Under the pieces are notes generated by a model. It was not told the origin of the DNA and did not search any database. It saw nothing but the letters and a program-made list of their open reading frames with translations. From Crocinitomicaceae bacterium (GTDB taxonomy: Bacteria > Bacteroidota > Bacteroidia > Flavobacteriales_D > Crocinitomicaceae): 64,000 nt of DNA. Both the position numbers and the translations under genes were made by a program. The stretch is taken from positions 1,448 to 65,447 of the forward strand of contig JAKVAQ010000005.1 in the NCBI GenBank assembly GCA_022447665.1. The letters are read 5' to 3'. Below, piece by piece: positions 1 to 64,000 of this stretch (the stretch's first letter is position 1; each line of letters begins with the position of its first letter).

Positions 1-1948
1 CGTTGGTTTCTCCACCCCAACCGGCTACATAAATTTCATAACAATCAGAAACTAAGAAAGCTGTCGGCGATAATTCTTCATTTCCACTTGAAGCTCCAAA
101 ACTTGATGACCATTCACTCGTGGTTAAATCATTAGAAAGTTTATGAATAAATTGACCGCTATTTGAATTACCATAACGCCCTGCAGAAATAGGGTAATTT
201 CCTTTGGTTTGACCATATACGTAAACAAAATCATCCAAGTCCAATTGCACAAAATAAACTTGGTCATAGTCGGTAGTTCCTAAATAACTTGCTTTTGGCG
301 CAGCATAAGTCGGGGCATTAAATTTTACAACATATCCGTCCGCATCACCACCTGTGAACGTAGGTTTAAATTGACCAGTGGTTGAAGGAAAGTTTGTACT
401 GGTGGTGCCACCTGCTACAAATATATCTCCTGTAGAAGAAACCTGAACTGAGTTACCTGACTCATCGCCAGTTCCTCCTAAATAAGTACTCCATGATAAT
501 GTAGAAAGGTTACTATTGAATTTCGCAACAACAGCATCTTGTCCTCCACCTAATGTAGCATCAAAACCTCCCACAATTGGAAAATCATCAGAAGCAGTTG
601 TGGAGGCTATATAGACGTTGGAGACATCATCAATCATCACTTCACCTCTTAACTGATCACCATAGTTAAATGAGGTTTCGCTGTCCTCATCTGCCATACC
701 ATCGTTATCCGATCCTCCTAAATAAGTACTTCCCATTAAAGCAGTTCCACTAGGATTCAATTTGAGCACATAGATATCTACTTTGTTAAAACTTATTCCG
801 TTCACCACAGTGAATGATCCACCGCCATGTGTTGACTGAAAAGCCGAACCAGAAATTGGAAAATCATCTGAACCCGTGGCCCCCATGATATACAGCTCAT
901 TGTTCGAGTTAACCACTAAACTATGCGGTGTCTCTGAATTTGAACCTCCTATATATGTTGAGAAAATTATTCCCGAACCCGTTGGATTATATTTCGTGAT
1001 TCCTACATCAACAGTTCCTCCACCGAATGTTCCATCGAAAGCTCCCGCTGAAATAGGATATCCCGTATCAAAGACAATACCCCCAGCAACCAACGATTTA
1101 TTTTCATCTGGACAAGCGGTCATCCCCCAATTGTCGGCAGTAGAACCCGTAAAAGTTGAAAAGGTTAGTTCAGGATCTATTATCAATGGCAGTGTTTCGT
1201 CATAACCTTCAGGAAATTCAAATGATATAATATCATCCACTAAAACGTAATTACACTCGACCTTCTGCTTAACTCCACCTACCATTTGAAAGGCCTTTGG
1301 TTTTCCTTCCACTACCCTTCCGAGATTAGTGGTAATCACAATTTCCTTATTTGAAATGTAAAGATCATTTTGTCCTTCGTACTTTACTTGAATGATCGTT
1401 GGATCTACTCCAGTATCAAGGATGTAATCGTATTTAAGAACACCTCCTTTTTGATGCATTTTAAGATCGACACCATCGTATAGTTCATGATAAATGACTT
1501 CTTTGTAAGCGTATAGTTCAGTTTTCCACTTTGATGAATCACTGCCTAAGAAATAATTCTCATAAAACTCTGAAGGTTCGTTTTGCTCAAAAGCCGGATT
1601 CGTATTACTGCCTATAAAATGGGTCTTGACGGCGTGACCCTTTACCTCAGGAGCATCGTGTCCGTGGTCATGATCGTGTCCGTGATGATCGTGCCCTTCT
1701 TCTCCATGTCCGTGGCCATAAACTTCTCCGAAATTATTAAAGTTATAGGTGAATCCTTGATCTTCCAAATACATCTCTCCTCCATTGAATTTGATCTTGT
1801 ATTCAATGTTTTCATGCCATTGCCCAGCATTCGGACGCATCCAAATGGTATAATCAAGATCTTGTCCCCAGGAAACTCCCGTAGAAAGCACGATCAATGC
1901 TATGGCGAATAACTTATTCAGAATTTTAGGTTTTTGCTCAAATAACAA
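1..1948 (-). CDS. SBBP-repeat / DUF7948-type surface protein, 3' part outside window
   Basis: About 649 codons are open on the minus strand from 1948 to the left edge, with no stop reached. The translation starts with a hydrophobic signal-like stretch (ILNKLFAIALIVLS), then a DUF7948-like region with an asparagine-poor, extremely His/Asp/Gly-rich loop (about 1651-1725). Repeated SBBP-type blocks follow (FSTYIGGS, STYLGGSDND, STYLGGTGDE, SYLGTTDYDQ). It is clearly a paralogue of the protein at 18150-21752, block for block. No ATG lies near the N-terminus: the reading frame opens after a TGA, and TTG at 1946-1948 is the best start candidate. By analogy with the paralogue it should be exported and may carry a T9SS type-B sorting domain in the missing part; that end is not visible. 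Function unknown, probably cell surface. Confidence 0.85.
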   Translation of the reverse strand, partial: MLFEQKPKILNKLFAIALIVLSTGVSWGQDLDYTIWMRPNAGQWHENIEYKIKFNGGEMYLEDQGFTYNFNNFGEVYGHGHGEEGHDHHGHDHDHGHDAPEVKGHAVKTHFIGSNTNPAFEQNEPSEFYENYFLGSDSSKWKTELYAYKEVIYHELYDGVDLKMHQKGGVLKYDYILDTGVDPTIIQVKYEGQNDLYISNKEIVITTNLGRVVEGKPKAFQMVGGVKQKVECNYVLVDDIISFEFPEGYDETLPLIIDPELTFSTFTGSTADNWGMTACPDENKSLVAGGIVFDTGYPISAGAFDGTFGGGTVDVGITKYNPTGSGIIFSTYIGGSNSETPHSLVVNSNNELYIMGATGSDDFPISGSAFQSTHGGGSFTVVNGISFNKVDIYVLKLNPSGTALMGSTYLGGSDNDGMADEDSETSFNYGDQLRGEVMIDDVSNVYIASTTASDDFPIVGGFDATLGGGQDAVVAKFNSNLSTLSWSTYLGGTGDESGNSVQVSSTGDIFVAGGTTSTNFPSTTGQFKPTFTGGDADGYVVKFNAPTYAAPKASYLGTTDYDQVYFVQLDLDDFVYVYGQTKGNYPISAGRYGNSNSGQFIHKLSNDLTTSEWSSSFGASSGNEELSPTAFLVSDCYEIYVAGWGGETN

Positions 1949-2149
1949 TCAAAAAGTATTCCTTTTCTAATTGTTGTCTAAGTCTTCATTTCCCTAACTC
2001 AATAATCCAAATTAAATATACTAATAACCAACCACTTGAGTTTAGCGTGTTGCATATTATTCCGTCTTATTGAGCAAACGGTATTTATTAGACGTTAAAG
2101 TGTGGGGTTTAGTTTACTTGAGACCCAATATTTTTAGGGTAAAAAGGGG

Positions 2150-2572
2150 TTATTCGTATACCTTTCTTTCGGTTTCATTTCCTTCCTCATCATAAAAGAT
2201 CCATTCACCGACTTGTTTATCGTTCTTGTATTCGCCGATATAACGCTTCTGGCCATTCTCATAAAAAGTAACTGAATGACCTTCTTTCAACCCTTTAATA
2301 TAGTGAGATTCACTCCATTTTGTTCCATCAGGATAATAGGAAGTCCATATACCGGTTCTGAGCCCATTACCGTCATTCATGCCTTCAATTTTCACGGCGC
2401 CATTTTCATGAAGTTCCGTATATTTTCTATTTCCGTTATCTGAAGGTTTTTCTTCTTGAGAGTTCGTTTCAACATTCACTTCTTCAACCTCAGCCTCCGA
2501 AACCAGATTTTCAGAAGTCTCTTGAGTACAAGCGAATAGGAATATTAAAAAAGGATAAACAAGGTTTTTCAT
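2150..2572 (-). CDS. MORN-repeat lipoprotein (YwqK-like)
   Basis: 140-aa protein with a lipoprotein signal peptide: a short hydrophobic segment ends in LFAC, so Cys15 is the likely lipidated residue. An acidic Glu/Ser/Asn-rich linker follows. From about residue 50 there are MORN-like repeats (HENGAVKIEG, YYPDGTKWSES, YENGQKRYIGEY, YDEEGNETE), the pattern often annotated in Bacteroidota as YwqK-family antitoxin. No toxin partner is seen, so that name should not be taken literally. It sits 4 bp upstream of nothing on its own strand but 4 bp downstream of the polyprenyl synthase gene, so the two are probably cotranscribed. A related protein lies at 29460-30335. Confidence 0.8.
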   Translation of the reverse strand: MKNLVYPFLIFLFACTQETSENLVSEAEVEEVNVETNSQEEKPSDNGNRKYTELHENGAVKIEGMNDGNGLRTGIWTSYYPDGTKWSESHYIKGLKEGHSVTFYENGQKRYIGEYKNDKQVGEWIFYDEEGNETERKVYE

Positions 2573-2576
2573 GGGT

Positions 2577-3551
2577 TTATTTTAATCGTGTAACCGTATA
2601 GTCAACCAAGCCCTGCAAGGTCTGCTTCGCTGGATTATCAGGAATATGTGCTATAAGCTTCATCGCTTCTTCTTTGTATTCCATCATTTTTTTATGGGCA
2701 TACTTAATTCCTCCAGCATCAATAACCAGCTTGATTGCTTCTTTAATCATTTTCGGCTCCTCGTTATGCTTCTTCACAATACGAATCAATCTTTTTCGAA
2801 CTTCTGGACTTGAGTTGTTTAAGGCATAAATAAGTGGCAAAGTCATTTTACGTTCACGAATGTCGTTTCCTGTCGGTTTCCCAATATTTTCATCATCTCC
2901 GTAATCGAAAATATCGTCTTTAATTTGAAACGCCATTCCTATCAAGGTTCCGAATTTCTCCATGTTTTGAATCACCTCCTCATCCTGAGTAACAGAAGCC
3001 GCACCAGAACCACAACATGCTGAAATAAGTGCAGCTGTTTTTTGGCGGATGATTTCAAAATAGACTTCTTCGGTGATATCCAATTTTCTCGCCTTCTCAA
3101 GCTGAAGTAATTCACCTTCACTCATATCTTTCACCGCTCTGGACATGATTTTAAGTAAACGGAATTGGTTATTTCCGACTGAAAGTAATAGTCCTTGTGA
3201 TAACAAATAGTCACCTACAAGCACTGCTATCTTATTCTTCCACAAGGCATTGACTGAGAAAAATCCCCGACGCTCATTGGCATCATCTACTACATCATCA
3301 TGCACCAAAGTTGCCGTATGCAGTAATTCAATTAAAGAAGCAGCGATATAGGAGTTTTCCTCAACTTTACCGTTAAGCATTTTTGCCGTAAGAAAAACAA
3401 ACATTGGACGCATTTGCTTCCCTTTACGCTTAATTATGTAATGGGTAATTTTATCTAAAAGCGCCACGTCAGACTTCATAGACTCACGGAACTTTTCTTC
3501 GAAGATTTTCATCTCCGGAGCAACATACGATTTGATCTCTTTTACCGTCAT
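2577..3551 (-). CDS. Polyprenyl (long-chain isoprenyl) diphosphate synthase
   Basis: 324 aa, usual length for the family. It condenses isopentenyl diphosphate onto allylic primers; in Bacteroidota the likely use is the menaquinone side chain. Both Asp-rich metal-binding motifs are present: first DDVVD at residues 85-89 inside LVHDDVVDDANERRG, second DDIFD at 212-216 followed by YGDD. The basic motif GKQMRP (44-49) binds diphosphate. No signal peptide, so cytosolic or membrane-associated. A Bacteroidota -7 element lies just upstream (3565-3572) and the next gene upstream, truB, ends 65 bp away. Chain length cannot be read from the sequence, so I give no symbol. Confidence 0.95.
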   Translation of the reverse strand: MTVKEIKSYVAPEMKIFEEKFRESMKSDVALLDKITHYIIKRKGKQMRPMFVFLTAKMLNGKVEENSYIAASLIELLHTATLVHDDVVDDANERRGFFSVNALWKNKIAVLVGDYLLSQGLLLSVGNNQFRLLKIMSRAVKDMSEGELLQLEKARKLDITEEVYFEIIRQKTAALISACCGSGAASVTQDEEVIQNMEKFGTLIGMAFQIKDDIFDYGDDENIGKPTGNDIRERKMTLPLIYALNNSSPEVRKRLIRIVKKHNEEPKMIKEAIKLVIDAGGIKYAHKKMMEYKEEAMKLIAHIPDNPAKQTLQGLVDYTVTRLK

Positions 3552-3564
3552 GCGATGCTTTGTG

Positions 3565-3572
3565 CAAAGATA
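3565..3572 (-). promoter_or_regulatory. Putative -7 promoter element for the polyprenyl synthase gene
   Basis: On the minus strand the bases read TATCTTTG, an exact match to the Bacteroidota consensus TAnnTTTG, 13 bp before the start codon. I see no TTG at the expected -33 distance, so this is a partial promoter only. Confidence 0.4.
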
Positions 3573-3616
3573 ACCCGAAGGGTGGAACTTTGGTTCTTAG
3601 AAAGTGATTAAAGTAT

Positions 3617-4318
3617 TTATTCAGCCTTAGCACCTTCTGATTCGATGTGCTTTACTAGATCATCAACCTCCCAGGCATCCTCTAGTCTAAACTCACCAAC
3701 TGCTGTTCTTCTTAGGCTAGAGAGGTGGGCACCAGAATTTACTTTCTGCCCAAGATCATGGGCAATACTTCTAATATAAGTTCCTTTGGAACAGGTAATG
3801 TCGAATTCTAGGTTTGGTTTTTCGTAATGATCAATATTGAATTTTGATATCAGAACCTTACGAGGTTCTAACTTAACTTCTTTGCCAGCACGCGCTAAAT
3901 CATAGGCTTTTTTTCCTTTCACCTTTTTCGCTGAAAAAATAGGAGGATATTGGAGCTGTTCACCTTTCATACCCTCAACAGCTTTTTCTATTTCATTGAA
4001 ATCCAATTCAGAAATATCGAATTCTTTATCAAAATCAAGCTCTAGGTCGTAAGAAGGAGTCGTTTTTCCGAAAGTTATAGTGCCGGTATATGACTTTTCC
4101 AGTCCTTGAAACTGGTTGATTTTCTTTGTTTGTTTTCCCGTACAAACGATTAAAAGACCATCGGCAAGAGGATCAAGCGTACCCGCGTGACCTACTTTAT
4201 AACGCTTAGAAACATCAAAATTATTTCGAAAGGCGTAGCGGATTCTATTTACCACATCAAAAGAAGTCCATTTCAAGGGCTTATTGATTAGGAATACTTT
4301 ACCTTCTTGCGTATCCAT
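3617..4318 (-). CDS. truB: tRNA pseudouridine-55 synthase
   Basis: 233 aa. TruB isomerises uridine 55 to pseudouridine in the T-loop of tRNAs. The catalytic motif GHAGTLDPLADG is present at residues 43-54 with the active-site aspartate D49. Other family stretches are YPPIFSAKKVKGKKAYDLAR and the CSKGTYIRSIAHDLG block. The protein lacks a long C-terminal PUA extension and is at the short end for the family, as is common in Bacteroidota. The start codon abuts the stop codon of uppP with no gap, so the genes are translationally adjacent in one operon with DUF3098 and ftsX. Confidence 0.96.
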   Translation of the reverse strand: MDTQEGKVFLINKPLKWTSFDVVNRIRYAFRNNFDVSKRYKVGHAGTLDPLADGLLIVCTGKQTKKINQFQGLEKSYTGTITFGKTTPSYDLELDFDKEFDISELDFNEIEKAVEGMKGEQLQYPPIFSAKKVKGKKAYDLARAGKEVKLEPRKVLISKFNIDHYEKPNLEFDITCSKGTYIRSIAHDLGQKVNSGAHLSSLRRTAVGEFRLEDAWEVDDLVKHIESEGAKAE

Positions 4319-5122
4319 TTACAGGGCGAATGAATAAGAAATTGCAACAATGCCTGCAAGAGCACAATATATTGCGAAGTATGTGAGCTTTGCTTTTTTT
4401 ACGAGAGCAATCATCCACTTACAGGCAATAAGTCCCGTAATGAATGCCACAATAAACCCAACGATAAGAGGCATTATTTCCATAGCGTGGGGATCTTCTA
4501 AATAATCTTTCCCTTTTTTAAGCATGGCACCAAGTATGAGTGGGAGAACCATAAGAAAAGAGAACCTCGCCATCTTTTCGCGATTAATTCCTAGCAAGAT
4601 ACCTGTTGCAATCGTTGCTCCAGACCTAGAAATCCCAGGCAATACTGCAATCGCTTGAGCTATACCAACAATTAACACGTTAGGCGCATTTACATCTTTC
4701 GATTGATTTTTTGAACGCTCGGTAAAGAAAAGTAGTAATGCAGTGGCTAAAAGGCAAATCCCAACGATTATTAAGCCCCAGTATTGATTGTCCTCCGTTG
4801 TAATTCCTTCAATAATATCATCCAAAAAAACACCTACTAAGGCAGCTGGAATCATGGAAATAACAATAAATAAAGAAAATCTACTTTCCTCGTTATTCTT
4901 GAATTTGAAGAGACCTTTAAAGATTTTTACGATATCCTTCCAAAAAATAACGACAGTACTTAAAGCTGTTGCCAAATGGAGCACAATGGTAAAGAGAAGT
5001 GGCTCAGATGAGAATTTCCCCATCATTACCTGACCTAAAAAAATATGCCCAGAACTACTTACGGGTAAAAATTCGGTTAGGCCTTGAATTAGACCTAATA
5101 CAAAAGCATCAAGAAGACCCAT
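4319..5122 (-). CDS. uppP: Undecaprenyl-diphosphatase (BacA/UppP family)
   Basis: 267-aa polytopic membrane protein. It dephosphorylates undecaprenyl diphosphate to recycle the lipid carrier for peptidoglycan and surface polysaccharides. Both signature blocks are visible: QGLTEFLPVSSSGH (about residues 13-26, with catalytic Glu17) and PGISRSGAT (about 161-169). Several hydrophobic helices fill the rest. It lies between the DUF3098 gene (5 bp upstream) and truB (no gap). The order ftsX, DUF3098, uppP, truB is a familiar arrangement in Bacteroidota and links divisome, lipid carrier and tRNA modification genes. Confidence 0.96.
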   Translation of the reverse strand: MGLLDAFVLGLIQGLTEFLPVSSSGHIFLGQVMMGKFSSEPLLFTIVLHLATALSTVVIFWKDIVKIFKGLFKFKNNEESRFSLFIVISMIPAALVGVFLDDIIEGITTEDNQYWGLIIVGICLLATALLLFFTERSKNQSKDVNAPNVLIVGIAQAIAVLPGISRSGATIATGILLGINREKMARFSFLMVLPLILGAMLKKGKDYLEDPHAMEIMPLIVGFIVAFITGLIACKWMIALVKKAKLTYFAIYCALAGIVAISYSFAL

Positions 5123-5127
5123 TAATA

Positions 5128-5358
5128 TTAAGCTTTACGCTTTTTCATGATACCATAAATCACTGCCACATAACCTGCAATAACTAAGATGGGTGCTAAA
5201 GTAATACGAGTAAAACTAAAAAGTTCTTCTTCGTTAAAAACATTCGGATCTTCAGAACCACCACCAATCATAAGGAAGAATCCCAGAATTGACACTAATA
5301 AACCAGCTACTATAAAGATATAGTTGTCTTTACCGAATACGAATTTATTTCCACTCAT
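5128..5358 (-). CDS. DUF3098 small membrane protein
   Basis: 76 aa. Two predicted transmembrane helices (about residues 12-32 and 50-70) flank a short acidic segment containing GGGSEDPNVFNEEE, and the C-terminus is basic (KKRKA). This matches DUF3098, a family of unknown function. It lies between ftsX and uppP, 26 bp from the former and 5 bp from the latter, so a role in the cell envelope or division is plausible by position only. Confidence 0.85.
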   Translation of the reverse strand: MSGNKFVFGKDNYIFIVAGLLVSILGFFLMIGGGSEDPNVFNEEELFSFTRITLAPILVIAGYVAVIYGIMKKRKA

Positions 5359-5384
5359 TTTTTAAAGATTGAGGTCAAAGGTAA

Positions 5385-6260
5385 TCAATATAAACTTTCT
5401 AGATTTTTTCTTAAATATTTCCTCAATGCAAAATAAGTAGAGGTTACGGTTATAAGAATTCCAAAAAGCATTATTCCAGCTAACACTATCGTAAATAACT
5501 TCATGTCAGTCATCTCCAAAAATACAGTGTTATACCTTTCTAGAATCATAATAAATCCTAAAACCATACACCCTGCTATTAGTCCTGAAATAAATCCTTG
5601 AGCAATAGCATTTCGAATAAATGGTTTTCGAATAAATCTTGGTGTTGCTCCCACCAATTGCATAGTTTTAATAATAAATCGTCTCGAGAACAGCGCTAGC
5701 CTGATGGTATTATTGATCATTGCTATAGCAGTAAACAACAACATTATGGCTAGGAGTAAAACGAAGTACATTCCTTTTTTAAGGTTCGAATTATACTCAG
5801 CAAATATTTCTTCAGGATAGGAGACTTCGAGCAGACGTTCTCCATATTCAGCCTCTAACTCAGATTTAATTATTTTCATGGAATCTTTATGGAAATAATC
5901 TGTTTTTAAGGTGAGTATGATCGATTGGTAAAGCGGGTTTTCATTATCCAGCACAAAAAGAGCTGAGTCACCTCCCACATCTTCCTTAATTATATTCCAT
6001 GCTTCATCAGCTGATCGGTACTTAGCTGAGTTGACATAATTTTTTTGTGCTATTTCCTCTTCAATAATAATGAGGTCGGTTTGATTTACATCATTCTCAA
6101 AGAACAAATCCACCTCAAAAGATTCTATTCTTGTTTCTCTTAAATGATTTAGGCCAAGCGCAAACCATGAAACTACACCAACAATGAATAGCACTAAAAC
6201 AATCCCTACAATTGTAGCAATATAAGCGGCTCTGGTACCTTTTGTTGCTTTTCTAGCCAT
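5385..6260 (-). CDS. ftsX: Cell division protein FtsX (ABC transporter permease-like)
   Basis: 291 aa. FtsX pairs with FtsE at the divisome and regulates peptidoglycan hydrolases through its periplasmic domain. The layout is classical: a cytoplasmic basic N-terminus, TM1 (about residues 13-35), a periplasmic domain of about 130 residues, then three TM helices with the permease-type region ALFSRRFIIKTMQLVGAT and IRNAIAQGFISG. No ftsE is visible in the window, which is usual because ftsE is often elsewhere in Bacteroidota. It is the first gene of the ftsX-DUF3098-uppP-truB operon. The upstream sequence has a near-match (TACTTTTA) to the -7 promoter element. Confidence 0.94.
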   Translation of the reverse strand: MARKATKGTRAAYIATIVGIVLVLFIVGVVSWFALGLNHLRETRIESFEVDLFFENDVNQTDLIIIEEEIAQKNYVNSAKYRSADEAWNIIKEDVGGDSALFVLDNENPLYQSIILTLKTDYFHKDSMKIIKSELEAEYGERLLEVSYPEEIFAEYNSNLKKGMYFVLLLAIMLLFTAIAMINNTIRLALFSRRFIIKTMQLVGATPRFIRKPFIRNAIAQGFISGLIAGCMVLGFIMILERYNTVFLEMTDMKLFTIVLAGIMLFGILITVTSTYFALRKYLRKNLESLY

Positions 6261-6344
6261 TAAAAATATCTATGTTGGTAAAAGTAGGGATTAATTAATT
6301 GAATAAAAAAATAGATGTTGTGACATCTATTTTATTTTTTAATA

Positions 6345-6352
6345 TAACTTTG
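6345..6352 (+). promoter_or_regulatory. Putative -7 promoter element for the YceI lipoprotein gene
   Basis: TAACTTTG matches TAnnTTTG exactly, 22 bp before the ATG at 6375. A TTG at 6318-6320 lies 24 bp upstream, a little beyond the usual spacing. Confidence 0.5.
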
Positions 6353-6374
6353 TCGAAAAATTGATAAGAACACT

Positions 6375-7022
6375 ATGAAAAGAATTATTTATTTAGGAAT
6401 GATGGTGAGCTTCGCGGCCCTTACATCATGCGGTGGAGAGTCTACTGAAGGAACAGAGACTGACACAGACACAACAGCTGTTGTAGAAGAAGTAGTAGAA
6501 ACTACAGTTACACAATTTACAATTGACACAATGGCGAGTACAGTAAACTGGAAAGGGTACGAATCAATGGATCCTGAAGATGGTTATCATTTTGGTACTG
6601 TAGGAATAGCTGAAGGTTCATTTGAGATTACTTCTGAGGGAGAAATGCACAGTGTAACTTCGGGGTCTATGACCTTAGACATGGCTTCTATTCAATCAGG
6701 AGAAGAATTAGACAAGCTTACAGGTCACCTACAAGCACCAGATTTCTTCAACGTTGCAGAATTCGCGACTTCAAGCTTTACTGTAACTGGTTATGCTGAT
6801 GGAGCTATTGAAGGAACATTAAACGTATTAGGTTCAGAGGTTAATATCTCTGCTCCTTCATCGATTGATGTTACTGAAGGAATCGCTACGGTAAGCGTTG
6901 AGGAATTCAGAATTGATATGACTCCTTTAAACATGCCTTTCTTCATTGCCAATGCTGAGCAACCAGAAGAAGAGCAGCAAGATCCTAACATCGCAGTTAA
7001 CGCTACGATTGTAGGAATGTAA
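6375..7022 (+). CDS. YceI-family lipoprotein
   Basis: 215 aa. A signal peptide ends in the lipobox LTSC (Cys19), followed by GGES and an acidic Thr/Glu linker. The YceI lipocalin-like domain occupies about residues 50-215: it begins FTIDTMASTVNWKG and includes HFGTVGIAEGSFEI and HLQAPDFFNV, typical of the family that binds isoprenoid-type lipids in an eight-stranded barrel. It is probably anchored on the periplasmic side of a membrane. Monocistronic: it has its own promoter element and a hairpin terminator. Exact ligand unknown. Confidence 0.92.
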   Translation: MKRIIYLGMMVSFAALTSCGGESTEGTETDTDTTAVVEEVVETTVTQFTIDTMASTVNWKGYESMDPEDGYHFGTVGIAEGSFEITSEGEMHSVTSGSMTLDMASIQSGEELDKLTGHLQAPDFFNVAEFATSSFTVTGYADGAIEGTLNVLGSEVNISAPSSIDVTEGIATVSVEEFRIDMTPLNMPFFIANAEQPEEEQQDPNIAVNATIVGM

Positions 7023-7046
7023 GATTTACAAGAAGTATTAAACGTG

Positions 7047-7082
7047 GAAAACCGTTCAGTAAAAACTGGACGGTTTTTTTTT
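7047..7082. terminator. Bidirectional rho-independent terminator
   Basis: Inverted arms AAAACCGT-CAGT and ACTG-ACGGTTTT around a short A-rich loop, with one mismatched pair. A T-run follows on the plus strand, and A-rich flanks give a weaker T-run on the minus strand. It lies between the convergent YceI and rfbB genes and can serve both. Confidence 0.8.
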
Positions 7083-8136
7083 ATCTATTGGAATAATGCT
7101 TTTCGTAGTACTTCTGGTAATCTCCCGAAGTAACATTTTGAATCCAATCTTCATTCTCTAGATACCAATCTATGGTCAAGGCAAGACCTTCTTCGAATGT
7201 AACAGATGGTTTCCATCCTAGGTCCTTCTCAATTTTTGAAGCGTCTATCGCATATCGCATATCATGTCCGGCTCTATCCTTTACAAATGTAACTAGCTTT
7301 TCAGAGGTTCCTTCCGCACGATTTAGCTTTTGGTCCATTTTTTTGCAGAGTAACTTTACTAAATCAATATTTCTCCATTCATTCCATCCTCCTACATTGT
7401 AAGTCTCTCCAATTTTTCCTTCATTAAAAATCACATCGATTGCCCTAGCATGATCATTCACCCATAGCCAATCTCTTATATTCAATCCTTCTCCATAAAC
7501 TGGAAGAGGTTTATTATTGACAATATTGTTGATCATCAATGGCAACAGCTTTTCTGGAAACTGATGTGAACCGTAATTATTAGAGCAATTTGAGATCTTA
7601 ATCGGCAATCCATAAGTATGAAAGTAAGCTCTTACTATATGGTCTGAACTTGCTTTACTTGCAGAATAGGGACTTCTAGGGTCATATGCTGTGGTCTCTA
7701 AAAAGAATCCTTCTTCTCCCAAAGACCCATAGACTTCATCAGTTGAAATATGATAAAATACATGCCCCTCTAAATTTGACCACGTTGCCCTTGCTGCTTC
7801 CAATAAATTAGCCGTCCCAACAATGTTAGACATGATAAAATCCATAGGCCCTTCAATACTGCGATCAACATGTGACTCAGCAGCAAGATGGATTACATCC
7901 GTAATTGAATATTTTTTGAATACCTCAACAAGAAAGGTCTTGTCCTGAATATCACCTTTTACGAAAGTGTAATTTGGAGCATCTTGCAGGTCTGAAAGAT
8001 TCTCAAGATTACCAGCGTAGGTTAGTTTATCTAAATTTACAATCTGTACGTCAGAATACTTATTGACAAATAGTCTAACAACATGAGAGCCAATAAATCC
8101 AGCCCCACCCGTAATAAGTATGCTTCTCTTGGACAT
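7081..8136 (-). CDS. rfbB: dTDP-glucose 4,6-dehydratase
   Basis: 351-aa extended SDR enzyme that converts dTDP-glucose to dTDP-4-keto-6-deoxyglucose. The NAD-binding motif GGAGFIGSH is at residues 10-18, the catalytic ISTDEVYGSLGEEG segment carries the Thr-Asp-Glu triad, and YSASKASSDH supplies Tyr and Lys. It is the last gene of the nucleotide-sugar operon, 3 bp after the wbpA-like gene. rfbA, rfbC and rfbD, the usual neighbours, are not in the window, so the end product (rhamnose or another deoxysugar) is undetermined. Confidence 0.95.
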   Translation of the reverse strand: MSKRSILITGGAGFIGSHVVRLFVNKYSDVQIVNLDKLTYAGNLENLSDLQDAPNYTFVKGDIQDKTFLVEVFKKYSITDVIHLAAESHVDRSIEGPMDFIMSNIVGTANLLEAARATWSNLEGHVFYHISTDEVYGSLGEEGFFLETTAYDPRSPYSASKASSDHIVRAYFHTYGLPIKISNCSNNYGSHQFPEKLLPLMINNIVNNKPLPVYGEGLNIRDWLWVNDHARAIDVIFNEGKIGETYNVGGWNEWRNIDLVKLLCKKMDQKLNRAEGTSEKLVTFVKDRAGHDMRYAIDASKIEKDLGWKPSVTFEEGLALTIDWYLENEDWIQNVTSGDYQKYYEKHYSNR

Positions 8137-8139
8137 AAA

Positions 8140-9441
8140 TTATAAAGACCAGTACTCTAGTCGGTTAATTTTCCCTTTATAAATTCCTTTAAGGTCAACT
8201 AAAAGTCCTTTTCCATCTTTTAACATCCCTTCGAATTCTGACTCATCAAGGCCAACATATTCTTCGTGGTTTACGGCCACAATGATGGCATCGTAATCTG
8301 AACCAGCTTCTTTGATTGTACGGAAATTGTATTCATGTTCTACTTCATCCGGATCTGCATGAGGATCAACTACATCGACTTTACAAGCGAAAGACTCTAG
8401 CTCTCTATGAACATCAACAATTTTTGAATTACGGATATCGCTTACATCTTCTTTAAATGTAGCGCCCATAATTAAAATTCGAGATTCCATTGGATTCTTT
8501 CCTTGCGCTATAATCTTTTTCACCGTTTGTTTCCCAACATAAAACCCCATAGAATCATTCACATAACGACCAGAATTAATAATCTTCGCATGATACCCTA
8601 GTTGTTTCGCTTTATGCGTTAAATAATATGGATCAACCCCTATACAATGTCCTCCAACAAGACCTGGTCTGAAATTCAAGAAGTTCCATTTAGTACCAGC
8701 TGCTTCTAAAACATCATAGGTATTAATTCCAAGTTTATTAAATATGATTGAAAGCTCATTTATCAATGCGATGTTTACATCACGTTGCGTGTTTTCAATA
8801 ATTTTCGCAGCCTCCGCAACCTTAATTGAAGAAGCTCTGTGCACTCCAGCAGTTACAACAAGTTCATATGTTTTTGCTATGTTTTCTGCCGAAACCTCAC
8901 AACAACCAGAACTTACTTTCACTATAGATGCAAGCGTATTCACTTTATCACCCGGATTAATTCTTTCAGGAGAATATCCTACCATAAAATCATCTCTAAA
9001 CTTAAGTCCAGATTCTGCTTCCAATACGGGTATACAATCTTCCTCAGTACAACCAGGGTAAACAGTAGATTCGTAAACTACGTAATCTCCTTTTTTCAAT
9101 ACTTTCCCAACTGTAGTACTCGCACCGATTAATGGTTTTAGATCAGGCAATCTACTTTCATCAATAGGAGTAGGTACAGCAACAATATAAAAGTTAGCCT
9201 CTCTCAGTTCATTGAGATCGGCGGTAAAGTGAATGTCACAACCGTCAAAATCTTCCTTTTCTAACTCATTAGAAGGGTCGATACTATTGCGCATCATATC
9301 AACACGTTTTTCGTTGATATCAAAACCGATCACTTTGATTTTTTTAGCAAATTCTAATGCTATAGGTAATCCTACGTAACCTAAACCAATAACGGCAAGT
9401 GTCGCTTCCTTATTGACAAGTCTATCGTAAATTGAACTCAT
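8140..9441 (-). CDS. wbpA: UDP-N-acetylhexosamine 6-dehydrogenase (WbpA/TviB type)
   Basis: 433 aa. It should oxidise UDP-GlcNAc (or UDP-GalNAc) twice at C6 to the uronic acid. Features are the N-terminal Rossmann motif GLGYVGLPIALEF (about residues 19-31), the catalytic cysteine in GLVGGHCIGVDPYYL (about 261-275), and the C-terminal domain with ILIMGATFKEDVSDIRNSK. The GGHCIGVDPYYL version, rather than GSCFPKD, separates it from the UDP-glucose dehydrogenase encoded at 12050-13366. Its neighbours (oxidoreductase, acetyltransferase, aminotransferase) match the WbpABDE pathway. Confidence 0.9.
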   Translation of the reverse strand: MSSIYDRLVNKEATLAVIGLGYVGLPIALEFAKKIKVIGFDINEKRVDMMRNSIDPSNELEKEDFDGCDIHFTADLNELREANFYIVAVPTPIDESRLPDLKPLIGASTTVGKVLKKGDYVVYESTVYPGCTEEDCIPVLEAESGLKFRDDFMVGYSPERINPGDKVNTLASIVKVSSGCCEVSAENIAKTYELVVTAGVHRASSIKVAEAAKIIENTQRDVNIALINELSIIFNKLGINTYDVLEAAGTKWNFLNFRPGLVGGHCIGVDPYYLTHKAKQLGYHAKIINSGRYVNDSMGFYVGKQTVKKIIAQGKNPMESRILIMGATFKEDVSDIRNSKIVDVHRELESFACKVDVVDPHADPDEVEHEYNFRTIKEAGSDYDAIIVAVNHEEYVGLDESEFEGMLKDGKGLLVDLKGIYKGKINRLEYWSL

Positions 9442-9443
9442 TC

Positions 9444-10475
9444 CTAATTATTCTTTAATTGTTCGTCACGCACTTCATATATGCGTTCTATAATTTCCAC
9501 CACTTTAAGTCCTTCTAAAGCGTTTGTGGTTGGTTGATTTCTATTCTTAAGCGAATCTACTACATTTTCAATAATATGATGATGATTCGCTGCTGAACCC
9601 TTGTATGGACCGTAATCATTGGCTGGATTTGAAGGAGGTAAAACCGGCATTTCATAATTCTCAATATTACATACCTCCACTTCATTCATGTATTGACCAC
9701 CTATCTTTACACTTCCCTTTTCACCAATAATGGTCATGGAACTTTCTAAATTCTGATTCCAAACAGATGTTGAATAATTCAGCGTTCCCATACCTCCATT
9801 CATAAAATCAAAAGAAACGAATCCAGAATCCTCAAAATCCGTTGTTGTTTGGTGTGAAAAATCGGCAAATTTTCCTTGAATGTTTTTTATATCACCGAAT
9901 AGCCAATACATTATATCTATAAAGTGAGAAAATTGGGTAAAAAGTGTACCACCGTCTAAATCAGCTGTTCCTTTCCAACCACCTTTTTTATAATATCTAT
10001 CATCACGATTCCAGTAGCAATTAAGCTGTACCATGTAAATGTCACCAAGAAGTTTATTGTCGATCACGTCTTTGATCCAAACTGAAGGTGGCGAATATCT
10101 ATTCTGCATCACACAAAATACTTGCTTGTTCTTTTGAAGAGCAGAATAAAGTACTGTTTCGCAATTATCCTTAGACAGACCCATAGGTTTTTCACAGACA
10201 ACATGATGATTCTTTTCTAAAGCGGCTTTAGCTTGTTCAGCGTGAAGACCGTTAGGCGTGCAAATATTTACGACATCAAAATCTAAGTCAGAGTTAAGCA
10301 ATTCTTGAATGCTTTGAAAAAAAGGAACATCCGCAAAATCACTTAAACCGCATTCTTCGGCAGATCTAATATCCACCAAAGCAATTAACTCAGCTTCTTC
10401 ATTTCGCTCAATCATTGTCGCGTGTCTTTTTCCTATATGTCCGCAACCTACTACGGCAAATTTTATTTTACTCAT
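9444..10475 (-). CDS. wbpB: Gfo/Idh/MocA oxidoreductase, WbpB-like (UDP-GlcNAcA 3-dehydrogenase)
   Basis: 343 aa. N-terminal NAD-binding domain (VVGCGHIGKRHATMI, about residues 8-22), the family motif CEKPMGLSKDN, and a C-terminal substrate domain with the HFIDIMYWLFGDI stretch. In the WbpB reaction the C3 hydroxyl of UDP-GlcNAcA is oxidised to a ketone for the aminotransferase WbpE. It lies 2 bp after the acetyltransferase-coding region with a 4-bp overlap (ATG inside its neighbour's stop) and 2 bp before wbpA. The pathway assignment rests largely on that context. Confidence 0.85.
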   Translation of the reverse strand: MSKIKFAVVGCGHIGKRHATMIERNEEAELIALVDIRSAEECGLSDFADVPFFQSIQELLNSDLDFDVVNICTPNGLHAEQAKAALEKNHHVVCEKPMGLSKDNCETVLYSALQKNKQVFCVMQNRYSPPSVWIKDVIDNKLLGDIYMVQLNCYWNRDDRYYKKGGWKGTADLDGGTLFTQFSHFIDIMYWLFGDIKNIQGKFADFSHQTTTDFEDSGFVSFDFMNGGMGTLNYSTSVWNQNLESSMTIIGEKGSVKIGGQYMNEVEVCNIENYEMPVLPPSNPANDYGPYKGSAANHHHIIENVVDSLKNRNQPTTNALEGLKVVEIIERIYEVRDEQLKNN

Positions 10476-11047
10476 TTTTCAAGAGTTACTTGATTTTCTT
10501 CCAACTTATACCTTTCACCACTTTCTTCACAAGTCGCCATTCCGTTATCATCAAAATGTAAACGATGGCCGTGCGTACTCACCCAACCAATTTGCTTGGC
10601 AGGATTCCCTACTACAAGTGCAAATGCAGGTATTTCCTTAGTCACAACAGCTCCAGCACCAATAAAGGCATATTCTCCAATGTCATTTCCGCAAACAATT
10701 GTTGCATTGGCTCCAATTGAAGCTCCTTTCTTTACGGTAGTTTTTAAATATTGGTTTCGTCTATTTACTGCACTTCTTGGATTAATGACATTTGTAAAAA
10801 CCATTGACGGACCTAAAAAAACATCATCCTCACAAATTACGCCAGTATAAATGGATACATTATTCTGAACTTTCACATTTGAGCCAAGCACTACTTCAGG
10901 AGAAATAACGACATTCTGACCAATATTACATCTCTCCCCAAGCACGCAATTAGGCATAACATGAGAAAAATGCCAAATTTTTGTTCCGTTACCAATTTCA
11001 CAGCCTTCATCTATGACAGCTGTTTCGTGTGCAAAATACTCCAACAT
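10472..11047 (-). CDS. wbpD: Left-handed beta-helix N-acetyltransferase, WbpD-like
   Basis: 191 aa. Hexapeptide-repeat acyltransferase: a series of turns such as CEIGNGTKIWHFSHV, CNIGQNVVISPEVVLG, DVFLGPSMVFTNV and KKGASIGANATIVCG form the helix, and the C-terminus has VVGNPAKQIGWV. In the WbpD role it acetylates the 3-amino group of UDP-GlcNAc(3N)A with acetyl-CoA. The 4-bp overlap with the wbpB-like gene and the presence of an aminotransferase in the operon support this. The acyl donor cannot be told from sequence. Confidence 0.88.
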   Translation of the reverse strand: MLEYFAHETAVIDEGCEIGNGTKIWHFSHVMPNCVLGERCNIGQNVVISPEVVLGSNVKVQNNVSIYTGVICEDDVFLGPSMVFTNVINPRSAVNRRNQYLKTTVKKGASIGANATIVCGNDIGEYAFIGAGAVVTKEIPAFALVVGNPAKQIGWVSTHGHRLHFDDNGMATCEESGERYKLEENQVTLEK

Positions 11048-11052
11048 ATAAA

Positions 11053-12048
11053 TTATTTTACGATGAACTTATCAAATTCGTAATGATCCTTTTCGTTTAA
11101 CTCTTCAGTTGTTAAACTCTTGAAGTATTCATACGTCAGTTTTAGCCCTTCTGCTCTAGGAACTTTCGGTTCCCAACCCAATATTTCTCTGGCTTTTGAA
11201 ATATCTGGCTGACGCTGCTTAGGATCGTTTAAAGGTAAGTCTTTATAAATAACTTTTTGTTCTGTGCCTGTTAATTGGATGATTTCTTCCGCAAAATCTG
11301 CAATTGAAATTTCATCGGGATTACCAATATTCACAGGCATCGCGTAATCAGAGTGTAAGAGTCTATAGATCCCTTCTACTAAATCATCTACATAACAAAA
11401 TGATCTCGTTTGCGAACCATCCCCAAATACTGTAAGGTCCTCCCCTCTAAGAGCTTGGCCAATAAATGCAGGTAAAACACGTCCATCGTTTAGACGCATT
11501 CTTGGTCCATAGGTGTTAAATATTCGAACAATTCTAGTTTCAACGTTATGGTAAGTATGGTAAGCCATAGTCATCGCTTCCTGAAAACGTTTGGCTTCGT
11601 CATAAACACCCCTAGGTCCAATTGGATTCACATTTCCCCAATACTCCTCGGTTTGAGGATGAACTTCTGGATCACCATAAACTTCTGAAGTAGAGGCAAT
11701 CATTAAACGTGCATTTTTCGCTTTAGCAAGACCAAGACAATTATGAATTCCTAAAGAACCTACCTTTAGTGTTTGTATTGGAATTTTCAGATAATCTATT
11801 GGACTCGCTGGTGAAGCAAAATGCAGAATATAATCTAAGTTTCCAGGAACGTGAATAAATTTAGATACATCGTGATTATGAAATTCAAAGTTCTCTAGAG
11901 GAAATAGATGCTCAATATTCTTTAATCTACCTGTAATTAGGTTATCCATCGCAACTACGTGATAACCTTCCTTTATAAAGCGATCACATAGATGTGAACC
12001 AAGAAATCCCGCAGCACCGGTAACTAGAATTTTCTTTCTTTCTGCCAT
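11053..12048 (-). CDS. UDP-glucuronate decarboxylase (UDP-xylose synthase)
   Basis: 331-aa extended SDR. NAD motif [11 protein letters not shown] (about residues 9-19), catalytic [14 protein letters not shown] and [10 protein letters not shown] (Tyr and Lys) and the [17 protein letters not shown] block are characteristic of UXS rather than of a 4-epimerase. It would turn UDP-glucuronate, made by the gene immediately upstream (1 bp gap), into UDP-xylose. Arg residues in the RMRLNDGRV block are those that usually contact the uronate. Cytosolic. Confidence 0.93.
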
Positions 12049-12049
12049 A

Positions 12050-13366
12050 TTAGCCTACTATCGTTTTTCTTCCAATACTCTCGTAATAGAATCCTTTTCC
12101 TTCCATCTCCTCGAGATCGAATAAGTTTCTACCATCAAAGATTTTTGCTTCAGTTAATGTGTTTTTAATTTTATCGAAATCTGGATTTCTAAAAGCCCCC
12201 CATTCTGTTGCTATTACCAACAAGTCAGAATTATCTAGTGCTTCATATTGATTAGAAGTGAATGTTACTTTATCTCCGAATACCGCCTTCACATTATCCA
12301 TAGCTTCAGGGTCAAAAGCCTTGACATTCGCACCTGCAGCTAGAAGCTCTTCTATCATATATAAAGCAGGTGCCTCTCTAATATCATCGGTATCAGGCTT
12401 AAATGCCAGACCCCATAACGCAATATTCTTTCCTTTTAAATCTCCACCGTAGTGGTTGTTTAACTTTTCAATAAGCATTAATTTTTGGTTGTGATTCACA
12501 TCCAAAACAGCATTGATGATTTGAAAGTCAAAATCAACTTCTTTTCCTGATTTTACTAGAGCTTGAACATCCTTGGGAAAACAGCTTCCTCCAAATCCTA
12601 TCCCAGGAAACAAGAACCTCTTACCTATTCTAGTATCTGAACCAATACCTATTCTAACATCATCAACATTAGCCCCAACTTTTTCACAGAAATTAGCTAT
12701 TTCATTCATGAAAGTAATTTTGGTAGCCAAGAAGGAATTGGCAGCATACTTTGTTAGCTCAGCTGATTTCTCATCCATAAAAATTATCGGATTTCCTTGA
12801 CGCACAAAAGGCTTATATAATTCGCCCATGATTTTTCTAGCTCTTTCAGAACTAGATCCGATAACTACTCTATCTGGTTTCAAGAAATCATCAACGGCAA
12901 ATCCTTCTCGAAGGAACTCGGGATTAGATACAACAGCAAATTCACAAGTAGCATTCTCGGCAACAGCTGCCTCAACTTTTTCAGCCGTCCCAACAGGCAC
13001 AGTAGACTTATCAACTATAACTTTAAAATCCTTGATAATACTTCCTAGTTCCCGCGCCACGCCTAAAACGTAACTCAAGTCTGCAGAACCATCCTCCCCT
13101 GGAGGCGTCGGTAATGCTAAAAATATAATTTCTGCATCCTCTACAGCCTCTGCTAAATCCGTTGTAAACCTCAACCTTGATTGACGAATATTACGTTCAA
13201 AAATTACATCTAAATGTGGCTCGTAGATAGGCACCTCGCCATTTCGCATTTTATTGACTTTATCTTCATCAATATCAACACATATAACTTTGTTGCCTGT
13301 TTCAGCGAAGCAAGTTCCTGTAACCAAACCAACATAACCAGTTCCCACAACTGCAATTTTTTTCAT
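12050..13366 (-). CDS. ugd: UDP-glucose 6-dehydrogenase
   Basis: 438 aa. Oxidises UDP-glucose to UDP-glucuronate. [17 protein letters not shown] at the N-terminus (about residues 8-24) binds NAD; the catalytic cysteine lies in [12 protein letters not shown] (about 251-262); [18 protein letters not shown] marks the C-terminal domain. One base separates it from the aminotransferase gene upstream and from the UXS gene downstream. Together with UXS it gives a UDP-xylose branch. Confidence 0.95.
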
Positions 13367-13367
13367 T

Positions 13368-14501
13368 CTATTTATTTATGTATTCGATCACGCTATCGCA
13401 AATATATTTTAATTGATCCTCCTCCAATTCTGTATGCATTGGTAAAGAAAATACTCTTGTTGTTAACCAATCTGTTGTACTTAAATCTCCCGTTCTGGTT
13501 TCTAACTCAGCAAACATTTTTTGCTTGTGGGCTGGAACCGGGTAATAAATCATGGAAGGGATGTCCTTTGAAGCCAAGTATTCAACCATTCCATCTCTAT
13601 CTATTGAATCATCTAGCTGAAGCGTGTATTGGTGAAAAACATGTTCTGATTGAAAGTCTCTAGCCGGTGTTTTTATTTGTTCAACGCTGGCAAAAGCCCT
13701 ATTATAATATTCGGCTGCATTGTTCCTATTGGCAATATACTGGTCTAACTTTCTTAACTTAATTCTAAGCACGGCCGCTTGAATTGAATCCAATCTAGAA
13801 TTACAACCAACCATATCATGATAATATCGTTTGCTCTGCCCATGATTCGCTACCATTTGAAGTTTAGTTGCAAGTTCATCATCATTAGTGCAAATCGCTC
13901 CACCATCACCGTAGCAACCCAAATTCTTAGATGGGAAAAAGCTCGTACATCCAACAGTACCAATGGTTCCTGTTTTTTTCACTGAACCGTCTTTAGATGT
14001 GTAAGAACATCCAATTGCTTGAGCATTGTCTTCTATGACATAAAGACCATATTCATTAGCGATCTCCATTATTTCATCCATAGCACAAGACTGACCATAA
14101 AGATGAACTGGAACAATGGCTTTCGTTTTTGGAGAAATTGCTTTTCTGATTTCTTCTGGACGAATATTAAAAGTTTCAGGATCACAATCTACAAATACAG
14201 GAGTGAGTCGTAATAATCCCATCACCTCTGTTGTTGCAATGTAAGTGTAAGAAGGGGTAATCACCTCATCTCCTGGCTTTAACCCTAGCGCCATCATTGA
14301 AATTTGCAATGCATCGGTTCCATTCGCACATGGAATAACATGCTTTACTCCCAAATAATTGGCAAGTTCAGATTTAAACTCTTTTACATCGGGTCCATTA
14401 ATGAACTGAGCATTTTCAAGTATGTTGTCAATGGATGATTTTACTTCGGATTTGATAGCTTCATATTGCGAAATCAAATCCACCATTCTAATTGGCTTCA
14501 T
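13368..14501 (-). CDS. wbpE: DegT/DnrJ/EryC1 sugar aminotransferase, WbpE-like
   Basis: 377-aa PLP enzyme. The Schiff-base lysine lies in TSFFPSKNLGCYGDGGAI; other conserved parts are IPCANGTDALQISMMALG at the PLP phosphate site and EDNAQAIGCSY with the cofactor-binding Asp and Gln. It is first in the seven-gene operon. WbpE aminates the 3-keto sugar made by WbpB, which fits the other genes here. Related enzymes act on 4-keto sugars, and rfbB is in the same operon, so a dTDP-4-keto substrate is a minor alternative. Confidence 0.88.
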   Translation of the reverse strand: MKPIRMVDLISQYEAIKSEVKSSIDNILENAQFINGPDVKEFKSELANYLGVKHVIPCANGTDALQISMMALGLKPGDEVITPSYTYIATTEVMGLLRLTPVFVDCDPETFNIRPEEIRKAISPKTKAIVPVHLYGQSCAMDEIMEIANEYGLYVIEDNAQAIGCSYTSKDGSVKKTGTIGTVGCTSFFPSKNLGCYGDGGAICTNDDELATKLQMVANHGQSKRYYHDMVGCNSRLDSIQAAVLRIKLRKLDQYIANRNNAAEYYNRAFASVEQIKTPARDFQSEHVFHQYTLQLDDSIDRDGMVEYLASKDIPSMIYYPVPAHKQKMFAELETRTGDLSTTDWLTTRVFSLPMHTELEEDQLKYICDSVIEYINK

Positions 14502-14628
14502 TCAAATAGTATTTTTTCCAGATCCTTAACGCGAAATATTTGATATTCTTATGCGTTACTCTTTTTATAGCAGCCACGAATATAACTATTATATCCCTCT
14601 TAAAAGTGTATGAGTTGGCGCGGTTTTA

Positions 14629-14636
14629 TAAATTTG
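14629..14636 (+). promoter_or_regulatory. Putative -7 promoter element close to a start codon
   Basis: TAAATTTG matches TAnnTTTG exactly and ends four bases before the ATG at 14641, so transcription would begin at or next to the start codon. No TTG at the normal -33 spacing (the nearest is 11 bp away). Confidence 0.45.
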
Positions 14637-14640
14637 TAGC

Positions 14641-15387
14641 ATGCGATATTTCGTTCTGATATTATTCTTTTCAGTGTTTGCAGGTTTTGGACAGCGAAAT
14701 CTAAAGGACACAACCATCAATACTACGGTTATTGGATTGAACTACAAACTCAACTTTCCTGGAGGGGACTTTGCCGATGCGTGGGGGATACATAACTCGA
14801 TTGGAATCGATATCAATAATAAGTTTAAGAACAATCTAACAGTAGGTTTCAACAATGCTTTCTTGTTTGGAAATACATTCAAACAGCTTTCAATTATTGA
14901 TGCCCTGGTCAATTCCTCTGGGAATATTACAAGCCTAACTGGAGATCCTGCCAACATTTTATTTTTACTTCGCGGATGGCAATCCCATTTAAATGCAGGC
15001 TACGTCATTAATAAATTCGGTAACAATCCTAATTCAGGTATTTGGATTAATGGTGGTATTGGTTTTACAATGCACAAAACTAGGATTGAATCACTCTTTG
15101 ATGATGTTCCACAACTAGAGGGAGATTATAGGAAAGGATATGACCGTTTGCACCAAGGCATTACAACATCTCAATTTCTAGGTTATTTATTTCAAGCAGA
15201 TCAACGTTTCTTGAATTTTTATGCAGGGTTCGAATTTGTACAAGGGTTCACTAAAAATGTAAGAACCTATAATTTTGACCTTGGAGGACCTGACAACACA
15301 CAAAAAGTTGATCTTTACTACGGAATCAAAGTCGCATGGATGGTTCCAATTTACAAAAGAGCTCCCCGCGACATTTATTTTGATTAA
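14641..15387 (+). CDS. Exported beta-rich protein of unknown function
   Basis: 248 aa. A signal peptide (about 1-17, ending FAGFGQ) precedes a mature region of alternating aromatic and polar residues with repeated short strands (INTTVIGLNYKLNF, NNLTVGFNNAFLFGN, GIWINGGIGFTMH, LNFYAGFEFVQGF), ending in an aromatic strand and YFD. That pattern suggests an outer-membrane beta barrel, but I recognise no family. Its stop overlaps the start of the Kdo transferase gene by one base (TAATG), so the two are translationally coupled, which hints at a role in the outer membrane. Confidence 0.7.
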   Translation: MRYFVLILFFSVFAGFGQRNLKDTTINTTVIGLNYKLNFPGGDFADAWGIHNSIGIDINNKFKNNLTVGFNNAFLFGNTFKQLSIIDALVNSSGNITSLTGDPANILFLLRGWQSHLNAGYVINKFGNNPNSGIWINGGIGFTMHKTRIESLFDDVPQLEGDYRKGYDRLHQGITTSQFLGYLFQADQRFLNFYAGFEFVQGFTKNVRTYNFDLGGPDNTQKVDLYYGIKVAWMVPIYKRAPRDIYFD

Positions 15388-16574
15388 TGCGTCTTTTTTA
15401 CACCCTTGGTATACGCCTATATGCGCTCGGAATAAGAATTGCTTCCGTTTGGAATCCAAAAGCTAAACTATGGATTAAAGGACGTGAAAATTGGGAAAAA
15501 CAATTCGAAAATTACATTGCTGAAAGTGATACGTACTGGTTTCATTGCGCTAGCTTAGGGGAATTTGAGCAAGGTTTGCCTGTTATGGAACTTCTTAAGG
15601 CAAAAGGCAATAAAATAGTCGTTAGTTTTTTCTCTCCTTCTGGCTATGAGATAAAGAAGAACCACCCTATTTCAAACTGGATTTTTTATCTTCCAATTGA
15701 TACTAAAAAGAATGCCGAAAAAATTATTTCCATTCTTCAACCAAAAGCAATCGTTTTCGTTAAGTACGAATTCTGGGCGAACTTAATTTTAACCGCTAGA
15801 GAGAAGAATATCAAACTCTCACTAATAGTTGGACTTTTCAGAGAAGGACAAATATTCTTCAAACCAACAGGTGGATTGATGCGCAGAGTCTTGGGGTCTT
15901 TTGACCATATACTGGTTCAAAACAGGGAATCTCAAGCTATTCTTGAAACAATCAAGATCAATTCTATAATCACAGGCGACACTCGATTTGACAGAGTAAA
16001 TTCAAACCTTTCGAAGCCAAAAAATTACCCAAAAATTGAGTCCTATATAGCTGGGAAAAAAGTATTGGTTCTAGGTTCAGTTTGGAAAGAAGATTTGGAT
16101 ATTATTGGTGAATTTGTAAATGAATTATCAAAGGACTGGAGCATATTATTGGCTCCTCATAATATCGATGAAAACACGGTAAAAATAATGATGTCCTATT
16201 TTAACAATTCAGGTTGTTATACCGATGATGAAATACCGGAACAAGGAGTATATATCATTAACACTATGGGTATGTTGCAGCACCTTTATCGGTATGGACA
16301 TATTGCCTACATTGGTGGAGGATTTAAAACTGGCCTTCATAATATTTTAGAGCCGGCTGTTTTTGGTTTGCCAGTAATTTTTGGCAATCAAGTAGATAAA
16401 TTCCCGGAAGCAAAACAGTTTACTGAGGCTGGGATTGGAAGCAAGATTTCTTCTGCTGCGGAATTAAAAATTTCTTTTGAAAAGTTTACCCAAAATGATT
16501 TCGGTGATAAGGTTAAGGATTTTGTTCATGCAAACCTTGGAGCCTCAGAGAAAACTGCAAAGATTATTTCATAA
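15387..16574 (+). CDS. waaA: 3-deoxy-D-manno-octulosonate (Kdo) transferase
   Basis: 395 aa. Transfers Kdo from CMP-Kdo to lipid A precursor, needed for LPS. GT-B fold: an N-terminal helix that may insert in the inner membrane, then HCASLGEFEQGLPVMELL with the catalytic Glu, the VFVKYEFWANLI motif, and in the C-terminal half YIGGGFKTGLHNILEPAVFGLP, the nucleotide-sugar binding stretch. The length is slightly short of the E. coli enzyme but normal for Bacteroidota. Translationally coupled to the barrel-like gene upstream. Confidence 0.95.
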   Translation: MRLFYTLGIRLYALGIRIASVWNPKAKLWIKGRENWEKQFENYIAESDTYWFHCASLGEFEQGLPVMELLKAKGNKIVVSFFSPSGYEIKKNHPISNWIFYLPIDTKKNAEKIISILQPKAIVFVKYEFWANLILTAREKNIKLSLIVGLFREGQIFFKPTGGLMRRVLGSFDHILVQNRESQAILETIKINSIITGDTRFDRVNSNLSKPKNYPKIESYIAGKKVLVLGSVWKEDLDIIGEFVNELSKDWSILLAPHNIDENTVKIMMSYFNNSGCYTDDEIPEQGVYIINTMGMLQHLYRYGHIAYIGGGFKTGLHNILEPAVFGLPVIFGNQVDKFPEAKQFTEAGIGSKISSAAELKISFEKFTQNDFGDKVKDFVHANLGASEKTAKIIS

Positions 16575-16603
16575 AAAAAGCCCCACAGATATCTGCGAGG
16601 CTT
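16574..16603 (-). terminator. Rho-independent terminator of gdhA
   Basis: On the minus strand a hairpin with arms AAGCC-C-CAGAT and ATCTG-G-GGCTT is followed by seven T. It sits 26 bp after the gdhA stop. The plus-strand side lacks a T-tract, so it chiefly serves gdhA. Confidence 0.8.
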
Positions 16604-16628
16604 CAATATATTCATAGTGATTATTATT

Positions 16629-18074
<1,446 letters not shown>

Positions 18075-18149
18075 CTAACTAATTACAACCTAAACAATGA
18101 ACATTTCGTCTTGTTTTTATAGTAACTGAATTATTCGTATTTTGGCTAA

Positions 18150-21100
18150 ATGAGGATTTTTATAACACTCGTACTGTTTTTCTTAGGTTTTGGAAGTATA
18201 TCCTCTGCTTTCGGTCAAGAAATTAAAGAACATATTGGTTCCTATTACTTTCTAGAAAATAAAGGGCAATGGCCTAATGGTGTGCTCTATTGTGCTGAAC
18301 TAGATCAGGGAAAGATTTGGTTAGAGCAAGGTAGAATCATATATCAATTAAATGATTACTCCGAAGCAGAAGAAGCGCATCAGCACTTGCATAGCCACAA
18401 CCATAATGATGATCATAATGAAGGTGACGAAATTATATTAAAGCAAGAATTGTTGCTCGCTACTTTTGTAAATGCCAACAACAACGTTTCAACAACCCAT
18501 AAATATCCCACTACCTATTACAACAATTACTTTTTGGGAAATGATAAAAGCCATTGGGCTACTAATGTTCGAGGCTACAACCATGTAATGTATCATGATC
18601 TCTATAGTAAAATAGACTTATTGTTTTTTGAAAAAGACAATGATCTAAAATATGAGTACCATATTAAACCGGGCGGAAATCCAAATGAGATCTTAATCGA
18701 TTATCAAGGCTATAATAAGATAAAGATCAACAAAGAAGGACACCTAATGATCACAACAGACCTGGGTGAGTTTAAAGAAGAAAAGCCATACGCGTATCAA
18801 ATAAAAAACGGAAAGATTGTAGAGATCGAATGTTCTTTTGAGCTCGATGATAAAAACCGACTTTCATATGCACTCGGAACATACGACAATTCATTAGAAC
18901 TTATCATTGATCCCGTTTTAGTATTCGCAACATACTGCGGATCTATAACAGATAATTTTGGCATGACAGCTACCTATGCATATGACGGCAAAGGTTACAG
19001 TGGAGGTATGGTTTACGGAAATGCGTATCCTGCACCAGCACCAGCATGGAACACCACAACAAACATCACCGTTGTCGACCTTGCATCGCCAGTTACTACA
19101 GATGTATTTCTTTCAAAGTACTCTGAAGACGGGACCACAATGCTGTGGACAAATTTTATTGGAGGTGGAGATAATACCCAAGGTACAGAAACGGTACATA
19201 GTCTTATTTGCGATTTGGATGACAACGTATATTTATATGGGGTTACCTCGAGTACGGATTTCCCTATTGTTGATGGTTTTCAACCCGCTCATGCGGGCGG
19301 AAGTGGTATTGCTTTTGGTTCGACAGGAACAAATTTCGGTACGGTTGGAACTGATATTTATGTAGCCAAATTTAGTAGTGATGGGCTTGACCTCATGGGT
19401 TCTACTTACGTTGGAGGAAGTGGAAATGATGGTTTGAACTATGCCGTTTCAGCTGGCACCTATCCAGCTTCAGCATACGACTCTTTGACAACCAATTATG
19501 GTGATCAGTTCAGAGGCGAAATCATGCTTGATTCGGTCAATAATATTCTCGTGACGTCCTCAACACGATCGACCGATTTTCCAACCGTTTCTCCTTTTCA
19601 AGCAGCAAATGGAGGTCAGCAAGATGCCGTAGTCTTCACAATTGAAAATGACTTCTCAAGTTTATTGTTTTCATCCTATTTTGGAGGAAGTGAAAATGAT
19701 GCAGGTTATTCCGTTAAAATCGACTCCTCATTAAATATTGTTTTTGCTGGAGGAACAAGTTCAAACGACATTCCTGGAACGGCTGGAGGGATTCAACCCA
19801 CTTATAATGGAGGTAAAACGGACGGTTACGTTGCTAAGCTAAACATAGATGGCTCCACTTTGCTACAATCAACTTATGTAGGCACCAGTAGTTATGACCA
19901 AGTTTTCTTCGTTGAAGTTGACCGCTGGGACAATATTTATATCGTAGGACAAAGTTTGGGTTCTATGCCTGCAAGCCCCGGCGCCTATTCAAATCCTGGG
20001 AGTGCTCAATTTATCTGGAAGCTAGAACCTAATCTAGACGTCACGGAGTATACAACAGTTTTTGGCAGCGGTTCAGGAACAATTGACATCTCTCCTTCAG
20101 CATTTCTAGTTGATGTATGTGGAAACGTATATATCTCAGGTTGGGGAGCAAACATTCTTCTGCCGTTCCCACTATCGGGAATGCCTGTTACGCCCGATGC
20201 ATTTCAAGGAACATCCCCAAATGGATATGATTTTTACTTGTTCGTCTTAGAAAGAGATGCAAACGATATTCTTTACGGTAGTTACCTTGGCGGTGATGAT
20301 TCTAACGAACATGTAGATGGCGGTACATCAAGATTTGACAAATTTGGTATAGTGTATCAAAGTGTTTGCGGAGGTTGCGGAGGCAACTCCGATTTCCCGA
20401 CAACAACAGATGCATGGTCAGCTCTTAATTTAGCTGATAACTGTAATAACCTTTTGTTCAAGTTTGACTTTGAGTTAATTCCTGTTGCAGACTTTGAATT
20501 GAGTGATTTTGAAGGTTGCGCGCCTTTCACGTTCATCCTTGACAACGAAAGTAATGACACCATTAACTCCGTATGGACCTTTCCTCCTGAAGCTATAATT
20601 GTTAGTGGTGGAGTTAATCCAGAAATTATGTTTGAAGAACCTGGTGTTTACGAGATAATTGTATCCATAACAGACACTATATGTAATCTCACAGATACGG
20701 CAAAAAAAGTAGTCACGGTATACGATGCACTCGAACTTGAAGTGAGTAACGACACGGTAATTTGTGCCTCTTCAACATTTGATTTAACCGCAAATTCAAA
20801 TGGTTCTGCCACTAGTTTTATCTGGTCGGACCAAGCGGATTTTTCTAATGTTTTAAATGCTGGTGGACTTGACTCTACCATAAGTATTACCCCAACAGCT
20901 CCAACCACCTATTATGTGATGGCGAGTAACGGTTGGCCACTTTGTGACTTAATAGATTCCGTTCAAGTTTTCTTTGTTGACGGTGCCATGGATGTGATTG
21001 GAGATACGATTATTTGTAGAGGAGATACCGTTGCTTTATATGCTACAAATCTTCTGCCCGGACTAACGACCTTAACTTATGAATGGAGCCCTACTGACTA

Positions 21101-21752
21101 CATGATTTCCCAGTTTGATAGTGTTGCCGTGGTCAATCCTCCAGTATCAATGTACTATTATGTAACAGCAACAACTGATCTGGGATGTATTCTCAGAGAT
21201 TCCGTTTGGGTAGAGGTTAATTACATAGACCCTGCTACCTTAAATGCAACAGCAACTCCTGACACTATTCCTGAGGGAGATGTTACCACCCTCAACATTG
21301 AACCTGGAGGGTATGGTTATTTTTGGTTTCCACCCGATTTAGTAGATGACCCAACCGCTCAAACCACTGGTACGGGAGCGATAGACGAAACAACTGAATT
21401 CGAGGTTATTGTTAGTGATGGTGTTTGTGCTTCTCGAACACAAGTACTTGTCCATACCTATGAATTTATATGTGGAGACGTTTACATCTACGTACCAAAT
21501 GCTTTTTCACCTAACGGCGACGGCAACAATGACATGCTCTATGTGCGGGGGCTGAATCTTCTAGAACTCGAACTTAAAATATTTGATCGCTGGGGAGAAA
21601 TGGTATTCGAATCAACGGATCAAAGTGTGGGCTGGGACGGCACATTTAGAGGGAAAGATCTTGATCCTGACGTTTATGTGTATCACCTTCGGGTTATTTG
21701 TTTTGATGAGCAAGCAAACCTAATCAAGGGTAACATCACTTTAATTAGATAA
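18150..21752 (+). CDS. Large SBBP/PKD surface protein with T9SS type-B C-terminal domain
   Basis: 1200 aa. Order: signal peptide (1-22, ending SSAFGQ); DUF7948-like domain (about 30-250) with a His-rich loop near residue 80; SBBP beta-propeller-like repeats (about 255-640: GSTYVGGSGNDG, FSSYFGGSENDAG, QSTYVGTSSYDQ, YGSYLGGDDSNEH); a cysteine-rich SVCGGCGGNSDFPTT segment; PKD/Ig-like domains (about 780-1080); and a C-terminal gliding-motility-type sorting domain (about 1110-1200) beginning PNAFSPNGDGNNDML and ending GNITLIR. The tail is the T9SS type-B signal, so the protein should be moved to the cell surface, probably by the PorP/SprF protein encoded 2 bp downstream. Function unknown; adhesion is a reasonable guess. 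Paralogue of the gene at the left edge. Confidence 0.9.
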   Translation: MRIFITLVLFFLGFGSISSAFGQEIKEHIGSYYFLENKGQWPNGVLYCAELDQGKIWLEQGRIIYQLNDYSEAEEAHQHLHSHNHNDDHNEGDEIILKQELLLATFVNANNNVSTTHKYPTTYYNNYFLGNDKSHWATNVRGYNHVMYHDLYSKIDLLFFEKDNDLKYEYHIKPGGNPNEILIDYQGYNKIKINKEGHLMITTDLGEFKEEKPYAYQIKNGKIVEIECSFELDDKNRLSYALGTYDNSLELIIDPVLVFATYCGSITDNFGMTATYAYDGKGYSGGMVYGNAYPAPAPAWNTTTNITVVDLASPVTTDVFLSKYSEDGTTMLWTNFIGGGDNTQGTETVHSLICDLDDNVYLYGVTSSTDFPIVDGFQPAHAGGSGIAFGSTGTNFGTVGTDIYVAKFSSDGLDLMGSTYVGGSGNDGLNYAVSAGTYPASAYDSLTTNYGDQFRGEIMLDSVNNILVTSSTRSTDFPTVSPFQAANGGQQDAVVFTIENDFSSLLFSSYFGGSENDAGYSVKIDSSLNIVFAGGTSSNDIPGTAGGIQPTYNGGKTDGYVAKLNIDGSTLLQSTYVGTSSYDQVFFVEVDRWDNIYIVGQSLGSMPASPGAYSNPGSAQFIWKLEPNLDVTEYTTVFGSGSGTIDISPSAFLVDVCGNVYISGWGANILLPFPLSGMPVTPDAFQGTSPNGYDFYLFVLERDANDILYGSYLGGDDSNEHVDGGTSRFDKFGIVYQSVCGGCGGNSDFPTTTDAWSALNLADNCNNLLFKFDFELIPVADFELSDFEGCAPFTFILDNESNDTINSVWTFPPEAIIVSGGVNPEIMFEEPGVYEIIVSITDTICNLTDTAKKVVTVYDALELEVSNDTVICASSTFDLTANSNGSATSFIWSDQADFSNVLNAGGLDSTISITPTAPTTYYVMASNGWPLCDLIDSVQVFFVDGAMDVIGDTIICRGDTVALYATNLLPGLTTLTYEWSPTDYMISQFDSVAVVNPPVSMYYYVTATTDLGCILRDSVWVEVNYIDPATLNATATPDTIPEGDVTTLNIEPGGYGYFWFPPDLVDDPTAQTTGTGAIDETTEFEVIVSDGVCASRTQVLVHTYEFICGDVYIYVPNAFSPNGDGNNDMLYVRGLNLLELELKIFDRWGEMVFESTDQSVGWDGTFRGKDLDPDVYVYHLRVICFDEQANLIKGNITLIR

Positions 21753-21754
21753 GA

Positions 21755-22765
21755 TTGAGAAAGTTAATTACGGCAATATTTTTTTCATTTGCTGCATGGG
21801 CTCCTCTCATGGGACAGGATATCCATTTTTCTCAATTCCATATGAATCCTGTTTATCTAAATCCTGCACTAACGGGTAATTTTGATGGCGATTGGAGATT
21901 CACCGGAAATCAAAGAAGTCAATGGAGATCTGTTAGTCGTCCTTACAATACTATTGCGCTATCCGCCGAAAACAGAGAACAACATTTATTACCGGGTTTA
22001 TTTTACGCAGCAAATCTAGTTCATGATGCTGCTGGAGATGGGGATTTAAGAACAATTGAGTTTAATCTATCCGCATCTTACCAAAGATTCCTTGATAAAG
22101 ATTCTATTCACAGCATAACTCCAGGTATTCAATTTGGAATTAACCATCGAAATATTGATTTCTTACAATTAAATTTCGACGAACAGTTTAATGGCTTTTA
22201 TTTTGATCCGACCCTTCCAGTATCGGAATCGTTTATGGTATCCCGAAGAACTGGCTTTAATTTCTCAGTAGGTGGAATGTATAAATTTCAACCCGAAGAA
22301 CGGAAAGAACTCGTAGCTGGAATTGCACTTTTCAATATCCCTCAAGTTGGACAATCGTTTTTTGGAAATGATGGAATTAAAAGAGATAGAAGATTCGTTT
22401 TTCATGCTCGAGGGCTTTATGACCTGAACTTCGAATGGGATTTACAGCCCGCTTTATTTATGCAGTTTCAAGGCACATATAGGGAAATTGTATTTGGGTC
22501 AAACGTGCGCTATATATTTACGGACAAAAAAGGAGAATTCATGGCACCTTACGCAGGTTTATGGTTTAGAAATAGAGATGCTCTTTATTTACAAGTTGGA
22601 GCTTATTATAATTCATGGATATTTGGCATAAGTTATGATGTGAATGTATCACAACTAGTCCCTGCTAGTAATGTGCGTGGTGGATTAGAATTTTCGGTTC
22701 AATATATTCTCAAACTCTTCAAACCTAAAAAAATTCAGCACAGAATTTGTCCTGATTATTTATAA
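21755..22765 (+). CDS. PorP/SprF family T9SS outer-membrane protein
   Basis: 336 aa. A signal peptide ends near MGQDIHFSQF; the PorP/SprF opening FSQFHMNPVYLNPALTGNFDGDWR (shown here only in part: NPVYLNPALTG) is diagnostic, and the rest is a membrane barrel with strands such as NLSASYQRFL and VGAYYNSWIFGISYDVN. SprF-type proteins are needed for secretion or attachment of the type-B cargo encoded next to them. The start is a TTG two bases after the cargo stop; I see no ATG nearby that keeps the signal peptide. Confidence 0.92.
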   Translation: MRKLITAIFFSFAAWAPLMGQDIHFSQFHMNPVYLNPALTGNFDGDWRFTGNQRSQWRSVSRPYNTIALSAENREQHLLPGLFYAANLVHDAAGDGDLRTIEFNLSASYQRFLDKDSIHSITPGIQFGINHRNIDFLQLNFDEQFNGFYFDPTLPVSESFMVSRRTGFNFSVGGMYKFQPEERKELVAGIALFNIPQVGQSFFGNDGIKRDRRFVFHARGLYDLNFEWDLQPALFMQFQGTYREIVFGSNVRYIFTDKKGEFMAPYAGLWFRNRDALYLQVGAYYNSWIFGISYDVNVSQLVPASNVRGGLEFSVQYILKLFKPKKIQHRICPDYL

Positions 22766-22774
22766 CCTTGTTCT

Positions 22775-25018
22775 ATGACTAAGCAAACCTTTTGGTTACT
22801 TCTTATGATTTCGATAAGTGCATTTTCAGCACTAGGACAATCTTACACCCAATATGTTGAGTTTGCTGATCAAAAAATGATTGAAAACGATTACCATCAG
22901 GCTATAGTATATTATGAAAAGGCCATGGGATTTGACTCTACCTCTGTAGAAATTCTTTGGAAATATGCGGAAGCACAACGTAGGTATAAAGATTATCCTA
23001 AAGCCGAACTTTACTATGCAAAAGTCTTTGATAAAGAAGGCGCTAAAATATACCCGGAAAGCATTTTTTGGTTAGCGACAATGCAACATTATAATGGCAA
23101 ATACGATGAGGCCATAGAGAACTGGAAAAAGGCAAAGAAAATTTATAAAAAAGATAGAAAAGGATACAAATACAAGAAATCACAACAAGAGGTAATTAGT
23201 TGTTTGTGGGCAAAGAAGGCGATTGTAGACACCGCTGATTTTATTGTAGAACCCATCGACATACCTGTGAATACTCCAGACGCAGAGCTCGCTCCCTTTA
23301 TCTATAACAACAAAATATATTACACTTCATTGAAAGCTGATTCAATAAACTTTGCCGAAGAAGTTTATACAAATGAATACACATTGCAGATTTACACAGC
23401 AGATCAGCAGGACAGTCTGTTCAATAATGTAACGCGGCTAAAGGACGTTTATGAACAGGACTTTCACAGTGCAAACGGCAGCTTTAGTCCTGATGGGAAG
23501 CGATTCTATTTTTCTCGCTGCAATAAAAACTATTCGTGCAAAATCTTTGTAGGAAAAGTAGAAGGTGAAAAAATTATAGATATTGATAGTCTCGGCGAAG
23601 TCATAAATGCTCCAGGAGCAATTACTACCATGCCTCATGTTACGGAAATTGATGGTAAAGAATATTTGTTCTTTTGTTCAAACAGAGAAAAAACGCAAGG
23701 TGGACTAGATATATGGTGGAGTCAGATTAAAAACGGTAATCAATACACAAAAGCAAGAAACTGTGGACGTTCGGTAAACACTAAAGACGACGATATATGC
23801 CCATTTTACGATAATGAAAATGATCGTCTTTATTTTAGTAATTCGTGGTTTCCTGGGTTTGGAGGACACGATATTTTTTATGCAAAAAATCAAGACATGC
23901 GATTTTTAGAGCCAACGAATCTTGGCTTACCCATAAACTCTGCTCAGAACGACACCTACTATTCAATAGACCCGAACAACGAAACTTATTATTTCTCAAG
24001 TAATAGATACGGGGTTAGTTTCTCCAAAAATCCAACCTGTTGTAATGATATTTTTAGAGTTACCCCAATCGTAGACCACATACCAGATCGTTTTGAATCA
24101 TTATACGATCTCAACAAACATCTACCTGTGACCTTATACTTTCATAACGATGAACCTGACCCAAGAACTCGAGATACCACTACAGATTTAACGTATACAG
24201 AATCTTACGACGCTTATATTGATTTAAAAGACAAATACAAAAAGGAATATTCAAAAGGGTTAAATGGAGATGAAGCGGAAGAAGCGAAAGAAGATATAGA
24301 TGATTTCTTCATTGAATATGTAGAGCAAGGCATTAAAGATTTAGCTGAGTTCACACGTTTATTGATAATTGAACTAGAAAAGGGCTACGAAATTGAAGTG
24401 ACCGTGAAAGGATTCGCCAGTCCGCTAGCGCAAACCGATTACAATGTAAACTTAACAAAAAGGAGAATCTCCTCATTGGTTAATTATCTTGGGGATTATG
24501 AGGAAGGAAGATTTTTACCGTATCTAGAAGGCACTTCTGAAAATGGAGGAAGGTTAACTTTTGTACAAATACCCTTTGGTGAGTATACTGCAAACACTCT
24601 AATCTCTGACAATCCGAATGAGCAAAAAGAATCAATATACAGCCGACGTGCTGCCTTAGAACGAAAAATTGAAATTCAATCTGTTTCACTCGTCACCCAA
24701 GATTCCAGTTATGCTGAAATGAAGTTTGTAAAACAAGTACATGATTTCGGAGAAAGTACAAAAGGAAAAGAACTTACTTACACTTTTGAGTTCACCAATA
24801 CGGGCGATGAAACGTTAATTATTGAGAACTCAGAATCTGATTGCTCATGTTTAACCTATACCTTATCCAATACCACAGTTGAACCAGGTGAACAAGGCAA
24901 AATTGAGATTAAACTGAATACAACTGACCTCTCTGGACTTACAGTCCGACATATTGTGCTCCAAACAAATCTGAAGAATAAGGAAAAGGTAATCTCAGTG
25001 ACTACGGAGGTAAAATAA
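22775..25018 (+). CDS. TPR / PD40 / OmpA-like protein with C-terminal DUF1573 domain
   Basis: 747 aa. Signal peptide (1-21, ending SALGQ); TPR-like helices (about 25-135, YYEKAMGFDS and AELYYAKVFDKEGA); PD40 beta-propeller blocks (about 150-440, FSPDGKRFYFSRC, YLFFCSNREKTQGG, LYFSNSWFPGFGGHDIF); an OmpA-like peptidoglycan-binding region with an insertion (about 540-640, VTVKGFASPLAQTDYN, LTKRRI, RRAALERKIEI); and a DUF1573 beta-sandwich (about 650-747, HDFGESTKG, SDCSC). It resembles periplasmic T9SS accessory proteins of the SprE/PorE-like OmpA-PD40 group. The DUF1573 fusion is unusual. Third gene of the cargo-SprF module, 9 bp after the SprF-like gene. Confidence 0.85.
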   Translation: MTKQTFWLLLMISISAFSALGQSYTQYVEFADQKMIENDYHQAIVYYEKAMGFDSTSVEILWKYAEAQRRYKDYPKAELYYAKVFDKEGAKIYPESIFWLATMQHYNGKYDEAIENWKKAKKIYKKDRKGYKYKKSQQEVISCLWAKKAIVDTADFIVEPIDIPVNTPDAELAPFIYNNKIYYTSLKADSINFAEEVYTNEYTLQIYTADQQDSLFNNVTRLKDVYEQDFHSANGSFSPDGKRFYFSRCNKNYSCKIFVGKVEGEKIIDIDSLGEVINAPGAITTMPHVTEIDGKEYLFFCSNREKTQGGLDIWWSQIKNGNQYTKARNCGRSVNTKDDDICPFYDNENDRLYFSNSWFPGFGGHDIFYAKNQDMRFLEPTNLGLPINSAQNDTYYSIDPNNETYYFSSNRYGVSFSKNPTCCNDIFRVTPIVDHIPDRFESLYDLNKHLPVTLYFHNDEPDPRTRDTTTDLTYTESYDAYIDLKDKYKKEYSKGLNGDEAEEAKEDIDDFFIEYVEQGIKDLAEFTRLLIIELEKGYEIEVTVKGFASPLAQTDYNVNLTKRRISSLVNYLGDYEEGRFLPYLEGTSENGGRLTFVQIPFGEYTANTLISDNPNEQKESIYSRRAALERKIEIQSVSLVTQDSSYAEMKFVKQVHDFGESTKGKELTYTFEFTNTGDETLIIENSESDCSCLTYTLSNTTVEPGEQGKIEIKLNTTDLSGLTVRHIVLQTNLKNKEKVISVTTEVK

Positions 25019-25045
25019 AAAAGGGATGCTTTCGCACCCCTCTCA
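25015..25045. terminator. Terminator between convergent genes
   Basis: Hairpin AGGGATGC-TTTC-GCACCCCT with one mismatch. On the minus strand it is followed by six T, so it mainly ends the DUF4920 gene; it may also act on the T9SS module. Confidence 0.7.
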
Positions 25046-25065
25046 TTTAATAGTATAAATTCTCG

Positions 25066-25647
25066 CTAGTTCTTAGCAACTAAGATTGCATCACATTCGA
25101 AAGTAGTTTCGATTTTATCTTCAGTAATAGCATCATATTCTTCTTGAGAAACTTCTTCGCCAGCTTCTTTTGCATCATCCAATAAATGCTTTTGGAAATC
25201 TATATCTAAAGTATCATTAACTGTTCTACCGTAAAGAATAGCTTGAGTACCGGCTGCTGTTTCTGTAGGGATCGTGAAATGATCTTTGAAGAAGACTCTT
25301 ATTGAACCTTCAGCACCATCGTTGAATGTAATCCAACAACCTGCCTTTTGACATACTTCTTCGATCTCTACCTTCACTTTACCTTCAAAAGAACCGTTTA
25401 CTTCAACTTCTGCCAACATAGTAGGCGAATCTATTTCAGTTCCCTCTGCATCAATACTTTCATAGCCATAAAGCGTGTAATCACCTTTATCTTCACCTTC
25501 AATCAAAACCGCTTCTTCTACAACCTCTTCAACTTCGGCCTCAGTCGTTGCTAGTGAATCACTTTCTTCATTTTCATTGGCTGTATCTTCAGCACCTCCA
25601 CAGGCAAATAATAATCCTGTTAATCCTAAAACAAAATACTTTTTCAT
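25066..25647 (-). CDS. DUF4920 lipoprotein
   Basis: 193 aa. Signal peptide ends in the lipobox LLFAC (Cys16), then GGAEDT and an acidic linker of about 30 residues. The remainder (about 50-190) matches DUF4920: TLYGYESIDAEGTEI, VCQKAGCWITFNDG, IRVFFKDHFTIP and the closing TTFECDAILVAKN. The two cysteines in CQKAGCW are a conserved feature of the family and might bind metal or form a disulfide. Periplasmic, membrane anchored; function unknown. Confidence 0.88.
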   Translation of the reverse strand: MKKYFVLGLTGLLFACGGAEDTANENEESDSLATTEAEVEEVVEEAVLIEGEDKGDYTLYGYESIDAEGTEIDSPTMLAEVEVNGSFEGKVKVEIEEVCQKAGCWITFNDGAEGSIRVFFKDHFTIPTETAAGTQAILYGRTVNDTLDIDFQKHLLDDAKEAGEEVSQEEYDAITEDKIETTFECDAILVAKN

Positions 25648-25663
25648 TATCCTAAATTTTGGG

Positions 25664-25671
25664 CAAAGTTA
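25664..25671 (-). promoter_or_regulatory. Putative -7 promoter element for the DUF4920 gene
   Basis: Minus strand TAACTTTG, exact match to TAnnTTTG, 16 bp before the start codon. No clear -33 element. Confidence 0.45.
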
Positions 25672-25682
25672 TACTTTTTACC

Positions 25683-25720
25683 ATGAAAAAAGGGATCGCC
25701 TTTCAACAAATCCCTTTTTC
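25683..25720 (-). terminator. Rho-independent terminator of hpd
   Basis: Arms AAAAAGGGAT and ATCCCTTTTT are perfect complements around a 13-base loop, about 25 bp after the hpd stop. On the minus strand the 3' arm runs into T-rich sequence. Confidence 0.8.
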
Positions 25721-25743
25721 CTATTAGCATTATTTAGAAGAAC

Positions 25744-26904
25744 TTATAAGGTTCCTCTTTTTTCTTGTTCTCTCTCAATCGATTCAAATAAGGCCTTAAA
25801 GTTACCTGCTCCAAATCCACGAGCTCCCATTCTTTGAATGATTTCGAAGAATAAAGTTGGTCTATCTTCAACAGGTTTTGTAAAAATCTGCAATAAATAA
25901 CCTTCTTCATCCGCATCAATCATGATACCAAGACTTTTTAATCTCTCAATATCTTCCGCCAATTTATGGTTATGCACCATTAGCCTTTCTGGAACAGCTT
26001 TGTAGTACTCATCTGGCGGTGTACTTAAGAATTCGACACCACTTGCACGCATTTTTGATACCGTATCAATTATATCATCAGTTGCAACTGCAATATGCTG
26101 AACACCCGGCCCTTCATAAAAGTCCAAGTACTCCTCAATTTGAGATTTCTTCTTTCCTTCAGCTGGTTCGTTAATAGGAAACTTAATTCTTCCGTTTCCA
26201 TTACTCATCACCTTACTCATTAATGCAGAATACTCTGTGTGAATCTGTTTATCATCAAATGAAAGGAAGTTTTCAAATCCCATTACATCCTCATACCATT
26301 TCACCCATGTGTTCATTTCTCCCCAACCTACATTTCCTACCATGTGGTCTATGTACTTTAATCCTTTCGACTCAGGGTTGTATTCTGATTCCCATTTAAC
26401 GAATCCAGGGAAGAAATCACCTTTATAGTTCTTACGCTCTACAAACATGTGAATAGTTTCACCATACGTATAAATACCTGCTCTTACAACTTCACCGTTT
26501 TCATCACTCTCAACGGTAGGTTCCATGTATGACTTTGCACCTCTTTTTGTGGTTTCTTCGTATGCTTTTCTGGCATCATCCACCCAAAGGGCAATAACTT
26601 TAACACCATCGCCATGCTTAACAATATGATCGTTAATTGGAGAAGATGAACTCAAAGGAGTCGTTAGAACTAATTTGATTTTATCCTGCTTTATAACATA
26701 TGAAACGCTATCCGTAGAACCCGTCTCAAGACCTCTATAAGCAAAGGATTCAAAACCAAAAGCTGTTTTATAAAAATGAGCTGCTTGTTTAGCATTGCCC
26801 ACATATAGTTCTACGTAATCTGTTCCTAAAAGCGGCAAGAAATCTTGCGCTCCTTCAAATATTTTTTCTAGACCGTAGTCTACATTTTTTAACTTATCTG
26901 ACAT
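25744..26904 (-). CDS. hpd: 4-hydroxyphenylpyruvate dioxygenase
   Basis: 386 aa. Non-haem iron enzyme converting 4-hydroxyphenylpyruvate to homogentisate in tyrosine breakdown. Two vicinal-oxygen-chelate domains: the N-terminal one (about 25-150, GTDYVELYVGNAKQAA) and the catalytic one (about 180-370). Iron ligands are visible as His in IDHMVGNVGWGE, His in GVQHIAVATDD and Glu in LFFEIIQRMG. The C-terminal gate helix segment GFGAGNFKALFESIE is typical. hmgA, which uses its product, lies upstream on the same strand, about 100 bp away. Confidence 0.97.
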   Translation of the reverse strand: MSDKLKNVDYGLEKIFEGAQDFLPLLGTDYVELYVGNAKQAAHFYKTAFGFESFAYRGLETGSTDSVSYVIKQDKIKLVLTTPLSSSSPINDHIVKHGDGVKVIALWVDDARKAYEETTKRGAKSYMEPTVESDENGEVVRAGIYTYGETIHMFVERKNYKGDFFPGFVKWESEYNPESKGLKYIDHMVGNVGWGEMNTWVKWYEDVMGFENFLSFDDKQIHTEYSALMSKVMSNGNGRIKFPINEPAEGKKKSQIEEYLDFYEGPGVQHIAVATDDIIDTVSKMRASGVEFLSTPPDEYYKAVPERLMVHNHKLAEDIERLKSLGIMIDADEEGYLLQIFTKPVEDRPTLFFEIIQRMGARGFGAGNFKALFESIEREQEKRGTL

Positions 26905-27006
26905 AATATTTTAATTTTTTTGTAATTCGTAACTTGTTTTCTAAATTGGGTTTTCCACGTGCTACTTACCACATTGCCATTGCATTTTGCATCATGACTT
27001 TTTATC

Positions 27007-28164
27007 TTAAATTATCCAAGACTTATAATAATCATCCACCTGAAGCTTTAGTGCCTCCTCCGTGATACTCATTGGCGCAAATGGATCAATCATTACTGCC
27101 AGTTCTTCTGTCTCTTTTTTACCTACACTTCTTTCGTAAGCACCTGGATGAGGACCATGAGGTATTCCTCCCGGATGAAGCGTAATCTGTCCTTTTTCAA
27201 TGTTATTTCTGCTCATAAAGTCACCATCAACATAATACAGTAACTCATCAGAATCAACATTACTATGATGATATGGAGCAGGAATTGCTTCTGGATGATA
27301 ATCATACAATCTAGGTACAAATGAGCACACTACGAATCCTGCAGATTCAAAAGTTTGATGCACCGGAGGTGGCTGGTGTACTCTACCTGTAATCGGCTCA
27401 AAATCATAAATTGAGAACGCGTACGGGTAATTATAACCATCCCAACCGACAACATCGAAAGGATGATTTCCATAGACGTACTCCCACATCATACCTTGTT
27501 TCTTAATTAAGACCTTAAACTCACCCTTTTCATCATGCGTTTGTAAATTCTCAGGTCCTCTAAAATCTCTTTCACAGAAAGGGGAATGCTCAAGTAATTG
27601 TCCAAAATTATTTCTGTAGCGTTTTGGAGTAAACATCGGATCAAAAGACTCTATGTAAAGTAATCTATTGTCTTCTCCATCGAAATCAATCTGATAAATT
27701 GTACCTCTAGGAATGATTAAATAATCTCCATATTTGAACTCAATATTACCATACATTGTTTTCAAAGTACCTGAGCCTATGTGCACGAATAACATCTCAT
27801 CTGCATCTCCATTTTTATAGAAGTAATCTTTTGAAAACTCCTTTGGCGCAGCTAAACCGATATGAAGACTGTTATTTACAAAAAGTGTTTTTCTACTTTC
27901 TAAAAAGTCTTGCTCCGGGTTTAATGTAAAACCTTTGAAGCTCAACGCCTTCATGTTTTTTTCTACGGCAATTTTAGGAGCTACCGATCCAATTTGACGC
28001 ACTTCGTTAACAACTGTTGGAGGATATATATGATAGATTAAAGAAGACATTCCAACAAATCCGGCCGTGCCGAATAGCTCCTCCTGATATAAACTACCAT
28101 CTGCCTTTTTAAAGGTAGTATGACGTTTATGCGGAATCTTCCCTCTTTTTTGATAAAACGGCAT
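27007..28164 (-). CDS. hmgA: Homogentisate 1,2-dioxygenase
   Basis: 385 aa, the shorter bacterial type. Opens the ring of homogentisate to maleylacetoacetate. Cupin-fold blocks include LFVHIGSGTLKTMYG, YGDYLIIPRGTIYQID, the iron-site region PAPYHHSNVDSDELLYY with His-His and Glu, and IPHGPHPGAYE with two further His. Same strand as hpd and only about 100 bp before it, so one tyrosine-catabolic unit. Fumarylacetoacetase and maleylacetoacetate isomerase are not in the window. Confidence 0.96.
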   Translation of the reverse strand: MPFYQKRGKIPHKRHTTFKKADGSLYQEELFGTAGFVGMSSLIYHIYPPTVVNEVRQIGSVAPKIAVEKNMKALSFKGFTLNPEQDFLESRKTLFVNNSLHIGLAAPKEFSKDYFYKNGDADEMLFVHIGSGTLKTMYGNIEFKYGDYLIIPRGTIYQIDFDGEDNRLLYIESFDPMFTPKRYRNNFGQLLEHSPFCERDFRGPENLQTHDEKGEFKVLIKKQGMMWEYVYGNHPFDVVGWDGYNYPYAFSIYDFEPITGRVHQPPPVHQTFESAGFVVCSFVPRLYDYHPEAIPAPYHHSNVDSDELLYYVDGDFMSRNNIEKGQITLHPGGIPHGPHPGAYERSVGKKETEELAVMIDPFAPMSITEEALKLQVDDYYKSWII

Positions 28165-28349
28165 AAAATATTTTTATAGTGAATAGATGATTTAACTGAT
28201 TATTGCATCAGTATCATTCCGGGTTTCGCTTAATACGAAAATGAAACCCCTCCTTTATATGTGAAAATGGGTCATTCATAACCATCTAAGGGTTAACAAA
28301 TATAAAGAATTGTTTTTGACCATCAAACTGATATAAATCAGGAAATAAA

Positions 28350-28357
28350 TATATTTG
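28350..28357 (+). promoter_or_regulatory. Putative -7 promoter element for the threonine dehydrogenase-like gene
   Basis: TATATTTG, exact match to TAnnTTTG, 24 bp before the ATG at 28382. It overlaps the possible upstream start at 28355, which supports the later start. No good TTG at -33. Confidence 0.45.
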
Positions 28358-28381
28358 CTAAAGTCACCTCAATTTAAGTAC

Positions 28382-29326
28382 ATGAACAAAATTTTAATCA
28401 TTGGTTCAAATGGCCAAATCGGAACAGAACTACTACAAACACTACGAAGCAAGCATGGTAACGAGAATATAATTGCTTCAGACATACGCGAGCCAAAAGA
28501 ACCAGATCATTATTTTGAGCAACTTGATGTGATGGATAAAGAGAAACTCAAATCCATTATTAAAAAATATCAAATAAAAGAAGTCTATTTGCTAGCTGCT
28601 CTCTTATCGGCAACAGCCGAAAAAAATCCTGAATTTGCATGGGAATTGAACATGGAAAGCCTATTCAATGTGCTTAATTTGGCCAAGGACAAAGTAATTG
28701 ATAAAATATTTTGGCCAAGCTCCATCGCTGTTTTTGGACCAACTACTCCTAGAGAAAACACACCACAATATACCATAATGGAACCTTCTACTGTTTACGG
28801 TATTTCAAAGCAAGCAGGCGAAAGATGGTGCGAATATTATGCAAATCGTTATGATGTTGATGTTAGAAGTATTAGGTATCCAGGTTTGATTTCTTATTCT
28901 GCTCCTCCGGGAGGAGGCACAACTGATTATGCAGTTGAAATCTTTTATTCTGCATTAAAGGATGAAAAATACACCTGCTTTTTGAGCGAAAAAACACCGC
29001 TTCCAATGATGTATATGGAAGATGCTGTTAGGGCTACTATTGAGCTCATGGAGACGAATAAATCGAACATTAAAATTAGAAGTAGTTATAATCTAGGGGG
29101 TATCTCATTTACTCCAGAAGAAATATACGCATGCATAAGAAGTACCCGCCCAAATTTCGAGATAGAATACGTCCCTGATTTTAGACAAAATATTGCGGAC
29201 ACATGGCCGGGAAGCATTGATGATACTGCTGCTCAAGAGCATTGGGGATGGAAGGCTAAGTACGACTTAGAGGAAATGACAAAGGACATGCTTAATAATG
29301 TACAAATTGATAAAAATTTGGCATAA
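28382..29326 (+). CDS. SDR-type L-threonine 3-dehydrogenase / NAD-dependent epimerase family
   Basis: 314 aa. NAD motif IIGSNGQIGTEL at the N-terminus (about 5-16), LAALLSATAEKNP, catalytic SSIAVFG and YGISKQAGE (Tyr and Lys), and YPGLISYSAPPGGGTTDYAVEIF, a stretch characteristic of the short-chain threonine dehydrogenases known from Flavobacterium and others. It would oxidise threonine to 2-amino-3-ketobutyrate; a partner ligase (kbl) is not in the window. The frame extends nine codons upstream to a TTG at 28355, but the ATG at 28382 starts directly at the Rossmann strand and is preferred. Confidence 0.88.
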   Translation: MNKILIIGSNGQIGTELLQTLRSKHGNENIIASDIREPKEPDHYFEQLDVMDKEKLKSIIKKYQIKEVYLLAALLSATAEKNPEFAWELNMESLFNVLNLAKDKVIDKIFWPSSIAVFGPTTPRENTPQYTIMEPSTVYGISKQAGERWCEYYANRYDVDVRSIRYPGLISYSAPPGGGTTDYAVEIFYSALKDEKYTCFLSEKTPLPMMYMEDAVRATIELMETNKSNIKIRSSYNLGGISFTPEEIYACIRSTRPNFEIEYVPDFRQNIADTWPGSIDDTAAQEHWGWKAKYDLEEMTKDMLNNVQIDKNLA

Positions 29327-29459
29327 TATTAGTATTAACTTTTCATAACAATCATTTAAAAAAACACATTGGTCTACACAAACTGACGATTCATCGAAAA
29401 AGCTTTTGCTAACTTCATTTTTTTTGTAATTTGCAGATTCAATAACAAAGACCCGCGTT

Positions 29460-30335
29460 ATGAGAAAACTATACCTCCTATCCCTAACCTTAATTGCAGG
29501 CGTTTCGTTTGCAAATTCAAATCCAATTCTCCCAAGCGACGAAACAGATCCACAAGACATTAACAAAATTGTTGATGGTAAAAAAGACGGACCTTGGATC
29601 ATTTATGGAAAAGACAAACCTTCGAAAGGATATCCTGAAGACGGAAAGATCGAAGAAGGAACTTACAAGATGGACCGTAAGACTGGCATGTGGATTTTCT
29701 ACTATCCGGATGGAGTAACACCAAAGCTAAAGGGTACTTTTGAAAATGGGCGACCAAATGGACCTTACACTAAATATTGGTCTAACGGAAACACTAAAGA
29801 AGAAGGAAAATTCACAGGAGGTAAACAAACAGATATCTACAAAACGTACTATGAAGATGGTACGATCATGCAGGACAAGAAATTCAACGTTGACGGCAAG
29901 GAAGACGGTGTGCAAAGATTTTATCACCCGAATGGGCAATTAGAATTCGAATACACTAAGACCGATGGTGTAAATAAAGGAACAGCAATAAGATATTATG
30001 AGAACGGTGATATCAAACAAATCATTAACTATAATGAGGACGGAAGCGTTGCCGGAACTGAAGAGAAGGCAATGGTTAATCCTCCTGTGACCGAAAAAGT
30101 GGACACTGGTGGAGGAGGACCTTCTGGATCTAAAGGTAAAACAAAAGACGGTAAGAAATTCGATGGCAACGGATACAATAAGGTTTACAATGACAATGAT
30201 GAAATCTGGATGGATGGTAAATTCAAAGGAGGAAATCTATGGGATGGAAAGCTTTACAAATACGATGCCGACGGTATCTTAGAAAAAATTGAAATCTGGA
30301 AAGAAGGTAAATACCATTCTGACGGACAATTATAA
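29460..30335 (+). CDS. Exported MORN-repeat protein
   Basis: 291 aa. Signal peptide about 1-19 (ending VSFANS). Tandem MORN-type repeats fill about residues 35-190: DGPWIIYGKDK, MDRKTGMWIFYYPDG, NGRPNGPYTKYWSNG, TYYEDGTIMQDKKF, DGVQRFYHPNGQLEF, IRYYENGDIKQI. A glycine-rich linker (TGGGGPSGSKGKTKDG) leads to a shorter repeat region at the C-terminus. Usually annotated as a toxin-antitoxin YwqK family antitoxin in Bacteroidota, but no toxin is adjacent and it is exported. Function unknown; related to the lipoprotein at 2150-2572. Confidence 0.82.
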   Translation: MRKLYLLSLTLIAGVSFANSNPILPSDETDPQDINKIVDGKKDGPWIIYGKDKPSKGYPEDGKIEEGTYKMDRKTGMWIFYYPDGVTPKLKGTFENGRPNGPYTKYWSNGNTKEEGKFTGGKQTDIYKTYYEDGTIMQDKKFNVDGKEDGVQRFYHPNGQLEFEYTKTDGVNKGTAIRYYENGDIKQIINYNEDGSVAGTEEKAMVNPPVTEKVDTGGGGPSGSKGKTKDGKKFDGNGYNKVYNDNDEIWMDGKFKGGNLWDGKLYKYDADGILEKIEIWKEGKYHSDGQL

Positions 30336-30356
30336 AAGACTAGTTCGATGAACTGT

Positions 30357-30392
30357 AAACCCTGGCCAACGAAAGTTGCGCCAGGGTTTTTT
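30357..30392 (+). terminator. Strong rho-independent terminator
   Basis: Arms AAACCCTGGC and GCCAGGGTTT, perfect over ten pairs, with an inner AAC/GTT stem and GAAA loop, followed by a run of T. It follows the MORN gene by 21 bp. Confidence 0.9.
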
Positions 30393-30413
30393 AGTATAAT
30401 AGGTTTTATGTTC

Positions 30414-30421
30414 TATTTTTG
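30414..30421 (+). promoter_or_regulatory. Putative -7 promoter element for ppa
   Basis: TATTTTTG, exact match to TAnnTTTG, 17 bp before the ppa ATG and just after the preceding terminator. The -33 region has no TTG. Confidence 0.5.
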
Positions 30422-30438
30422 CATCAAATATTATTGAA

Positions 30439-31134
30439 ATGAGTAATACAGACAAATTAATCGCCTTATTTGAAAAACGTTTTGCTGCACACCCTTGGCA
30501 CGGAATAGAAATTGGAGAAAAGTCTCCAGAGGTGATCACTAGCTATATAGAAATCAATCCTAACGATCAAATCAAATACGAATTGGATAAAGACAGTGGA
30601 TTAATTATCGTTGATCGACCGCAGAAATATTCAAACATAGTACCGGCTTTATACGGATTTGTTCCTCAAACATATTGTGATAAGTTAGTAGCAGAATACT
30701 GCATGGAGAAATCTGGTTTATCTAATATTGAAGGTGATGGTGATCCTTTAGATATTATTGTTCTTACAGAAAGAAATATTACTAGAGGAAACATTCTAGT
30801 TGATGCCATTCCTGTTGGAGGATTCAGAATGATCGACGGTGGTGAAGCTGATGATAAAATCATTGCTGTACTTAAAGGTGATCAAGCCTACGGAAATATT
30901 ACAGATATCGACCAAGTACCTTCTATGGTTCTTGATAGAGTGAAACACTTCTTCTTAACCTATAAAGAGAATCCAAATAAAGATGGAAGCGATAAAGAAG
31001 TAGAAATTACACACACATACAATAAGGCAGAAGCGCATGAAGTAATTCGTAGAAGTTTTGATGATTATGTGAATATTTATGGGAATGTGAAGAAAGAATT
31101 TGAAGTAGCGTTAAATAATTTTGTAAACGCTTAA
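30439..31134 (+). CDS. ppa: Inorganic pyrophosphatase, family I
   Basis: 231 aa. Hydrolyses pyrophosphate to phosphate and pulls biosynthetic reactions forward. The signature DGDPLDIIVL with metal-binding aspartates is present at about residues 100-109, with YELDKDSGLIIVDR and PALYGFVPQTYC before it and DDKIIAVLKGD after it. It is longer than the E. coli enzyme (175 aa) because of N- and C-terminal additions, as in many Bacteroidota. Cytosolic, monocistronic between a terminator and the next surface-protein gene. Confidence 0.96.
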   Translation: MSNTDKLIALFEKRFAAHPWHGIEIGEKSPEVITSYIEINPNDQIKYELDKDSGLIIVDRPQKYSNIVPALYGFVPQTYCDKLVAEYCMEKSGLSNIEGDGDPLDIIVLTERNITRGNILVDAIPVGGFRMIDGGEADDKIIAVLKGDQAYGNITDIDQVPSMVLDRVKHFFLTYKENPNKDGSDKEVEITHTYNKAEAHEVIRRSFDDYVNIYGNVKKEFEVALNNFVNA

Positions 31135-31242
31135 AAAATTAACCGCATTGACAACCCTCAAGTTGAAAATTACGTTAATAAATCAACAATAACGGAATTG
31201 GTGAATTCCATTCATTAATTTTAGTGATACTCAAAAAATGTC

Positions 31243-33708
31243 ATGAAAAACCTAGTTACTACTCTACTCCTTTCATTTGGAGTTGCCTTTTATTCTAATT
31301 CGCAAACGACAGTATATTCAGAAGATTTTGATGGAGCTCTCACTTGGACAATAAACACCGATTTAGGAACTGAAGGTACCACACCAAACCAATGGTACAT
31401 CAGTTGTGAAGAAGAAGGAGTTGGTGCTGGAGTATGTGGTGCAGGTTGTGGTGCAGGAGATCAAACACTTCACATTAGCACAAACATCGGTTTTACAGGT
31501 GATATAGGTGCTGCTTATTTTGAAACGGGGGGAGTTTTACCTGGAACAACAACCGATACTGATAGAAGAGCTGAATCAGGTGACATTAGTACAGTAGGTT
31601 TTACTACTTTAACATTGGAATTTGATCAAATAGGCTGGGGAGGAAATGCTGATGATTACTGTGAACTTTTCTATAGTACTGACGGAGGCGGAACATGGAC
31701 TTCTTTAGACCCCGCAATAACTTCTATGTGCTGTGGCGGAGTGGCATGTACTGGGGCAGAACAAGGTCTATGGGAAACCAATACTTACGCTTTACCTACG
31801 TCTTGTGAAGGTATTCCTAACCTAAGAATTTCATTTGTTTGGAAAAACTTGGATGACGGTGTCGCTACTGACCCTTCTTTTGCAGTTGATAATATAGAAA
31901 TTACATCTCCCGATGCTGCAGCTACACCAATTGCTGAATTCACTTTAAGTACTCCGACTACTATATGTGCTGGTGACGACATTACATTTACAGATGTTAC
32001 TACCGGTGGTGACGCTCCTTACGCTGATTGGGCTTGGGATTTCGATGGGGCTACTCCAGGCACTGCAACAGGTGCTGGTCCTCACGTTGTAAACTTCCCT
32101 ACACCTGGTTCTTATGATATTACTTTAACTGTTACTGATGGATCCGCAAACGTAGACGATACTACAGTAACTATTACCGTAAATGACTGCTCGGTACCAA
32201 CGGCTGAATTCTCGTTAAGCACACCTACTACAATATGTTCTGGAGATGACATTACATTCACAGATTTAACCTCTGGTGGAGATGCTCCTTACGCTGATTG
32301 GGCTTGGGATTTTGATGGTGCAACACCGGGGACTGCTGCAGGTGCTGGACCGCATGTAGTAAACTTCCCTACAGCGGGTACCTACAATATTACTTTAACC
32401 GTTACTGATGGTTCAGCCAATGTTGACGACACGACTGTTACCGTTACTGTTAATGATTGTGCGGGTCTAACGGCATCCTTTACTCCTGACGCTTTATCAA
32501 TTTGTGAAGGCGATTGCATTAATATGAACGATGGAAGTACGGGTGCCATTGCTTTTTGGGGATGGACCTTCTCTGATCCAGCTATTGCACCAGTTGCTGG
32601 TATGGATCCTGGATTGATATGTTTTCCAAATGCTGGTCTAATAGATGTTACTCTAGGCGTTTCTGACGCAACGGGAACAATTACAGATGATACAACTATT
32701 ACTATAGATGTTCGTCCTGCACCAACAGTTACAATCGTTGCCACTCCTAATGATACAATTTGTGAAGGAGACCAATTAATCCTGAATGGATCAGGAGCTG
32801 TAACTTATGTTTGGGACAGTGGCGTTATTGACGGTGTACCATTCTTCCCTCCAGGTACAGGCACGCTAACTTACAACATAACTGGTGAAGACGCGCTTGG
32901 TTGTCAAGGAACAGCTTCAATAGATATATTTATTGCTGACTGTGTTCCTTTGGTACCTGGTTTTGTGGTGGCCGATAACCAATGTATTGGAAATTGTATT
33001 ACCCTACAAGACACAAGTTCTGGAAATATAGTCTCATGGAGCTGGGATTTCGGAGGAGCTGCAACACCAAATACTTCAACGGATCAAAATCCTACGATTT
33101 GTTTGGATTCAATAAATGTCTTTGATATACAATTAACAGTTACCGATGTTCTTGGTGTTGTTTCTTCTACAACGAACTCGATAACTGTATTTGATTCTCC
33201 AACAGTCACTGCAACTTTAGATACATTAATTGATCTAGGCGGACAAGCAGATTTAATTGCAGCAGGTTCTGCCGTTATCGGATCTTATGTGTGGATACCA
33301 GACGATAGAGTTGATTGTGATACTTGTGCTGTTACGTTTGCAGCTCCGTTCGAAAACACAGATTATATCGTGATTCATACTGATCAAAATGGTTGTACTG
33401 CGCAAGACACAGTAACTGTCCAAGTGAACTTCATTGAAGGAATTGGAGTTCCGACTGCCTTCTCTCCTAACGGTGATGGAAACAATGATGTTCTATACGT
33501 ATTAGGATTCGGAATAGAATCAATGAGATTTAGTGTATACAACAGATACGGACAAAAAGTATTTGAAACTACTGATCAAGGCATTGGATGGGATGGAATG
33601 CACCATGGAAAAGAAGTAAATCAAGGTGTGTTTACCTGGGTGCTTGAATACAATCTTCTCAACGGAAGCGGTGGACTTCTGAAAGGAAATACAACATTAA
33701 TACGCTAA
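31243..33708 (+). CDS. PKD-domain surface protein with T9SS type-B C-terminal domain
   Basis: 821 aa. Signal peptide about 1-20 (ending SNSQ). Residues about 25-225 look like a jelly-roll/concanavalin-type domain (YSEDFDGALTW, FDQIGWGGNADD, YSTDGGGTWTSLD) with many cysteines. Two nearly identical PKD repeats follow (nt 31927-32463), then three more Ig/PKD-like domains. The C-terminal sorting domain (about 735-821) starts PTAFSPNGDGNNDVL and ends GNTTLIR, the same kind as in the protein at 18150-21752. It should be exported and displayed by the T9SS. The next gene, 24 bp on, is a PorP/SprF protein. Role unknown, likely adhesive. Confidence 0.9.
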   Translation: MKNLVTTLLLSFGVAFYSNSQTTVYSEDFDGALTWTINTDLGTEGTTPNQWYISCEEEGVGAGVCGAGCGAGDQTLHISTNIGFTGDIGAAYFETGGVLPGTTTDTDRRAESGDISTVGFTTLTLEFDQIGWGGNADDYCELFYSTDGGGTWTSLDPAITSMCCGGVACTGAEQGLWETNTYALPTSCEGIPNLRISFVWKNLDDGVATDPSFAVDNIEITSPDAAATPIAEFTLSTPTTICAGDDITFTDVTTGGDAPYADWAWDFDGATPGTATGAGPHVVNFPTPGSYDITLTVTDGSANVDDTTVTITVNDCSVPTAEFSLSTPTTICSGDDITFTDLTSGGDAPYADWAWDFDGATPGTAAGAGPHVVNFPTAGTYNITLTVTDGSANVDDTTVTVTVNDCAGLTASFTPDALSICEGDCINMNDGSTGAIAFWGWTFSDPAIAPVAGMDPGLICFPNAGLIDVTLGVSDATGTITDDTTITIDVRPAPTVTIVATPNDTICEGDQLILNGSGAVTYVWDSGVIDGVPFFPPGTGTLTYNITGEDALGCQGTASIDIFIADCVPLVPGFVVADNQCIGNCITLQDTSSGNIVSWSWDFGGAATPNTSTDQNPTICLDSINVFDIQLTVTDVLGVVSSTTNSITVFDSPTVTATLDTLIDLGGQADLIAAGSAVIGSYVWIPDDRVDCDTCAVTFAAPFENTDYIVIHTDQNGCTAQDTVTVQVNFIEGIGVPTAFSPNGDGNNDVLYVLGFGIESMRFSVYNRYGQKVFETTDQGIGWDGMHHGKEVNQGVFTWVLEYNLLNGSGGLLKGNTTLIR
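31927..32463 (+). repeat. Two tandem PKD-domain repeats within the cargo gene
   Basis: Residues encoded at 31927-32193 and 32197-32463 are 89 aa each and differ at about 11 positions by my count. Both hold the PKD core ADWAWDFDGATPGTA and end VTVNDC or ITVNDC. The DNA copies differ mostly at third codon positions, so the copies are not recent. Confidence 0.85.
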
Positions 33709-33732
33709 AACAAACCAGCTAAAAATCTAAAC

Positions 33733-34752
33733 ATGAAAAAGTTAGTTTTAATAGGATTATTTGCTGGACTGTACACCAGCGTTAACGCACAGGCTGATAA
33801 GCATTTTTCAATGTTTGCTGAAACTCCAGTATCGTTGAATCCGGCAGCTGCAGGAATGCACCCTGGAGCAATACAGCTATTCACAAACTTTAGAATGCAA
33901 TGGCTAACAGCGTCTGACAATCCGTTCAGAACGATTGCAGCCTCAGCAGAAGGCCGATTCTTTGATCAAGGCAACGGTCATCTCGGAACTGGTGTTGCCT
34001 TCTATAATGATTTAGCGGGAGACGGCCTGTATCAGGTTAATGAGGTGCGCATTCCTATCAATTATGCTATCTCGTTAAGTAGAACACAATATTTATCTAT
34101 TGGTATTCAACCTGGATTCTACCAAAGAACACTTACCAGCGATAATCTTACATGGGAAAGCCAGTGGACAGGAATTGCTTTTAATACAGCAACGGAGGCC
34201 AATGAAGCTTTACTAAACGAGAACCTTAACGTGAGTTTATTTGATATGGGAGCTGGAATTTATTGGTTCGGAGATATCAGTAAAAACACTAAGATTACTC
34301 TTGGGTTATCAGGTCAACATCTAACCAAACAAGATTTAAACTTCTTTGGAAACGAAGATGAATTATTTAGAAAATTAACCTTCCATGGCCAAGCTGAATT
34401 CAAAAGACAAAACTCAAACTTGTCTTATGTTCCGGCATTCTATACTTTCTTTCAGGGACCAAATAGAGAGTTCATTTTTGGATCAAATTTTAAATATCAG
34501 TTAAGAGGAGCCTCGATTCATACGGGATATTTCGATGAAGTATCGTTATCATTTGGCGCTTATTATCGCGTTGGTGATGCATTAATGGCTAATGTAATTT
34601 TTGATATGGCTGGATTTAGCGTTGGAGCAGCATACGACTTAAATATTTCTGGACTTACTGTAGCTACAAATGGAGTTGGAGCTATGGAGTTTTTCCTTAG
34701 ATACCGATTAAACTTCGGAGGAAGAAGTCTTGCAAATCCTAGAATTCACTAG
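33733..34752 (+). CDS. PorP/SprF family T9SS outer-membrane protein
   Basis: 339 aa. Signal peptide about 1-20 (ending SVNAQ), then the PorP/SprF opening HFSMFAETPVSLNPAAAGM and the barrel region with NFRMQWLTA, GTGVAFYNDLAGDG, SIGIQPGFYQRTL and a final aromatic strand. It pairs with the type-B cargo gene 24 bp upstream, repeating the arrangement at 18150-22765. It lacks the OmpA/PD40 third gene of that module. Expected outer-membrane location. Confidence 0.92.
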   Translation: MKKLVLIGLFAGLYTSVNAQADKHFSMFAETPVSLNPAAAGMHPGAIQLFTNFRMQWLTASDNPFRTIAASAEGRFFDQGNGHLGTGVAFYNDLAGDGLYQVNEVRIPINYAISLSRTQYLSIGIQPGFYQRTLTSDNLTWESQWTGIAFNTATEANEALLNENLNVSLFDMGAGIYWFGDISKNTKITLGLSGQHLTKQDLNFFGNEDELFRKLTFHGQAEFKRQNSNLSYVPAFYTFFQGPNREFIFGSNFKYQLRGASIHTGYFDEVSLSFGAYYRVGDALMANVIFDMAGFSVGAAYDLNISGLTVATNGVGAMEFFLRYRLNFGGRSLANPRIH

Positions 34753-34775
34753 ATATTTATACTGAAAAACTTATT

Positions 34776-34808
34776 AAAGGGGTGCTGATTTTCAGTATCC
34801 CTTTTTTA
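34776..34808 (+). terminator. Rho-independent terminator after the PorP/SprF gene
   Basis: Arms AAAGGG-GT-CTGA and TCAG-AT-CCCTTT, with G-T pairs in the middle, followed by a run of T. The T-run overlaps the -7 element of the next gene. Confidence 0.75.
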
Positions 34809-34814
34809 ATTTTG
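34807..34814 (+). promoter_or_regulatory. Putative -7 promoter element next to the dus start codon
   Basis: TAATTTTG, exact match to TAnnTTTG, ending five bases before the ATG at 34820. Transcripts starting the normal distance downstream would have almost no leader. Confidence 0.5.
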
Positions 34815-34819
34815 CAGAA

Positions 34820-35827
34820 ATGAGCGTTAAAATTCGTGACATAGAGTTGGGAGATTTCCCCTTATTGCTCGCTCCTATGGAGGATGTGAGTGATCCACCT
34901 TTTAGAGCACTTTGCAAAAAGTTCGGAGCTGATGTTATGTACACTGAATTCATTTCTTCTGAGGGACTTATTCGCGACGCTGCTAAATCTGTTCAGAAGT
35001 TAGACATCTACGAATATGAGCGTCCGATTGGAATCCAGATTTTTGGAAATAATATTGAATCAATGCTCAAGACAACCGAAATAGTAGAGCGAACGAAGCC
35101 AGATATTATTGATATAAACTACGGTTGTCCTGTAAAAAAAGTAGCGTGCAAAGGAGCGGGAGCTGGAATTCTTCAGGACATTCCTAAGATGGTAAAAATG
35201 ACTGCAGAAATTGTAAAGGCTACCGATTTACCGGTTACCGTAAAAACACGCTTAGGATGGGATGATAATACTAAATACATTGTAGAAGTTGCTGAACGTT
35301 TGCAAGATGTGGGAATTGAAGCTATTTCAATACACGGCAGAACAAGAAAGCAGATGTATAAAGGTGAGGCAGACTGGACCTTAATTAACGCTGTTAAGGA
35401 AAACCCTAGAATGAAAATTCCTGTTTTTGGTAATGGCGATATTGATTCACCTGAAAAAGCAGTCGAATACAAAGATAAGTACGGTGTAGACGGCTTAATG
35501 ATTGGAAGGGCGAGTATTGGGTATCCGTGGTTTTTTAGAGAAGTAAAGCACTACGTAAAAACGGGAGAACATTTACCAAGACCTACGATCGCGGAGCGAG
35601 TTGAAGTTTGTCGTGAGCATTTAGATCGTTCATTGGCATGGAAGAATGAAATTCTTGCCATAAATGAAATGAAGCGACATTATACCAATTACTTCAAAGG
35701 TATACCTCATTTCAAGGCGTATCGTACTAAATTGGTTACCTCTATGGATCTTCAAGAGGTATATGATACTCTTGACATGGTGGCTGAAAAATTCAAAGAC
35801 TTCGAGTTTTATCCTGTAGAAAGTTGA
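34820..35827 (+). CDS. dusB: tRNA-dihydrouridine synthase
   Basis: 335 aa. FMN enzyme reducing uridine to dihydrouridine in tRNA. TIM-barrel FMN site: LLAPMEDVSDPPFRALC (about residues 16-32), IDINYGCPVKKVACKGAGAG with the catalytic Cys, VKTRLGWDD, SIHGRTRKQMYKG and PVFGNGDI, followed by GVDGLMIGRASIGYPW. The C-terminal helical domain binds tRNA. Assignment to the DusB branch is by overall resemblance and the usual situation in Bacteroidota. Confidence 0.94.
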   Translation: MSVKIRDIELGDFPLLLAPMEDVSDPPFRALCKKFGADVMYTEFISSEGLIRDAAKSVQKLDIYEYERPIGIQIFGNNIESMLKTTEIVERTKPDIIDINYGCPVKKVACKGAGAGILQDIPKMVKMTAEIVKATDLPVTVKTRLGWDDNTKYIVEVAERLQDVGIEAISIHGRTRKQMYKGEADWTLINAVKENPRMKIPVFGNGDIDSPEKAVEYKDKYGVDGLMIGRASIGYPWFFREVKHYVKTGEHLPRPTIAERVEVCREHLDRSLAWKNEILAINEMKRHYTNYFKGIPHFKAYRTKLVTSMDLQEVYDTLDMVAEKFKDFEFYPVES

Positions 35828-35859
35828 ACCTAATCCGAATTCGGGTGTACTCAGGTTTG

Positions 35860-36288
35860 ATGAGAGTTCTATTAATAATAATTGCAGGGGGTATTTTATC
35901 ATTTACTAACCGAGATAATCGGGAGTATGATAATTATTTATCGGATACTGAATGGAGAATTTCTAGTCATGCTTTTGCCGATGAAAATCAAGAAACTTAT
36001 TACTTGTCCGTAAAAGAAGATGAAGAATGGGCTTGGGGAAGGTTTGTAAATTTCAGTAACAGCACATTTAATGGTTATTATTCTGCACCGTTCGGCAACG
36101 ATTGTTTTGTATCAACGAACGGGACTTACCAATTCGTAGAAGAAAATACGATTTTCGTGAATGTAAAGTCCATTACGAAAAATGGATTTTGCAGTGATAC
36201 TGGAACTGATTCTACAGGATTTAAAGCCTACTATTCAATACAAAGTAATGGTTCAGGCTACCAACTAAATAAAATCAAAAAGCCCTAA
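35860..36288 (+). CDS. Small exported protein of unknown function
   Basis: 142 aa. The frame opens with a TTG at 35824 that overlaps the dus stop by four bases, but the ATG at 35860 gives a proper signal peptide (MRVLLIIIAGGILSFTN) and is preferred. The mature part has LSDTEWRIS, EEWAWGRFVNFSNSTF, FGNDCFVSTNGTYQF and ends YQLNKIKKP, a pattern like small lipocalin-type or META-type beta domains, with two cysteines. I cannot assign a family. It is convergent with the broken T9SS gene beyond it. Confidence 0.6.
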   Translation: MRVLLIIIAGGILSFTNRDNREYDNYLSDTEWRISSHAFADENQETYYLSVKEDEEWAWGRFVNFSNSTFNGYYSAPFGNDCFVSTNGTYQFVEENTIFVNVKSITKNGFCSDTGTDSTGFKAYYSIQSNGSGYQLNKIKKP

Positions 36289-36330
36289 TCAATCTTAAGA
36301 CAAATGAAGACTTATTTCATTTAATGGAAA

Positions 36331-37476
36331 TTACTGCTTTATCACCGTTTTATTCAGAAAGATTTGATCAGATTTCAATTTGACAAAATAATTTCCAGCA
36401 GGTAAATCCGAAATATCTATCACTTCTTTATCAAAGCCTTGACCTTCTTTTAAAATTTGACCGTTTGAATTAATAAGAAAATACCCAAACTCTCCTTCAA
36501 ATTCTATGGTAAATAAGTCATAAGTCACCGTAGGAAAAAGATTGAAAGCCGATTCTTCATCATTTAACCCAAGATCATCAATTACCACAGGTGGATCCGC
36601 AGGTTTAAACCTGATTTTAAAGTGTGTATTATGCGCTACCGATTTACCCGGAGGCAACGCTCCAATCTTGTAAGCTAGTGATATGGCCTCATCGCTTGTG
36701 TTTGTGCTTCCTGGAACGCCTTCAAATACACCAATGCTGTTCCAAATATCACTTGCATCTCTATTTGTAAAACCTCCGTAAATGGCTCTCCAATCAGTGT
36801 TATAGGGTTCCGATTCAAAAATTAACTCTGAATACCACGGTGAGTCTTGAGTTGCTCTAACAGATGTAACGGTATCAGTTCCGTAAGGCTGTGAAATTAG
36901 GGTTTGAGTGGTGGTGTATGAACCACTTAACGTTTGGTTATTGTCCGGATCTACATTCCTATAGTAATACAGATCCGTTAAAGTTGCTGTTGTAGACAGG
37001 TTCTCAAAAGTCAAATCTGTCGTGTAAAAATGTTCATCTTTCTTTAAGATATATCGAATTGTCAGCTGTAAATCAAGCGTGTCCCCTATCCAAGTAACTA
37101 TTATAAGAGTCAGGAGATTCATAATAATCGGTTATACTTCCTGGAAATGGGTTAGTGCCAGCAGCAGAAGCTCCGTTTGCATACAACTTAATTCCAGCAA
37201 ATTCAATCCCCACCCATTTTCCGGCGTACCTGGTGTAAAATAATCACCGTTGTATTCTGTCCAAGTCGTTTCATTCGGGTCTGCTACATAACCAAAGAAA
37301 ATACTTCTATCAGCTCCTCTGTTATGACTTCCTGCTAAGTAAGGTGCCCCTTCATGTCCATTATGGTTTATTCCTATCTCAACGAAATCACCAATTAAAT
37401 AAGCGCCCTCCGATGTCCATTGGGAAAATGAAAACATTGAAGGAATTAAAAATAAAATGAATGATAAATATTTCAT
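36331..37476 (-). pseudogene. T9SS cargo gene interrupted by two compensating frameshifts
   Basis: Read as one gene of about 381 codons. The N-terminal part (37476 to about 37240) has a signal peptide (MKYLSFILFLIPSMFSFSQ) and EGAYLIGDFVEIGINHNG. The central part reads sensibly only in another frame (GKWVGIEFAGIKLYANGAS), and the C-terminal part returns to the first frame (LQLTIRYILKKDEHFYT) and ends in a T9SS type-A sorting domain (about the last 75 residues: DLPAGNYFVKLKSD, LNKTVIKQ). The breaks are at homopolymers: an A-run at 37237-37240 (one base too few) and a C-run at 37083-37086 (one too many). A TAA at 37132-37134 therefore splits the frame. It may be a sequencing error pair or a real decayed gene. 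Treating the two parts as separate genes would be wrong. Confidence 0.8.
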
Positions 37477-37620
37477 AATGTGGTGTTTTAGGTATTGCTA
37501 CTATACTAGCATTCTTTCCTAAATAAAAATCTAAAAATGCCATTAACAACAATTTTATACCAATCAAAAAGATCTGTCGGAATCTGCATCTAGGTCAGGT
37601 TTCTTTTTAGAGAAAAACCT

Positions 37621-37628
37621 TAACTTTG
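37621..37628 (+). promoter_or_regulatory. Putative -7 promoter element
   Basis: TAACTTTG, exact match to TAnnTTTG, 8 bp before the ATG at 37637. No TTG at the -33 distance. Confidence 0.45.
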
Positions 37629-37636
37629 TAGGAGTA

Positions 37637-38773
37637 ATGAGAATTCTATTACTGTTCATATTATTCATTGGTTTTTGTGACTTCAATGCTAAAGCTCAAT
37701 CCGATACACTTGTGCTCTCAAGTGGTGAAGTAAGACTCGTGAAAATTACTGACCACCTTGAAAACGGTAATGTCATCTTTGAACTTGAAGGTCAAGAACA
37801 AACTTTGAGTCCAAAAGACTATATTATTTTCAGTTTTAAGAATCAATGGTACGAGTATAATACTGAAGCATCTATATACTCCATAAGTTCTTTTTCGCCC
37901 TACACGATTAGAACAAACTTTTTTAAACGACCTCACCCTGAAGGTGAATCTCCTAAATGGAGAGTACAATTTGATCTACTTCCTTTATTAATTGAAACTA
38001 GTACAACTAATTATTGGGATGCTCAATCCAATTGGAATGGAAAATTTAATGGGTTTTATTATAATAATCGGGCTATTTCAATAGACATTGGCTATCAAAT
38101 TGACCCCAAGTTTATTCTCAATATTCCCTTGAGATTTGGATTAAATCCAAATGAAAATATAATTGTAAATAGTGAAAATACAACTTACTCATACAATGGC
38201 TTTGCGAATTATGCATTGCCTTATGAAATTGAAGAATATGATGGTTACGTACCTACTATAAATGATGATTATTACCACAGCTGGGGCGGCAGAAAAAGCT
38301 TGGGTCATGATAAAAATTTAATAGTGGAAGGAGGGTTCTCAACCAAATTCTATCCTTTTGGTCAGGTGAAAAATGCATTTTACATTACACAAGGCTTAAC
38401 TTTTGGCATATATGATCATAAGGCCGTTGATTTTTACAGTGAATACGATACAACAATGTATGTCTCATTTAGCAATGACACATCAATAAATTGGAACCTT
38501 AAAGATGAAAGAGCTGTTCCAAGAAAAAACCAATTCTCAAACTTCAGATATGAATTTGGCGCTGGCATGGATTTTAACATCACTAGAAATTTGGGAATTA
38601 ATATAGAATTGACCTTTACCACACATCCCGTTAATACTGGTTCAGAGCTAGATAATTATTACTTTAAAGAAACTGGAAAAGACTACGTTTTGGTTCAACA
38701 AAAAAGTTTTGCAGAACCAAATAAGATTGATTTTTCATACATCGGAAGATTTCAATTATTCTATAAATTTTAA
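37637..38773 (+). CDS. Exported protein of unknown function, possible outer-membrane barrel
   Basis: 378 aa. Signal peptide about 1-21 (ending NAKAQ). A small N-terminal domain (LVLSSGEVRLVKITDHL, EGQEQTLSPKDYIIFSFKN) resembles the short beta modules seen at the start of Bacteroidota membrane proteins. The rest has many Tyr/Trp/Asn-rich strands (WRVQFDLLPLLIETS, GGFSTKFYPFGQVKN, FYITQGLTFGIYDHK) and ends in the aromatic strand FSYIGRFQLFYKF, a typical barrel end. Stop and next start are adjacent (TAA then ATG), so it is coupled with the lipoprotein gene after it. Family not recognised. Confidence 0.7.
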   Translation: MRILLLFILFIGFCDFNAKAQSDTLVLSSGEVRLVKITDHLENGNVIFELEGQEQTLSPKDYIIFSFKNQWYEYNTEASIYSISSFSPYTIRTNFFKRPHPEGESPKWRVQFDLLPLLIETSTTNYWDAQSNWNGKFNGFYYNNRAISIDIGYQIDPKFILNIPLRFGLNPNENIIVNSENTTYSYNGFANYALPYEIEEYDGYVPTINDDYYHSWGGRKSLGHDKNLIVEGGFSTKFYPFGQVKNAFYITQGLTFGIYDHKAVDFYSEYDTTMYVSFSNDTSINWNLKDERAVPRKNQFSNFRYEFGAGMDFNITRNLGINIELTFTTHPVNTGSELDNYYFKETGKDYVLVQQKSFAEPNKIDFSYIGRFQLFYKF

Positions 38774-39511
38774 ATGAAAGTGAGACTTTACATATGGTTA
38801 GGATTTATTGGAGTTATACTTTTCACAAGCTCGTGTAGAAATTTGAAACACGATAATTTTCAAAAAAGGAAATATTTAAAACTAAAGAATACAACGGTAA
38901 GTAATGATCCTGATGAGCCGATAGAGGAGTCGGTATCCAACAATGAAATTGAGGAATCCTATATTGAAGAGAAAAGTCATATTTCATTTGAAGGTGAGGA
39001 TGGTTTAGAATTAGAAGGAGATACTCATGAAATCAATGAGATTGAGTACAATCAATCTACAAGTGTAACAGAAAAAGAACTTATAAAATTTTCGCCTGTA
39101 TCAACAAATAAAGAAAGAAGAGATTTTAACACCCTAAGCAAAGACGAGAAAAATAGGGCAATAATCGAATTCAATAGAACATTTAATAATGGACTCCCTT
39201 TTTTAATTATCGGTATCGTAATATTTGCTGTCGCTCTTACTTCATTCATGATTCCAGGTTTAAACGTATTACGAATGATAATGCTTCCTTTAGGCTCGGG
39301 ACTAGTGGTTACAGCATGGATTTTCAGTATGGTTGCCGTACATAAGGTTAAAAAACTCAAGACATCTAATCTAGCTGAGGACGATAGGTTAAGACATAAA
39401 ATAAATTTGGCCAGATTAATGGCGACAATTGGTGTGCTAAGCACCCTATTCCCATTACTTTGGGGAGGGGCAATAATCTTACTTATTCTCTGGTTAGCAA
39501 AAGTCATCTAA
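38774..39511 (+). CDS. Lipoprotein-like membrane protein of unknown function
   Basis: 245 aa. Lipobox-like end of a signal peptide: VILFTSSCRN, Cys21. A charged, acidic middle (about 30-125, rich in Glu/Ser/Asn) leads to a C-terminal half with two or three transmembrane helices (GLPFLIIGIVIFAVALTSF, MLPLGSGLVVTAWIFSMVA and LFPLLWGGAIILLILWLA). Such N-terminal lipobox plus C-terminal helices is known in Bacteroidota DUF4190-like membrane proteins. I do not assign a family. Immediately follows the barrel-like gene with no gap. Confidence 0.65.
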   Translation: MKVRLYIWLGFIGVILFTSSCRNLKHDNFQKRKYLKLKNTTVSNDPDEPIEESVSNNEIEESYIEEKSHISFEGEDGLELEGDTHEINEIEYNQSTSVTEKELIKFSPVSTNKERRDFNTLSKDEKNRAIIEFNRTFNNGLPFLIIGIVIFAVALTSFMIPGLNVLRMIMLPLGSGLVVTAWIFSMVAVHKVKKLKTSNLAEDDRLRHKINLARLMATIGVLSTLFPLLWGGAIILLILWLAKVI

Positions 39512-39610
39512 TTATTGTAGTTTTACTCAAACACTTTAAGTCTGGAATCAACAGATAAACCAACAAAGTTTAAAAAGCTCTATTTATTCTTCGTTGCGTC
39601 TTCTGCGCTA

Positions 39611-40375
39611 ATGGCGACAGGATTTCTGTTGGAAAAAATTTACCAGCCTTTTGCTTTATTAGTCCTTGTTCTGGCGGTGATTACCGGTGTGTTTTTAGTG
39701 TATCGTTTAAACGATTCCATTGACCAACATCACGACTTAAAGTTTAATATTCGAAAGTTTTGGGGTAATCCTTTGCACAAGGTTTGCATCATTCAGTTTG
39801 TATTCATTTTAATTCCAGCGAGTCTTTACTTTTTAAGCAGTTTTACTTTTTGGGTGATGGCGATTGCAGCTGTTGCTGGGTTTATTTACTCTATAACTTT
39901 GCATATTAACGGGAAGAAATTCAGGATCAAAAATGTTTTCATTGTTAAAAACCTCTTTATTGGCTTGGCCTGGGGAGCTCTTGTTTTCATTGGTGCTGGG
40001 GGGTATTCGAATCCTCTAACCATAGCATTCTTCATTTTTGCTAGTGTTCAAGTTTTTATTGGTTCTGTAATTCGAGATATTCCGGACTTTAAAAAGGATA
40101 TAGAAAACAATGTTAAAAGTCTTCCTGTGGTTTTAGGAATAAAGAATACCATTTACGGAATGAAATTATTGAACATTACTTCTGTAGCAAGTGTTTATTT
40201 CATTGAATGGGACGACAATATTATGTTTGTAATAAGTGCCGTTATTGTCTGGAGATTAGTGAATTTAAGATTACTCTACAAAGGAGAAAATATAAAATTT
40301 TGGAGTCAAACCTTCAATTTAGCGACATGCGTACTTATATATTTGGGCGCTGTATTCTTAGAATTTTATGGATGA
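39611..40375 (+). CDS. UbiA-like prenyltransferase, N-terminus uncertain
   Basis: 254 aa as read from ATG. Two Asp-rich motifs of the UbiA superfamily are seen: NDSIDQHHD (about residues 33-41, NDxxD) and VIRDIPDFKKD (about 154-164). Seven or eight hydrophobic helices. UbiA enzymes transfer prenyl groups to aromatic or other acceptors in the membrane. The N-terminus looks cut: in frame upstream (39521-39610) the translation continues sensibly (FKKLYLFFVASSALMATGF), forming what should be the first helix, but no ATG, GTG or TTG occurs before the stop at 39518-39520. Either a rare start (CTG at 39542) is used or the sequence has an error. Overlaps the next gene by 8 bp. Confidence 0.75.
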   Translation: MATGFLLEKIYQPFALLVLVLAVITGVFLVYRLNDSIDQHHDLKFNIRKFWGNPLHKVCIIQFVFILIPASLYFLSSFTFWVMAIAAVAGFIYSITLHINGKKFRIKNVFIVKNLFIGLAWGALVFIGAGGYSNPLTIAFFIFASVQVFIGSVIRDIPDFKKDIENNVKSLPVVLGIKNTIYGMKLLNITSVASVYFIEWDDNIMFVISAVIVWRLVNLRLLYKGENIKFWSQTFNLATCVLIYLGAVFLEFYG

Positions 40376-40859
40376 TTTATTGAGCATATCTCCCGTTTAC
40401 TGGGCAAGTTTGATACTTGGCTCTGCCACGGTGTTCACCATTTTTTGGGGGCTCGATTCCATTACACATAAAAAATTGGCGCGAGCTGATATAACGGACC
40501 AAGAATTCGAAACGCATCGAAATATTCTTACAGCATCTTTTTTAATGGAGATTTCATTGGTATTAATGTTCTGGTTTCAAAAAGCAATGCTACCTTTTTT
40601 CATAGCCTTTTTTATTACAAGAACAGTACATGAGTTTATTGACGAATTAAAATATCATTCTGATCGTTGCACTCCTTATGAAACGAGGCTTCATTTAATT
40701 ATGTGGGTTTCGGTTTTGACCAAATCTGCTGGAATGTTTATTTGGGGTTATTTTACCGGATATGAAGGCCTAACTGAATTGCCGGTGATCTTCTTTATTT
40801 GGGGCGGAATTGTTTTGATTGCCATGAGCTATATCTCATGGATGGAATGGAAGCGTTAA
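40368..40859 (+). CDS. Polytopic membrane protein of unknown function
   Basis: 163 aa with four or five predicted helices (about 8-28, 48-68, 70-90, 108-130 and 135-158). Charged loops include THKKLARADITDQEFETHR and FIDELKYHSDRCTPYETR. No family recognised. Its start lies inside the UbiA-like gene (8-bp overlap), so it is translationally coupled and may work with that enzyme. Confidence 0.65.
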   Translation: MDDLLSISPVYWASLILGSATVFTIFWGLDSITHKKLARADITDQEFETHRNILTASFLMEISLVLMFWFQKAMLPFFIAFFITRTVHEFIDELKYHSDRCTPYETRLHLIMWVSVLTKSAGMFIWGYFTGYEGLTELPVIFFIWGGIVLIAMSYISWMEWKR

Positions 40860-40933
40860 GCACTTCGACAGGTATTTCGATTAACTCAATATACCACTCA
40901 GCGACCTTAGTTTTATGAATCAAATAACAGCAT

Positions 40934-41827
40934 TTACTTAGAGTTCAAAAAGTCTAATACCAACCTTGTGTACAACCTAGGCTTTTCATAATTAGGCATA
41001 TGAGCAGCGTTCTCGATAGTCTGCAATTCTGCAACATCTCCCATATGTTCTTTCAATTTTTGCCCAATGCTCAAAGGAGCCAAACGATCTTTTTCTCCCC
41101 AAATCAATAATACCGGAAAATCAAACTTGTATTCTCTAGTTCTTAGCTTCTCCAATTCTTCATCTGATTGACGAATTAATTTCCGTTTTTCTTCGGCTCC
41201 AGCAACATATAGATTCTTATGAATATCTCTAAAAACAAATCGTGGAATTGGCGGAACTTTATGGTAGGCGATTTTGAATAGTTTATACAAGTGTTTATGA
41301 TCGTATGGAACCAACAATTCCAATTTATCTTTAGCACCATGTTCTTTGATTAGGTTCTGTACCTCGGAGTCTTCAATGAATTTAATGGGTCCATTTACTA
41401 GGATCATTTTTTCTATTCGCCCAGTATTTTGAAGAGCAAACTCTGCGGCAATTGCACCACCATACGAGGTGCCTATAATGGAGGTTCTTTCAAGTTTTAA
41501 GTGATTCATGAGCAATGTAACTGCATCAACTTGGTCTTGAATTGTATAAGACTTTTGGTGCTTCGTACTTTTTCCAAAATATACTAGGTTGGGAGTTATC
41601 ACCCTAAACGATTTCGAAAGTTTTACCACTTGTTTGTACCAACTATATTTTGTTTCGGCAGCAAAAGCTGGCAGGAGAATTAATGGTGGTTTTTGACTTT
41701 CTTCTGAATCCCAAAATTGAATCTTGTATTCGTCATTTTCGAAGAATATCTCCTTCAAACCAGCACGTTTGAATAGGAACTCAACGTAGGTTTTGAAATA
41801 AAAAAATGGAGAGAAAATGCCGGGCAT
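40934..41827 (-). CDS. Alpha/beta hydrolase
   Basis: 297 aa. Nucleophile elbow GTSYGGA (Ser in GxSxG), acid residue in LLIWGEKDRLAPLSIGQKL and His in ENAAHMPNYEKP complete the catalytic triad. N-terminal LLPAFAAETKYSW carries the oxyanion region. No signal peptide; the first 20 residues are hydrophobic-aromatic. It is the last gene of the eight-gene cluster, overlapping the flavoprotein gene by one base. In this context it could release or trim an acyl product, as a thioesterase-like enzyme. Confidence 0.88.
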   Translation of the reverse strand: MPGIFSPFFYFKTYVEFLFKRAGLKEIFFENDEYKIQFWDSEESQKPPLILLPAFAAETKYSWYKQVVKLSKSFRVITPNLVYFGKSTKHQKSYTIQDQVDAVTLLMNHLKLERTSIIGTSYGGAIAAEFALQNTGRIEKMILVNGPIKFIEDSEVQNLIKEHGAKDKLELLVPYDHKHLYKLFKIAYHKVPPIPRFVFRDIHKNLYVAGAEEKRKLIRQSDEELEKLRTREYKFDFPVLLIWGEKDRLAPLSIGQKLKEHMGDVAELQTIENAAHMPNYEKPRLYTRLVLDFLNSK

Positions 41828-43269
41828 TATTTCTTTGATTTAAAGAGCTGTTTCAATTCTAAATTTACATAATCTGCTCCAGCTAGAATAAGAAGGTGAA
41901 TTGGTTTGAACCAAAAACGGATTCCCTTTGGCGTGCCTACCCGTGAAAATTTAATTTGATGATGCTTTTTAATCGCTTTTTCCTTCTTTACGATAGATTT
42001 ATATCTCTTGGCAAAGTATTTAAACAAAATCCACTCTACCCAATTAAACTGTAAGGGTTCTTTTAGTCGTTTATAACTGAACAAAGCAGGGTATAAAACC
42101 CAGCCAAAATAAACATAGTTACCATTCCTTAACCAACTTGTAAAAACGGAAAACGATTTCATAAATTCATACCCCGCCTTATATGAAGCCTCTCTTGATT
42201 TAAAGGAACGCTTGAATTTCTTTTCGTACTTGCACCAACTAACTCTTTTACCGGTAGCTTTTTCTTTGGCTAAATTCTCTGAAATCCACATGATTTGCTG
42301 ACAGGTTATTTCCATACCTGGTCCGGCCAACGGATCAATAAACATACCGCTATCACCAAGTAGAATTAGTCCTTTATACGTCAATTCATTCGCACGATAA
42401 GTAAGTTGATTCAGTTGTTTCAGGTCACCAATCTTTGAACCAGCAGCCAGTTTCTTTATTTGTTCGTCATTCTCCAAGCGCCATTTAAAATGTGACTTTT
42501 CATCTATGTTCTTATGGTATTCCTTGTCCAATACCATACCCAAACTCATGGTGTTTTCATTCAACTTTATGACCCACCACCATTCATGATCCCGCATGAA
42601 ATGAATGGTAGCATAATCAGCGGTATTCCTTGCTTCTGTTGGCCATTGTCCGTTTGGATTATCCCAACCATTATTAGTAAATGGATCAGTGATATAAGTA
42701 TAAACTACAGAGGTCTTAAGATTGACTTCATCATAGGGTAAACTAAAAAGATTAGATGTAAATAGAGTCCTACCGGTAGCATCAACTACCCAAGGAGATG
42801 AAACGCTTAGGTCTTGTGAGCTTGTTCTTACTTTTAAATTATTCTGATAATCACTTTTTTGATAGTCTATTATTTCGCCTGGTCGAATAACATCTACTCC
42901 CTTTTCTTGAATTAATTGAAGTAGATCCTCATCAAGAATTTGTCGATTCAAATGGTAGCCATAGACCTTCCCTGGCATAGTAGGACTTACAAACTCCGAA
43001 ATCTTATCAACCCCTTCATCTCCGTACCAGTGAAACCTTAATCCCGATTTTATAGCTTGCTTTTTAACCAAATCTTCTATCCCTAATCGCTGAATAAATA
43101 CCGCCGAAATTTCTACGATGGATTCTCCTAATTTAGGGCCGAATTTTTCGGCTTTTTCAATCACCAATATTTTATGATTCGGTGATTTTTTGAGAAGGGA
43201 AAGACATAAAAAAGAAGCACTAACTCCTCCTCCTATTATTATTAAGTCATATGTTTTTGAATCATTCAA
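41827..43269 (-). CDS. FAD-dependent oxidoreductase, tryptophan-halogenase-like fold
   Basis: 480 aa. FAD motif DLIIIGGGVSASFLCLSLL at the N-terminus, EKFGPKLGESIVEIS resembling the GES segment of flavin halogenases, GDSGMFIDPLAGPGMEITCQQ near the second FAD motif, and WWWVIKL, where halogenases have WxWxIP. Here the proline is Lys, so chlorination cannot be claimed; a monooxygenase or dehydrogenase acting on a carrier-bound acyl chain is equally likely. It overlaps its neighbours by 1 and 8 bp in the cluster. The C-terminal third is basic and may bind membrane. Confidence 0.8.
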   Translation of the reverse strand: MNDSKTYDLIIIGGGVSASFLCLSLLKKSPNHKILVIEKAEKFGPKLGESIVEISAVFIQRLGIEDLVKKQAIKSGLRFHWYGDEGVDKISEFVSPTMPGKVYGYHLNRQILDEDLLQLIQEKGVDVIRPGEIIDYQKSDYQNNLKVRTSSQDLSVSSPWVVDATGRTLFTSNLFSLPYDEVNLKTSVVYTYITDPFTNNGWDNPNGQWPTEARNTADYATIHFMRDHEWWWVIKLNENTMSLGMVLDKEYHKNIDEKSHFKWRLENDEQIKKLAAGSKIGDLKQLNQLTYRANELTYKGLILLGDSGMFIDPLAGPGMEITCQQIMWISENLAKEKATGKRVSWCKYEKKFKRSFKSREASYKAGYEFMKSFSVFTSWLRNGNYVYFGWVLYPALFSYKRLKEPLQFNWVEWILFKYFAKRYKSIVKKEKAIKKHHQIKFSRVGTPKGIRFWFKPIHLLILAGADYVNLELKQLFKSKK

Positions 43270-44293
43270 TACTTGTAAGACTATAAGTAATACCCAACAG
43301 GTCTAAGATTTCCTTTTCTTCATTTTTAAAAAGACTTGAAGGTGGCTTTACTCCTGAAAAATCTTGGTTATCCATCACTTTATACAGAGCAAAGACCATC
43401 GCCTTAGCTGTTATTAAATACATATCCTCTGCCTCTAATAAAACAACTTGAGTAGGATTATTGTTGAATTTTAGGTAGAGCGCAGTGGTCTGGCTTGCTC
43501 TCTCTTTTAAATTAGGACCTTTGCCCTTTCGGGTTTTTAATTTCTCATAAGTACTCTCAACCAATTCAGACTTATTCCCCTTGGCTCCGACAAAAATAGC
43601 CGCTGTTTTATTCAAGAGTAAATAACTTCCTGCATCTTTTACATCATTCTCCCATGACCAATAGGCTACTTCGGGCAAAGGATAAGGAACAGCTACTTTT
43701 ATTTCATTTCTTAATTCAAGTTCTTCTCTCTCGTCATTGACCTTCTCGAAATCACCATCTCTAAGAAAATAAGTATCCTTTAGATTACTCAATTTCATGG
43801 TGATCTTAGTGCCAGGAGAAGGACGCGATTCTGAGAAATGATAATAGGTATGAAGCGCAGTAATTGGAGCATTTTCATTTTGATAAATTCGTGCTCCTAA
43901 ATCAGCAACCAGCGATTCAAAAGCAACACCTTGAACAATAAGTGACCTCGAACCTCCACAAGATTCCTTTATTGATCTTACTAAATCAAGCTCACCGGTA
44001 ATATCAAGATAAACCTTCTCTGAACGCAATGAAAGTTCTTCAATAAACTGCTTTGATTCTATTCCAAAAGGTCCGGCAGAGTTCAAAAAAATATCAAAAT
44101 TATCAAGTAAGTATTTACGATCTTCTTCCTTTTGAAGATCTTTAACTAAACCGTTTTGATCTAGTTTTTCCGGATTTCTACCTACGGTAGTAAATTCAAT
44201 ACCTTCTTCGGCCAAACATTCGGTTAATATGGAACCTGTGTATCCATAAGCTCCAATAAGTGCGATTCGTTTATGATTTGCTTTCTTCGTCAA
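43262..44293 (-). CDS. Saccharopine dehydrogenase-like NADP-binding protein (possible enoyl reductase)
   Basis: 343 aa. N-terminal Rossmann motif IALIGAYGYTGSILTE (about 10-25) and FLNSAGPFGIES, as in the saccharopine-dehydrogenase-like family that includes trans-acting enoyl reductases of lipid biosynthesis. Its start overlaps the acyl-carrier gene by 23 bp and its end overlaps the flavoprotein gene by 8 bp, so the operon is strongly coupled. Position supports an acyl-chain reductase role, but the substrate is unknown. Confidence 0.75.
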   Translation of the reverse strand: MTKKANHKRIALIGAYGYTGSILTECLAEEGIEFTTVGRNPEKLDQNGLVKDLQKEEDRKYLLDNFDIFLNSAGPFGIESKQFIEELSLRSEKVYLDITGELDLVRSIKESCGGSRSLIVQGVAFESLVADLGARIYQNENAPITALHTYYHFSESRPSPGTKITMKLSNLKDTYFLRDGDFEKVNDEREELELRNEIKVAVPYPLPEVAYWSWENDVKDAGSYLLLNKTAAIFVGAKGNKSELVESTYEKLKTRKGKGPNLKERASQTTALYLKFNNNPTQVVLLEAEDMYLITAKAMVFALYKVMDNQDFSGVKPPSSLFKNEEKEILDLLGITYSLTSIE

Positions 44294-44672
44294 TCCTATA
44301 TTTTACAATTTTACACAAAGAATGAACGGTAAATAACTGAACCAATTCGTGTACAGTGAGGCCTTCTTTTAATTTTGCAGGATCAATTTCTGTCATAAAA
44401 TCTCGAATCACCACGAGACCTTCATTGGTAATAACACCATCAATTTCGTAGGGTTTATCTCCCAATTCTTTCTTAGCGCGCGATTCAATATCATTAATTT
44501 TTAGTTCTATATCGTATAGAGATTCCAGCTCAAATAGAATATCTACAAGATCTATAGAGTCAACTCCAAGCTCATCAAAAAGCGTTTGATCAAGTCCAAT
44601 ACTTTCCTTTGGTGTACCAACTGAATTCTCAATTACCTCCGCAACGTTTTTATATATTTCCTCTATTTCCAT
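44271..44672 (-). CDS. Acyl carrier protein
   Basis: 133 aa, longer than the usual 80. Helical ACP core at about residues 1-75 with the phosphopantetheine site LGVDSIDLVDILFELE (Ser in DSI). The C-terminal half (about 75-133) is an extra acidic segment containing GVITNEGLVVIRDF and a helix that may contact partner enzymes. The acyl chain made by the ketosynthase cluster would be held here. The AcpS enzyme is not in the window. Confidence 0.9.
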   Translation of the reverse strand: MEIEEIYKNVAEVIENSVGTPKESIGLDQTLFDELGVDSIDLVDILFELESLYDIELKINDIESRAKKELGDKPYEIDGVITNEGLVVIRDFMTEIDPAKLKEGLTVHELVQLFTVHSLCKIVKYRIDEESKS

Positions 44673-44675
44673 AGT

Positions 44676-45434
44676 TTAAACTAAATAGCCTCCATCAATA
44701 TTTAGGCAAGTTCCTGTAATGTAAGATGCCGTTGCATCTGAAGCTAAAAACAATACCCCTTTTGAAACTTCTTCGGGGGTCCCAAATCTACTTAAAATGA
44801 TTCGCTCAGGAATGTATTTTTCAGCACGAGATTCCAGAGGCTCACTCATTTTTGTTTTTATTCCGCCGGGGCGAACCGCATTTACTCTAATATTTTTTCT
44901 TCCTACCTCAAGGGCAAGTGTTCTTGTAAAAGAATCGATCCCTGCTTTCATTGAAGAATATGCTGTTATTCCTCTTCCTCCTCGCAAAGCGGCTATGCTA
45001 GAAACATTGACAATTGAACCCGATTTTTGGGAAAACATTGGTTTGAGAATAGCTTGTGTTAAGAGCATCATTGTTTTTAAATTCACCTGATACATTTGGT
45101 CAATTTGTTCTTCGGACATCATTGCGAAAGGCAATTCAACAACATTACCAGCACAATTCACTAAAACATCAATTCTTCCCTTTTCTTTTACAATTTCTGA
45201 AACGACCTCTCTAATATTATTTTTATGCAAAAGATTGGTCTTTTTGAATGAAACAGAATTCAAATCTGCCTTGGACACCTTCAACCTATCTATTAAATCT
45301 TCCACTTTCTTTTCATTCCTGAATAGGCAAACGACATGTGCTCCTTCCTGAATAAATTCAAGACATATTTGCTGGCCAATACCTCCAGTTGCACCTGTTA
45401 AAACAACAATTTTATTATTCAGTCCTAAATTCAT
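44676..45434 (-). CDS. fabG: 3-oxoacyl-ACP reductase (FabG-like SDR)
   Basis: 252 aa. NADPH motif VLTGATGGIGQQIC (about 12-25), LVNCAGNVVELPF, catalytic Ser in IVNVSSIAALRGGRG, and YSSMKAGIDSF with Tyr and Lys, then NAVRPGGIKTKM and ITGTCLNIDGGYLV. It would reduce beta-ketoacyl-ACP to the hydroxyacyl form. Ends 4 bp inside the ketosynthase start region (overlap with 45431). Confidence 0.93.
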   Translation of the reverse strand: MNLGLNNKIVVLTGATGGIGQQICLEFIQEGAHVVCLFRNEKKVEDLIDRLKVSKADLNSVSFKKTNLLHKNNIREVVSEIVKEKGRIDVLVNCAGNVVELPFAMMSEEQIDQMYQVNLKTMMLLTQAILKPMFSQKSGSIVNVSSIAALRGGRGITAYSSMKAGIDSFTRTLALEVGRKNIRVNAVRPGGIKTKMSEPLESRAEKYIPERIILSRFGTPEEVSKGVLFLASDATASYITGTCLNIDGGYLV

Positions 45435-46714
45435 AGTTGTTCATTTTTAACAGCAAGCACTGTGTTAATTCCTCCAAATGCAAAATTACTTTTCACCGCA
45501 TATTTGATTGGTTTAGAAAGGTCCTCTTGCAATAGATTCATCTCCTCATCAATTGGAGTTTGAAGATTTAAGTTTTTCGGAATATGTGAGTGTTGCATTA
45601 ATTCAATCAGTATACAAAGCTCTTGAACTCCCGCTGCTGCAATGGCATGTCCATGACGATCTTTAGTACTCGATATTGGAATATTTTTAGCACTTACTCC
45701 AAAAGCATTTTTCATAGCATTGAGCTCCGTACCATCATTCTGACGCGTTCCTGTACCATGAGCGTAATAATAATCAACCTCTTCGGCCAAAATACCGGCT
45801 TCAGCAATGGCGTCTTTTATTGCTTTTGCCATAGAAATCCCCTCAGGATCTGGTGCAGTAATTTTATATCCATCTAGGGTATTCCCATATCCACAAATAG
45901 AAACCAAGGCTTCTAAATTATTTTCTTCTACGAATTTTTTACTCGCCATGATAACAAATCCAGCAGCTTCACCAGAAGATGTTCCTTTTCGATTTATATC
46001 AAAAGGCAAACAAGCTATACTTCCATCACTTACTGGAATAACACCCAGCTTGCCAAAAGAAATTAGAGAAATCATATTCAAAATAGAATCCGTTCCTCCG
46101 GCAATAACCACATCGGCATCACCATTTAAAATAGCATCATATCCGTGAGCTATAGCTTGAGTTGAACTAACGCAAGCTGTTAGTATTGAATTTTGAAAAG
46201 CCTTTGCATTAAATTTTTCTGCCAAGTATACAGCGTATAAATCATGAGGATTTGAAAGCGCTCCAATAGCACTTCCTCCTTCATTCATTTTTGAAATTAA
46301 CTCAATAACCGCATTCAATTTCTTATCAAGGAAATTGCGAACATCTCCCTCAAACATTTCTAGCGGAATTGACTCTGCACCAACACCCATATAAACTCCA
46401 GTTCTAGCAGGATTTGCTAATTCAATAATTTCAGAAAAACGATCTGCTCCTTTATGAAAAGCAGCTGCCAAAAGTTCTAATTTCCGATCTATCTTGGATA
46501 ATTCTTGAATGGAGTTTGGCTCATTTTTGAGTAAATCCTTGAGGTCAAATCTTACCTCAGCCCCATCATTAAAAGGCAGTCCGGTAACATCAAAATTTTC
46601 AATTTTACCGCAAGCATCTGTTCCGGCTTTAATGTTCTCAATAATATCATTTCTTCCCAGAGCTATTGGGCTGACAAGTTCGTGATCTAATATGTAAACT
46701 TTACTTTGTTTCAT
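45431..46714 (-). CDS. Beta-ketoacyl-ACP synthase (catalytic ketosynthase)
   Basis: 427 aa, KAS II size. The catalytic Cys-His-His set is visible: Cys in SILTACVSSTQAIAHG, His in YYAHGTGTRQNDGTE, His in DRHGHAIAAAG. KSNFAFGGINTVLAV closes the active site. It should extend the chain held on the ACP next door using malonyl units. The HGTGTRQND form is like the ketosynthases of aryl-polyene and flexirubin-type clusters rather than housekeeping FabF, though this is a judgement from memory. One-base overlap with the upstream KS-like gene. Confidence 0.9.
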   Translation of the reverse strand: MKQSKVYILDHELVSPIALGRNDIIENIKAGTDACGKIENFDVTGLPFNDGAEVRFDLKDLLKNEPNSIQELSKIDRKLELLAAAFHKGADRFSEIIELANPARTGVYMGVGAESIPLEMFEGDVRNFLDKKLNAVIELISKMNEGGSAIGALSNPHDLYAVYLAEKFNAKAFQNSILTACVSSTQAIAHGYDAILNGDADVVIAGGTDSILNMISLISFGKLGVIPVSDGSIACLPFDINRKGTSSGEAAGFVIMASKKFVEENNLEALVSICGYGNTLDGYKITAPDPEGISMAKAIKDAIAEAGILAEEVDYYYAHGTGTRQNDGTELNAMKNAFGVSAKNIPISSTKDRHGHAIAAAGVQELCILIELMQHSHIPKNLNLQTPIDEEMNLLQEDLSKPIKYAVKSNFAFGGINTVLAVKNEQL

Positions 46715-47709
46715 TATTTGGTTAAAACCACTAATGTTTCACGGTTGTAAATATCTCTGTCTAATATTGCTACTTTCTCATCACCTGAATTCAATAACTC
46801 AATCCCCTTATTTATGGATGCGTGTATATTAGAAGCTCCTAGATTTCCAAACTCACTAAAAAGAGAATGAGCTTCCGTGACAAATCCTGAACAATAGGCT
46901 AGATCATCATTACTCTCCTCCTCCGTGAAAGCCCCTGAACATATAGCAACATCAATTTTTTCTTCAAGTAACTCAGCCCAGTTTCTTCTAATTCCACCTT
47001 CAAAAAAAGATGTGTTTGAACCAGCTTTTATTTGATGTATTTTGGCGATTGCTGCGTCTTTTTCGGGTCCTATTAAAAGAGAACTTGCACAGGCACCTTC
47101 TTTCCATCCAGCATAATTTTTTCGATGAACAGAATTCACCAAAAATGAATACTCCCCTGCTCCATTTGACGATACGGCTACAGAATATTTCTTTTTCAAA
47201 TTCGCATCTATCAATGCCTGCTTTATCACCTGAAAACCTGAGTAAGATGTATTACCGTAGGTAGCATTGTTTCCTTTAAGCCCAACATATTGAGCAATAA
47301 AACTCATGGTTGAATTAGTAAGTGTTTGTAAAGCCAATAATGGAGGGGAAATCCGATAGAGCTTATGATTTTTCTCACTGTTATCTGTCTCATCTTTTAT
47401 CTTATCATAAACCCTAGTCAAATGACCCAAATGCTTTTCTACATTCTCAATAAAAACACCAGATCCAACGAACAAACCGGTATCGTAGTTATCTATTTTA
47501 ATTGGGCTATTATTGATTAAATCTGAAGTGCAAAGTATAGATGCAATGGTATCTTGACGCATTATCTTTTCGTCACTTCTTACCGGATAGTTAGAATGAT
47601 CTTTATCCAATAATATTTTACCCGATGAAAAAGAGGTGTGCTTTAACTCAGAAACAACCTCATCATTGAAGTTTTGCGGCAGTAATATTTCGCTTCCGTA
47701 GATGTACAC
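46714..47709 (-). CDS. Cysteine-less ketosynthase-like protein (chain-length-factor type)
   Basis: 331 aa, shorter than a full ketosynthase. The fold is suggested by MSFIAQYVGLKG, NATYGNTSYSGFQV in place of the cysteine elbow, KEGACASSLLIGPEK and GNLGASNIHASINKG near the end. No catalytic Cys is at the elbow (it reads YGNTSYS), and the HGT motif is absent. Such inactive KS partners form heterodimers with the active KS in type II polyketide and aryl-polyene systems and set chain length. Its gene directly precedes the active KS gene with a one-base overlap. Confidence 0.75.
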   Translation of the reverse strand: MYIYGSEILLPQNFNDEVVSELKHTSFSSGKILLDKDHSNYPVRSDEKIMRQDTIASILCTSDLINNSPIKIDNYDTGLFVGSGVFIENVEKHLGHLTRVYDKIKDETDNSEKNHKLYRISPPLLALQTLTNSTMSFIAQYVGLKGNNATYGNTSYSGFQVIKQALIDANLKKKYSVAVSSNGAGEYSFLVNSVHRKNYAGWKEGACASSLLIGPEKDAAIAKIHQIKAGSNTSFFEGGIRRNWAELLEEKIDVAICSGAFTEEESNDDLAYCSGFVTEAHSLFSEFGNLGASNIHASINKGIELLNSGDEKVAILDRDIYNRETLVVLTK

Positions 47710-48180
47710 CTATCCTTTTGGTTTTATATTGTGAAAGAATTCATCCATTTTATGAATAAAAGGATTCTCTTCCATGTCGCTCTTTAGTCCAAGTAAAAAG
47801 GAAAGTGTTGCCGAACACATTAACTGATCATTCACATAAGTTTCGGCAGTTACATTGCCACGAATATTATCCAGGGAAATAACCTTTGATTTTAAAATGC
47901 ATTGGTCGCCCGGCTGCACAAAGTGCTTAAACTTTGCCTTTTGAATAATGCTGAGTATAGGATATACTTTAGTAGCATGAGGGAATTTAGCGTAATAACT
48001 TTCTTCCAATAAACGACCCGAAAGTTGCGCCATGGATTCCGTGAGCATCACACCAGGAACAATAGGGAATCCAGGGAAATGATCCTGAAAAATGGGATTA
48101 TCCAAGCTCCAACACTTAATTCCCTCGGCAGTTTCGCCCGGATTAATTTCTGTTATTCTATCAATTAATAAAAAGCGCAT
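47710..48180 (-). CDS. FabZ-like hot-dog dehydratase
   Basis: 156 aa. Hot-dog fold with the FabZ site DHFPGFPIVPGVMLTESMAQ: catalytic His in HFP and Glu in TES. It begins with EINPGETAEGIKCWS. It would dehydrate beta-hydroxyacyl-ACP to the enoyl form. First gene of the eight-gene operon; it abuts the KS-like gene without gap. Distinct from a housekeeping fabZ, which in Bacteroidota is normally fused to or beside lpxC. Confidence 0.9.
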   Translation of the reverse strand: MRFLLIDRITEINPGETAEGIKCWSLDNPIFQDHFPGFPIVPGVMLTESMAQLSGRLLEESYYAKFPHATKVYPILSIIQKAKFKHFVQPGDQCILKSKVISLDNIRGNVTAETYVNDQLMCSATLSFLLGLKSDMEENPFIHKMDEFFHNIKPKG

Positions 48181-48349
48181 TCTTTCAAATTTGTAACACG
48201 GCTAAATATACGTATTTATAGAGCCATTTCTGGCTATCACGTTCATTTTAGTGGCTAATTTATACAGGATATGGATTGATCTATTATTAAATTTCGCAAA
48301 GAAATTTTTCATTTTCAAAAAGAGCAAAACCAAAGTACCTGTTAATACG

Positions 48350-48357
48350 TAAATTTG
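48350..48357 (+). promoter_or_regulatory. Putative -7 promoter element for the phospholipid operon
   Basis: TAAATTTG, exact match to TAnnTTTG, 7 bp before the ATG at 48365, giving a very short leader. The 184-bp region 48181-48364 is the divergent intergenic region shared with the ketosynthase operon. Confidence 0.5.
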
Positions 48358-48364
48358 AAGACGG

Positions 48365-48961
48365 ATGATTTCGATTTATAAAATAAAGCCCGCTTTTCAA
48401 AAGTTACTACAACCCTTAATGAATGGGTTGTACAAAATTGGGGTAACCCCAAATGCCATAACAGTTTTTTCAATAGTATTTAGTCTTGGCTTGGGCGCGC
48501 TGGTGTACTATCATCCTTGGAATCCTTCTTTTTTACTACTAGTTACCTTAGGCTTGTTTTTGAGAATGGTGTTTAACGCACTCGACGGAATGATGGCTAA
48601 GCAACATAATATGCAAAGCAAACTTGGTGAAGTTTTGAATGAAATAGGCGATGTACTATCTGACCTTTTTGTAATTCTACCGTTTGTTATTATTCCTAGC
48701 ATAGACCCAGGATGGATACTATTATTTGCCTTTCTTGCTGTAATAAATGAATTTGCCGGGGTTTTAGGCAAAGCACTTGGCGGTGAACGGCGTTACGAAG
48801 GCCCGATGGGTAAAAGCGATCGAGCTTTATTTATTGGACTATTCTGCATTATAACTTATTCTTGGGAAGGGTTTTCAGCCTACCAAAATGAAGCATTTAT
48901 CGGGGCGATCGGGCTCATATTAATTAGTACGATTGTACGCCTTGTGAAAGCAGTTAAATGA
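48365..48961 (+). CDS. CDP-alcohol phosphatidyltransferase with altered motif
   Basis: 198-aa polytopic membrane protein. The family motif is recognisable (residues about 72-100, NALDGMMAK...GEVLNEIGD), but the usual DxxDGxxAR-x8-GxxxDxxxD has Asn for the first and third Asp and Lys for Arg. Family members exchange CMP of a CDP-diacylglycerol for an alcohol such as glycerol phosphate, serine or inositol phosphate. The acceptor here cannot be told. First gene of an operon with cdsA, plsC and two unknown genes; the next gene overlaps by 4 bp. Confidence 0.85.
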   Translation: MISIYKIKPAFQKLLQPLMNGLYKIGVTPNAITVFSIVFSLGLGALVYYHPWNPSFLLLVTLGLFLRMVFNALDGMMAKQHNMQSKLGEVLNEIGDVLSDLFVILPFVIIPSIDPGWILLFAFLAVINEFAGVLGKALGGERRYEGPMGKSDRALFIGLFCIITYSWEGFSAYQNEAFIGAIGLILISTIVRLVKAVK

Positions 48962-49902
48962 GCATTTACGGATATCACATACCAACAAATGTTCTCGTTG
49001 CGCTGTTAATCATATTCAGTGTTTTAGTCACTTGTACTATTGCCTTTGGAATTCTTAACAAAGTAAAAAAGTCGAAGTTGAGCACGGAGCTTTTAACTAG
49101 GGTGATTTCGTGGTGGTGGATTGCGGGTGGTGTTGCTGTAATTGTCGCCGCTCCTAAAGTTTTTGGAACAGTCATCATTGCCTATATCTCCTTTGTTGCT
49201 TTAAGAGAGATGTTCTCCATAGGAATCTTCAGGTCCTCAGATAGAACAGCAATGTTCTTTGCCTATTTTGCTATTCCTGTTCAGTTTTATTTGGCCTATA
49301 ACAACTACTACACTCAGTTTTTATATTTCATCCCTTTGTACATGTTCATTGGTGTGCCTTTCATTCTGGTACTTACTGGCCAGACAGAAAAAATTGGAAG
49401 ATCAATGTCCGTTATACCTACGATTTTAATTCAAACGGTATACCTCTTGAGTCATTTAGTGCTGTTCTATAATATTGAAATAGAAGGGTATGAATCAGGG
49501 CCAGGAGGTTTATTGATTTTTCTACTTATGATCACGGCCTTCAATGATGTGTTTCAATTTACATGGGGGAAGCTTTTTGGAAGGCATAAAATATTACCGA
49601 AAGTAAGTCCGAACAAAACAGTAGAAGGTTTTCTTGGTGGAGTAATTAGTAGCGCAGGATTAGGTTATTTTATGTACTTCCTAACTCCACTAGAGCCTTG
49701 GCAGTCTTTAGTAACGGGTGTAATTCTATCCATAATGGGGTTCATTGGTGATGCGATTGTCTCTGCAATAAAGCGTGACTTAGGAATTAAGGATACCGGA
49801 AATATAGTACCTGGTCATGGAGGAGCATTGGATAGGTTGGATTCTATCTTGATAACAACACCAATTTTCTATCATTTACTTATCGCCTATTTATCATTCT
49901 GA
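48958..49902 (+). CDS. cdsA: Phosphatidate cytidylyltransferase (CdsA family)
   Basis: 314 aa. Makes CDP-diacylglycerol from phosphatidate and CTP. The full signature is present near the C-terminus: SAIKRDLGIKDTGN then VPGHGGALDRLDS, with the metal-binding and CTP-site residues. About eight transmembrane helices precede it, and KVSPNKTVEGFLGG lies in the middle. Being beside a phosphatidyltransferase and an acyltransferase, it probably serves a dedicated lipid rather than, or in addition to, bulk phospholipid; a housekeeping cdsA could exist elsewhere. Confidence 0.93.
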   Translation: MSIYGYHIPTNVLVALLIIFSVLVTCTIAFGILNKVKKSKLSTELLTRVISWWWIAGGVAVIVAAPKVFGTVIIAYISFVALREMFSIGIFRSSDRTAMFFAYFAIPVQFYLAYNNYYTQFLYFIPLYMFIGVPFILVLTGQTEKIGRSMSVIPTILIQTVYLLSHLVLFYNIEIEGYESGPGGLLIFLLMITAFNDVFQFTWGKLFGRHKILPKVSPNKTVEGFLGGVISSAGLGYFMYFLTPLEPWQSLVTGVILSIMGFIGDAIVSAIKRDLGIKDTGNIVPGHGGALDRLDSILITTPIFYHLLIAYLSF

Positions 49903-50558
49903 TGCGCGCCTTTTTCTCTAAAATATTGTATGTGATTTTAATTCGGCCATGGCTGAAGTTGATCATCGGTGTGCGCTATAGAAATAAAAAAATCGTTAAC
50001 GATACACCACAATATATTCTTGTAGCGAACCATAATAGTCATTTCGATACCTTGTCAATAATGGCAGCGATACGTTATAGCCAGTTTAAGAAAACCCATG
50101 CGGTAGCCGTTGAAGACTATTTTGGTAAGACTTCTCTATCGGCGGCGGCTGTTCGTTTTTTCTTTAATGCCATTTTAATTGGTCGTTCTAGTAAAGAATC
50201 GAAGAAAGATCCTATTCAACAAATGAGCAAAGCACTTGATAAAGGGCAATCATTAATACTATATCCAGAGGGTACGCGTGGACAACCTGGAGTGATGCAA
50301 GATTTCAAAAGAGGTGTTGCAGTATTACTAAAAGATCATCCGAATGTTCCATTCATTCCAGTATTTTTAGAGGGTTTTGGAAAGGTACTACCGAAATCTA
50401 AAACACTTATTCTTCCCATGAACTGTACTGTAAGATTTGGAAAGCCAGTTTTTCCAAAAAGCACTGAGATTGAGGATATTCTTGGAGAAGTAAAAACAGC
50501 GATTCTTGCTTTGCAGAAGAGAGATGAACGCTACACAAATGATTTTGAAAATATATAG
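49902..50558 (+). CDS. plsC: 1-acyl-glycerol-3-phosphate acyltransferase-like protein (PlsC family)
   Basis: 218 aa. Acyltransferase motif I VANHNSHFDTLS (HxxxxD), motif III region LYPEGTRGQPG and IPVFLEGFGKVLP. A short hydrophobic N-terminal helix attaches it to the inner membrane. It would acylate lysophosphatidate or another lysolipid. Its start shares a base with the cdsA stop, and the next gene starts 3 bp after it, so it is in the operon. The acyl donor may come from the ACP cluster across the divergent promoter, as inference. Confidence 0.9.
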   Translation: MRAFFSKILYVILIRPWLKLIIGVRYRNKKIVNDTPQYILVANHNSHFDTLSIMAAIRYSQFKKTHAVAVEDYFGKTSLSAAAVRFFFNAILIGRSSKESKKDPIQQMSKALDKGQSLILYPEGTRGQPGVMQDFKRGVAVLLKDHPNVPFIPVFLEGFGKVLPKSKTLILPMNCTVRFGKPVFPKSTEIEDILGEVKTAILALQKRDERYTNDFENI

Positions 50559-50561
50559 ACT

Positions 50562-50909
50562 ATGACGACCCCTGCCATTTCAGTGATATTATTCTTGATT
50601 GCCTCTTTGTTCGGGGCTTTAGGTCAGTATTTATATAAATCCGGAGCTCAATCCGTTGAAGGTGGATTTGTAGGCTATCTAACGAATTGGAAAATATTAA
50701 GTGGTGTGGTTTGCTATATCGCAGTAATGGTGCTCTTTGTAGTGGCTTATAAAAAGGGAGGTCAACTTTCTGTGCTCTATCCAGTTTATGCGACAACTTT
50801 TGTTTGGGGAGCTTTGATTGCAATGATTGCCTACGGTGAACCTATCAAACCAATAAACATAGGAGGTATGGCGTTGTTGTTTTTAGGAATGTATTTAATG
50901 GGGAAATGA
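50562..50909 (+). CDS. Small four-helix membrane protein, EamA/SMR-like
   Basis: 115 aa with four predicted helices (about 5-25, 40-60, 66-86, 95-113). LGQYLYKSGAQS in the first helix and YPVYATTFVWGALIAMIAYGEPI in the third are like half-size EamA/small-multidrug-type proteins, including the ArnE/ArnF lipid-carrier flippases. By position in a lipid operon it might move a lipid or lipid-linked compound across the inner membrane. Overlaps the next gene by 4 bp. Confidence 0.75.
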   Translation: MTTPAISVILFLIASLFGALGQYLYKSGAQSVEGGFVGYLTNWKILSGVVCYIAVMVLFVVAYKKGGQLSVLYPVYATTFVWGALIAMIAYGEPIKPINIGGMALLFLGMYLMGK

Positions 50910-51754
50910 TCAGAATTTCAATCATATCGGTTTTCATACTATTCTTTCTTCCAGGAATAGCCCAACAGGTTGATTTATCTGATAAAGATGGCATCATGAT
51001 TATTCATGATTGCGATAAACCGAGAAGCGAAAAAGAGGCTTTGCTCGTTCTCTCTGGTTTTGGCGATAGTAGAAAAGGAAGAAGACACCAAAAAGCTTTC
51101 TTTGATACGGTTGGGTATGATATGTACTTGCCATTTTACTTGGATAATAAATCGGTTAGCGCTTCTTATGATAAATTCATAACCTTTCACAAGAAGAAGA
51201 AGTTGCACGAGTACAAAACTTTGCACGTTTTCTCTTATATCCTCGGATCATGGATCATCAATACTTATATCAATGAAAATGGCGCCGGAAATATTAAGAC
51301 CATTGTTTATGACAGAAGCCCTTTGCAAGAACAAGCACCAAGAATGGTAGTAGAAAAAGTTCCTCTACTGGCTAGAATACTCGTTGGCCCTGTGGTTAAG
51401 GATTTTAGTAACATCCCTTATCCGAGTATAGAAAAAGGAGATATTAAAATTGGGATAATTGTTGAAAGCAGAGCGACCTTTTTAGTGAGAAGGTTTAAGA
51501 AAACAATTCAAGGTTATGGAGAGATTGATTGGGAGAATCCGCCCATTAAACAGGAGTACGATGATTTAATTTATACTATGCTGAACCATGATGAAATGTA
51601 TGAGAAATTTGAAGTTATCGGAGATGAGATAATGCACTTTATTCGCCATGGAAAATTTCCAGAAGACGCGAGAAGAACGCTCGATTTTGAAAATCATAAT
51701 CCTTATGAGAAGCAGAAAGGCATGAAGAGGCGGGATTATAATGCTACTTTTTAG
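50906..51754 (+). CDS. Exported alpha/beta-hydrolase-like protein of unknown function
   Basis: 282 aa. Signal peptide about 1-21 (ending LPGIAQQ). LLVLSGFGDSRKGRRHQ resembles an oxyanion loop and HVFSYILGSWIINTY sits where a nucleophile elbow would be, but the GxSxG is not intact. No clear triad can be assigned. It ends the phospholipid operon. In E. coli the ynbABC genes also combine a CDP-alcohol transferase, a CdsA homologue and a hydrolase-type protein, which makes a lipid-modifying role plausible. Confidence 0.6.
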   Translation: MIRISIISVFILFFLPGIAQQVDLSDKDGIMIIHDCDKPRSEKEALLVLSGFGDSRKGRRHQKAFFDTVGYDMYLPFYLDNKSVSASYDKFITFHKKKKLHEYKTLHVFSYILGSWIINTYINENGAGNIKTIVYDRSPLQEQAPRMVVEKVPLLARILVGPVVKDFSNIPYPSIEKGDIKIGIIVESRATFLVRRFKKTIQGYGEIDWENPPIKQEYDDLIYTMLNHDEMYEKFEVIGDEIMHFIRHGKFPEDARRTLDFENHNPYEKQKGMKRRDYNATF

Positions 51755-51806
51755 AACTTAAAAGTTAATTCACAATCTGCATTGATATAACTATCTATTG
51801 AAACAA

Positions 51807-51837
51807 TTGACTTTCAGTCTTAAGTTAATTATTTTTG
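51807..51837 (+). promoter_or_regulatory. Bacteroidota-type promoter of the glycine-rich protein gene
   Basis: TTG at 51807-51809, 20-bp spacer, TATTTTTG at 51830-51837: both elements and spacing match the consensus, 23 bp before the ATG at 51861. Confidence 0.7.
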
Positions 51838-51860
51838 ACAAATAATCTTAAAAGAGAAAA

Positions 51861-53555
51861 ATGAAACATAATTACCCTATTAAGTTTATAGTTGCGCTTA
51901 CATTTTCATTGTTTTGCCTTAATGGCCAAGCGCAATTATACCCGTTTACAACACACACATTCACACCTGCAGGTGCAACAGGAACGGATGGGCCTACTTT
52001 AATTGATTGTACTACAGAATATTCTTCTGAAACTTGGACAGCAGACCCTTCATTTTTTAACATGACTACTCAAGGAATTCAAGAATGGACTGTTCCAGCT
52101 ACGGGAGACTATCAAATTGAAGCATATGGCGCTCAAGGAGGTGACGATATTTACACTACAGCACCTTCTAATGGTGGATTGGGAGCTAAAATGGTTGGTA
52201 CATTTAGCTTTACCGAAGGACAAGTAATTTATATCATTGCTGGCCAAGAGGGTGGAAGTACTTTATTCACGGGTATCGATAATGCAGCGGCTGGCGGCGG
52301 CGGCGGATCATTTGTCTGGGATCCAACTGACCTTTCTGCACCGTTAATTGTAGCTGGCGGCGGTGGCGGCGGCTCATCAAGTACTGATTATACCGGTATT
52401 CATGCAAATATTACAAATGATGGAAATGATGCTGAGTTTATAGCCAATGGTGGTTCTGCTGGAAATGGTGGAGAATCAAATGCAGGAGGAAGTTCATATT
52501 GGGGAGGCGCCGGCGCTGGTTGGCTTACTGATGGAACGGGTGGAAACAACCTAACTATTTATGACTACACAACTGGAGGAAGTGGTGCAGAAGGAGGTAG
52601 ATCTCCACTAAACGGTGGTCAAGGTGGTGTTCGCTGGAATGATGGCACTGATGAAGGTGGTGATGGAGGATTCGGCGGCGGCGGCGGCGGCGGCTCGGAT
52701 AACATGGGAGCTGGAGGCGGAGGTGGATACTCCGGCGGTGGTGCAGACAGAGGAGGCACCTTCGGTGATGGAGGTGGAGGAGGATCCTTCAATTCTGGAA
52801 TAGATCAAGACAACGAAGCTGAGGTTAACACAGGTGATGGTTATGTAGTTATCAGTCTACTATGCGATGTTCTTACTTCATCAGTATCAGCAGACACTTT
52901 GTGTGAGGGAGAAGAAGTTACACTTAGTGCGAGTTCAACTACGGGTGGAACTATAACTTGGAGTGGTGGAGTTATCGATGGTGATCCTTTTGTACCGCCA
53001 CTAGGCGAGAGTACTTATACAGCCACATCGACAGAGGCTGACGATTGTGAATTTACGGCTATCATATTTGTTAAACCTGGTCCAGATTTCACTTTAAACC
53101 CAACCGATGATTTATTTGGTGGAGACGGAGCCGTTTATACTACAATAGATGACGGAATCTTCCCTTTCCTATATGACTGGGACTATGATGGTACAGGTGA
53201 TTTCGATGACACTCAGCATATCACGGGACTATCTGCTGGAACTTACACAGTTACAGTTGAGCATGGTAATGGTTGTGCTTTAAGCCAATCTGCCACTGTT
53301 AATTCTCAACTCAATATTAACGAAGAAAACTCGGTATTGTCAAATGCTTATCCAAATCCAACATTGGATAATGTTACAATAACCTACCCTGGAGAATTTA
53401 AAGTGATTCTTTATGGAATCAATGGAGAAATAATAACTTCGAATAACGCTTTTAACAAGACTGAGCTATCCTTAGATAATCAATCAAGTGGAGTTTATTT
53501 GGTTAAGATTATTGGTTCGGACAACACTGAAATAATAAAGATTACTAAGAAGTAA
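51861..53555 (+). CDS. Glycine-rich T9SS-exported protein (ALK-type Gly-rich domain)
   Basis: 564 aa. Signal peptide about 1-24 (ending NGQAQ). Residues about 70-330 form a glycine-rich domain like that of the ALK/LTK receptors and bacterial relatives (VPATGDYQIEAYGAQGG, YIIAGQEGGS, GGGGGSFVW, GDGYVVISLLCD). Then come Ig-like segments (about 335-475) and a T9SS type-A sorting domain (about 485-564) with YPNPTLDNVTI and GVYLVKI. GGC-codon runs stand out in the AT-rich DNA (for example near 52295-52310, 52360-52370 and 52674-52695). The protein should reach the cell surface; role unknown, perhaps adhesion or matrix. Confidence 0.88.
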   Translation: MKHNYPIKFIVALTFSLFCLNGQAQLYPFTTHTFTPAGATGTDGPTLIDCTTEYSSETWTADPSFFNMTTQGIQEWTVPATGDYQIEAYGAQGGDDIYTTAPSNGGLGAKMVGTFSFTEGQVIYIIAGQEGGSTLFTGIDNAAAGGGGGSFVWDPTDLSAPLIVAGGGGGGSSSTDYTGIHANITNDGNDAEFIANGGSAGNGGESNAGGSSYWGGAGAGWLTDGTGGNNLTIYDYTTGGSGAEGGRSPLNGGQGGVRWNDGTDEGGDGGFGGGGGGGSDNMGAGGGGGYSGGGADRGGTFGDGGGGGSFNSGIDQDNEAEVNTGDGYVVISLLCDVLTSSVSADTLCEGEEVTLSASSTTGGTITWSGGVIDGDPFVPPLGESTYTATSTEADDCEFTAIIFVKPGPDFTLNPTDDLFGGDGAVYTTIDDGIFPFLYDWDYDGTGDFDDTQHITGLSAGTYTVTVEHGNGCALSQSATVNSQLNINEENSVLSNAYPNPTLDNVTITYPGEFKVILYGINGEIITSNNAFNKTELSLDNQSSGVYLVKIIGSDNTEIIKITKK

Positions 53556-53573
53556 TTTTAATTAAGAGTTCCG

Positions 53574-53608
53574 AAAAAGGGGCTATCTCACAAGAGGTAG
53601 CCCCTTTT
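53574..53608 (+). terminator. Strong rho-independent terminator
   Basis: Arms AAAAGGGGCTA and TAGCCCCTTTT, perfect over eleven pairs, with an inner TCTC/AGAGG part, followed by T-rich sequence. It comes 19 bp after the glycine-rich protein gene. Confidence 0.9.
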
Positions 53609-53867
53609 CATTTGTACTTTAGCTATTACTGCATTTCTTGGTCAACTTAATCTGTCCTTCCGGGTCATATTGAAATTATTATACTTTCTTTTGAACCGAA
53701 CCCATCATGTTTAAAATCAGAAAAATGCATTCCTCAAACAAATGGGAAATTTCAACTCTGAAGAACCTAGGACAAAAGCAATAGTGCCTTATGAAAAGGG
53801 AACCCAAGAATAGCCTAACTAGGTATTCCTATGTACTAGAAGGTCTGCACAAATTATGATGATCCAC
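53609..53867. other. Intergenic stretch without recognisable features
   Basis: Lies between two terminators of convergent genes. The longest sensible frame is a 25-codon ORF near 53707, too short and without a good promoter. I see no repeat, RNA gene or conserved signal here. Confidence 0.5.
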
Positions 53868-53898
53868 AAAAAAAGGGAAGCCGCTATGGCTTTCCTTT
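53868..53898 (-). terminator. Rho-independent terminator of the second T9SS cargo gene
   Basis: On the minus strand AAAGGAAAGCC and GGCTTCCCTTT pair around ATAGC with one mismatch, followed by seven T. It lies 21 bp after the stop at 53919. Confidence 0.85.
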
Positions 53899-53918
53899 GA
53901 AAAGAAAATATTCTAAAA

Positions 53919-55325
53919 CTATTTCTTCATCAATTTTACAGTATTCACAACTCCATTTTGTTCTACACTAAGCAAGTAAGTTCCTGATTCAAAAGAACTC
54001 AAATCAATATTGGTTTGATTGAACGCCGTATTTTGAACAACCACTTTTCCAAGCATATCATAGAGGATGAACGTAAATTCTCCCTCTAATTGAAGTGTGG
54101 TAATGTCTAATACTGGATTCGGATAAACTGAATAGTTTAAACTAAGTTCATCGGTACTAAGCTGAGACCCCACTGTAGCTGATTCAGTGAACGTGCATCC
54201 TCCAGCAGCCATAACAGTTACAGTATACGTTCCTGCCGAAACTCCGATTAGGTTCTGATCATCATCAAAATCACCTGTACCATCATTATCCCAATCAAAC
54301 GTCATTGGAAAAGCGCCAGCCGTTAAAGTAAGGTATACTGCACCTGTTCCAGCTGCAAGTTCATCTGATGTAGCCAATGTACCAGTAGGTTGAGCATTTA
54401 CTACTACCTCCACAGTATCCGTTTCAATACAAGAAGATCCGGTAGCGTCATCAATAATGTAAGAATAAGTTCCAATTGTAGGAATAAATTCAACGCTATC
54501 AGTCACTGCTAGGTTCCAAGTATAGTCTGCTGGTGTTGAAAGACCAGTACCATATAACGTTAAAGTCTCTCCTTCACACAAACTAACTGATGAAGCATTG
54601 GCTTCTATAGTTGCAAGTGGAACTGTAACAATACTTAATACCTCGTTGGCAATGCTTTCTGTTGTGGCATTGTCTATAAATCCTCCACTAGCTGACGCAT
54701 ATAATAAATAATACAAACGTGTAGATCCAGAAAGTCCTAGTAAGTCATGTTGGTCATTATCTGTACTCGTTGCCCATGTATGCGAAATAGCAGCGTCCGA
54801 TTCAACAATAAACATATGATTAATGGAAGGATCACCCGCTCCGTATACTCTTTTAACAAAAACATCGTAATCTACACCATCAAAAGTAGTTGTAAATACA
54901 TGCTCATCGACAGAACCACCTCCGTCAGCACCATTATTCCCAGAAATATAAAAGTTTGTTACTCCATCTAAATCGCCAGCAAAGAAAAACAACCCGTCTA
55001 AATGTCTGGTGAAATAACGCCCAGTTGGGCCCACACCTGTTGTCGTTGTAATTACATCATCTGAATAATCTATGTTTGTTTCTATATCAGTATTCAATCT
55101 ATTCCCTCCATCGTACATGTCAGAACCACCATCACCAATGTCTCCGGCGCCGCCGTCATATGAAAATACAAACATGCTTGGGACTAAGTCCGTAATATCC
55201 TCGTAATCTTCATTAATATTGCATTGAACTGCCTCCAAGCTGGGTGCTTGTCCAAGAACACCGTATATTCCAAAGAATAATAAGGCCGTCAAAAAAGCAA
55301 ACTTCAAAATGTAAAAATGTTTCAT
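53919..55325 (-). CDS. T9SS-exported surface protein with type-A sorting domain
   Basis: 468 aa from the start chosen here. The frame opens 38 codons earlier (55439) with a spurious hydrophobic stretch; ATG at 55323-55325 gives a normal signal peptide (MKHFYILKFAFLTALLFFG) and has a promoter just upstream. Mature part: about 40-270 of unknown beta-rich type (FVFSYDGGAGDIGDGGSD, RYFTRHLDGLFFFAG), Ig-like domains, and a T9SS type-A tail (YPNPVLDITTL, GTYLLSVEQNG). The last 170 residues are clearly related to the tail of the glycine-rich protein at 51861-53555 (FDWDNDGTGDFDDDQNL against YDWDYDGTGDFDDTQHI). Function unknown. Confidence 0.85.
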   Translation of the reverse strand: MKHFYILKFAFLTALLFFGIYGVLGQAPSLEAVQCNINEDYEDITDLVPSMFVFSYDGGAGDIGDGGSDMYDGGNRLNTDIETNIDYSDDVITTTTGVGPTGRYFTRHLDGLFFFAGDLDGVTNFYISGNNGADGGGSVDEHVFTTTFDGVDYDVFVKRVYGAGDPSINHMFIVESDAAISHTWATSTDNDQHDLLGLSGSTRLYYLLYASASGGFIDNATTESIANEVLSIVTVPLATIEANASSVSLCEGETLTLYGTGLSTPADYTWNLAVTDSVEFIPTIGTYSYIIDDATGSSCIETDTVEVVVNAQPTGTLATSDELAAGTGAVYLTLTAGAFPMTFDWDNDGTGDFDDDQNLIGVSAGTYTVTVMAAGGCTFTESATVGSQLSTDELSLNYSVYPNPVLDITTLQLEGEFTFILYDMLGKVVVQNTAFNQTNIDLSSFESGTYLLSVEQNGVVNTVKLMKK

Positions 55326-55349
55326 ATTATGTATTTTATTTGGTCTAGT

Positions 55350-55379
55350 TAAAGTTATATATTTCCCTACAAAATACAA
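55350..55379 (-). promoter_or_regulatory. Promoter of the second T9SS cargo gene
   Basis: Minus strand: TTG at 55377-55379, 19-bp spacer, TAACTTTA at 55350-55357 (one mismatch to TAnnTTTG), 24 bp before the ATG at 55325. Confidence 0.55.
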
Positions 55380-55453
55380 GCTATTTAGTATTATTATAAA
55401 CAAAAAACCGACCCAAATATTTAAGGTCGGCTTAGACAAAACGAGTAATAATA

Positions 55454-55639
55454 CTACTTCTTCTTTTTCTTATCCTTCTTCTTCTTATCGTCCTTCTTCT
55501 TAACTTCTTTCTTTTTAGTTTTCTTTACGTCTTTCTTTTTAGAATCTGCCTTTTTCTTGGTTGATTTCTTTTTTTCGTCTTTTTTCTTCGAATCTTCCTT
55601 CTTCTTAGCCGTAAAACTTTATTTATTGAATTTTTTCAT
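55454..55639 (-). pseudogene. Lysine-rich small ORF with a stop at codon 7
   Basis: From ATG at 55637-55639 the minus strand reads MKKFNK, then TAA, then in the same frame SFTAKKKEDSKKKDEKKK and on to a TAG at 55454-55456, 62 codons in all. More than half of the residues after the stop are lysine, with Asp, Glu, Ser and Thr between, resembling the short H1-like basic proteins of Bacteroidota. The premature TAA may be a real mutation, a sequencing error or a short leader peptide. The coding strand is almost pure purine over about 150 bases. Confidence 0.5.
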
Positions 55640-55719
55640 GTATTTCTAAAGTAAAGGATTATTAATTTAAAAATCTCATTTTCAATGTTAAGGATTAATA
55701 TATGAGAATTCTGAATGAT

Positions 55720-55746
55720 TTAAAACACTGATATTGAGTGTTTTAA
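55720..55746. repeat. Perfect 10-bp inverted repeat
   Basis: TTAAAACACT, seven-base spacer GATATTG, AGTGTTTTAA. It is 74 bp upstream of the start chosen at 55820. It could be an operator or a weak terminator; there is no distinct T-run. Confidence 0.6.
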
Positions 55747-55819
55747 TTTAAGAAACTTAACAATGGGATCTGACTTGTTTGGTGCGAAAACTCAAATGAA
55801 TTACCTTAAAGTAGATTTC

Positions 55820-56419
55820 ATGAACTTTATCACGGTTAAAATATTTCTTCTTTTCATTTTTCTTAACTCCTTTAAGGGGTTAAATGCAAAAGAAGACAGC
55901 CTCATTTTTTTTCAAAAGATTTCGAGCGAGAGGACAATTGGTCTTAAACTTCCATTAAAGTGCCGTATTTATACCAGTAAAGACGATAAACGTTTTGGAG
56001 AAATTGTTGACTACGACGAGCGAGAGGTATTCTTTAAATACAAAGACTATGATAGTTCTGAAGTGAATAGAATTCTTGCCTTTGATTCATTAAATAGGGC
56101 TGAAAAATATGACCTTGTTGATTCTTTGATTCAAGGAAGTGCAATAGTTCAAAAAGTACCCGTGGATAGCATTTATAAAATCTCCATCCTCTCTGGAAGT
56201 GATAATTTACAACGTGAATTAGGTATGCTAGGGGCTTCTCTATTAACCTTTGGATCTATGGCCATTTTAGTGATTGATCTCTCCCAAAATGTTGGTCAAT
56301 CATTTAAACGAAGACATTTAATTGAAGCAGCTGGAGTGGGTTTGGGAGTTGGAACCATCGCTTTACTTATGAAACGAAATATTCTCATGAGTAAATGGCG
56401 AATTATTGAAGCGCCTTAA
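55820..56419 (+). CDS. Exported protein of unknown function with C-terminal helix
   Basis: 199 aa from ATG 55820 (MNFITVKIFLLFIFLNSF, a good signal peptide); the frame extends upstream to 55763 but that part is not signal-like. The mature part has YTSKDDKRFGEIVDYDE and VPVDSIYKISIL, and near the C-terminus hydrophobic segments LGASLLTFGSMAILVIDL and AAGVGLGVGTIALLMK that may span a membrane. I recognise no family. It is convergent with, and overlaps by 4 bp, the first gene of the tandem array on the other strand. Confidence 0.6.
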   Translation: MNFITVKIFLLFIFLNSFKGLNAKEDSLIFFQKISSERTIGLKLPLKCRIYTSKDDKRFGEIVDYDEREVFFKYKDYDSSEVNRILAFDSLNRAEKYDLVDSLIQGSAIVQKVPVDSIYKISILSGSDNLQRELGMLGASLLTFGSMAILVIDLSQNVGQSFKRRHLIEAAGVGLGVGTIALLMKRNILMSKWRIIEAP

Positions 56420-57390
56420 TTCGTCAACATTTTTACTTCTAACGGAATTTCAGCACCACCCCACTCTATTAATGTAAAACCGTCACGCTGAACTTGTGTA
56501 AAACTTGGAGTAGTTAAATCAAATGAGGTATATGGCACATCCATGCTTGTGAACTTCATAAATACTCTTCTTTGATTATCTGGTTGAACACTCGTGGTAA
56601 TTCCAGCAATTTCATTTGAATATTCATCATCCAGCACAAATTGAATTAAAGCGTAATCTTTTGTCAATAATCGTGGTCCCCAATAAGTAATAAAATCGGT
56701 CTTCTCAATTGTATTTAATCCCATCGAAGACAAGGTGTTTTCCATAAATGTAATACAGGTGTCTGTTTTAATGATGAACCCTTCAACCTTACCCTCATTA
56801 GAAGTCGAATATGTGAGTTGCTCTGTTTCCCCTTCCCAAAATAAATAAGGATATGTCGAATTATTTACCTGGATACCTTCTTGATCCAAGTCTATCTTCC
56901 ATCCATCTTCATTGTAGTTAGGATACGAAAAAACCAATTCAGATCGAAGCTCAAGATTAAGATCAAAACTTATTGGCTTATCAGAGTAACAATAAATAAC
57001 AGGCTTCTCTACCTCTATTACACCCATATCTGTATAGGCTAAAAACTCCATTGATACTTCATGTTGACTCTTAAAATCATAATTGTACAAAACTGATTCT
57101 GAATACCCATGTGCAAAGAAGAAAATACTTGAATCTGTGTCATCCAATAAAAGTTCAAAATTGCCTTCCTCATCTACTTTTGCTTGTTTCTTAAAATCGG
57201 TTGTTCCAACAATTCCTTGGCTAATTCTATTTCCTCCATAATCTACTATATAGCCTTTAACTAAGCACTTTCCTTGAGGAACATCTAGATTTATACTGTC
57301 CTTAAAAATTGTCCAGTTCGGTATCCATTCACCATAGGCGTGAGCAGAGGTTAAAAACCCCAGTAATAGAATAAAAATGAGCTTCTTCAT
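56416..57390 (-). CDS. Tandem-array exported protein, copy 4 of 4
   Basis: 324 aa. Signal peptide about 1-19. N-terminal carboxypeptidase-regulatory-like beta domain (about 40-125: GTTDFKKQAKVDEEGNF, YDFKSQHE). A second domain (about 130-324) has KPVIYCYSDKPIS, YPYLFWEGE, TDFITYWGPRLL and WGGAEIP. The family has no function I know; KPVIYxY and YPYLFWEG motifs recur in hypothetical proteins of other bacteria. Copy 3 ends 4 bp before its start. It is the most distal copy in the operon and differs most in sequence from copies 2 and 3. Confidence 0.8.
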   Translation of the reverse strand: MKKLIFILLLGFLTSAHAYGEWIPNWTIFKDSINLDVPQGKCLVKGYIVDYGGNRISQGIVGTTDFKKQAKVDEEGNFELLLDDTDSSIFFFAHGYSESVLYNYDFKSQHEVSMEFLAYTDMGVIEVEKPVIYCYSDKPISFDLNLELRSELVFSYPNYNEDGWKIDLDQEGIQVNNSTYPYLFWEGETEQLTYSTSNEGKVEGFIIKTDTCITFMENTLSSMGLNTIEKTDFITYWGPRLLTKDYALIQFVLDDEYSNEIAGITTSVQPDNQRRVFMKFTSMDVPYTSFDLTTPSFTQVQRDGFTLIEWGGAEIPLEVKMLTN

Positions 57391-57394
57391 AATT

Positions 57395-58372
57395 CTAATT
57401 TATAATATTCTTGATTAATTTATTAGCAGGTAAGTCAGCGCCTCCCCATTCAATGATGGTAAATGCTCCACGCTTAAAAGGAGGAATTGTAGGCTCTTGA
57501 ATATCCAGTTCTCCAAGCGATTCAAATTCTAAAGGAGAATACATCATGAACAACCTCAACATAGATTCTGGCTTATGACTTACTTTAAGTGATGCAATTT
57601 CAGTATCGTACCAGTCTCCCTCTCTAAACTGGACAAAAGCATAAGGAGAACCAATCATTTCAGGACCCCAAAAGGTAATGAAATCAGCCCTTTCATTTTG
57701 ATTCAAACCATACGCTATTAAAGTATTTTCAAGAAATGAAATAAGGGTATCCGTTTTAATGAAATAACCCACCACCGAATTTTCTTGAAATTCATAATTC
57801 AAGTGATCCGTTTGGCCTTCCCAAAAAAGATAAGGATAGTTTTGTCCCTCATACATTACCCCTTCCTTATCCAATTCAATATCCCAACCGCCATCATTAT
57901 ATTCAGGGTAAGAAAAAACTAAATCCGACTTAAAATCGTAATTAAGGTTTACCGTTATTGGCTTGTCAGAATAGCAGTAAACTACAGGCTTTCGTACATG
58001 AATGCTTTGTTTGCTTGATTGTCCAAAAAAATCTATTTCCACCAAATGTTGACTTTTAAAATCGTATTGAACTACTGTTTCTCTATAACCCATTTGGAAA
58101 AAGAAAATAGAAGAATCTGAGTCCGATAATTCCAATATGAAGCACCCTGAAGAATCTGTTCTTGTTTGTTTCTTAAAATCAGTTGTGGATACTAGTCCAT
58201 TAAAGAGCGGTTTTCTGTATTCATCGAATACTTTTCCTTTCGCATAGCAGGTGCCTTCAGGAATAGAATCTACCTTAACATCCGAATTAATCGTAAATGG
58301 TATGACCATTACTCGTCTTTCAGCCATGGCCATGAACGATGTGAAAATTAAGAGAAAAATGGTAAGCCGCAT
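57395..58372 (-). CDS. Tandem-array exported protein, copy 3 of 4
   Basis: 325 aa. Signal peptide about 1-17 (SFMAMAE). Same two-domain layout: regulatory-like beta domain with STTDFKKQTRTDSSG and YDFKSQHL, then KPVVYCYSDKPIT, YPYLFWEGQ, ADFITFWGPEMI and WGGADLP. One base separates it from copy 2 upstream, so the array is transcribed as a unit. The DFKSQH and YPYLFWEG blocks are unchanged among the copies, suggesting they carry the function or the core fold. Confidence 0.8.
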   Translation of the reverse strand: MRLTIFLLIFTSFMAMAERRVMVIPFTINSDVKVDSIPEGTCYAKGKVFDEYRKPLFNGLVSTTDFKKQTRTDSSGCFILELSDSDSSIFFFQMGYRETVVQYDFKSQHLVEIDFFGQSSKQSIHVRKPVVYCYSDKPITVNLNYDFKSDLVFSYPEYNDGGWDIELDKEGVMYEGQNYPYLFWEGQTDHLNYEFQENSVVGYFIKTDTLISFLENTLIAYGLNQNERADFITFWGPEMIGSPYAFVQFREGDWYDTEIASLKVSHKPESMLRLFMMYSPLEFESLGELDIQEPTIPPFKRGAFTIIEWGGADLPANKLIKNIIN

Positions 58373-58373
58373 T

Positions 58374-59351
58374 TTAATTGATATTTGTTAGAATTAAACT
58401 GCCAACCGGAATTTCCGAACCTCCCCATTCTATTAATGTAAACCCAGACCTTTCAAATGATTCGATTTGTGGATTAACGATTGTAATACCTGGCAATTCT
58501 TCACTGGTTAGCGGTGTGAAGTTCATAAACAATCGAAACATAGCGTCAGGCCTAGGCTCACAGTTAATGCTTGCTATATTTTGAGCGTATAAGTCATTTG
58601 TTTGGAATTGTACTAAAGCATATTCCATGCCAACCATTCTAGGCCCCCAAAAAGTAATAAAATCGGTTTTTTCGTTTTGATTTAACCCAAAGGCCGATAA
58701 GGTATTCTCTAAGAAAGAAACAACAGTATCCGTATTTACAATGTATCCCTCAATTTCGTTTTCTAAGCCAACATTATAGGTTAATTCATCTGTTTTGCCT
58801 TCCCAGAAAAGGTATGGATATTCTTTTCCTTCTGCGGTGATTCCTTTCTGATCTACTTCAAATCTCCAGCCCTCCTTGTACTGAGGATATGTAAAAGTCA
58901 AATCAGACTTAAAGCCTAATTTCAAGTTAACTGAAATTGGATCTTCTGAATAACAATAAATAACTGGTTTGTCTACCGTGATTACCTCCCAATTTTCTTG
59001 GGCATGGAACTTAACGGTAAGTACATGTTGACTTTTAAAATCGTGTGTGAGAATAGACTCCGAATAGCCAAAATAGAAAAAGAAAATAGCCGAGTCCTGA
59101 TCTGATAAAGGAAGCCTGAAATTCCCCAAACTATCGGTAGTGGTTTGCTTAGTAAAATCAACCGTTGAAATTAACGCATTCGGAATAACTGTACCATCCC
59201 AATTAGCGACGTTTCCAACAACAACAGAATTGCCTTTAGGAATGCTTGTATCAATTTTCTCCGAAACGATTGTGTAGGACGGTAATGACTTAAATAAACC
59301 AGCGAATGCGTTTATCGAGAAAAATCCTAGAAGTATTAATATTGCTTTCAT
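58374..59351 (-). CDS. Tandem-array exported protein, copy 2 of 4
   Basis: 325 aa. Signal peptide about 1-17 (FFSINAFAG). Regulatory-like domain with STVDFTKQTTTDSLGNF and HDFKSQHV, then KPVIYCYSEDPIS, YPYLFWEGK, TDFITFWGPRMV and WGGSEIP. Seven bases separate it from copy 1. Sizes of the four proteins are nearly equal (321-325 aa), which points to whole-gene duplication without domain loss. Confidence 0.8.
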   Translation of the reverse strand: MKAILILLGFFSINAFAGLFKSLPSYTIVSEKIDTSIPKGNSVVVGNVANWDGTVIPNALISTVDFTKQTTTDSLGNFRLPLSDQDSAIFFFYFGYSESILTHDFKSQHVLTVKFHAQENWEVITVDKPVIYCYSEDPISVNLKLGFKSDLTFTYPQYKEGWRFEVDQKGITAEGKEYPYLFWEGKTDELTYNVGLENEIEGYIVNTDTVVSFLENTLSAFGLNQNEKTDFITFWGPRMVGMEYALVQFQTNDLYAQNIASINCEPRPDAMFRLFMNFTPLTSEELPGITIVNPQIESFERSGFTLIEWGGSEIPVGSLILTNIN

Positions 59352-59358
59352 AATTCAA

Positions 59359-60324
59359 TTAGATATTGAGCCAAGTGTTTTGTAGGGGGATTTCAGATCC
59401 TCCCCATTCAATCAATGTGAATCCTTCCCGTGAAATGGGTTCAAATTCGGGTGATTTGGTTGAGTAATTAGGAATTGGATAATCTAAAGGCGTGAAAAGT
59501 AGATAAAAGCGTAACATGTTCTGAGGCTTCGGATTTACAGAGATTTCTGCTATCATTTCATCATATTCATCGTCGTTTAAAAATTGCAAAATGGCGTATT
59601 CTTTTTGGGAAATTTTTGGCCCCCAAAAAGTGATGAAATCAGTTTTCTCTCTGTTGTTCAGATTCATTGTGGTCAATACATTTTCTAAATGCTGAATAAT
59701 CGTATCTGTCTTTACAAGGTAAGAATCAGCTCCTAAGCTTGAATAATCCGACTTCCAATTTTCACCTTCCCAAAACAAGTATGGGTAGGATTTTCCATCG
59801 TAAATTATATCACCGTTTGCTGTTGAAGTGAATTCCCAGGACTCTTGATACGCTGGATATGAAAAAGTGAGTTCAGTCTTAAAATCATATTGAATACTTA
59901 CATTCTCAATATCACCATAGGCATAGACAACAGGTTTAAGATTAACTTCTGGAACAATGTTCTCCATTAAAAAAAAGTCAATAGAAACAATATGCTGACT
60001 TTTGAAATCGTAATTAGGAATAATAACCTCAGTATAGTTTAGTCTGTACGCGAAAATCGTGGAGTCTTTGTCTGAAACTTCGAATGAATAAAAGCCTGAA
60101 AAGTCCGTTGTAGTTTGTTTAATAAAATCAGATGTACTGACCATTGCATCCGAAAGTGGATCTCCGTTAGAATTATAAACATGACCTTCAATGGTAGTCA
60201 TTCCTGGAGAGAGATGAGGGTCAAGCGTATCAAAATTGATTCGATATTCTATGCGCATATCCTCCATAGAAGAAGCACACAACGAACTCATTAACAGAAT
60301 AATGACCAATAGATTTTTAAACAT
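59359..60324 (-). CDS. Tandem-array exported protein, copy 1 of 4
   Basis: 321 aa, first of the array. Signal peptide about 1-18 (MSSLCASSM). STSDFIKQTTTDFSG and YDFKSQHI in the regulatory-like domain, KPVVYAYGDIENV, YPYLFWEGE, TDFITFWGPKIS and WGGSEIP in the second. Here Ala replaces Cys in the YCYS motif found in the other three, so that Cys is not essential. An OmpA-family gene lies 59 bp upstream. Exported; function unknown. Confidence 0.8.
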   Translation of the reverse strand: MFKNLLVIILLMSSLCASSMEDMRIEYRINFDTLDPHLSPGMTTIEGHVYNSNGDPLSDAMVSTSDFIKQTTTDFSGFYSFEVSDKDSTIFAYRLNYTEVIIPNYDFKSQHIVSIDFFLMENIVPEVNLKPVVYAYGDIENVSIQYDFKTELTFSYPAYQESWEFTSTANGDIIYDGKSYPYLFWEGENWKSDYSSLGADSYLVKTDTIIQHLENVLTTMNLNNREKTDFITFWGPKISQKEYAILQFLNDDEYDEMIAEISVNPKPQNMLRFYLLFTPLDYPIPNYSTKSPEFEPISREGFTLIEWGGSEIPLQNTWLNI

Positions 60325-60383
60325 AGTGTACCCGATTTACCTAAAGGTACAAACGTTTATATGAAAGGTTCAATTTTTTTTGA

Positions 60384-61259
60384 CTAGATAAATTCGAAGT
60401 CAACGCGACGGTTCAATTGCTTTCCCTCTGGAGTAGCATTGGAGGCCTTGGGATCACTTTCTCCTCGAAACTCTATAACAACCCTATCAGGCTTAAGACC
60501 TAGAGAAACAATATATGCTTTGATGTTATTGGCGCGGCGCTCACTGAGATCGACATTATACTCATCCGTTCCATTACTATCGGTATGTCCAATAATTTTA
60601 ATTCTAAGATCAGAATGAGATTCTACAATCTGGACCATACGTTCTAAATATGGTTTAAATTCTTCTTTTAGCTCGTCTTTATCGTGATCAAATAGAACGG
60701 GTTTGAATTCAAAGTCACGCATTTCCGCTTCACGCACATAATAGGCATTCCATCCTCTATTCAAATCATTAACTAAATTATTAAACCAGCTGTGGTAAAG
60801 GACATTTGTGTCTGTTCTAGAGATATTGTATTTTGATCTATAAAGGATAATTTCACCTCCTCTTCGTTTACAATCTTTCGCTTCCCATTTCCCAGATAAA
60901 TACCCTGTACTATCATTATAAGCCAACGTACCTTTATTCGTACACCAGAATCTACCTGCCTTGTTTTCTTGGAGCCCGATTAAATAATCATCGAAAGTGA
61001 TTGTTTTTGAATCGGAAGCTTTGCCTTTAGTATTCTTGTATGCAAAGTATTCTGTGAAGGGAGTTTCAGTTCTGCATTCCCCTTTCATTTCACCCGTTGA
61101 TTTGTCAATTTGAAAATCAAACCAAATGGCATTTCCTTTGGCTGGGGACTGACCGTAAGTTGTGATGATTCCTTGCCAAGTTCCTTGAAGAAAATCAAGG
61201 GATTGTGATTGCGAAAAAGAGGCAACAAAACAGGATATGGCTATTAGTATAAAACGCAT
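60384..61259 (-). CDS. OmpA-family protein with novel N-terminal domain
   Basis: 291 aa. Signal peptide about 1-18 (ending SQSQS). N-terminal beta domain (about 20-140: FLQGTWQGIITTYGQSP, NKGTLAYNDSTGYLSG) of unknown type. OmpA/MotB-like domain about 195-291 with the peptidoglycan-binding motif IKIIGHTDSNGTDEYN, LSERRANNIKAYI and LNRRVDFEFI. It is expected to tie an outer-membrane or periplasmic component to the cell wall. The gene lies between the small lipoprotein gene and the tandem array on the same strand. Confidence 0.88.
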   Translation of the reverse strand: MRFILIAISCFVASFSQSQSLDFLQGTWQGIITTYGQSPAKGNAIWFDFQIDKSTGEMKGECRTETPFTEYFAYKNTKGKASDSKTITFDDYLIGLQENKAGRFWCTNKGTLAYNDSTGYLSGKWEAKDCKRRGGEIILYRSKYNISRTDTNVLYHSWFNNLVNDLNRGWNAYYVREAEMRDFEFKPVLFDHDKDELKEEFKPYLERMVQIVESHSDLRIKIIGHTDSNGTDEYNVDLSERRANNIKAYIVSLGLKPDRVVIEFRGESDPKASNATPEGKQLNRRVDFEFI

Positions 61260-61332
61260 TACCAGGTTAAACTACAAGGACTATACCTAATATACGAATC
61301 CTATCTGTTTTGTTACACTCCCCGTTATGAAA

Positions 61333-61707
61333 TCATTCTAGCAATAGTTTGTAGCGAGAATGGTGAATTCCGTAATACCGATGAAAATAAACTGCATCAG
61401 GTGTAATCCACTCAACGCTATAGGTCATTGCTTCACCGATAACCAATTCGTTTAGTTCTTTATTATAAGTGCAATTGTAGTGTTCGATAACACCGTCATT
61501 TTTAATGGCTACTTCATCTACATTTCCATTGAAGTAATAATGGGTGTTTATTTCGTTTAATTGTTGGGAAGAATAAAGGGAGTCGTTCACGTATAACGTG
61601 TTTTCAACCACTCCCCATTCTCCGCTTAAATTCAATGTCATATTATCATTCTTTGCGCATGAAATTGTTGAAATTGCTGCAAATAAATAGGCTATCATTT
61701 TTCTCAC
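61333..61707 (-). CDS. Small lipoprotein of unknown function
   Basis: 124 aa. Signal peptide ends in the lipobox STISC (Cys17), followed by AKND. The mature part begins LNLSGEWGVVENTLYV and has short beta strands (TTYHYYF-like turns, VEWITPDAVYFHRYYG), a lipocalin-like pattern but too short to assign. 21 bp after the paralogue pair member at 61729 on the same strand. Confidence 0.65.
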   Translation of the reverse strand: MRKMIAYLFAAISTISCAKNDNMTLNLSGEWGVVENTLYVNDSLYSSQQLNEINTHYYFNGNVDEVAIKNDGVIEHYNCTYNKELNELVIGEAMTYSVEWITPDAVYFHRYYGIHHSRYKLLLE

Positions 61708-61728
61708 TGTTTTGGGTTAATCTAATTT

Positions 61729-62856
61729 TTAGTTGATCTTTTTCGTCTTTTTCATGATGTTGAATCCAATACTTGTTCCAATGAATCCACCATCCTTAGT
61801 AGCTGAGTAATAAATATTCATGGGTATGTTTAAAGCTCCTGATTGGAAAGTTCTACCAAAGGCCATTAACCATCTTGTCGAGAAATAAGTCGCTCCTCTT
61901 GAATCTAAGTGCATGTTCTCTGCATATCCCCAGTCTTGTAATTGTCTATCTGGATATTTCCCTAAATCAACGTCATTTGTTCTGTAGTATTGATTTCCTT
62001 TTCCTAATCGATTATCCGTATCAAAAAATCCATACGACTTCTTAGAAAAACTAAAGGTTGGTCCGAAAGCAAATTCCCAGTTTCTTTTTCCAAAACGGAA
62101 ACCATTTAATAACGAAAGTGATGGTACAAATTTCCCTTGTTCAAGACCAGAAACATTAACTATTAGCTCGCCTAATGCAGAGAAGTTTTCAGTACCCACA
62201 TATTGTTTCTCAACTTGGTACCCAATAAGTGTAGTAATTGGTGCCATTCCTAAGCCTCCTTGATCCTCATCTCTTTGCATAAACTCATTTACACTTCCCA
62301 CCGCGTATGCGATACCCATTCGTGGTCCTGAATTCTTCACCTGTCCAATATTATCTGATGTAATTACCTCATTTTGGAAAGTTAAGCTCTTCTTAAGCTC
62401 AGGATCTGGAGCAATGTCATGCATTTCTTGCATTACAATTCCAATCATACGTTGTATCTCACCATGCTGATTATCAAATTCAGCAGATTTAGTTTTTGAT
62501 ATAACGCCGTTCTTTACATCTACGAGCTTAAGGTTAATGATGATTTTATTTCCTAAACCATCAACACTACCCGAGATTAAAAAATCCACCTCTAAATCTC
62601 TCCCGTAATTCACCAAGCACTTTTGTCCAAAACAAGAATCGTACTCTAGGTTTGTACCTACTTCCTGCATATCAAAATAATCAAGTACTTGGTAACGATT
62701 TAATTTGATTAACTCTAAGTATGCCATTTGCGTAACAGCGTCGGTTGAAGAGTTTATCCCGAAGGCTCTAACTGGAGCAACAGCGGCAGTTTGTGCATAA
62801 GATTGAGTAAAAATTCCAAGCAAACAAATAACGATTACTAATAATACCTTTTTCAT
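61729..62856 (-). CDS. Exported protein with CsgG/TolB-N-like N-terminus and barrel-like C-terminus, copy 2
   Basis: 375 aa. Signal peptide about 1-21 (ending QSYAQ). Residues about 25-145 (VTQMAYLELIKLNRYQVLDYFDM, CLVNYGRDLEVDFLISGSV, INLKLVDVKNGVI) resemble the domain that senses or assembles in CsgG- and LpoB-like proteins. The C-terminal part has strands typical of a barrel (NVSGLEQGKFVPSLSLLNG, WEFAFGPTFSFSKK) and ends in GTSIGFNIMKKTKK. It is the paralogue of the next gene upstream, 25 bp away. Function unknown. Confidence 0.7.
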   Translation of the reverse strand: MKKVLLVIVICLLGIFTQSYAQTAAVAPVRAFGINSSTDAVTQMAYLELIKLNRYQVLDYFDMQEVGTNLEYDSCFGQKCLVNYGRDLEVDFLISGSVDGLGNKIIINLKLVDVKNGVISKTKSAEFDNQHGEIQRMIGIVMQEMHDIAPDPELKKSLTFQNEVITSDNIGQVKNSGPRMGIAYAVGSVNEFMQRDEDQGGLGMAPITTLIGYQVEKQYVGTENFSALGELIVNVSGLEQGKFVPSLSLLNGFRFGKRNWEFAFGPTFSFSKKSYGFFDTDNRLGKGNQYYRTNDVDLGKYPDRQLQDWGYAENMHLDSRGATYFSTRWLMAFGRTFQSGALNIPMNIYYSATKDGGFIGTSIGFNIMKKTKKIN

Positions 62857-62881
62857 GATTTCTAACTTTTATAATTTCTAT

Positions 62882-64000
62882 TTACTTGTTGATTTTTGTT
62901 CTTGAAGTGGTCATGTTGAATCCAACATTTAACCCAAATATTCCTCCATATTTATTTGAACTGTAGTATAGGTTCACCGGCATGTTTAAACCACCCGCCT
63001 GGAAAGTTCTTCCTACAGCAATTACCCAGCTTGCATTGAATTTGAAGTCTCCCCTCTTATCCAAATGCTCGTCGTATAAGTCATTGCTTGGTGTTGAGAA
63101 TGGACTGTAAACTTCGCCTGTTACAGGGTCAACATTGTTAGGATCCATTTCCCAGTCGATATAGTTTTTTCTAATCCAGTCTGTTCTTGAGTAGTAAACA
63201 TTGTTATCAAACAAACCTGTTGAAGTTCTGATCAATCCTAAGCTTGGACCAAAGGCTACCTCGTAACCGTTTTTACCAAATCTAAAACCATTCATTAGAG
63301 TAATTGAAGGAATAAATTGTCCTTGATCCATTCCGGCAACATTTAATATCACTTCAGCTAATGCTCCGAAATTTTCTGTTCCAATATATTCTCCTTCAAA
63401 TTGGTATCCGATGTTTGAAACAACTGGCTGAATTCCTAATCCTCCTTCAGCTTCATTACGCATAAAGAAGTCCTGTAAATCACCGTGTCCAACATAGCTT
63501 ACTCCAAAACGTGGTCCTGAATTGTTCAATTTTCCCACATCATTTGAAGTAATGATTTCCTCCTTAAAAGCAAGTCTCTTTCTTGTTACTTCATCCACCT
63601 CTAAACCCAATAAATCGGAGATTACTATTCCAAGCATACGCTGGATTTCATCTTCATTATTATCAAACTCAGACATTGCCGTTTTCTGAATCGACTTGTT
63701 CTTTACATCTATTAACTTGAAGCTAACTACGATTTTGGTTCCTGTATTCAATACATTCCCACCTAAAACGTAATCAACTTTTAATGCCTCTCCTTTAGAG
63801 ATAAGACACTTTTTTCCATAACACTCATAAAATTCATCGCCTCTACCCTCTAATCTTTCTTCCATGTCAAATTCATCTAACACGGTGAAACGATCTGCCT
63901 TAATAAATTCTAATCGCGCCATTTTTGTAATTGCGATTGAATTATTTCTTAATCCTTCCGTTGCTATTTCACTTACGGCAGCTGATTGAGCAAATACCAT
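62882..64000 (-). CDS. Paralogue copy 1 of the CsgG/TolB-N-like exported proteins, 5' end outside window
   Basis: At least 372 codons are open from the right edge. The first visible residues MVFAQSAAVS align with the end of the signal peptide of the copy at 61729 (QSYAQTAAVA), so the true start is beyond position 64000. Same layout: ITKMARLEFIKADRFTVLDEFDM, CLISKGEALKVDYVLGGNV, VSFKLIDVKNKSI and the barrel-like C-terminus ending NVGFNMTTSRTKINK. Roughly equal in size to its partner, so a tandem duplication. Confidence 0.75.
   Translation of the reverse strand: MVFAQSAAVSEIATEGLRNNSIAITKMARLEFIKADRFTVLDEFDMEERLEGRGDEFYECYGKKCLISKGEALKVDYVLGGNVLNTGTKIVVSFKLIDVKNKSIQKTAMSEFDNNEDEIQRMLGIVISDLLGLEVDEVTRKRLAFKEEIITSNDVGKLNNSGPRFGVSYVGHGDLQDFFMRNEAEGGLGIQPVVSNIGYQFEGEYIGTENFGALAEVILNVAGMDQGQFIPSITLMNGFRFGKNGYEVAFGPSLGLIRTSTGLFDNNVYYSRTDWIRKNYIDWEMDPNNVDPVTGEVYSPFSTPSNDLYDEHLDKRGDFKFNASWVIAVGRTFQAGGLNMPVNLYYSSNKYGGIFGLNVGFNMTTSRTKINK

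Follow-up and report, generated by a model that had tools for sequence, protein, structure and literature searches.

A rare, probably mobile ketosynthase/chain-length-factor-type gene cluster with a saccharopine-dehydrogenase-like reductase in a Crocinitomicaceae genome

The window (the whole stretch of 64,000 nucleotides that we analysed from a Crocinitomicaceae genome) carries at positions 40934-48180 eight open reading frames, as a preliminary description had reported; all are on the minus strand. In cluster order they encode: a FabZ-like dehydratase (DH); a ketosynthase-like protein without the catalytic cysteine (CLF); an active-type ketosynthase (KS); a ketoreductase (KR); an acyl carrier protein (ACP); an SCCPDH-like reductase (SACC); a halogenase-like flavoprotein (HAL); and an alpha/beta hydrolase (ABH). 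Pfam cut-offs are passed by DH (FabA/FabZ-like), KS, KR (adh_short), ACP (PP-binding), HAL (Trp_halogenase-like) and ABH (Abhydrolase_1). The genes had been described as joined by overlaps of 0 to 23 bp, which holds for six junctions (DH/CLF, 0 bp; CLF/KS, 1; KS/KR, 4; ACP/SACC, 23; SACC/HAL, 8; HAL/ABH, 1) and not for KR/ACP, where a gap of 3 bp separates the genes. Nine further genomes carry the same core within the reach of their contigs (ten clusters in all), and since the gene order recurs within these limits, the arrangement is more than chance.

The two ketosynthase-type proteins bear out the earlier view: the type II fatty-acid/polyketide set is a dedicated one, in which a single active-type member is accompanied by a cysteine-less partner. 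KS (45431..46714, minus strand, 427 aa; Pfam 4.6e-19 and 4.1e-30) retains Cys181, His319, Lys351 and His356, all conserved in an alignment of four members (alignment A2). CLF (46714..47709, minus strand, 331 aa) has Ser155 at the cysteine position and again a serine where KS has His319. It found no usable match in Pfam or NCBIfam, its profile retrieved no ketosynthase from the PDB, and its profile alignment to the four cluster KSs was weak and not convincing (3.8%, E 0.011); the orthologue in genome G602 has a weak match to FabF models (E 1e-5). Against a broad ketosynthase set, hhalign gave 94.9% (E 4.6e-8), with the serine aligned to the cysteine position, and Foldseek matched the AlphaFold model (pLDDT 82) to AntDE, the actinorhodin KS/CLF and FabF (E about 1e-10, TM 0.55-0.74). 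As modelled, CLF is thus a KS/CLF-fold protein, and it is probably the catalytically dead chain length factor in a complex with KS. The top fold match, with chains of about 348 aa, is AntDE (PDB 6smp), the KS-CLF for an anthraquinone of Photorhabdus; no aromatase or cyclase, however, was recognised in the window cluster, and its KR, DH and reductase suggest a reduced chain instead.

In the best tree the ten cluster KSs form one clade (support 100/100) on a long stem, separate from the sampled FabF, FabB, ApeO/ApeR and flexirubin ketosynthases. The FabF-type references were 12 sequences from a KS profile scan that kept the best 80 of at least 586 relatives, all at 28-37%; a scan of the genome collection with the single KS returned 41 stretches fitting the pattern and no relatives among them. 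Whether the ketosynthases group with FabF/FabB, the check put forward in the preliminary description, receives a divided answer: they have their own clade in the best tree, but a tree constrained to join that clade to the genome's own FabF was not rejected (p-AU 0.158), which we count against our main reading. A single clade of the five genus g2 KSs was rejected (p-AU 0.026) in a test chosen after the tree was seen, which fits a patchy distribution. The unrejected grouping with FabF, together with the FabG-like KR and a KS that is FabF-like by family scan, would accommodate a duplicated housekeeping fatty-acid synthase that merely tops up bulk fatty acids. We regard this as very improbable: the genome has a separate FabF-like gene (G000:C20), the stem of the KS clade is long, the operon includes tailoring genes and a cysteine-less partner, and the cluster is rare and patchy, CLF occurring in 9 of 240 genomes of the family, the window's included.

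The chain-processing enzymes and the carrier protein are encoded around this pair. DH (47710..48180, minus strand, 156 aa), a 3-hydroxyacyl-ACP dehydratase by family, carries the motif HFPGFPIVPGVMLTES and matches Pfam FabA (8e-17) and, below the cut-off, NCBIfam FabZ (2.5e-29). KR (44676..45434, minus strand, 252 aa) is FabG-like with a YSSMK motif (Pfam 2.2e-56; NCBIfam FabG 2e-64, below the cut-off). SACC (43262..44293, minus strand, 343 aa, TTG start) resembles saccharopine-dehydrogenase-like NAD(P) reductases: PF03435 (Sacchrp_dh_NADP) is matched by 7 of 9 orthologues (best 5.7e-13), and its tblastn matches carry the annotation 'saccharopine dehydrogenase NADP-binding domain protein'. The window protein itself passed no Pfam cut-off, that of PF03435 included, and we count this against our main reading. 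A reductase of this type sits in the core of nine of the ten clusters, the contig of the tenth ending. A comparable enzyme, Rv2953, serves type I PKS lipids, whereas SACC belongs to a type II set. Rv2953 is a trans-acting enoyl reductase annotated as a saccharopine dehydrogenase (excerpt of PMC3089613); its likeness to the PF03435-matching orthologues is one of annotation. Judged by family, SACC is a plausible candidate for such a trans-acting enoyl reductase, and the chain could therefore be partly or fully saturated.

ACP (44271..44672, minus strand, 133 aa; Pfam PP-binding 2.5e-9) combines a carrier domain (DSIDLVD) with a C-terminal extension of about 60 aa that is conserved in all eight aligned cluster ACPs, the window's included, out of the ten clusters. 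Two Streptomyces type II PKS ACPs share this extension, and the comparison with the ACPs of multi-KS Streptomyces systems, extension included, gives 30% over 118 aa (single-comparison E 5e-15). Among plasmid records, 16 of 72,556 match ACP at E<=1e-5, and all are from Streptomyces. These plasmid clusters, presumably of the ishigamide type, differ in carrying FabD, three KSs and a KSIII. With highly reducing type II PKSs of Streptomyces the cluster shares the combination of KS, second KS (here as a KS-CLF pair), KR, DH and discrete ACP, yet the two KSs of Streptomyces L129 included in the tree fall outside the 100/100 clade. The ACP homology, and the desaturase that four of the five sister clusters carry, would suit a specialised chain, either polyunsaturated or of mixed reduction (as in PUFA-like or highly reducing type II PKS systems), in which SACC would act in partial reduction or reductive release and the neighbouring UbiA would be unrelated. 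We think this quite unlikely, as KS scores only 58 bits on the PfaA model (cut-off 1010) and is a stand-alone rather than a multidomain protein (the PfaA KS being absent from the tree), and as a UbiA gene with its partner adjoins all four clusters of the window-type architecture.

The last two genes of the operon are candidate tailoring enzymes. Flavin-dependent halogenases have the motif WxWxIP, and one of them, PltA, acts on a carrier-bound substrate. HAL (41827..43269, minus strand, 480 aa, TTG start) is similar to them in sequence (Pfam Trp_halogenase 1.7e-15; NCBIfam CmlS 6.5e-24, below the cut-off), its nearest PDB entries being PltA (2.2e-17), CmlS (1.1e-14) and similar halogenases. It carries GES and a WxWxI-like motif, and Lys74 is invariant in all four aligned HAL proteins, the three relatives being 35-40% identical to that of the window; Lys74 aligns with a lysine in CmlS and lies beside a lysine pair in PltA. 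However, the motif reads WWWxIK and the characterised members are distant; hydroxylation is as possible as halogenation. ABH (40934..41827, minus strand, 297 aa; Pfam 2.2e-27) has a GTSYGG nucleophile elbow, with Asp and His conserved in an alignment of four, and probably serves as a release or acyl-transfer enzyme.

The interval of the preliminary description held the eight genes and omitted a convergent pair that flanks all four clusters of this architecture. Its first gene (39611..40375, plus strand) encodes a UbiA-type prenyltransferase with NDSIDQHHD and RDIPDFKKD motifs, present in the alignment (Pfam UbiA 5.9e-16); as the homologous frame reaches upstream to about 39521 without an ATG, GTG or TTG, the true start probably lies earlier. 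The second, u163 (40368..40859, plus strand), encodes a helical, probably membrane-bound protein of 163 aa (AlphaFold pLDDT 89) and lies directly 3' of UbiA in the six loci read. An alignment of six u163 proteins shows many invariant charged residues (H50 R51, H88 E89, D92 E93, H97, E105, H109); Pfam and NCBIfam gave no match, and a Foldseek search nothing below E 0.7 (best E 0.74). Two genomes with no CLF match, G306 and G041, have the pair as well; it may therefore be only loosely tied to the cluster, which we count against our main reading. A further association, of UbiA with a secreted kinase-like protein of 541 aa and a CYTH-like protein, was set aside: the 541-aa protein is present in G319, G433, G447 and G306, and absent from the eight other genomes searched, the window's included. 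A bolder reading of the locus would be a polyketide-prenyl hybrid (meroterpenoid) serving as a redox or structural lipid, in which KS-CLF would supply an alkyl-substituted ring or an acyl acceptor, the flavoprotein would hydroxylate or halogenate it in the manner of UbiH-type enzymes in quinone synthesis, UbiA would prenylate it, and u163, with its His/Glu/Asp cluster, would be a new membrane enzyme acting after UbiA; we consider this a long shot.

The cluster had been called the core set of aryl polyene (APE) and flexirubin systems. KS, a KS-like partner, KR, DH and ACP are indeed present, and a KS-CLF pair with KR and DH, as in an aryl polyene BGC, is recognised by sequence and fold; but the core also includes the SCCPDH-type reductase, and because this is a plausible enoyl reductase the cluster is not simply the APE/flexirubin core. 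We compared 17 proteins of the CFT073 APE region and nine of a flexirubin locus with the 74 window ORFs of at least 90 aa (blastp, E<=1e-4). No AMP ligase, ammonia lyase, glycosyltransferase, methyltransferase, LolA or thioesterase of these types was found, in line with the first three absences reported earlier, and eight relative loci gave none at the same threshold. For the tyrosine ammonia-lyase FlxA and the CoA ligase FlxY of flexirubin systems, the queries were the ammonia-lyase-like protein of locus L122 (named by eye from its sequence) and the CFT073 acyl-CoA synthetase, and neither had a window match. The one trace of an APE acyltransferase is a weak match at 49902-50558, in the divergent operon.

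Compared with the APE system of E. coli CFT073 (ApeC/O/Q/R), the cluster thus shares an elongating KS with CLF, a FabG-like KR, a FabZ-like DH and an ACP, and its sister clusters an MMPL/RND-type exporter. It differs in the SCCPDH-type reductase, in the lack, within the window, of the acyl-CoA synthetase and the other APE functions named above, and in having a single active-type KS, with no second, FabB-like KS of the ApeR type. KS is the sole window match to both ApeR and ApeO, yet it stands in no supported clade with either. The APE chain length factor had no match to the cluster CLFs at E<=1e-4, which we count against our main reading, and the CFT073 MMPL transporter none to the sister-cluster exporters at that threshold. 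The flexirubin system (FlxA-Y, from the same bacterial family) is likewise type II FAS-like and of Bacteroidota, and its locus encodes a distant HAL homologue (22%); the window genome, in contrast, has no FlxB-type SDR above the cut-off (best 247 bits against 340), and G447 carries the cluster and, on another contig, a separate FlxB. The cluster might instead be a divergent pigment system of the aryl polyene or flexirubin kind, with loading and head-group genes elsewhere in the genome, a conjugated chain and another role for the SCCPDH-like protein. This would agree with the KS, CLF, KR, DH and ACP logic common to both (PMC8253772, in excerpt), with the distant flavoprotein and the sister exporters, and with the weak placement of the KS clade on the side of Flx_a, ApeO, Flx_b and a Priestia KS (62/96 for the side; 53/48 with Flx_a). 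We nevertheless hold it to be unlikely, given that the loading and head-group genes are missing from the window and from eight relative loci, that FlxB above the cut-off is missing from the window genome and lies on another contig in G447, and that the core has a possible enoyl-reductase-type protein. The cluster is related to the known pigment systems, yet is not one of them. As to the ladderane pathway, neither 'saccharopine' nor 'UbiA' occurs in the excerpt of PMC2649909.

Searches with the single CLF found it in 1 of 296 genomes of the phylum, its own, and in 4 of 119 relatives, its own included. The CLF profile matched 8 of 395 genomes of the class: four strongly (the window genome, G346, G358 and G602) and four weakly (E 1e-4 to 7e-4), and of the latter the three examined (all except G637) have no such cluster. 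Two architectures share the core: the first, in the window and three others, has the flavoprotein, the hydrolase and the adjoining UbiA/u163 pair; the second has a hexapeptide-repeat protein (LbH) and an RND exporter of the MMPL/HpnN type in all five sister clusters, and the desaturase in four of them. As read from the gene content, different finishing genes are swapped on one synthase core, and the cluster is apparently mobile. The window cluster has no exporter, and its own genome gives only remote RND matches (best E 2.5e-12, 24% identity), a further point against our main reading. The suggestion that the product passes to the divergent phospholipid operon found no support, none of the seven relatives with flanking sequence having a homologue of it beside the cluster. 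Such a cluster was not described in the open-access literature searched, including the excerpts of PMC3992019, PMC8358021 and PMC9248904, which is weak evidence that no description exists.

Our main reading, to which we give a probability of roughly 0.58, is a type II acyl synthase of the KS-CLF kind that is self-contained, rare and probably mobile. It would work with a trans-enoyl-reductase-like enzyme, take its primer from housekeeping fatty-acid synthesis and make a modified envelope lipid. An acyl or malonyl starter, probably supplied by the host FabH and FabD, would enter the KS-CLF heterodimer, which would elongate the chain on the long ACP dedicated to it; beta-carbon processing would fall to KR and DH, and SACC may act as the trans-enoyl reductase. 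The flavoprotein would then oxidise or halogenate the chain still on ACP, the hydrolase would release or transfer it, and the neighbouring UbiA/u163 membrane pair probably works on the same product. The hexapeptide-repeat protein and HpnN-like exporter of the sister clusters suggest, by analogy, that this product is a lipid of the cell envelope.

The locus contributes a KS-CLF clade that stands apart, has a reductase of its own and uses a carrier protein whose extension is shared, and it brings to notice u163, a small membrane protein without a named family. If the meroterpenoid reading were true, the envelope lipid class would be new to Bacteroidota. One core is combined with different finishing genes, either flavoprotein, hydrolase and prenyltransferase or hexapeptide-repeat protein, desaturase and exporter, and a chemical comparison of the related genomes can therefore reveal the role of each gene.

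All eight minus-strand open reading frames of the cluster are present at 40934-48180 (source genome of 4.06 Mb in 84 contigs), as the preliminary description had claimed; its junctions of 0-23 bp hold for one abutting and five overlapping pairs (1-23 bp), but the remaining pair is separated by a 3-bp gap. Family scans confirmed the dehydratase (DH), the ketosynthase (KS), the ketoreductase (KR), the acyl carrier protein (ACP), the Trp_halogenase-like flavoprotein and the alpha/beta hydrolase, the last with its Ser, Asp and His all kept. The genome is marked as one of Bacteroidota by two families over cut-off, PorP/SprF and the Por secretion tail. The SCCPDH-like reductase was recognised only through its orthologues (PF03435 match in 7 of 9) and its similarity to proteins annotated "saccharopine dehydrogenase NADP-binding domain".

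The cysteine-less partner of the KS (CLF) has no usable match in Pfam or NCBIfam, and a four-sequence profile found no KS in the PDB. Its AlphaFold model, computed from an alignment of nine orthologues (pLDDT 82), drew 777 Foldseek matches (threshold E<=0.001), the top ones being AntDE, the actinorhodin KS/CLF and FabF, with TM by query mostly 0.64-0.74 and rmsd of about 6-8 A. The CLF profile aligned weakly with four cluster KSs (3.8%) and at 94.9% (E 4.6e-8) with a broad KS set, where Ser155 falls on the catalytic Cys and another Ser on His319. The KS encoded by the next gene retains Cys181, His319, Lys351 and His356. By sequence and predicted fold the cysteine-less and the active KS are a KS-CLF pair, forming a putative complex.

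The CLF profile matched nine of 240 family genomes, including the window's own; a search of 395 genomes sampled across the class added one strong match, in a different family (G602). Ten clusters were readable. The order DH-CLF-KS-KR-ACP is kept in those uncut by a contig end (that of G433 stops within CLF), with an unrelated gene inserted between KS and KR in G602. The SCCPDH-like gene occurs in 9 of 10; in the tenth, G549, the contig stops after ACP. All eight cluster ACPs aligned, out of ten clusters, carry a 60-aa extension, which is unexpectedly shared by the carrier proteins of multi-KS type II PKS clusters on Streptomyces plasmids (30% identity over 118 aa; single-comparison E 5e-15). 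Searching 72,556 plasmid records with the extended ACP returned 16 at E<=1e-5, all from Streptomyces; four such stretches (L129, L131, L156, L157) combine the extended ACP with several KSs and a KSIII.

A comparison of the 74 window ORFs with 17 proteins of the CFT073 aryl-polyene region and nine from a flexirubin locus (E<=1e-4) gave matches only for KS, KR, the flavoprotein (22%) and an unlinked acyltransferase of the divergent operon, in agreement with the ligase, ammonia lyase and other such enzymes having been reported absent. The aryl-polyene chain length factor and MMPL protein had no match in the window or eight relatives at the same threshold. Among 59 relatives, 14 carry a FlxB, a flexirubin marker, that passes its cut-off. 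The window genome has none that does, and of the ten cluster-bearing genomes G447 alone has one, on a contig other than the cluster's. Judged by the gene content of the window and of eight relative loci, and with ape and flx functions as outlined in PMC8253772 and PMC3992019, the cluster is neither an aryl-polyene nor a flexirubin system.

The flavoprotein has PltA and CmlS as nearest PDB entries, and its Lys74, invariant in four members, aligns with a Lys of CmlS and next to a Lys pair of PltA; in such halogenases a Lys of this kind is catalytic. The reaction may be hydroxylation or halogenation, equally possible. Scans of the eight cluster genes and ten flanking proteins revealed neither FabD or FabH nor a ligase or phosphopantetheinyl transferase, and for this reason priming would fall to housekeeping enzymes. 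KR, DH and the SCCPDH-like reductase together would complete a full beta-carbon cycle; by analogy with Rv2953, for which PMC3089613 provides the precedent, the reductase can be considered a candidate trans-acting enoyl reductase.

The suggested passage of the acyl chain to the divergent lipid operon (48365-51754) loses its footing, since no homologue of that operon lies beside the cluster in any of seven relatives with flanks. The operon encodes archaetidylinositol/PI-phosphate-synthase-like and CdsA-like proteins, neither of which reaches its NCBIfam cut-off, as well as a PlsC-like acyltransferase; after these come an EamA-like protein and one of 282 aa that has no name. Several relatives have, close to the cluster or to the UbiA/u163 genes, a pair of apparently secreted proteins, one of 541 aa and the other of about 318 aa with a weak CYTH match (L007 6007-8578; L101 69-2133; L148 10079-12611); the larger, whose 'NWD..N / DLG' pattern we take to be kinase-like, was absent from the window genome when searched.

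UbiA adjoins u163, a probable membrane protein of 163 aa, in six loci, four beside the cluster and two in G306 and G041, genomes with no CLF match. Found in 3 of 295 class genomes, u163 matches no family and is a predicted helix bundle (pLDDT 89) with no convincing PDB match. The UbiA frame (39521-40375) shows homology up to 30 codons upstream of its first ATG, in a stretch lacking ATG, GTG and TTG; a rarer start codon is likely. In G041 the pair (L149 9562-10865) adjoins a distant MMPL-like protein, and the 20-kb stretch has no KS match; the genome search showed a TGA inside the sequence it matched.

The finishing genes follow two architectures. The window, G319, G433 and G447 carry the flavoprotein, the hydrolase and UbiA with u163, this last pair convergent with the cluster except in G447, where it is in line. 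G346, G358, G520, G573 and G602 carry a left-handed-beta-helix (hexapeptide) protein and an RND/HpnN-like exporter (5/5 each), and a desaturase in 4/5, none being found in the G602 locus; it is fused to the exporter in three clusters and separate in G573. The fused protein measures about 900-912 aa (L009 16046-18772; also L099, L010). G447 adds an exporter to the first set, and the truncated G549 was left unassigned.

The KS tree (42 rows) included as references the own FabF, E. coli FabF/FabB, CFT073 ApeO/ApeR, three flexirubin-locus KS kinds, and KSs of Streptomyces, Azospirillum and Priestia with one NodE-like KS. The ten cluster KSs group as one long-stemmed clade (100/100), apart from every reference, FabF and FabB included; joining the clade with the own FabF was not rejected (p 0.158), and its grouping with flexirubin KS 'a' had weak support, 53/48. 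The KSs of G573 and G549 group with that of G447 and not with their genus-mates (99/98), and holding the five KSs of that genus together was rejected at p 0.026 in a test picked after the tree was seen. Given this mismatch and the differing finishing genes, the synthase core has probably been transferred or duplicated, and has been recombined with different finishing genes. With its product and several steps as we infer them, the eight-gene set represents a real family of type II acyl synthases that is uncommon and modular.
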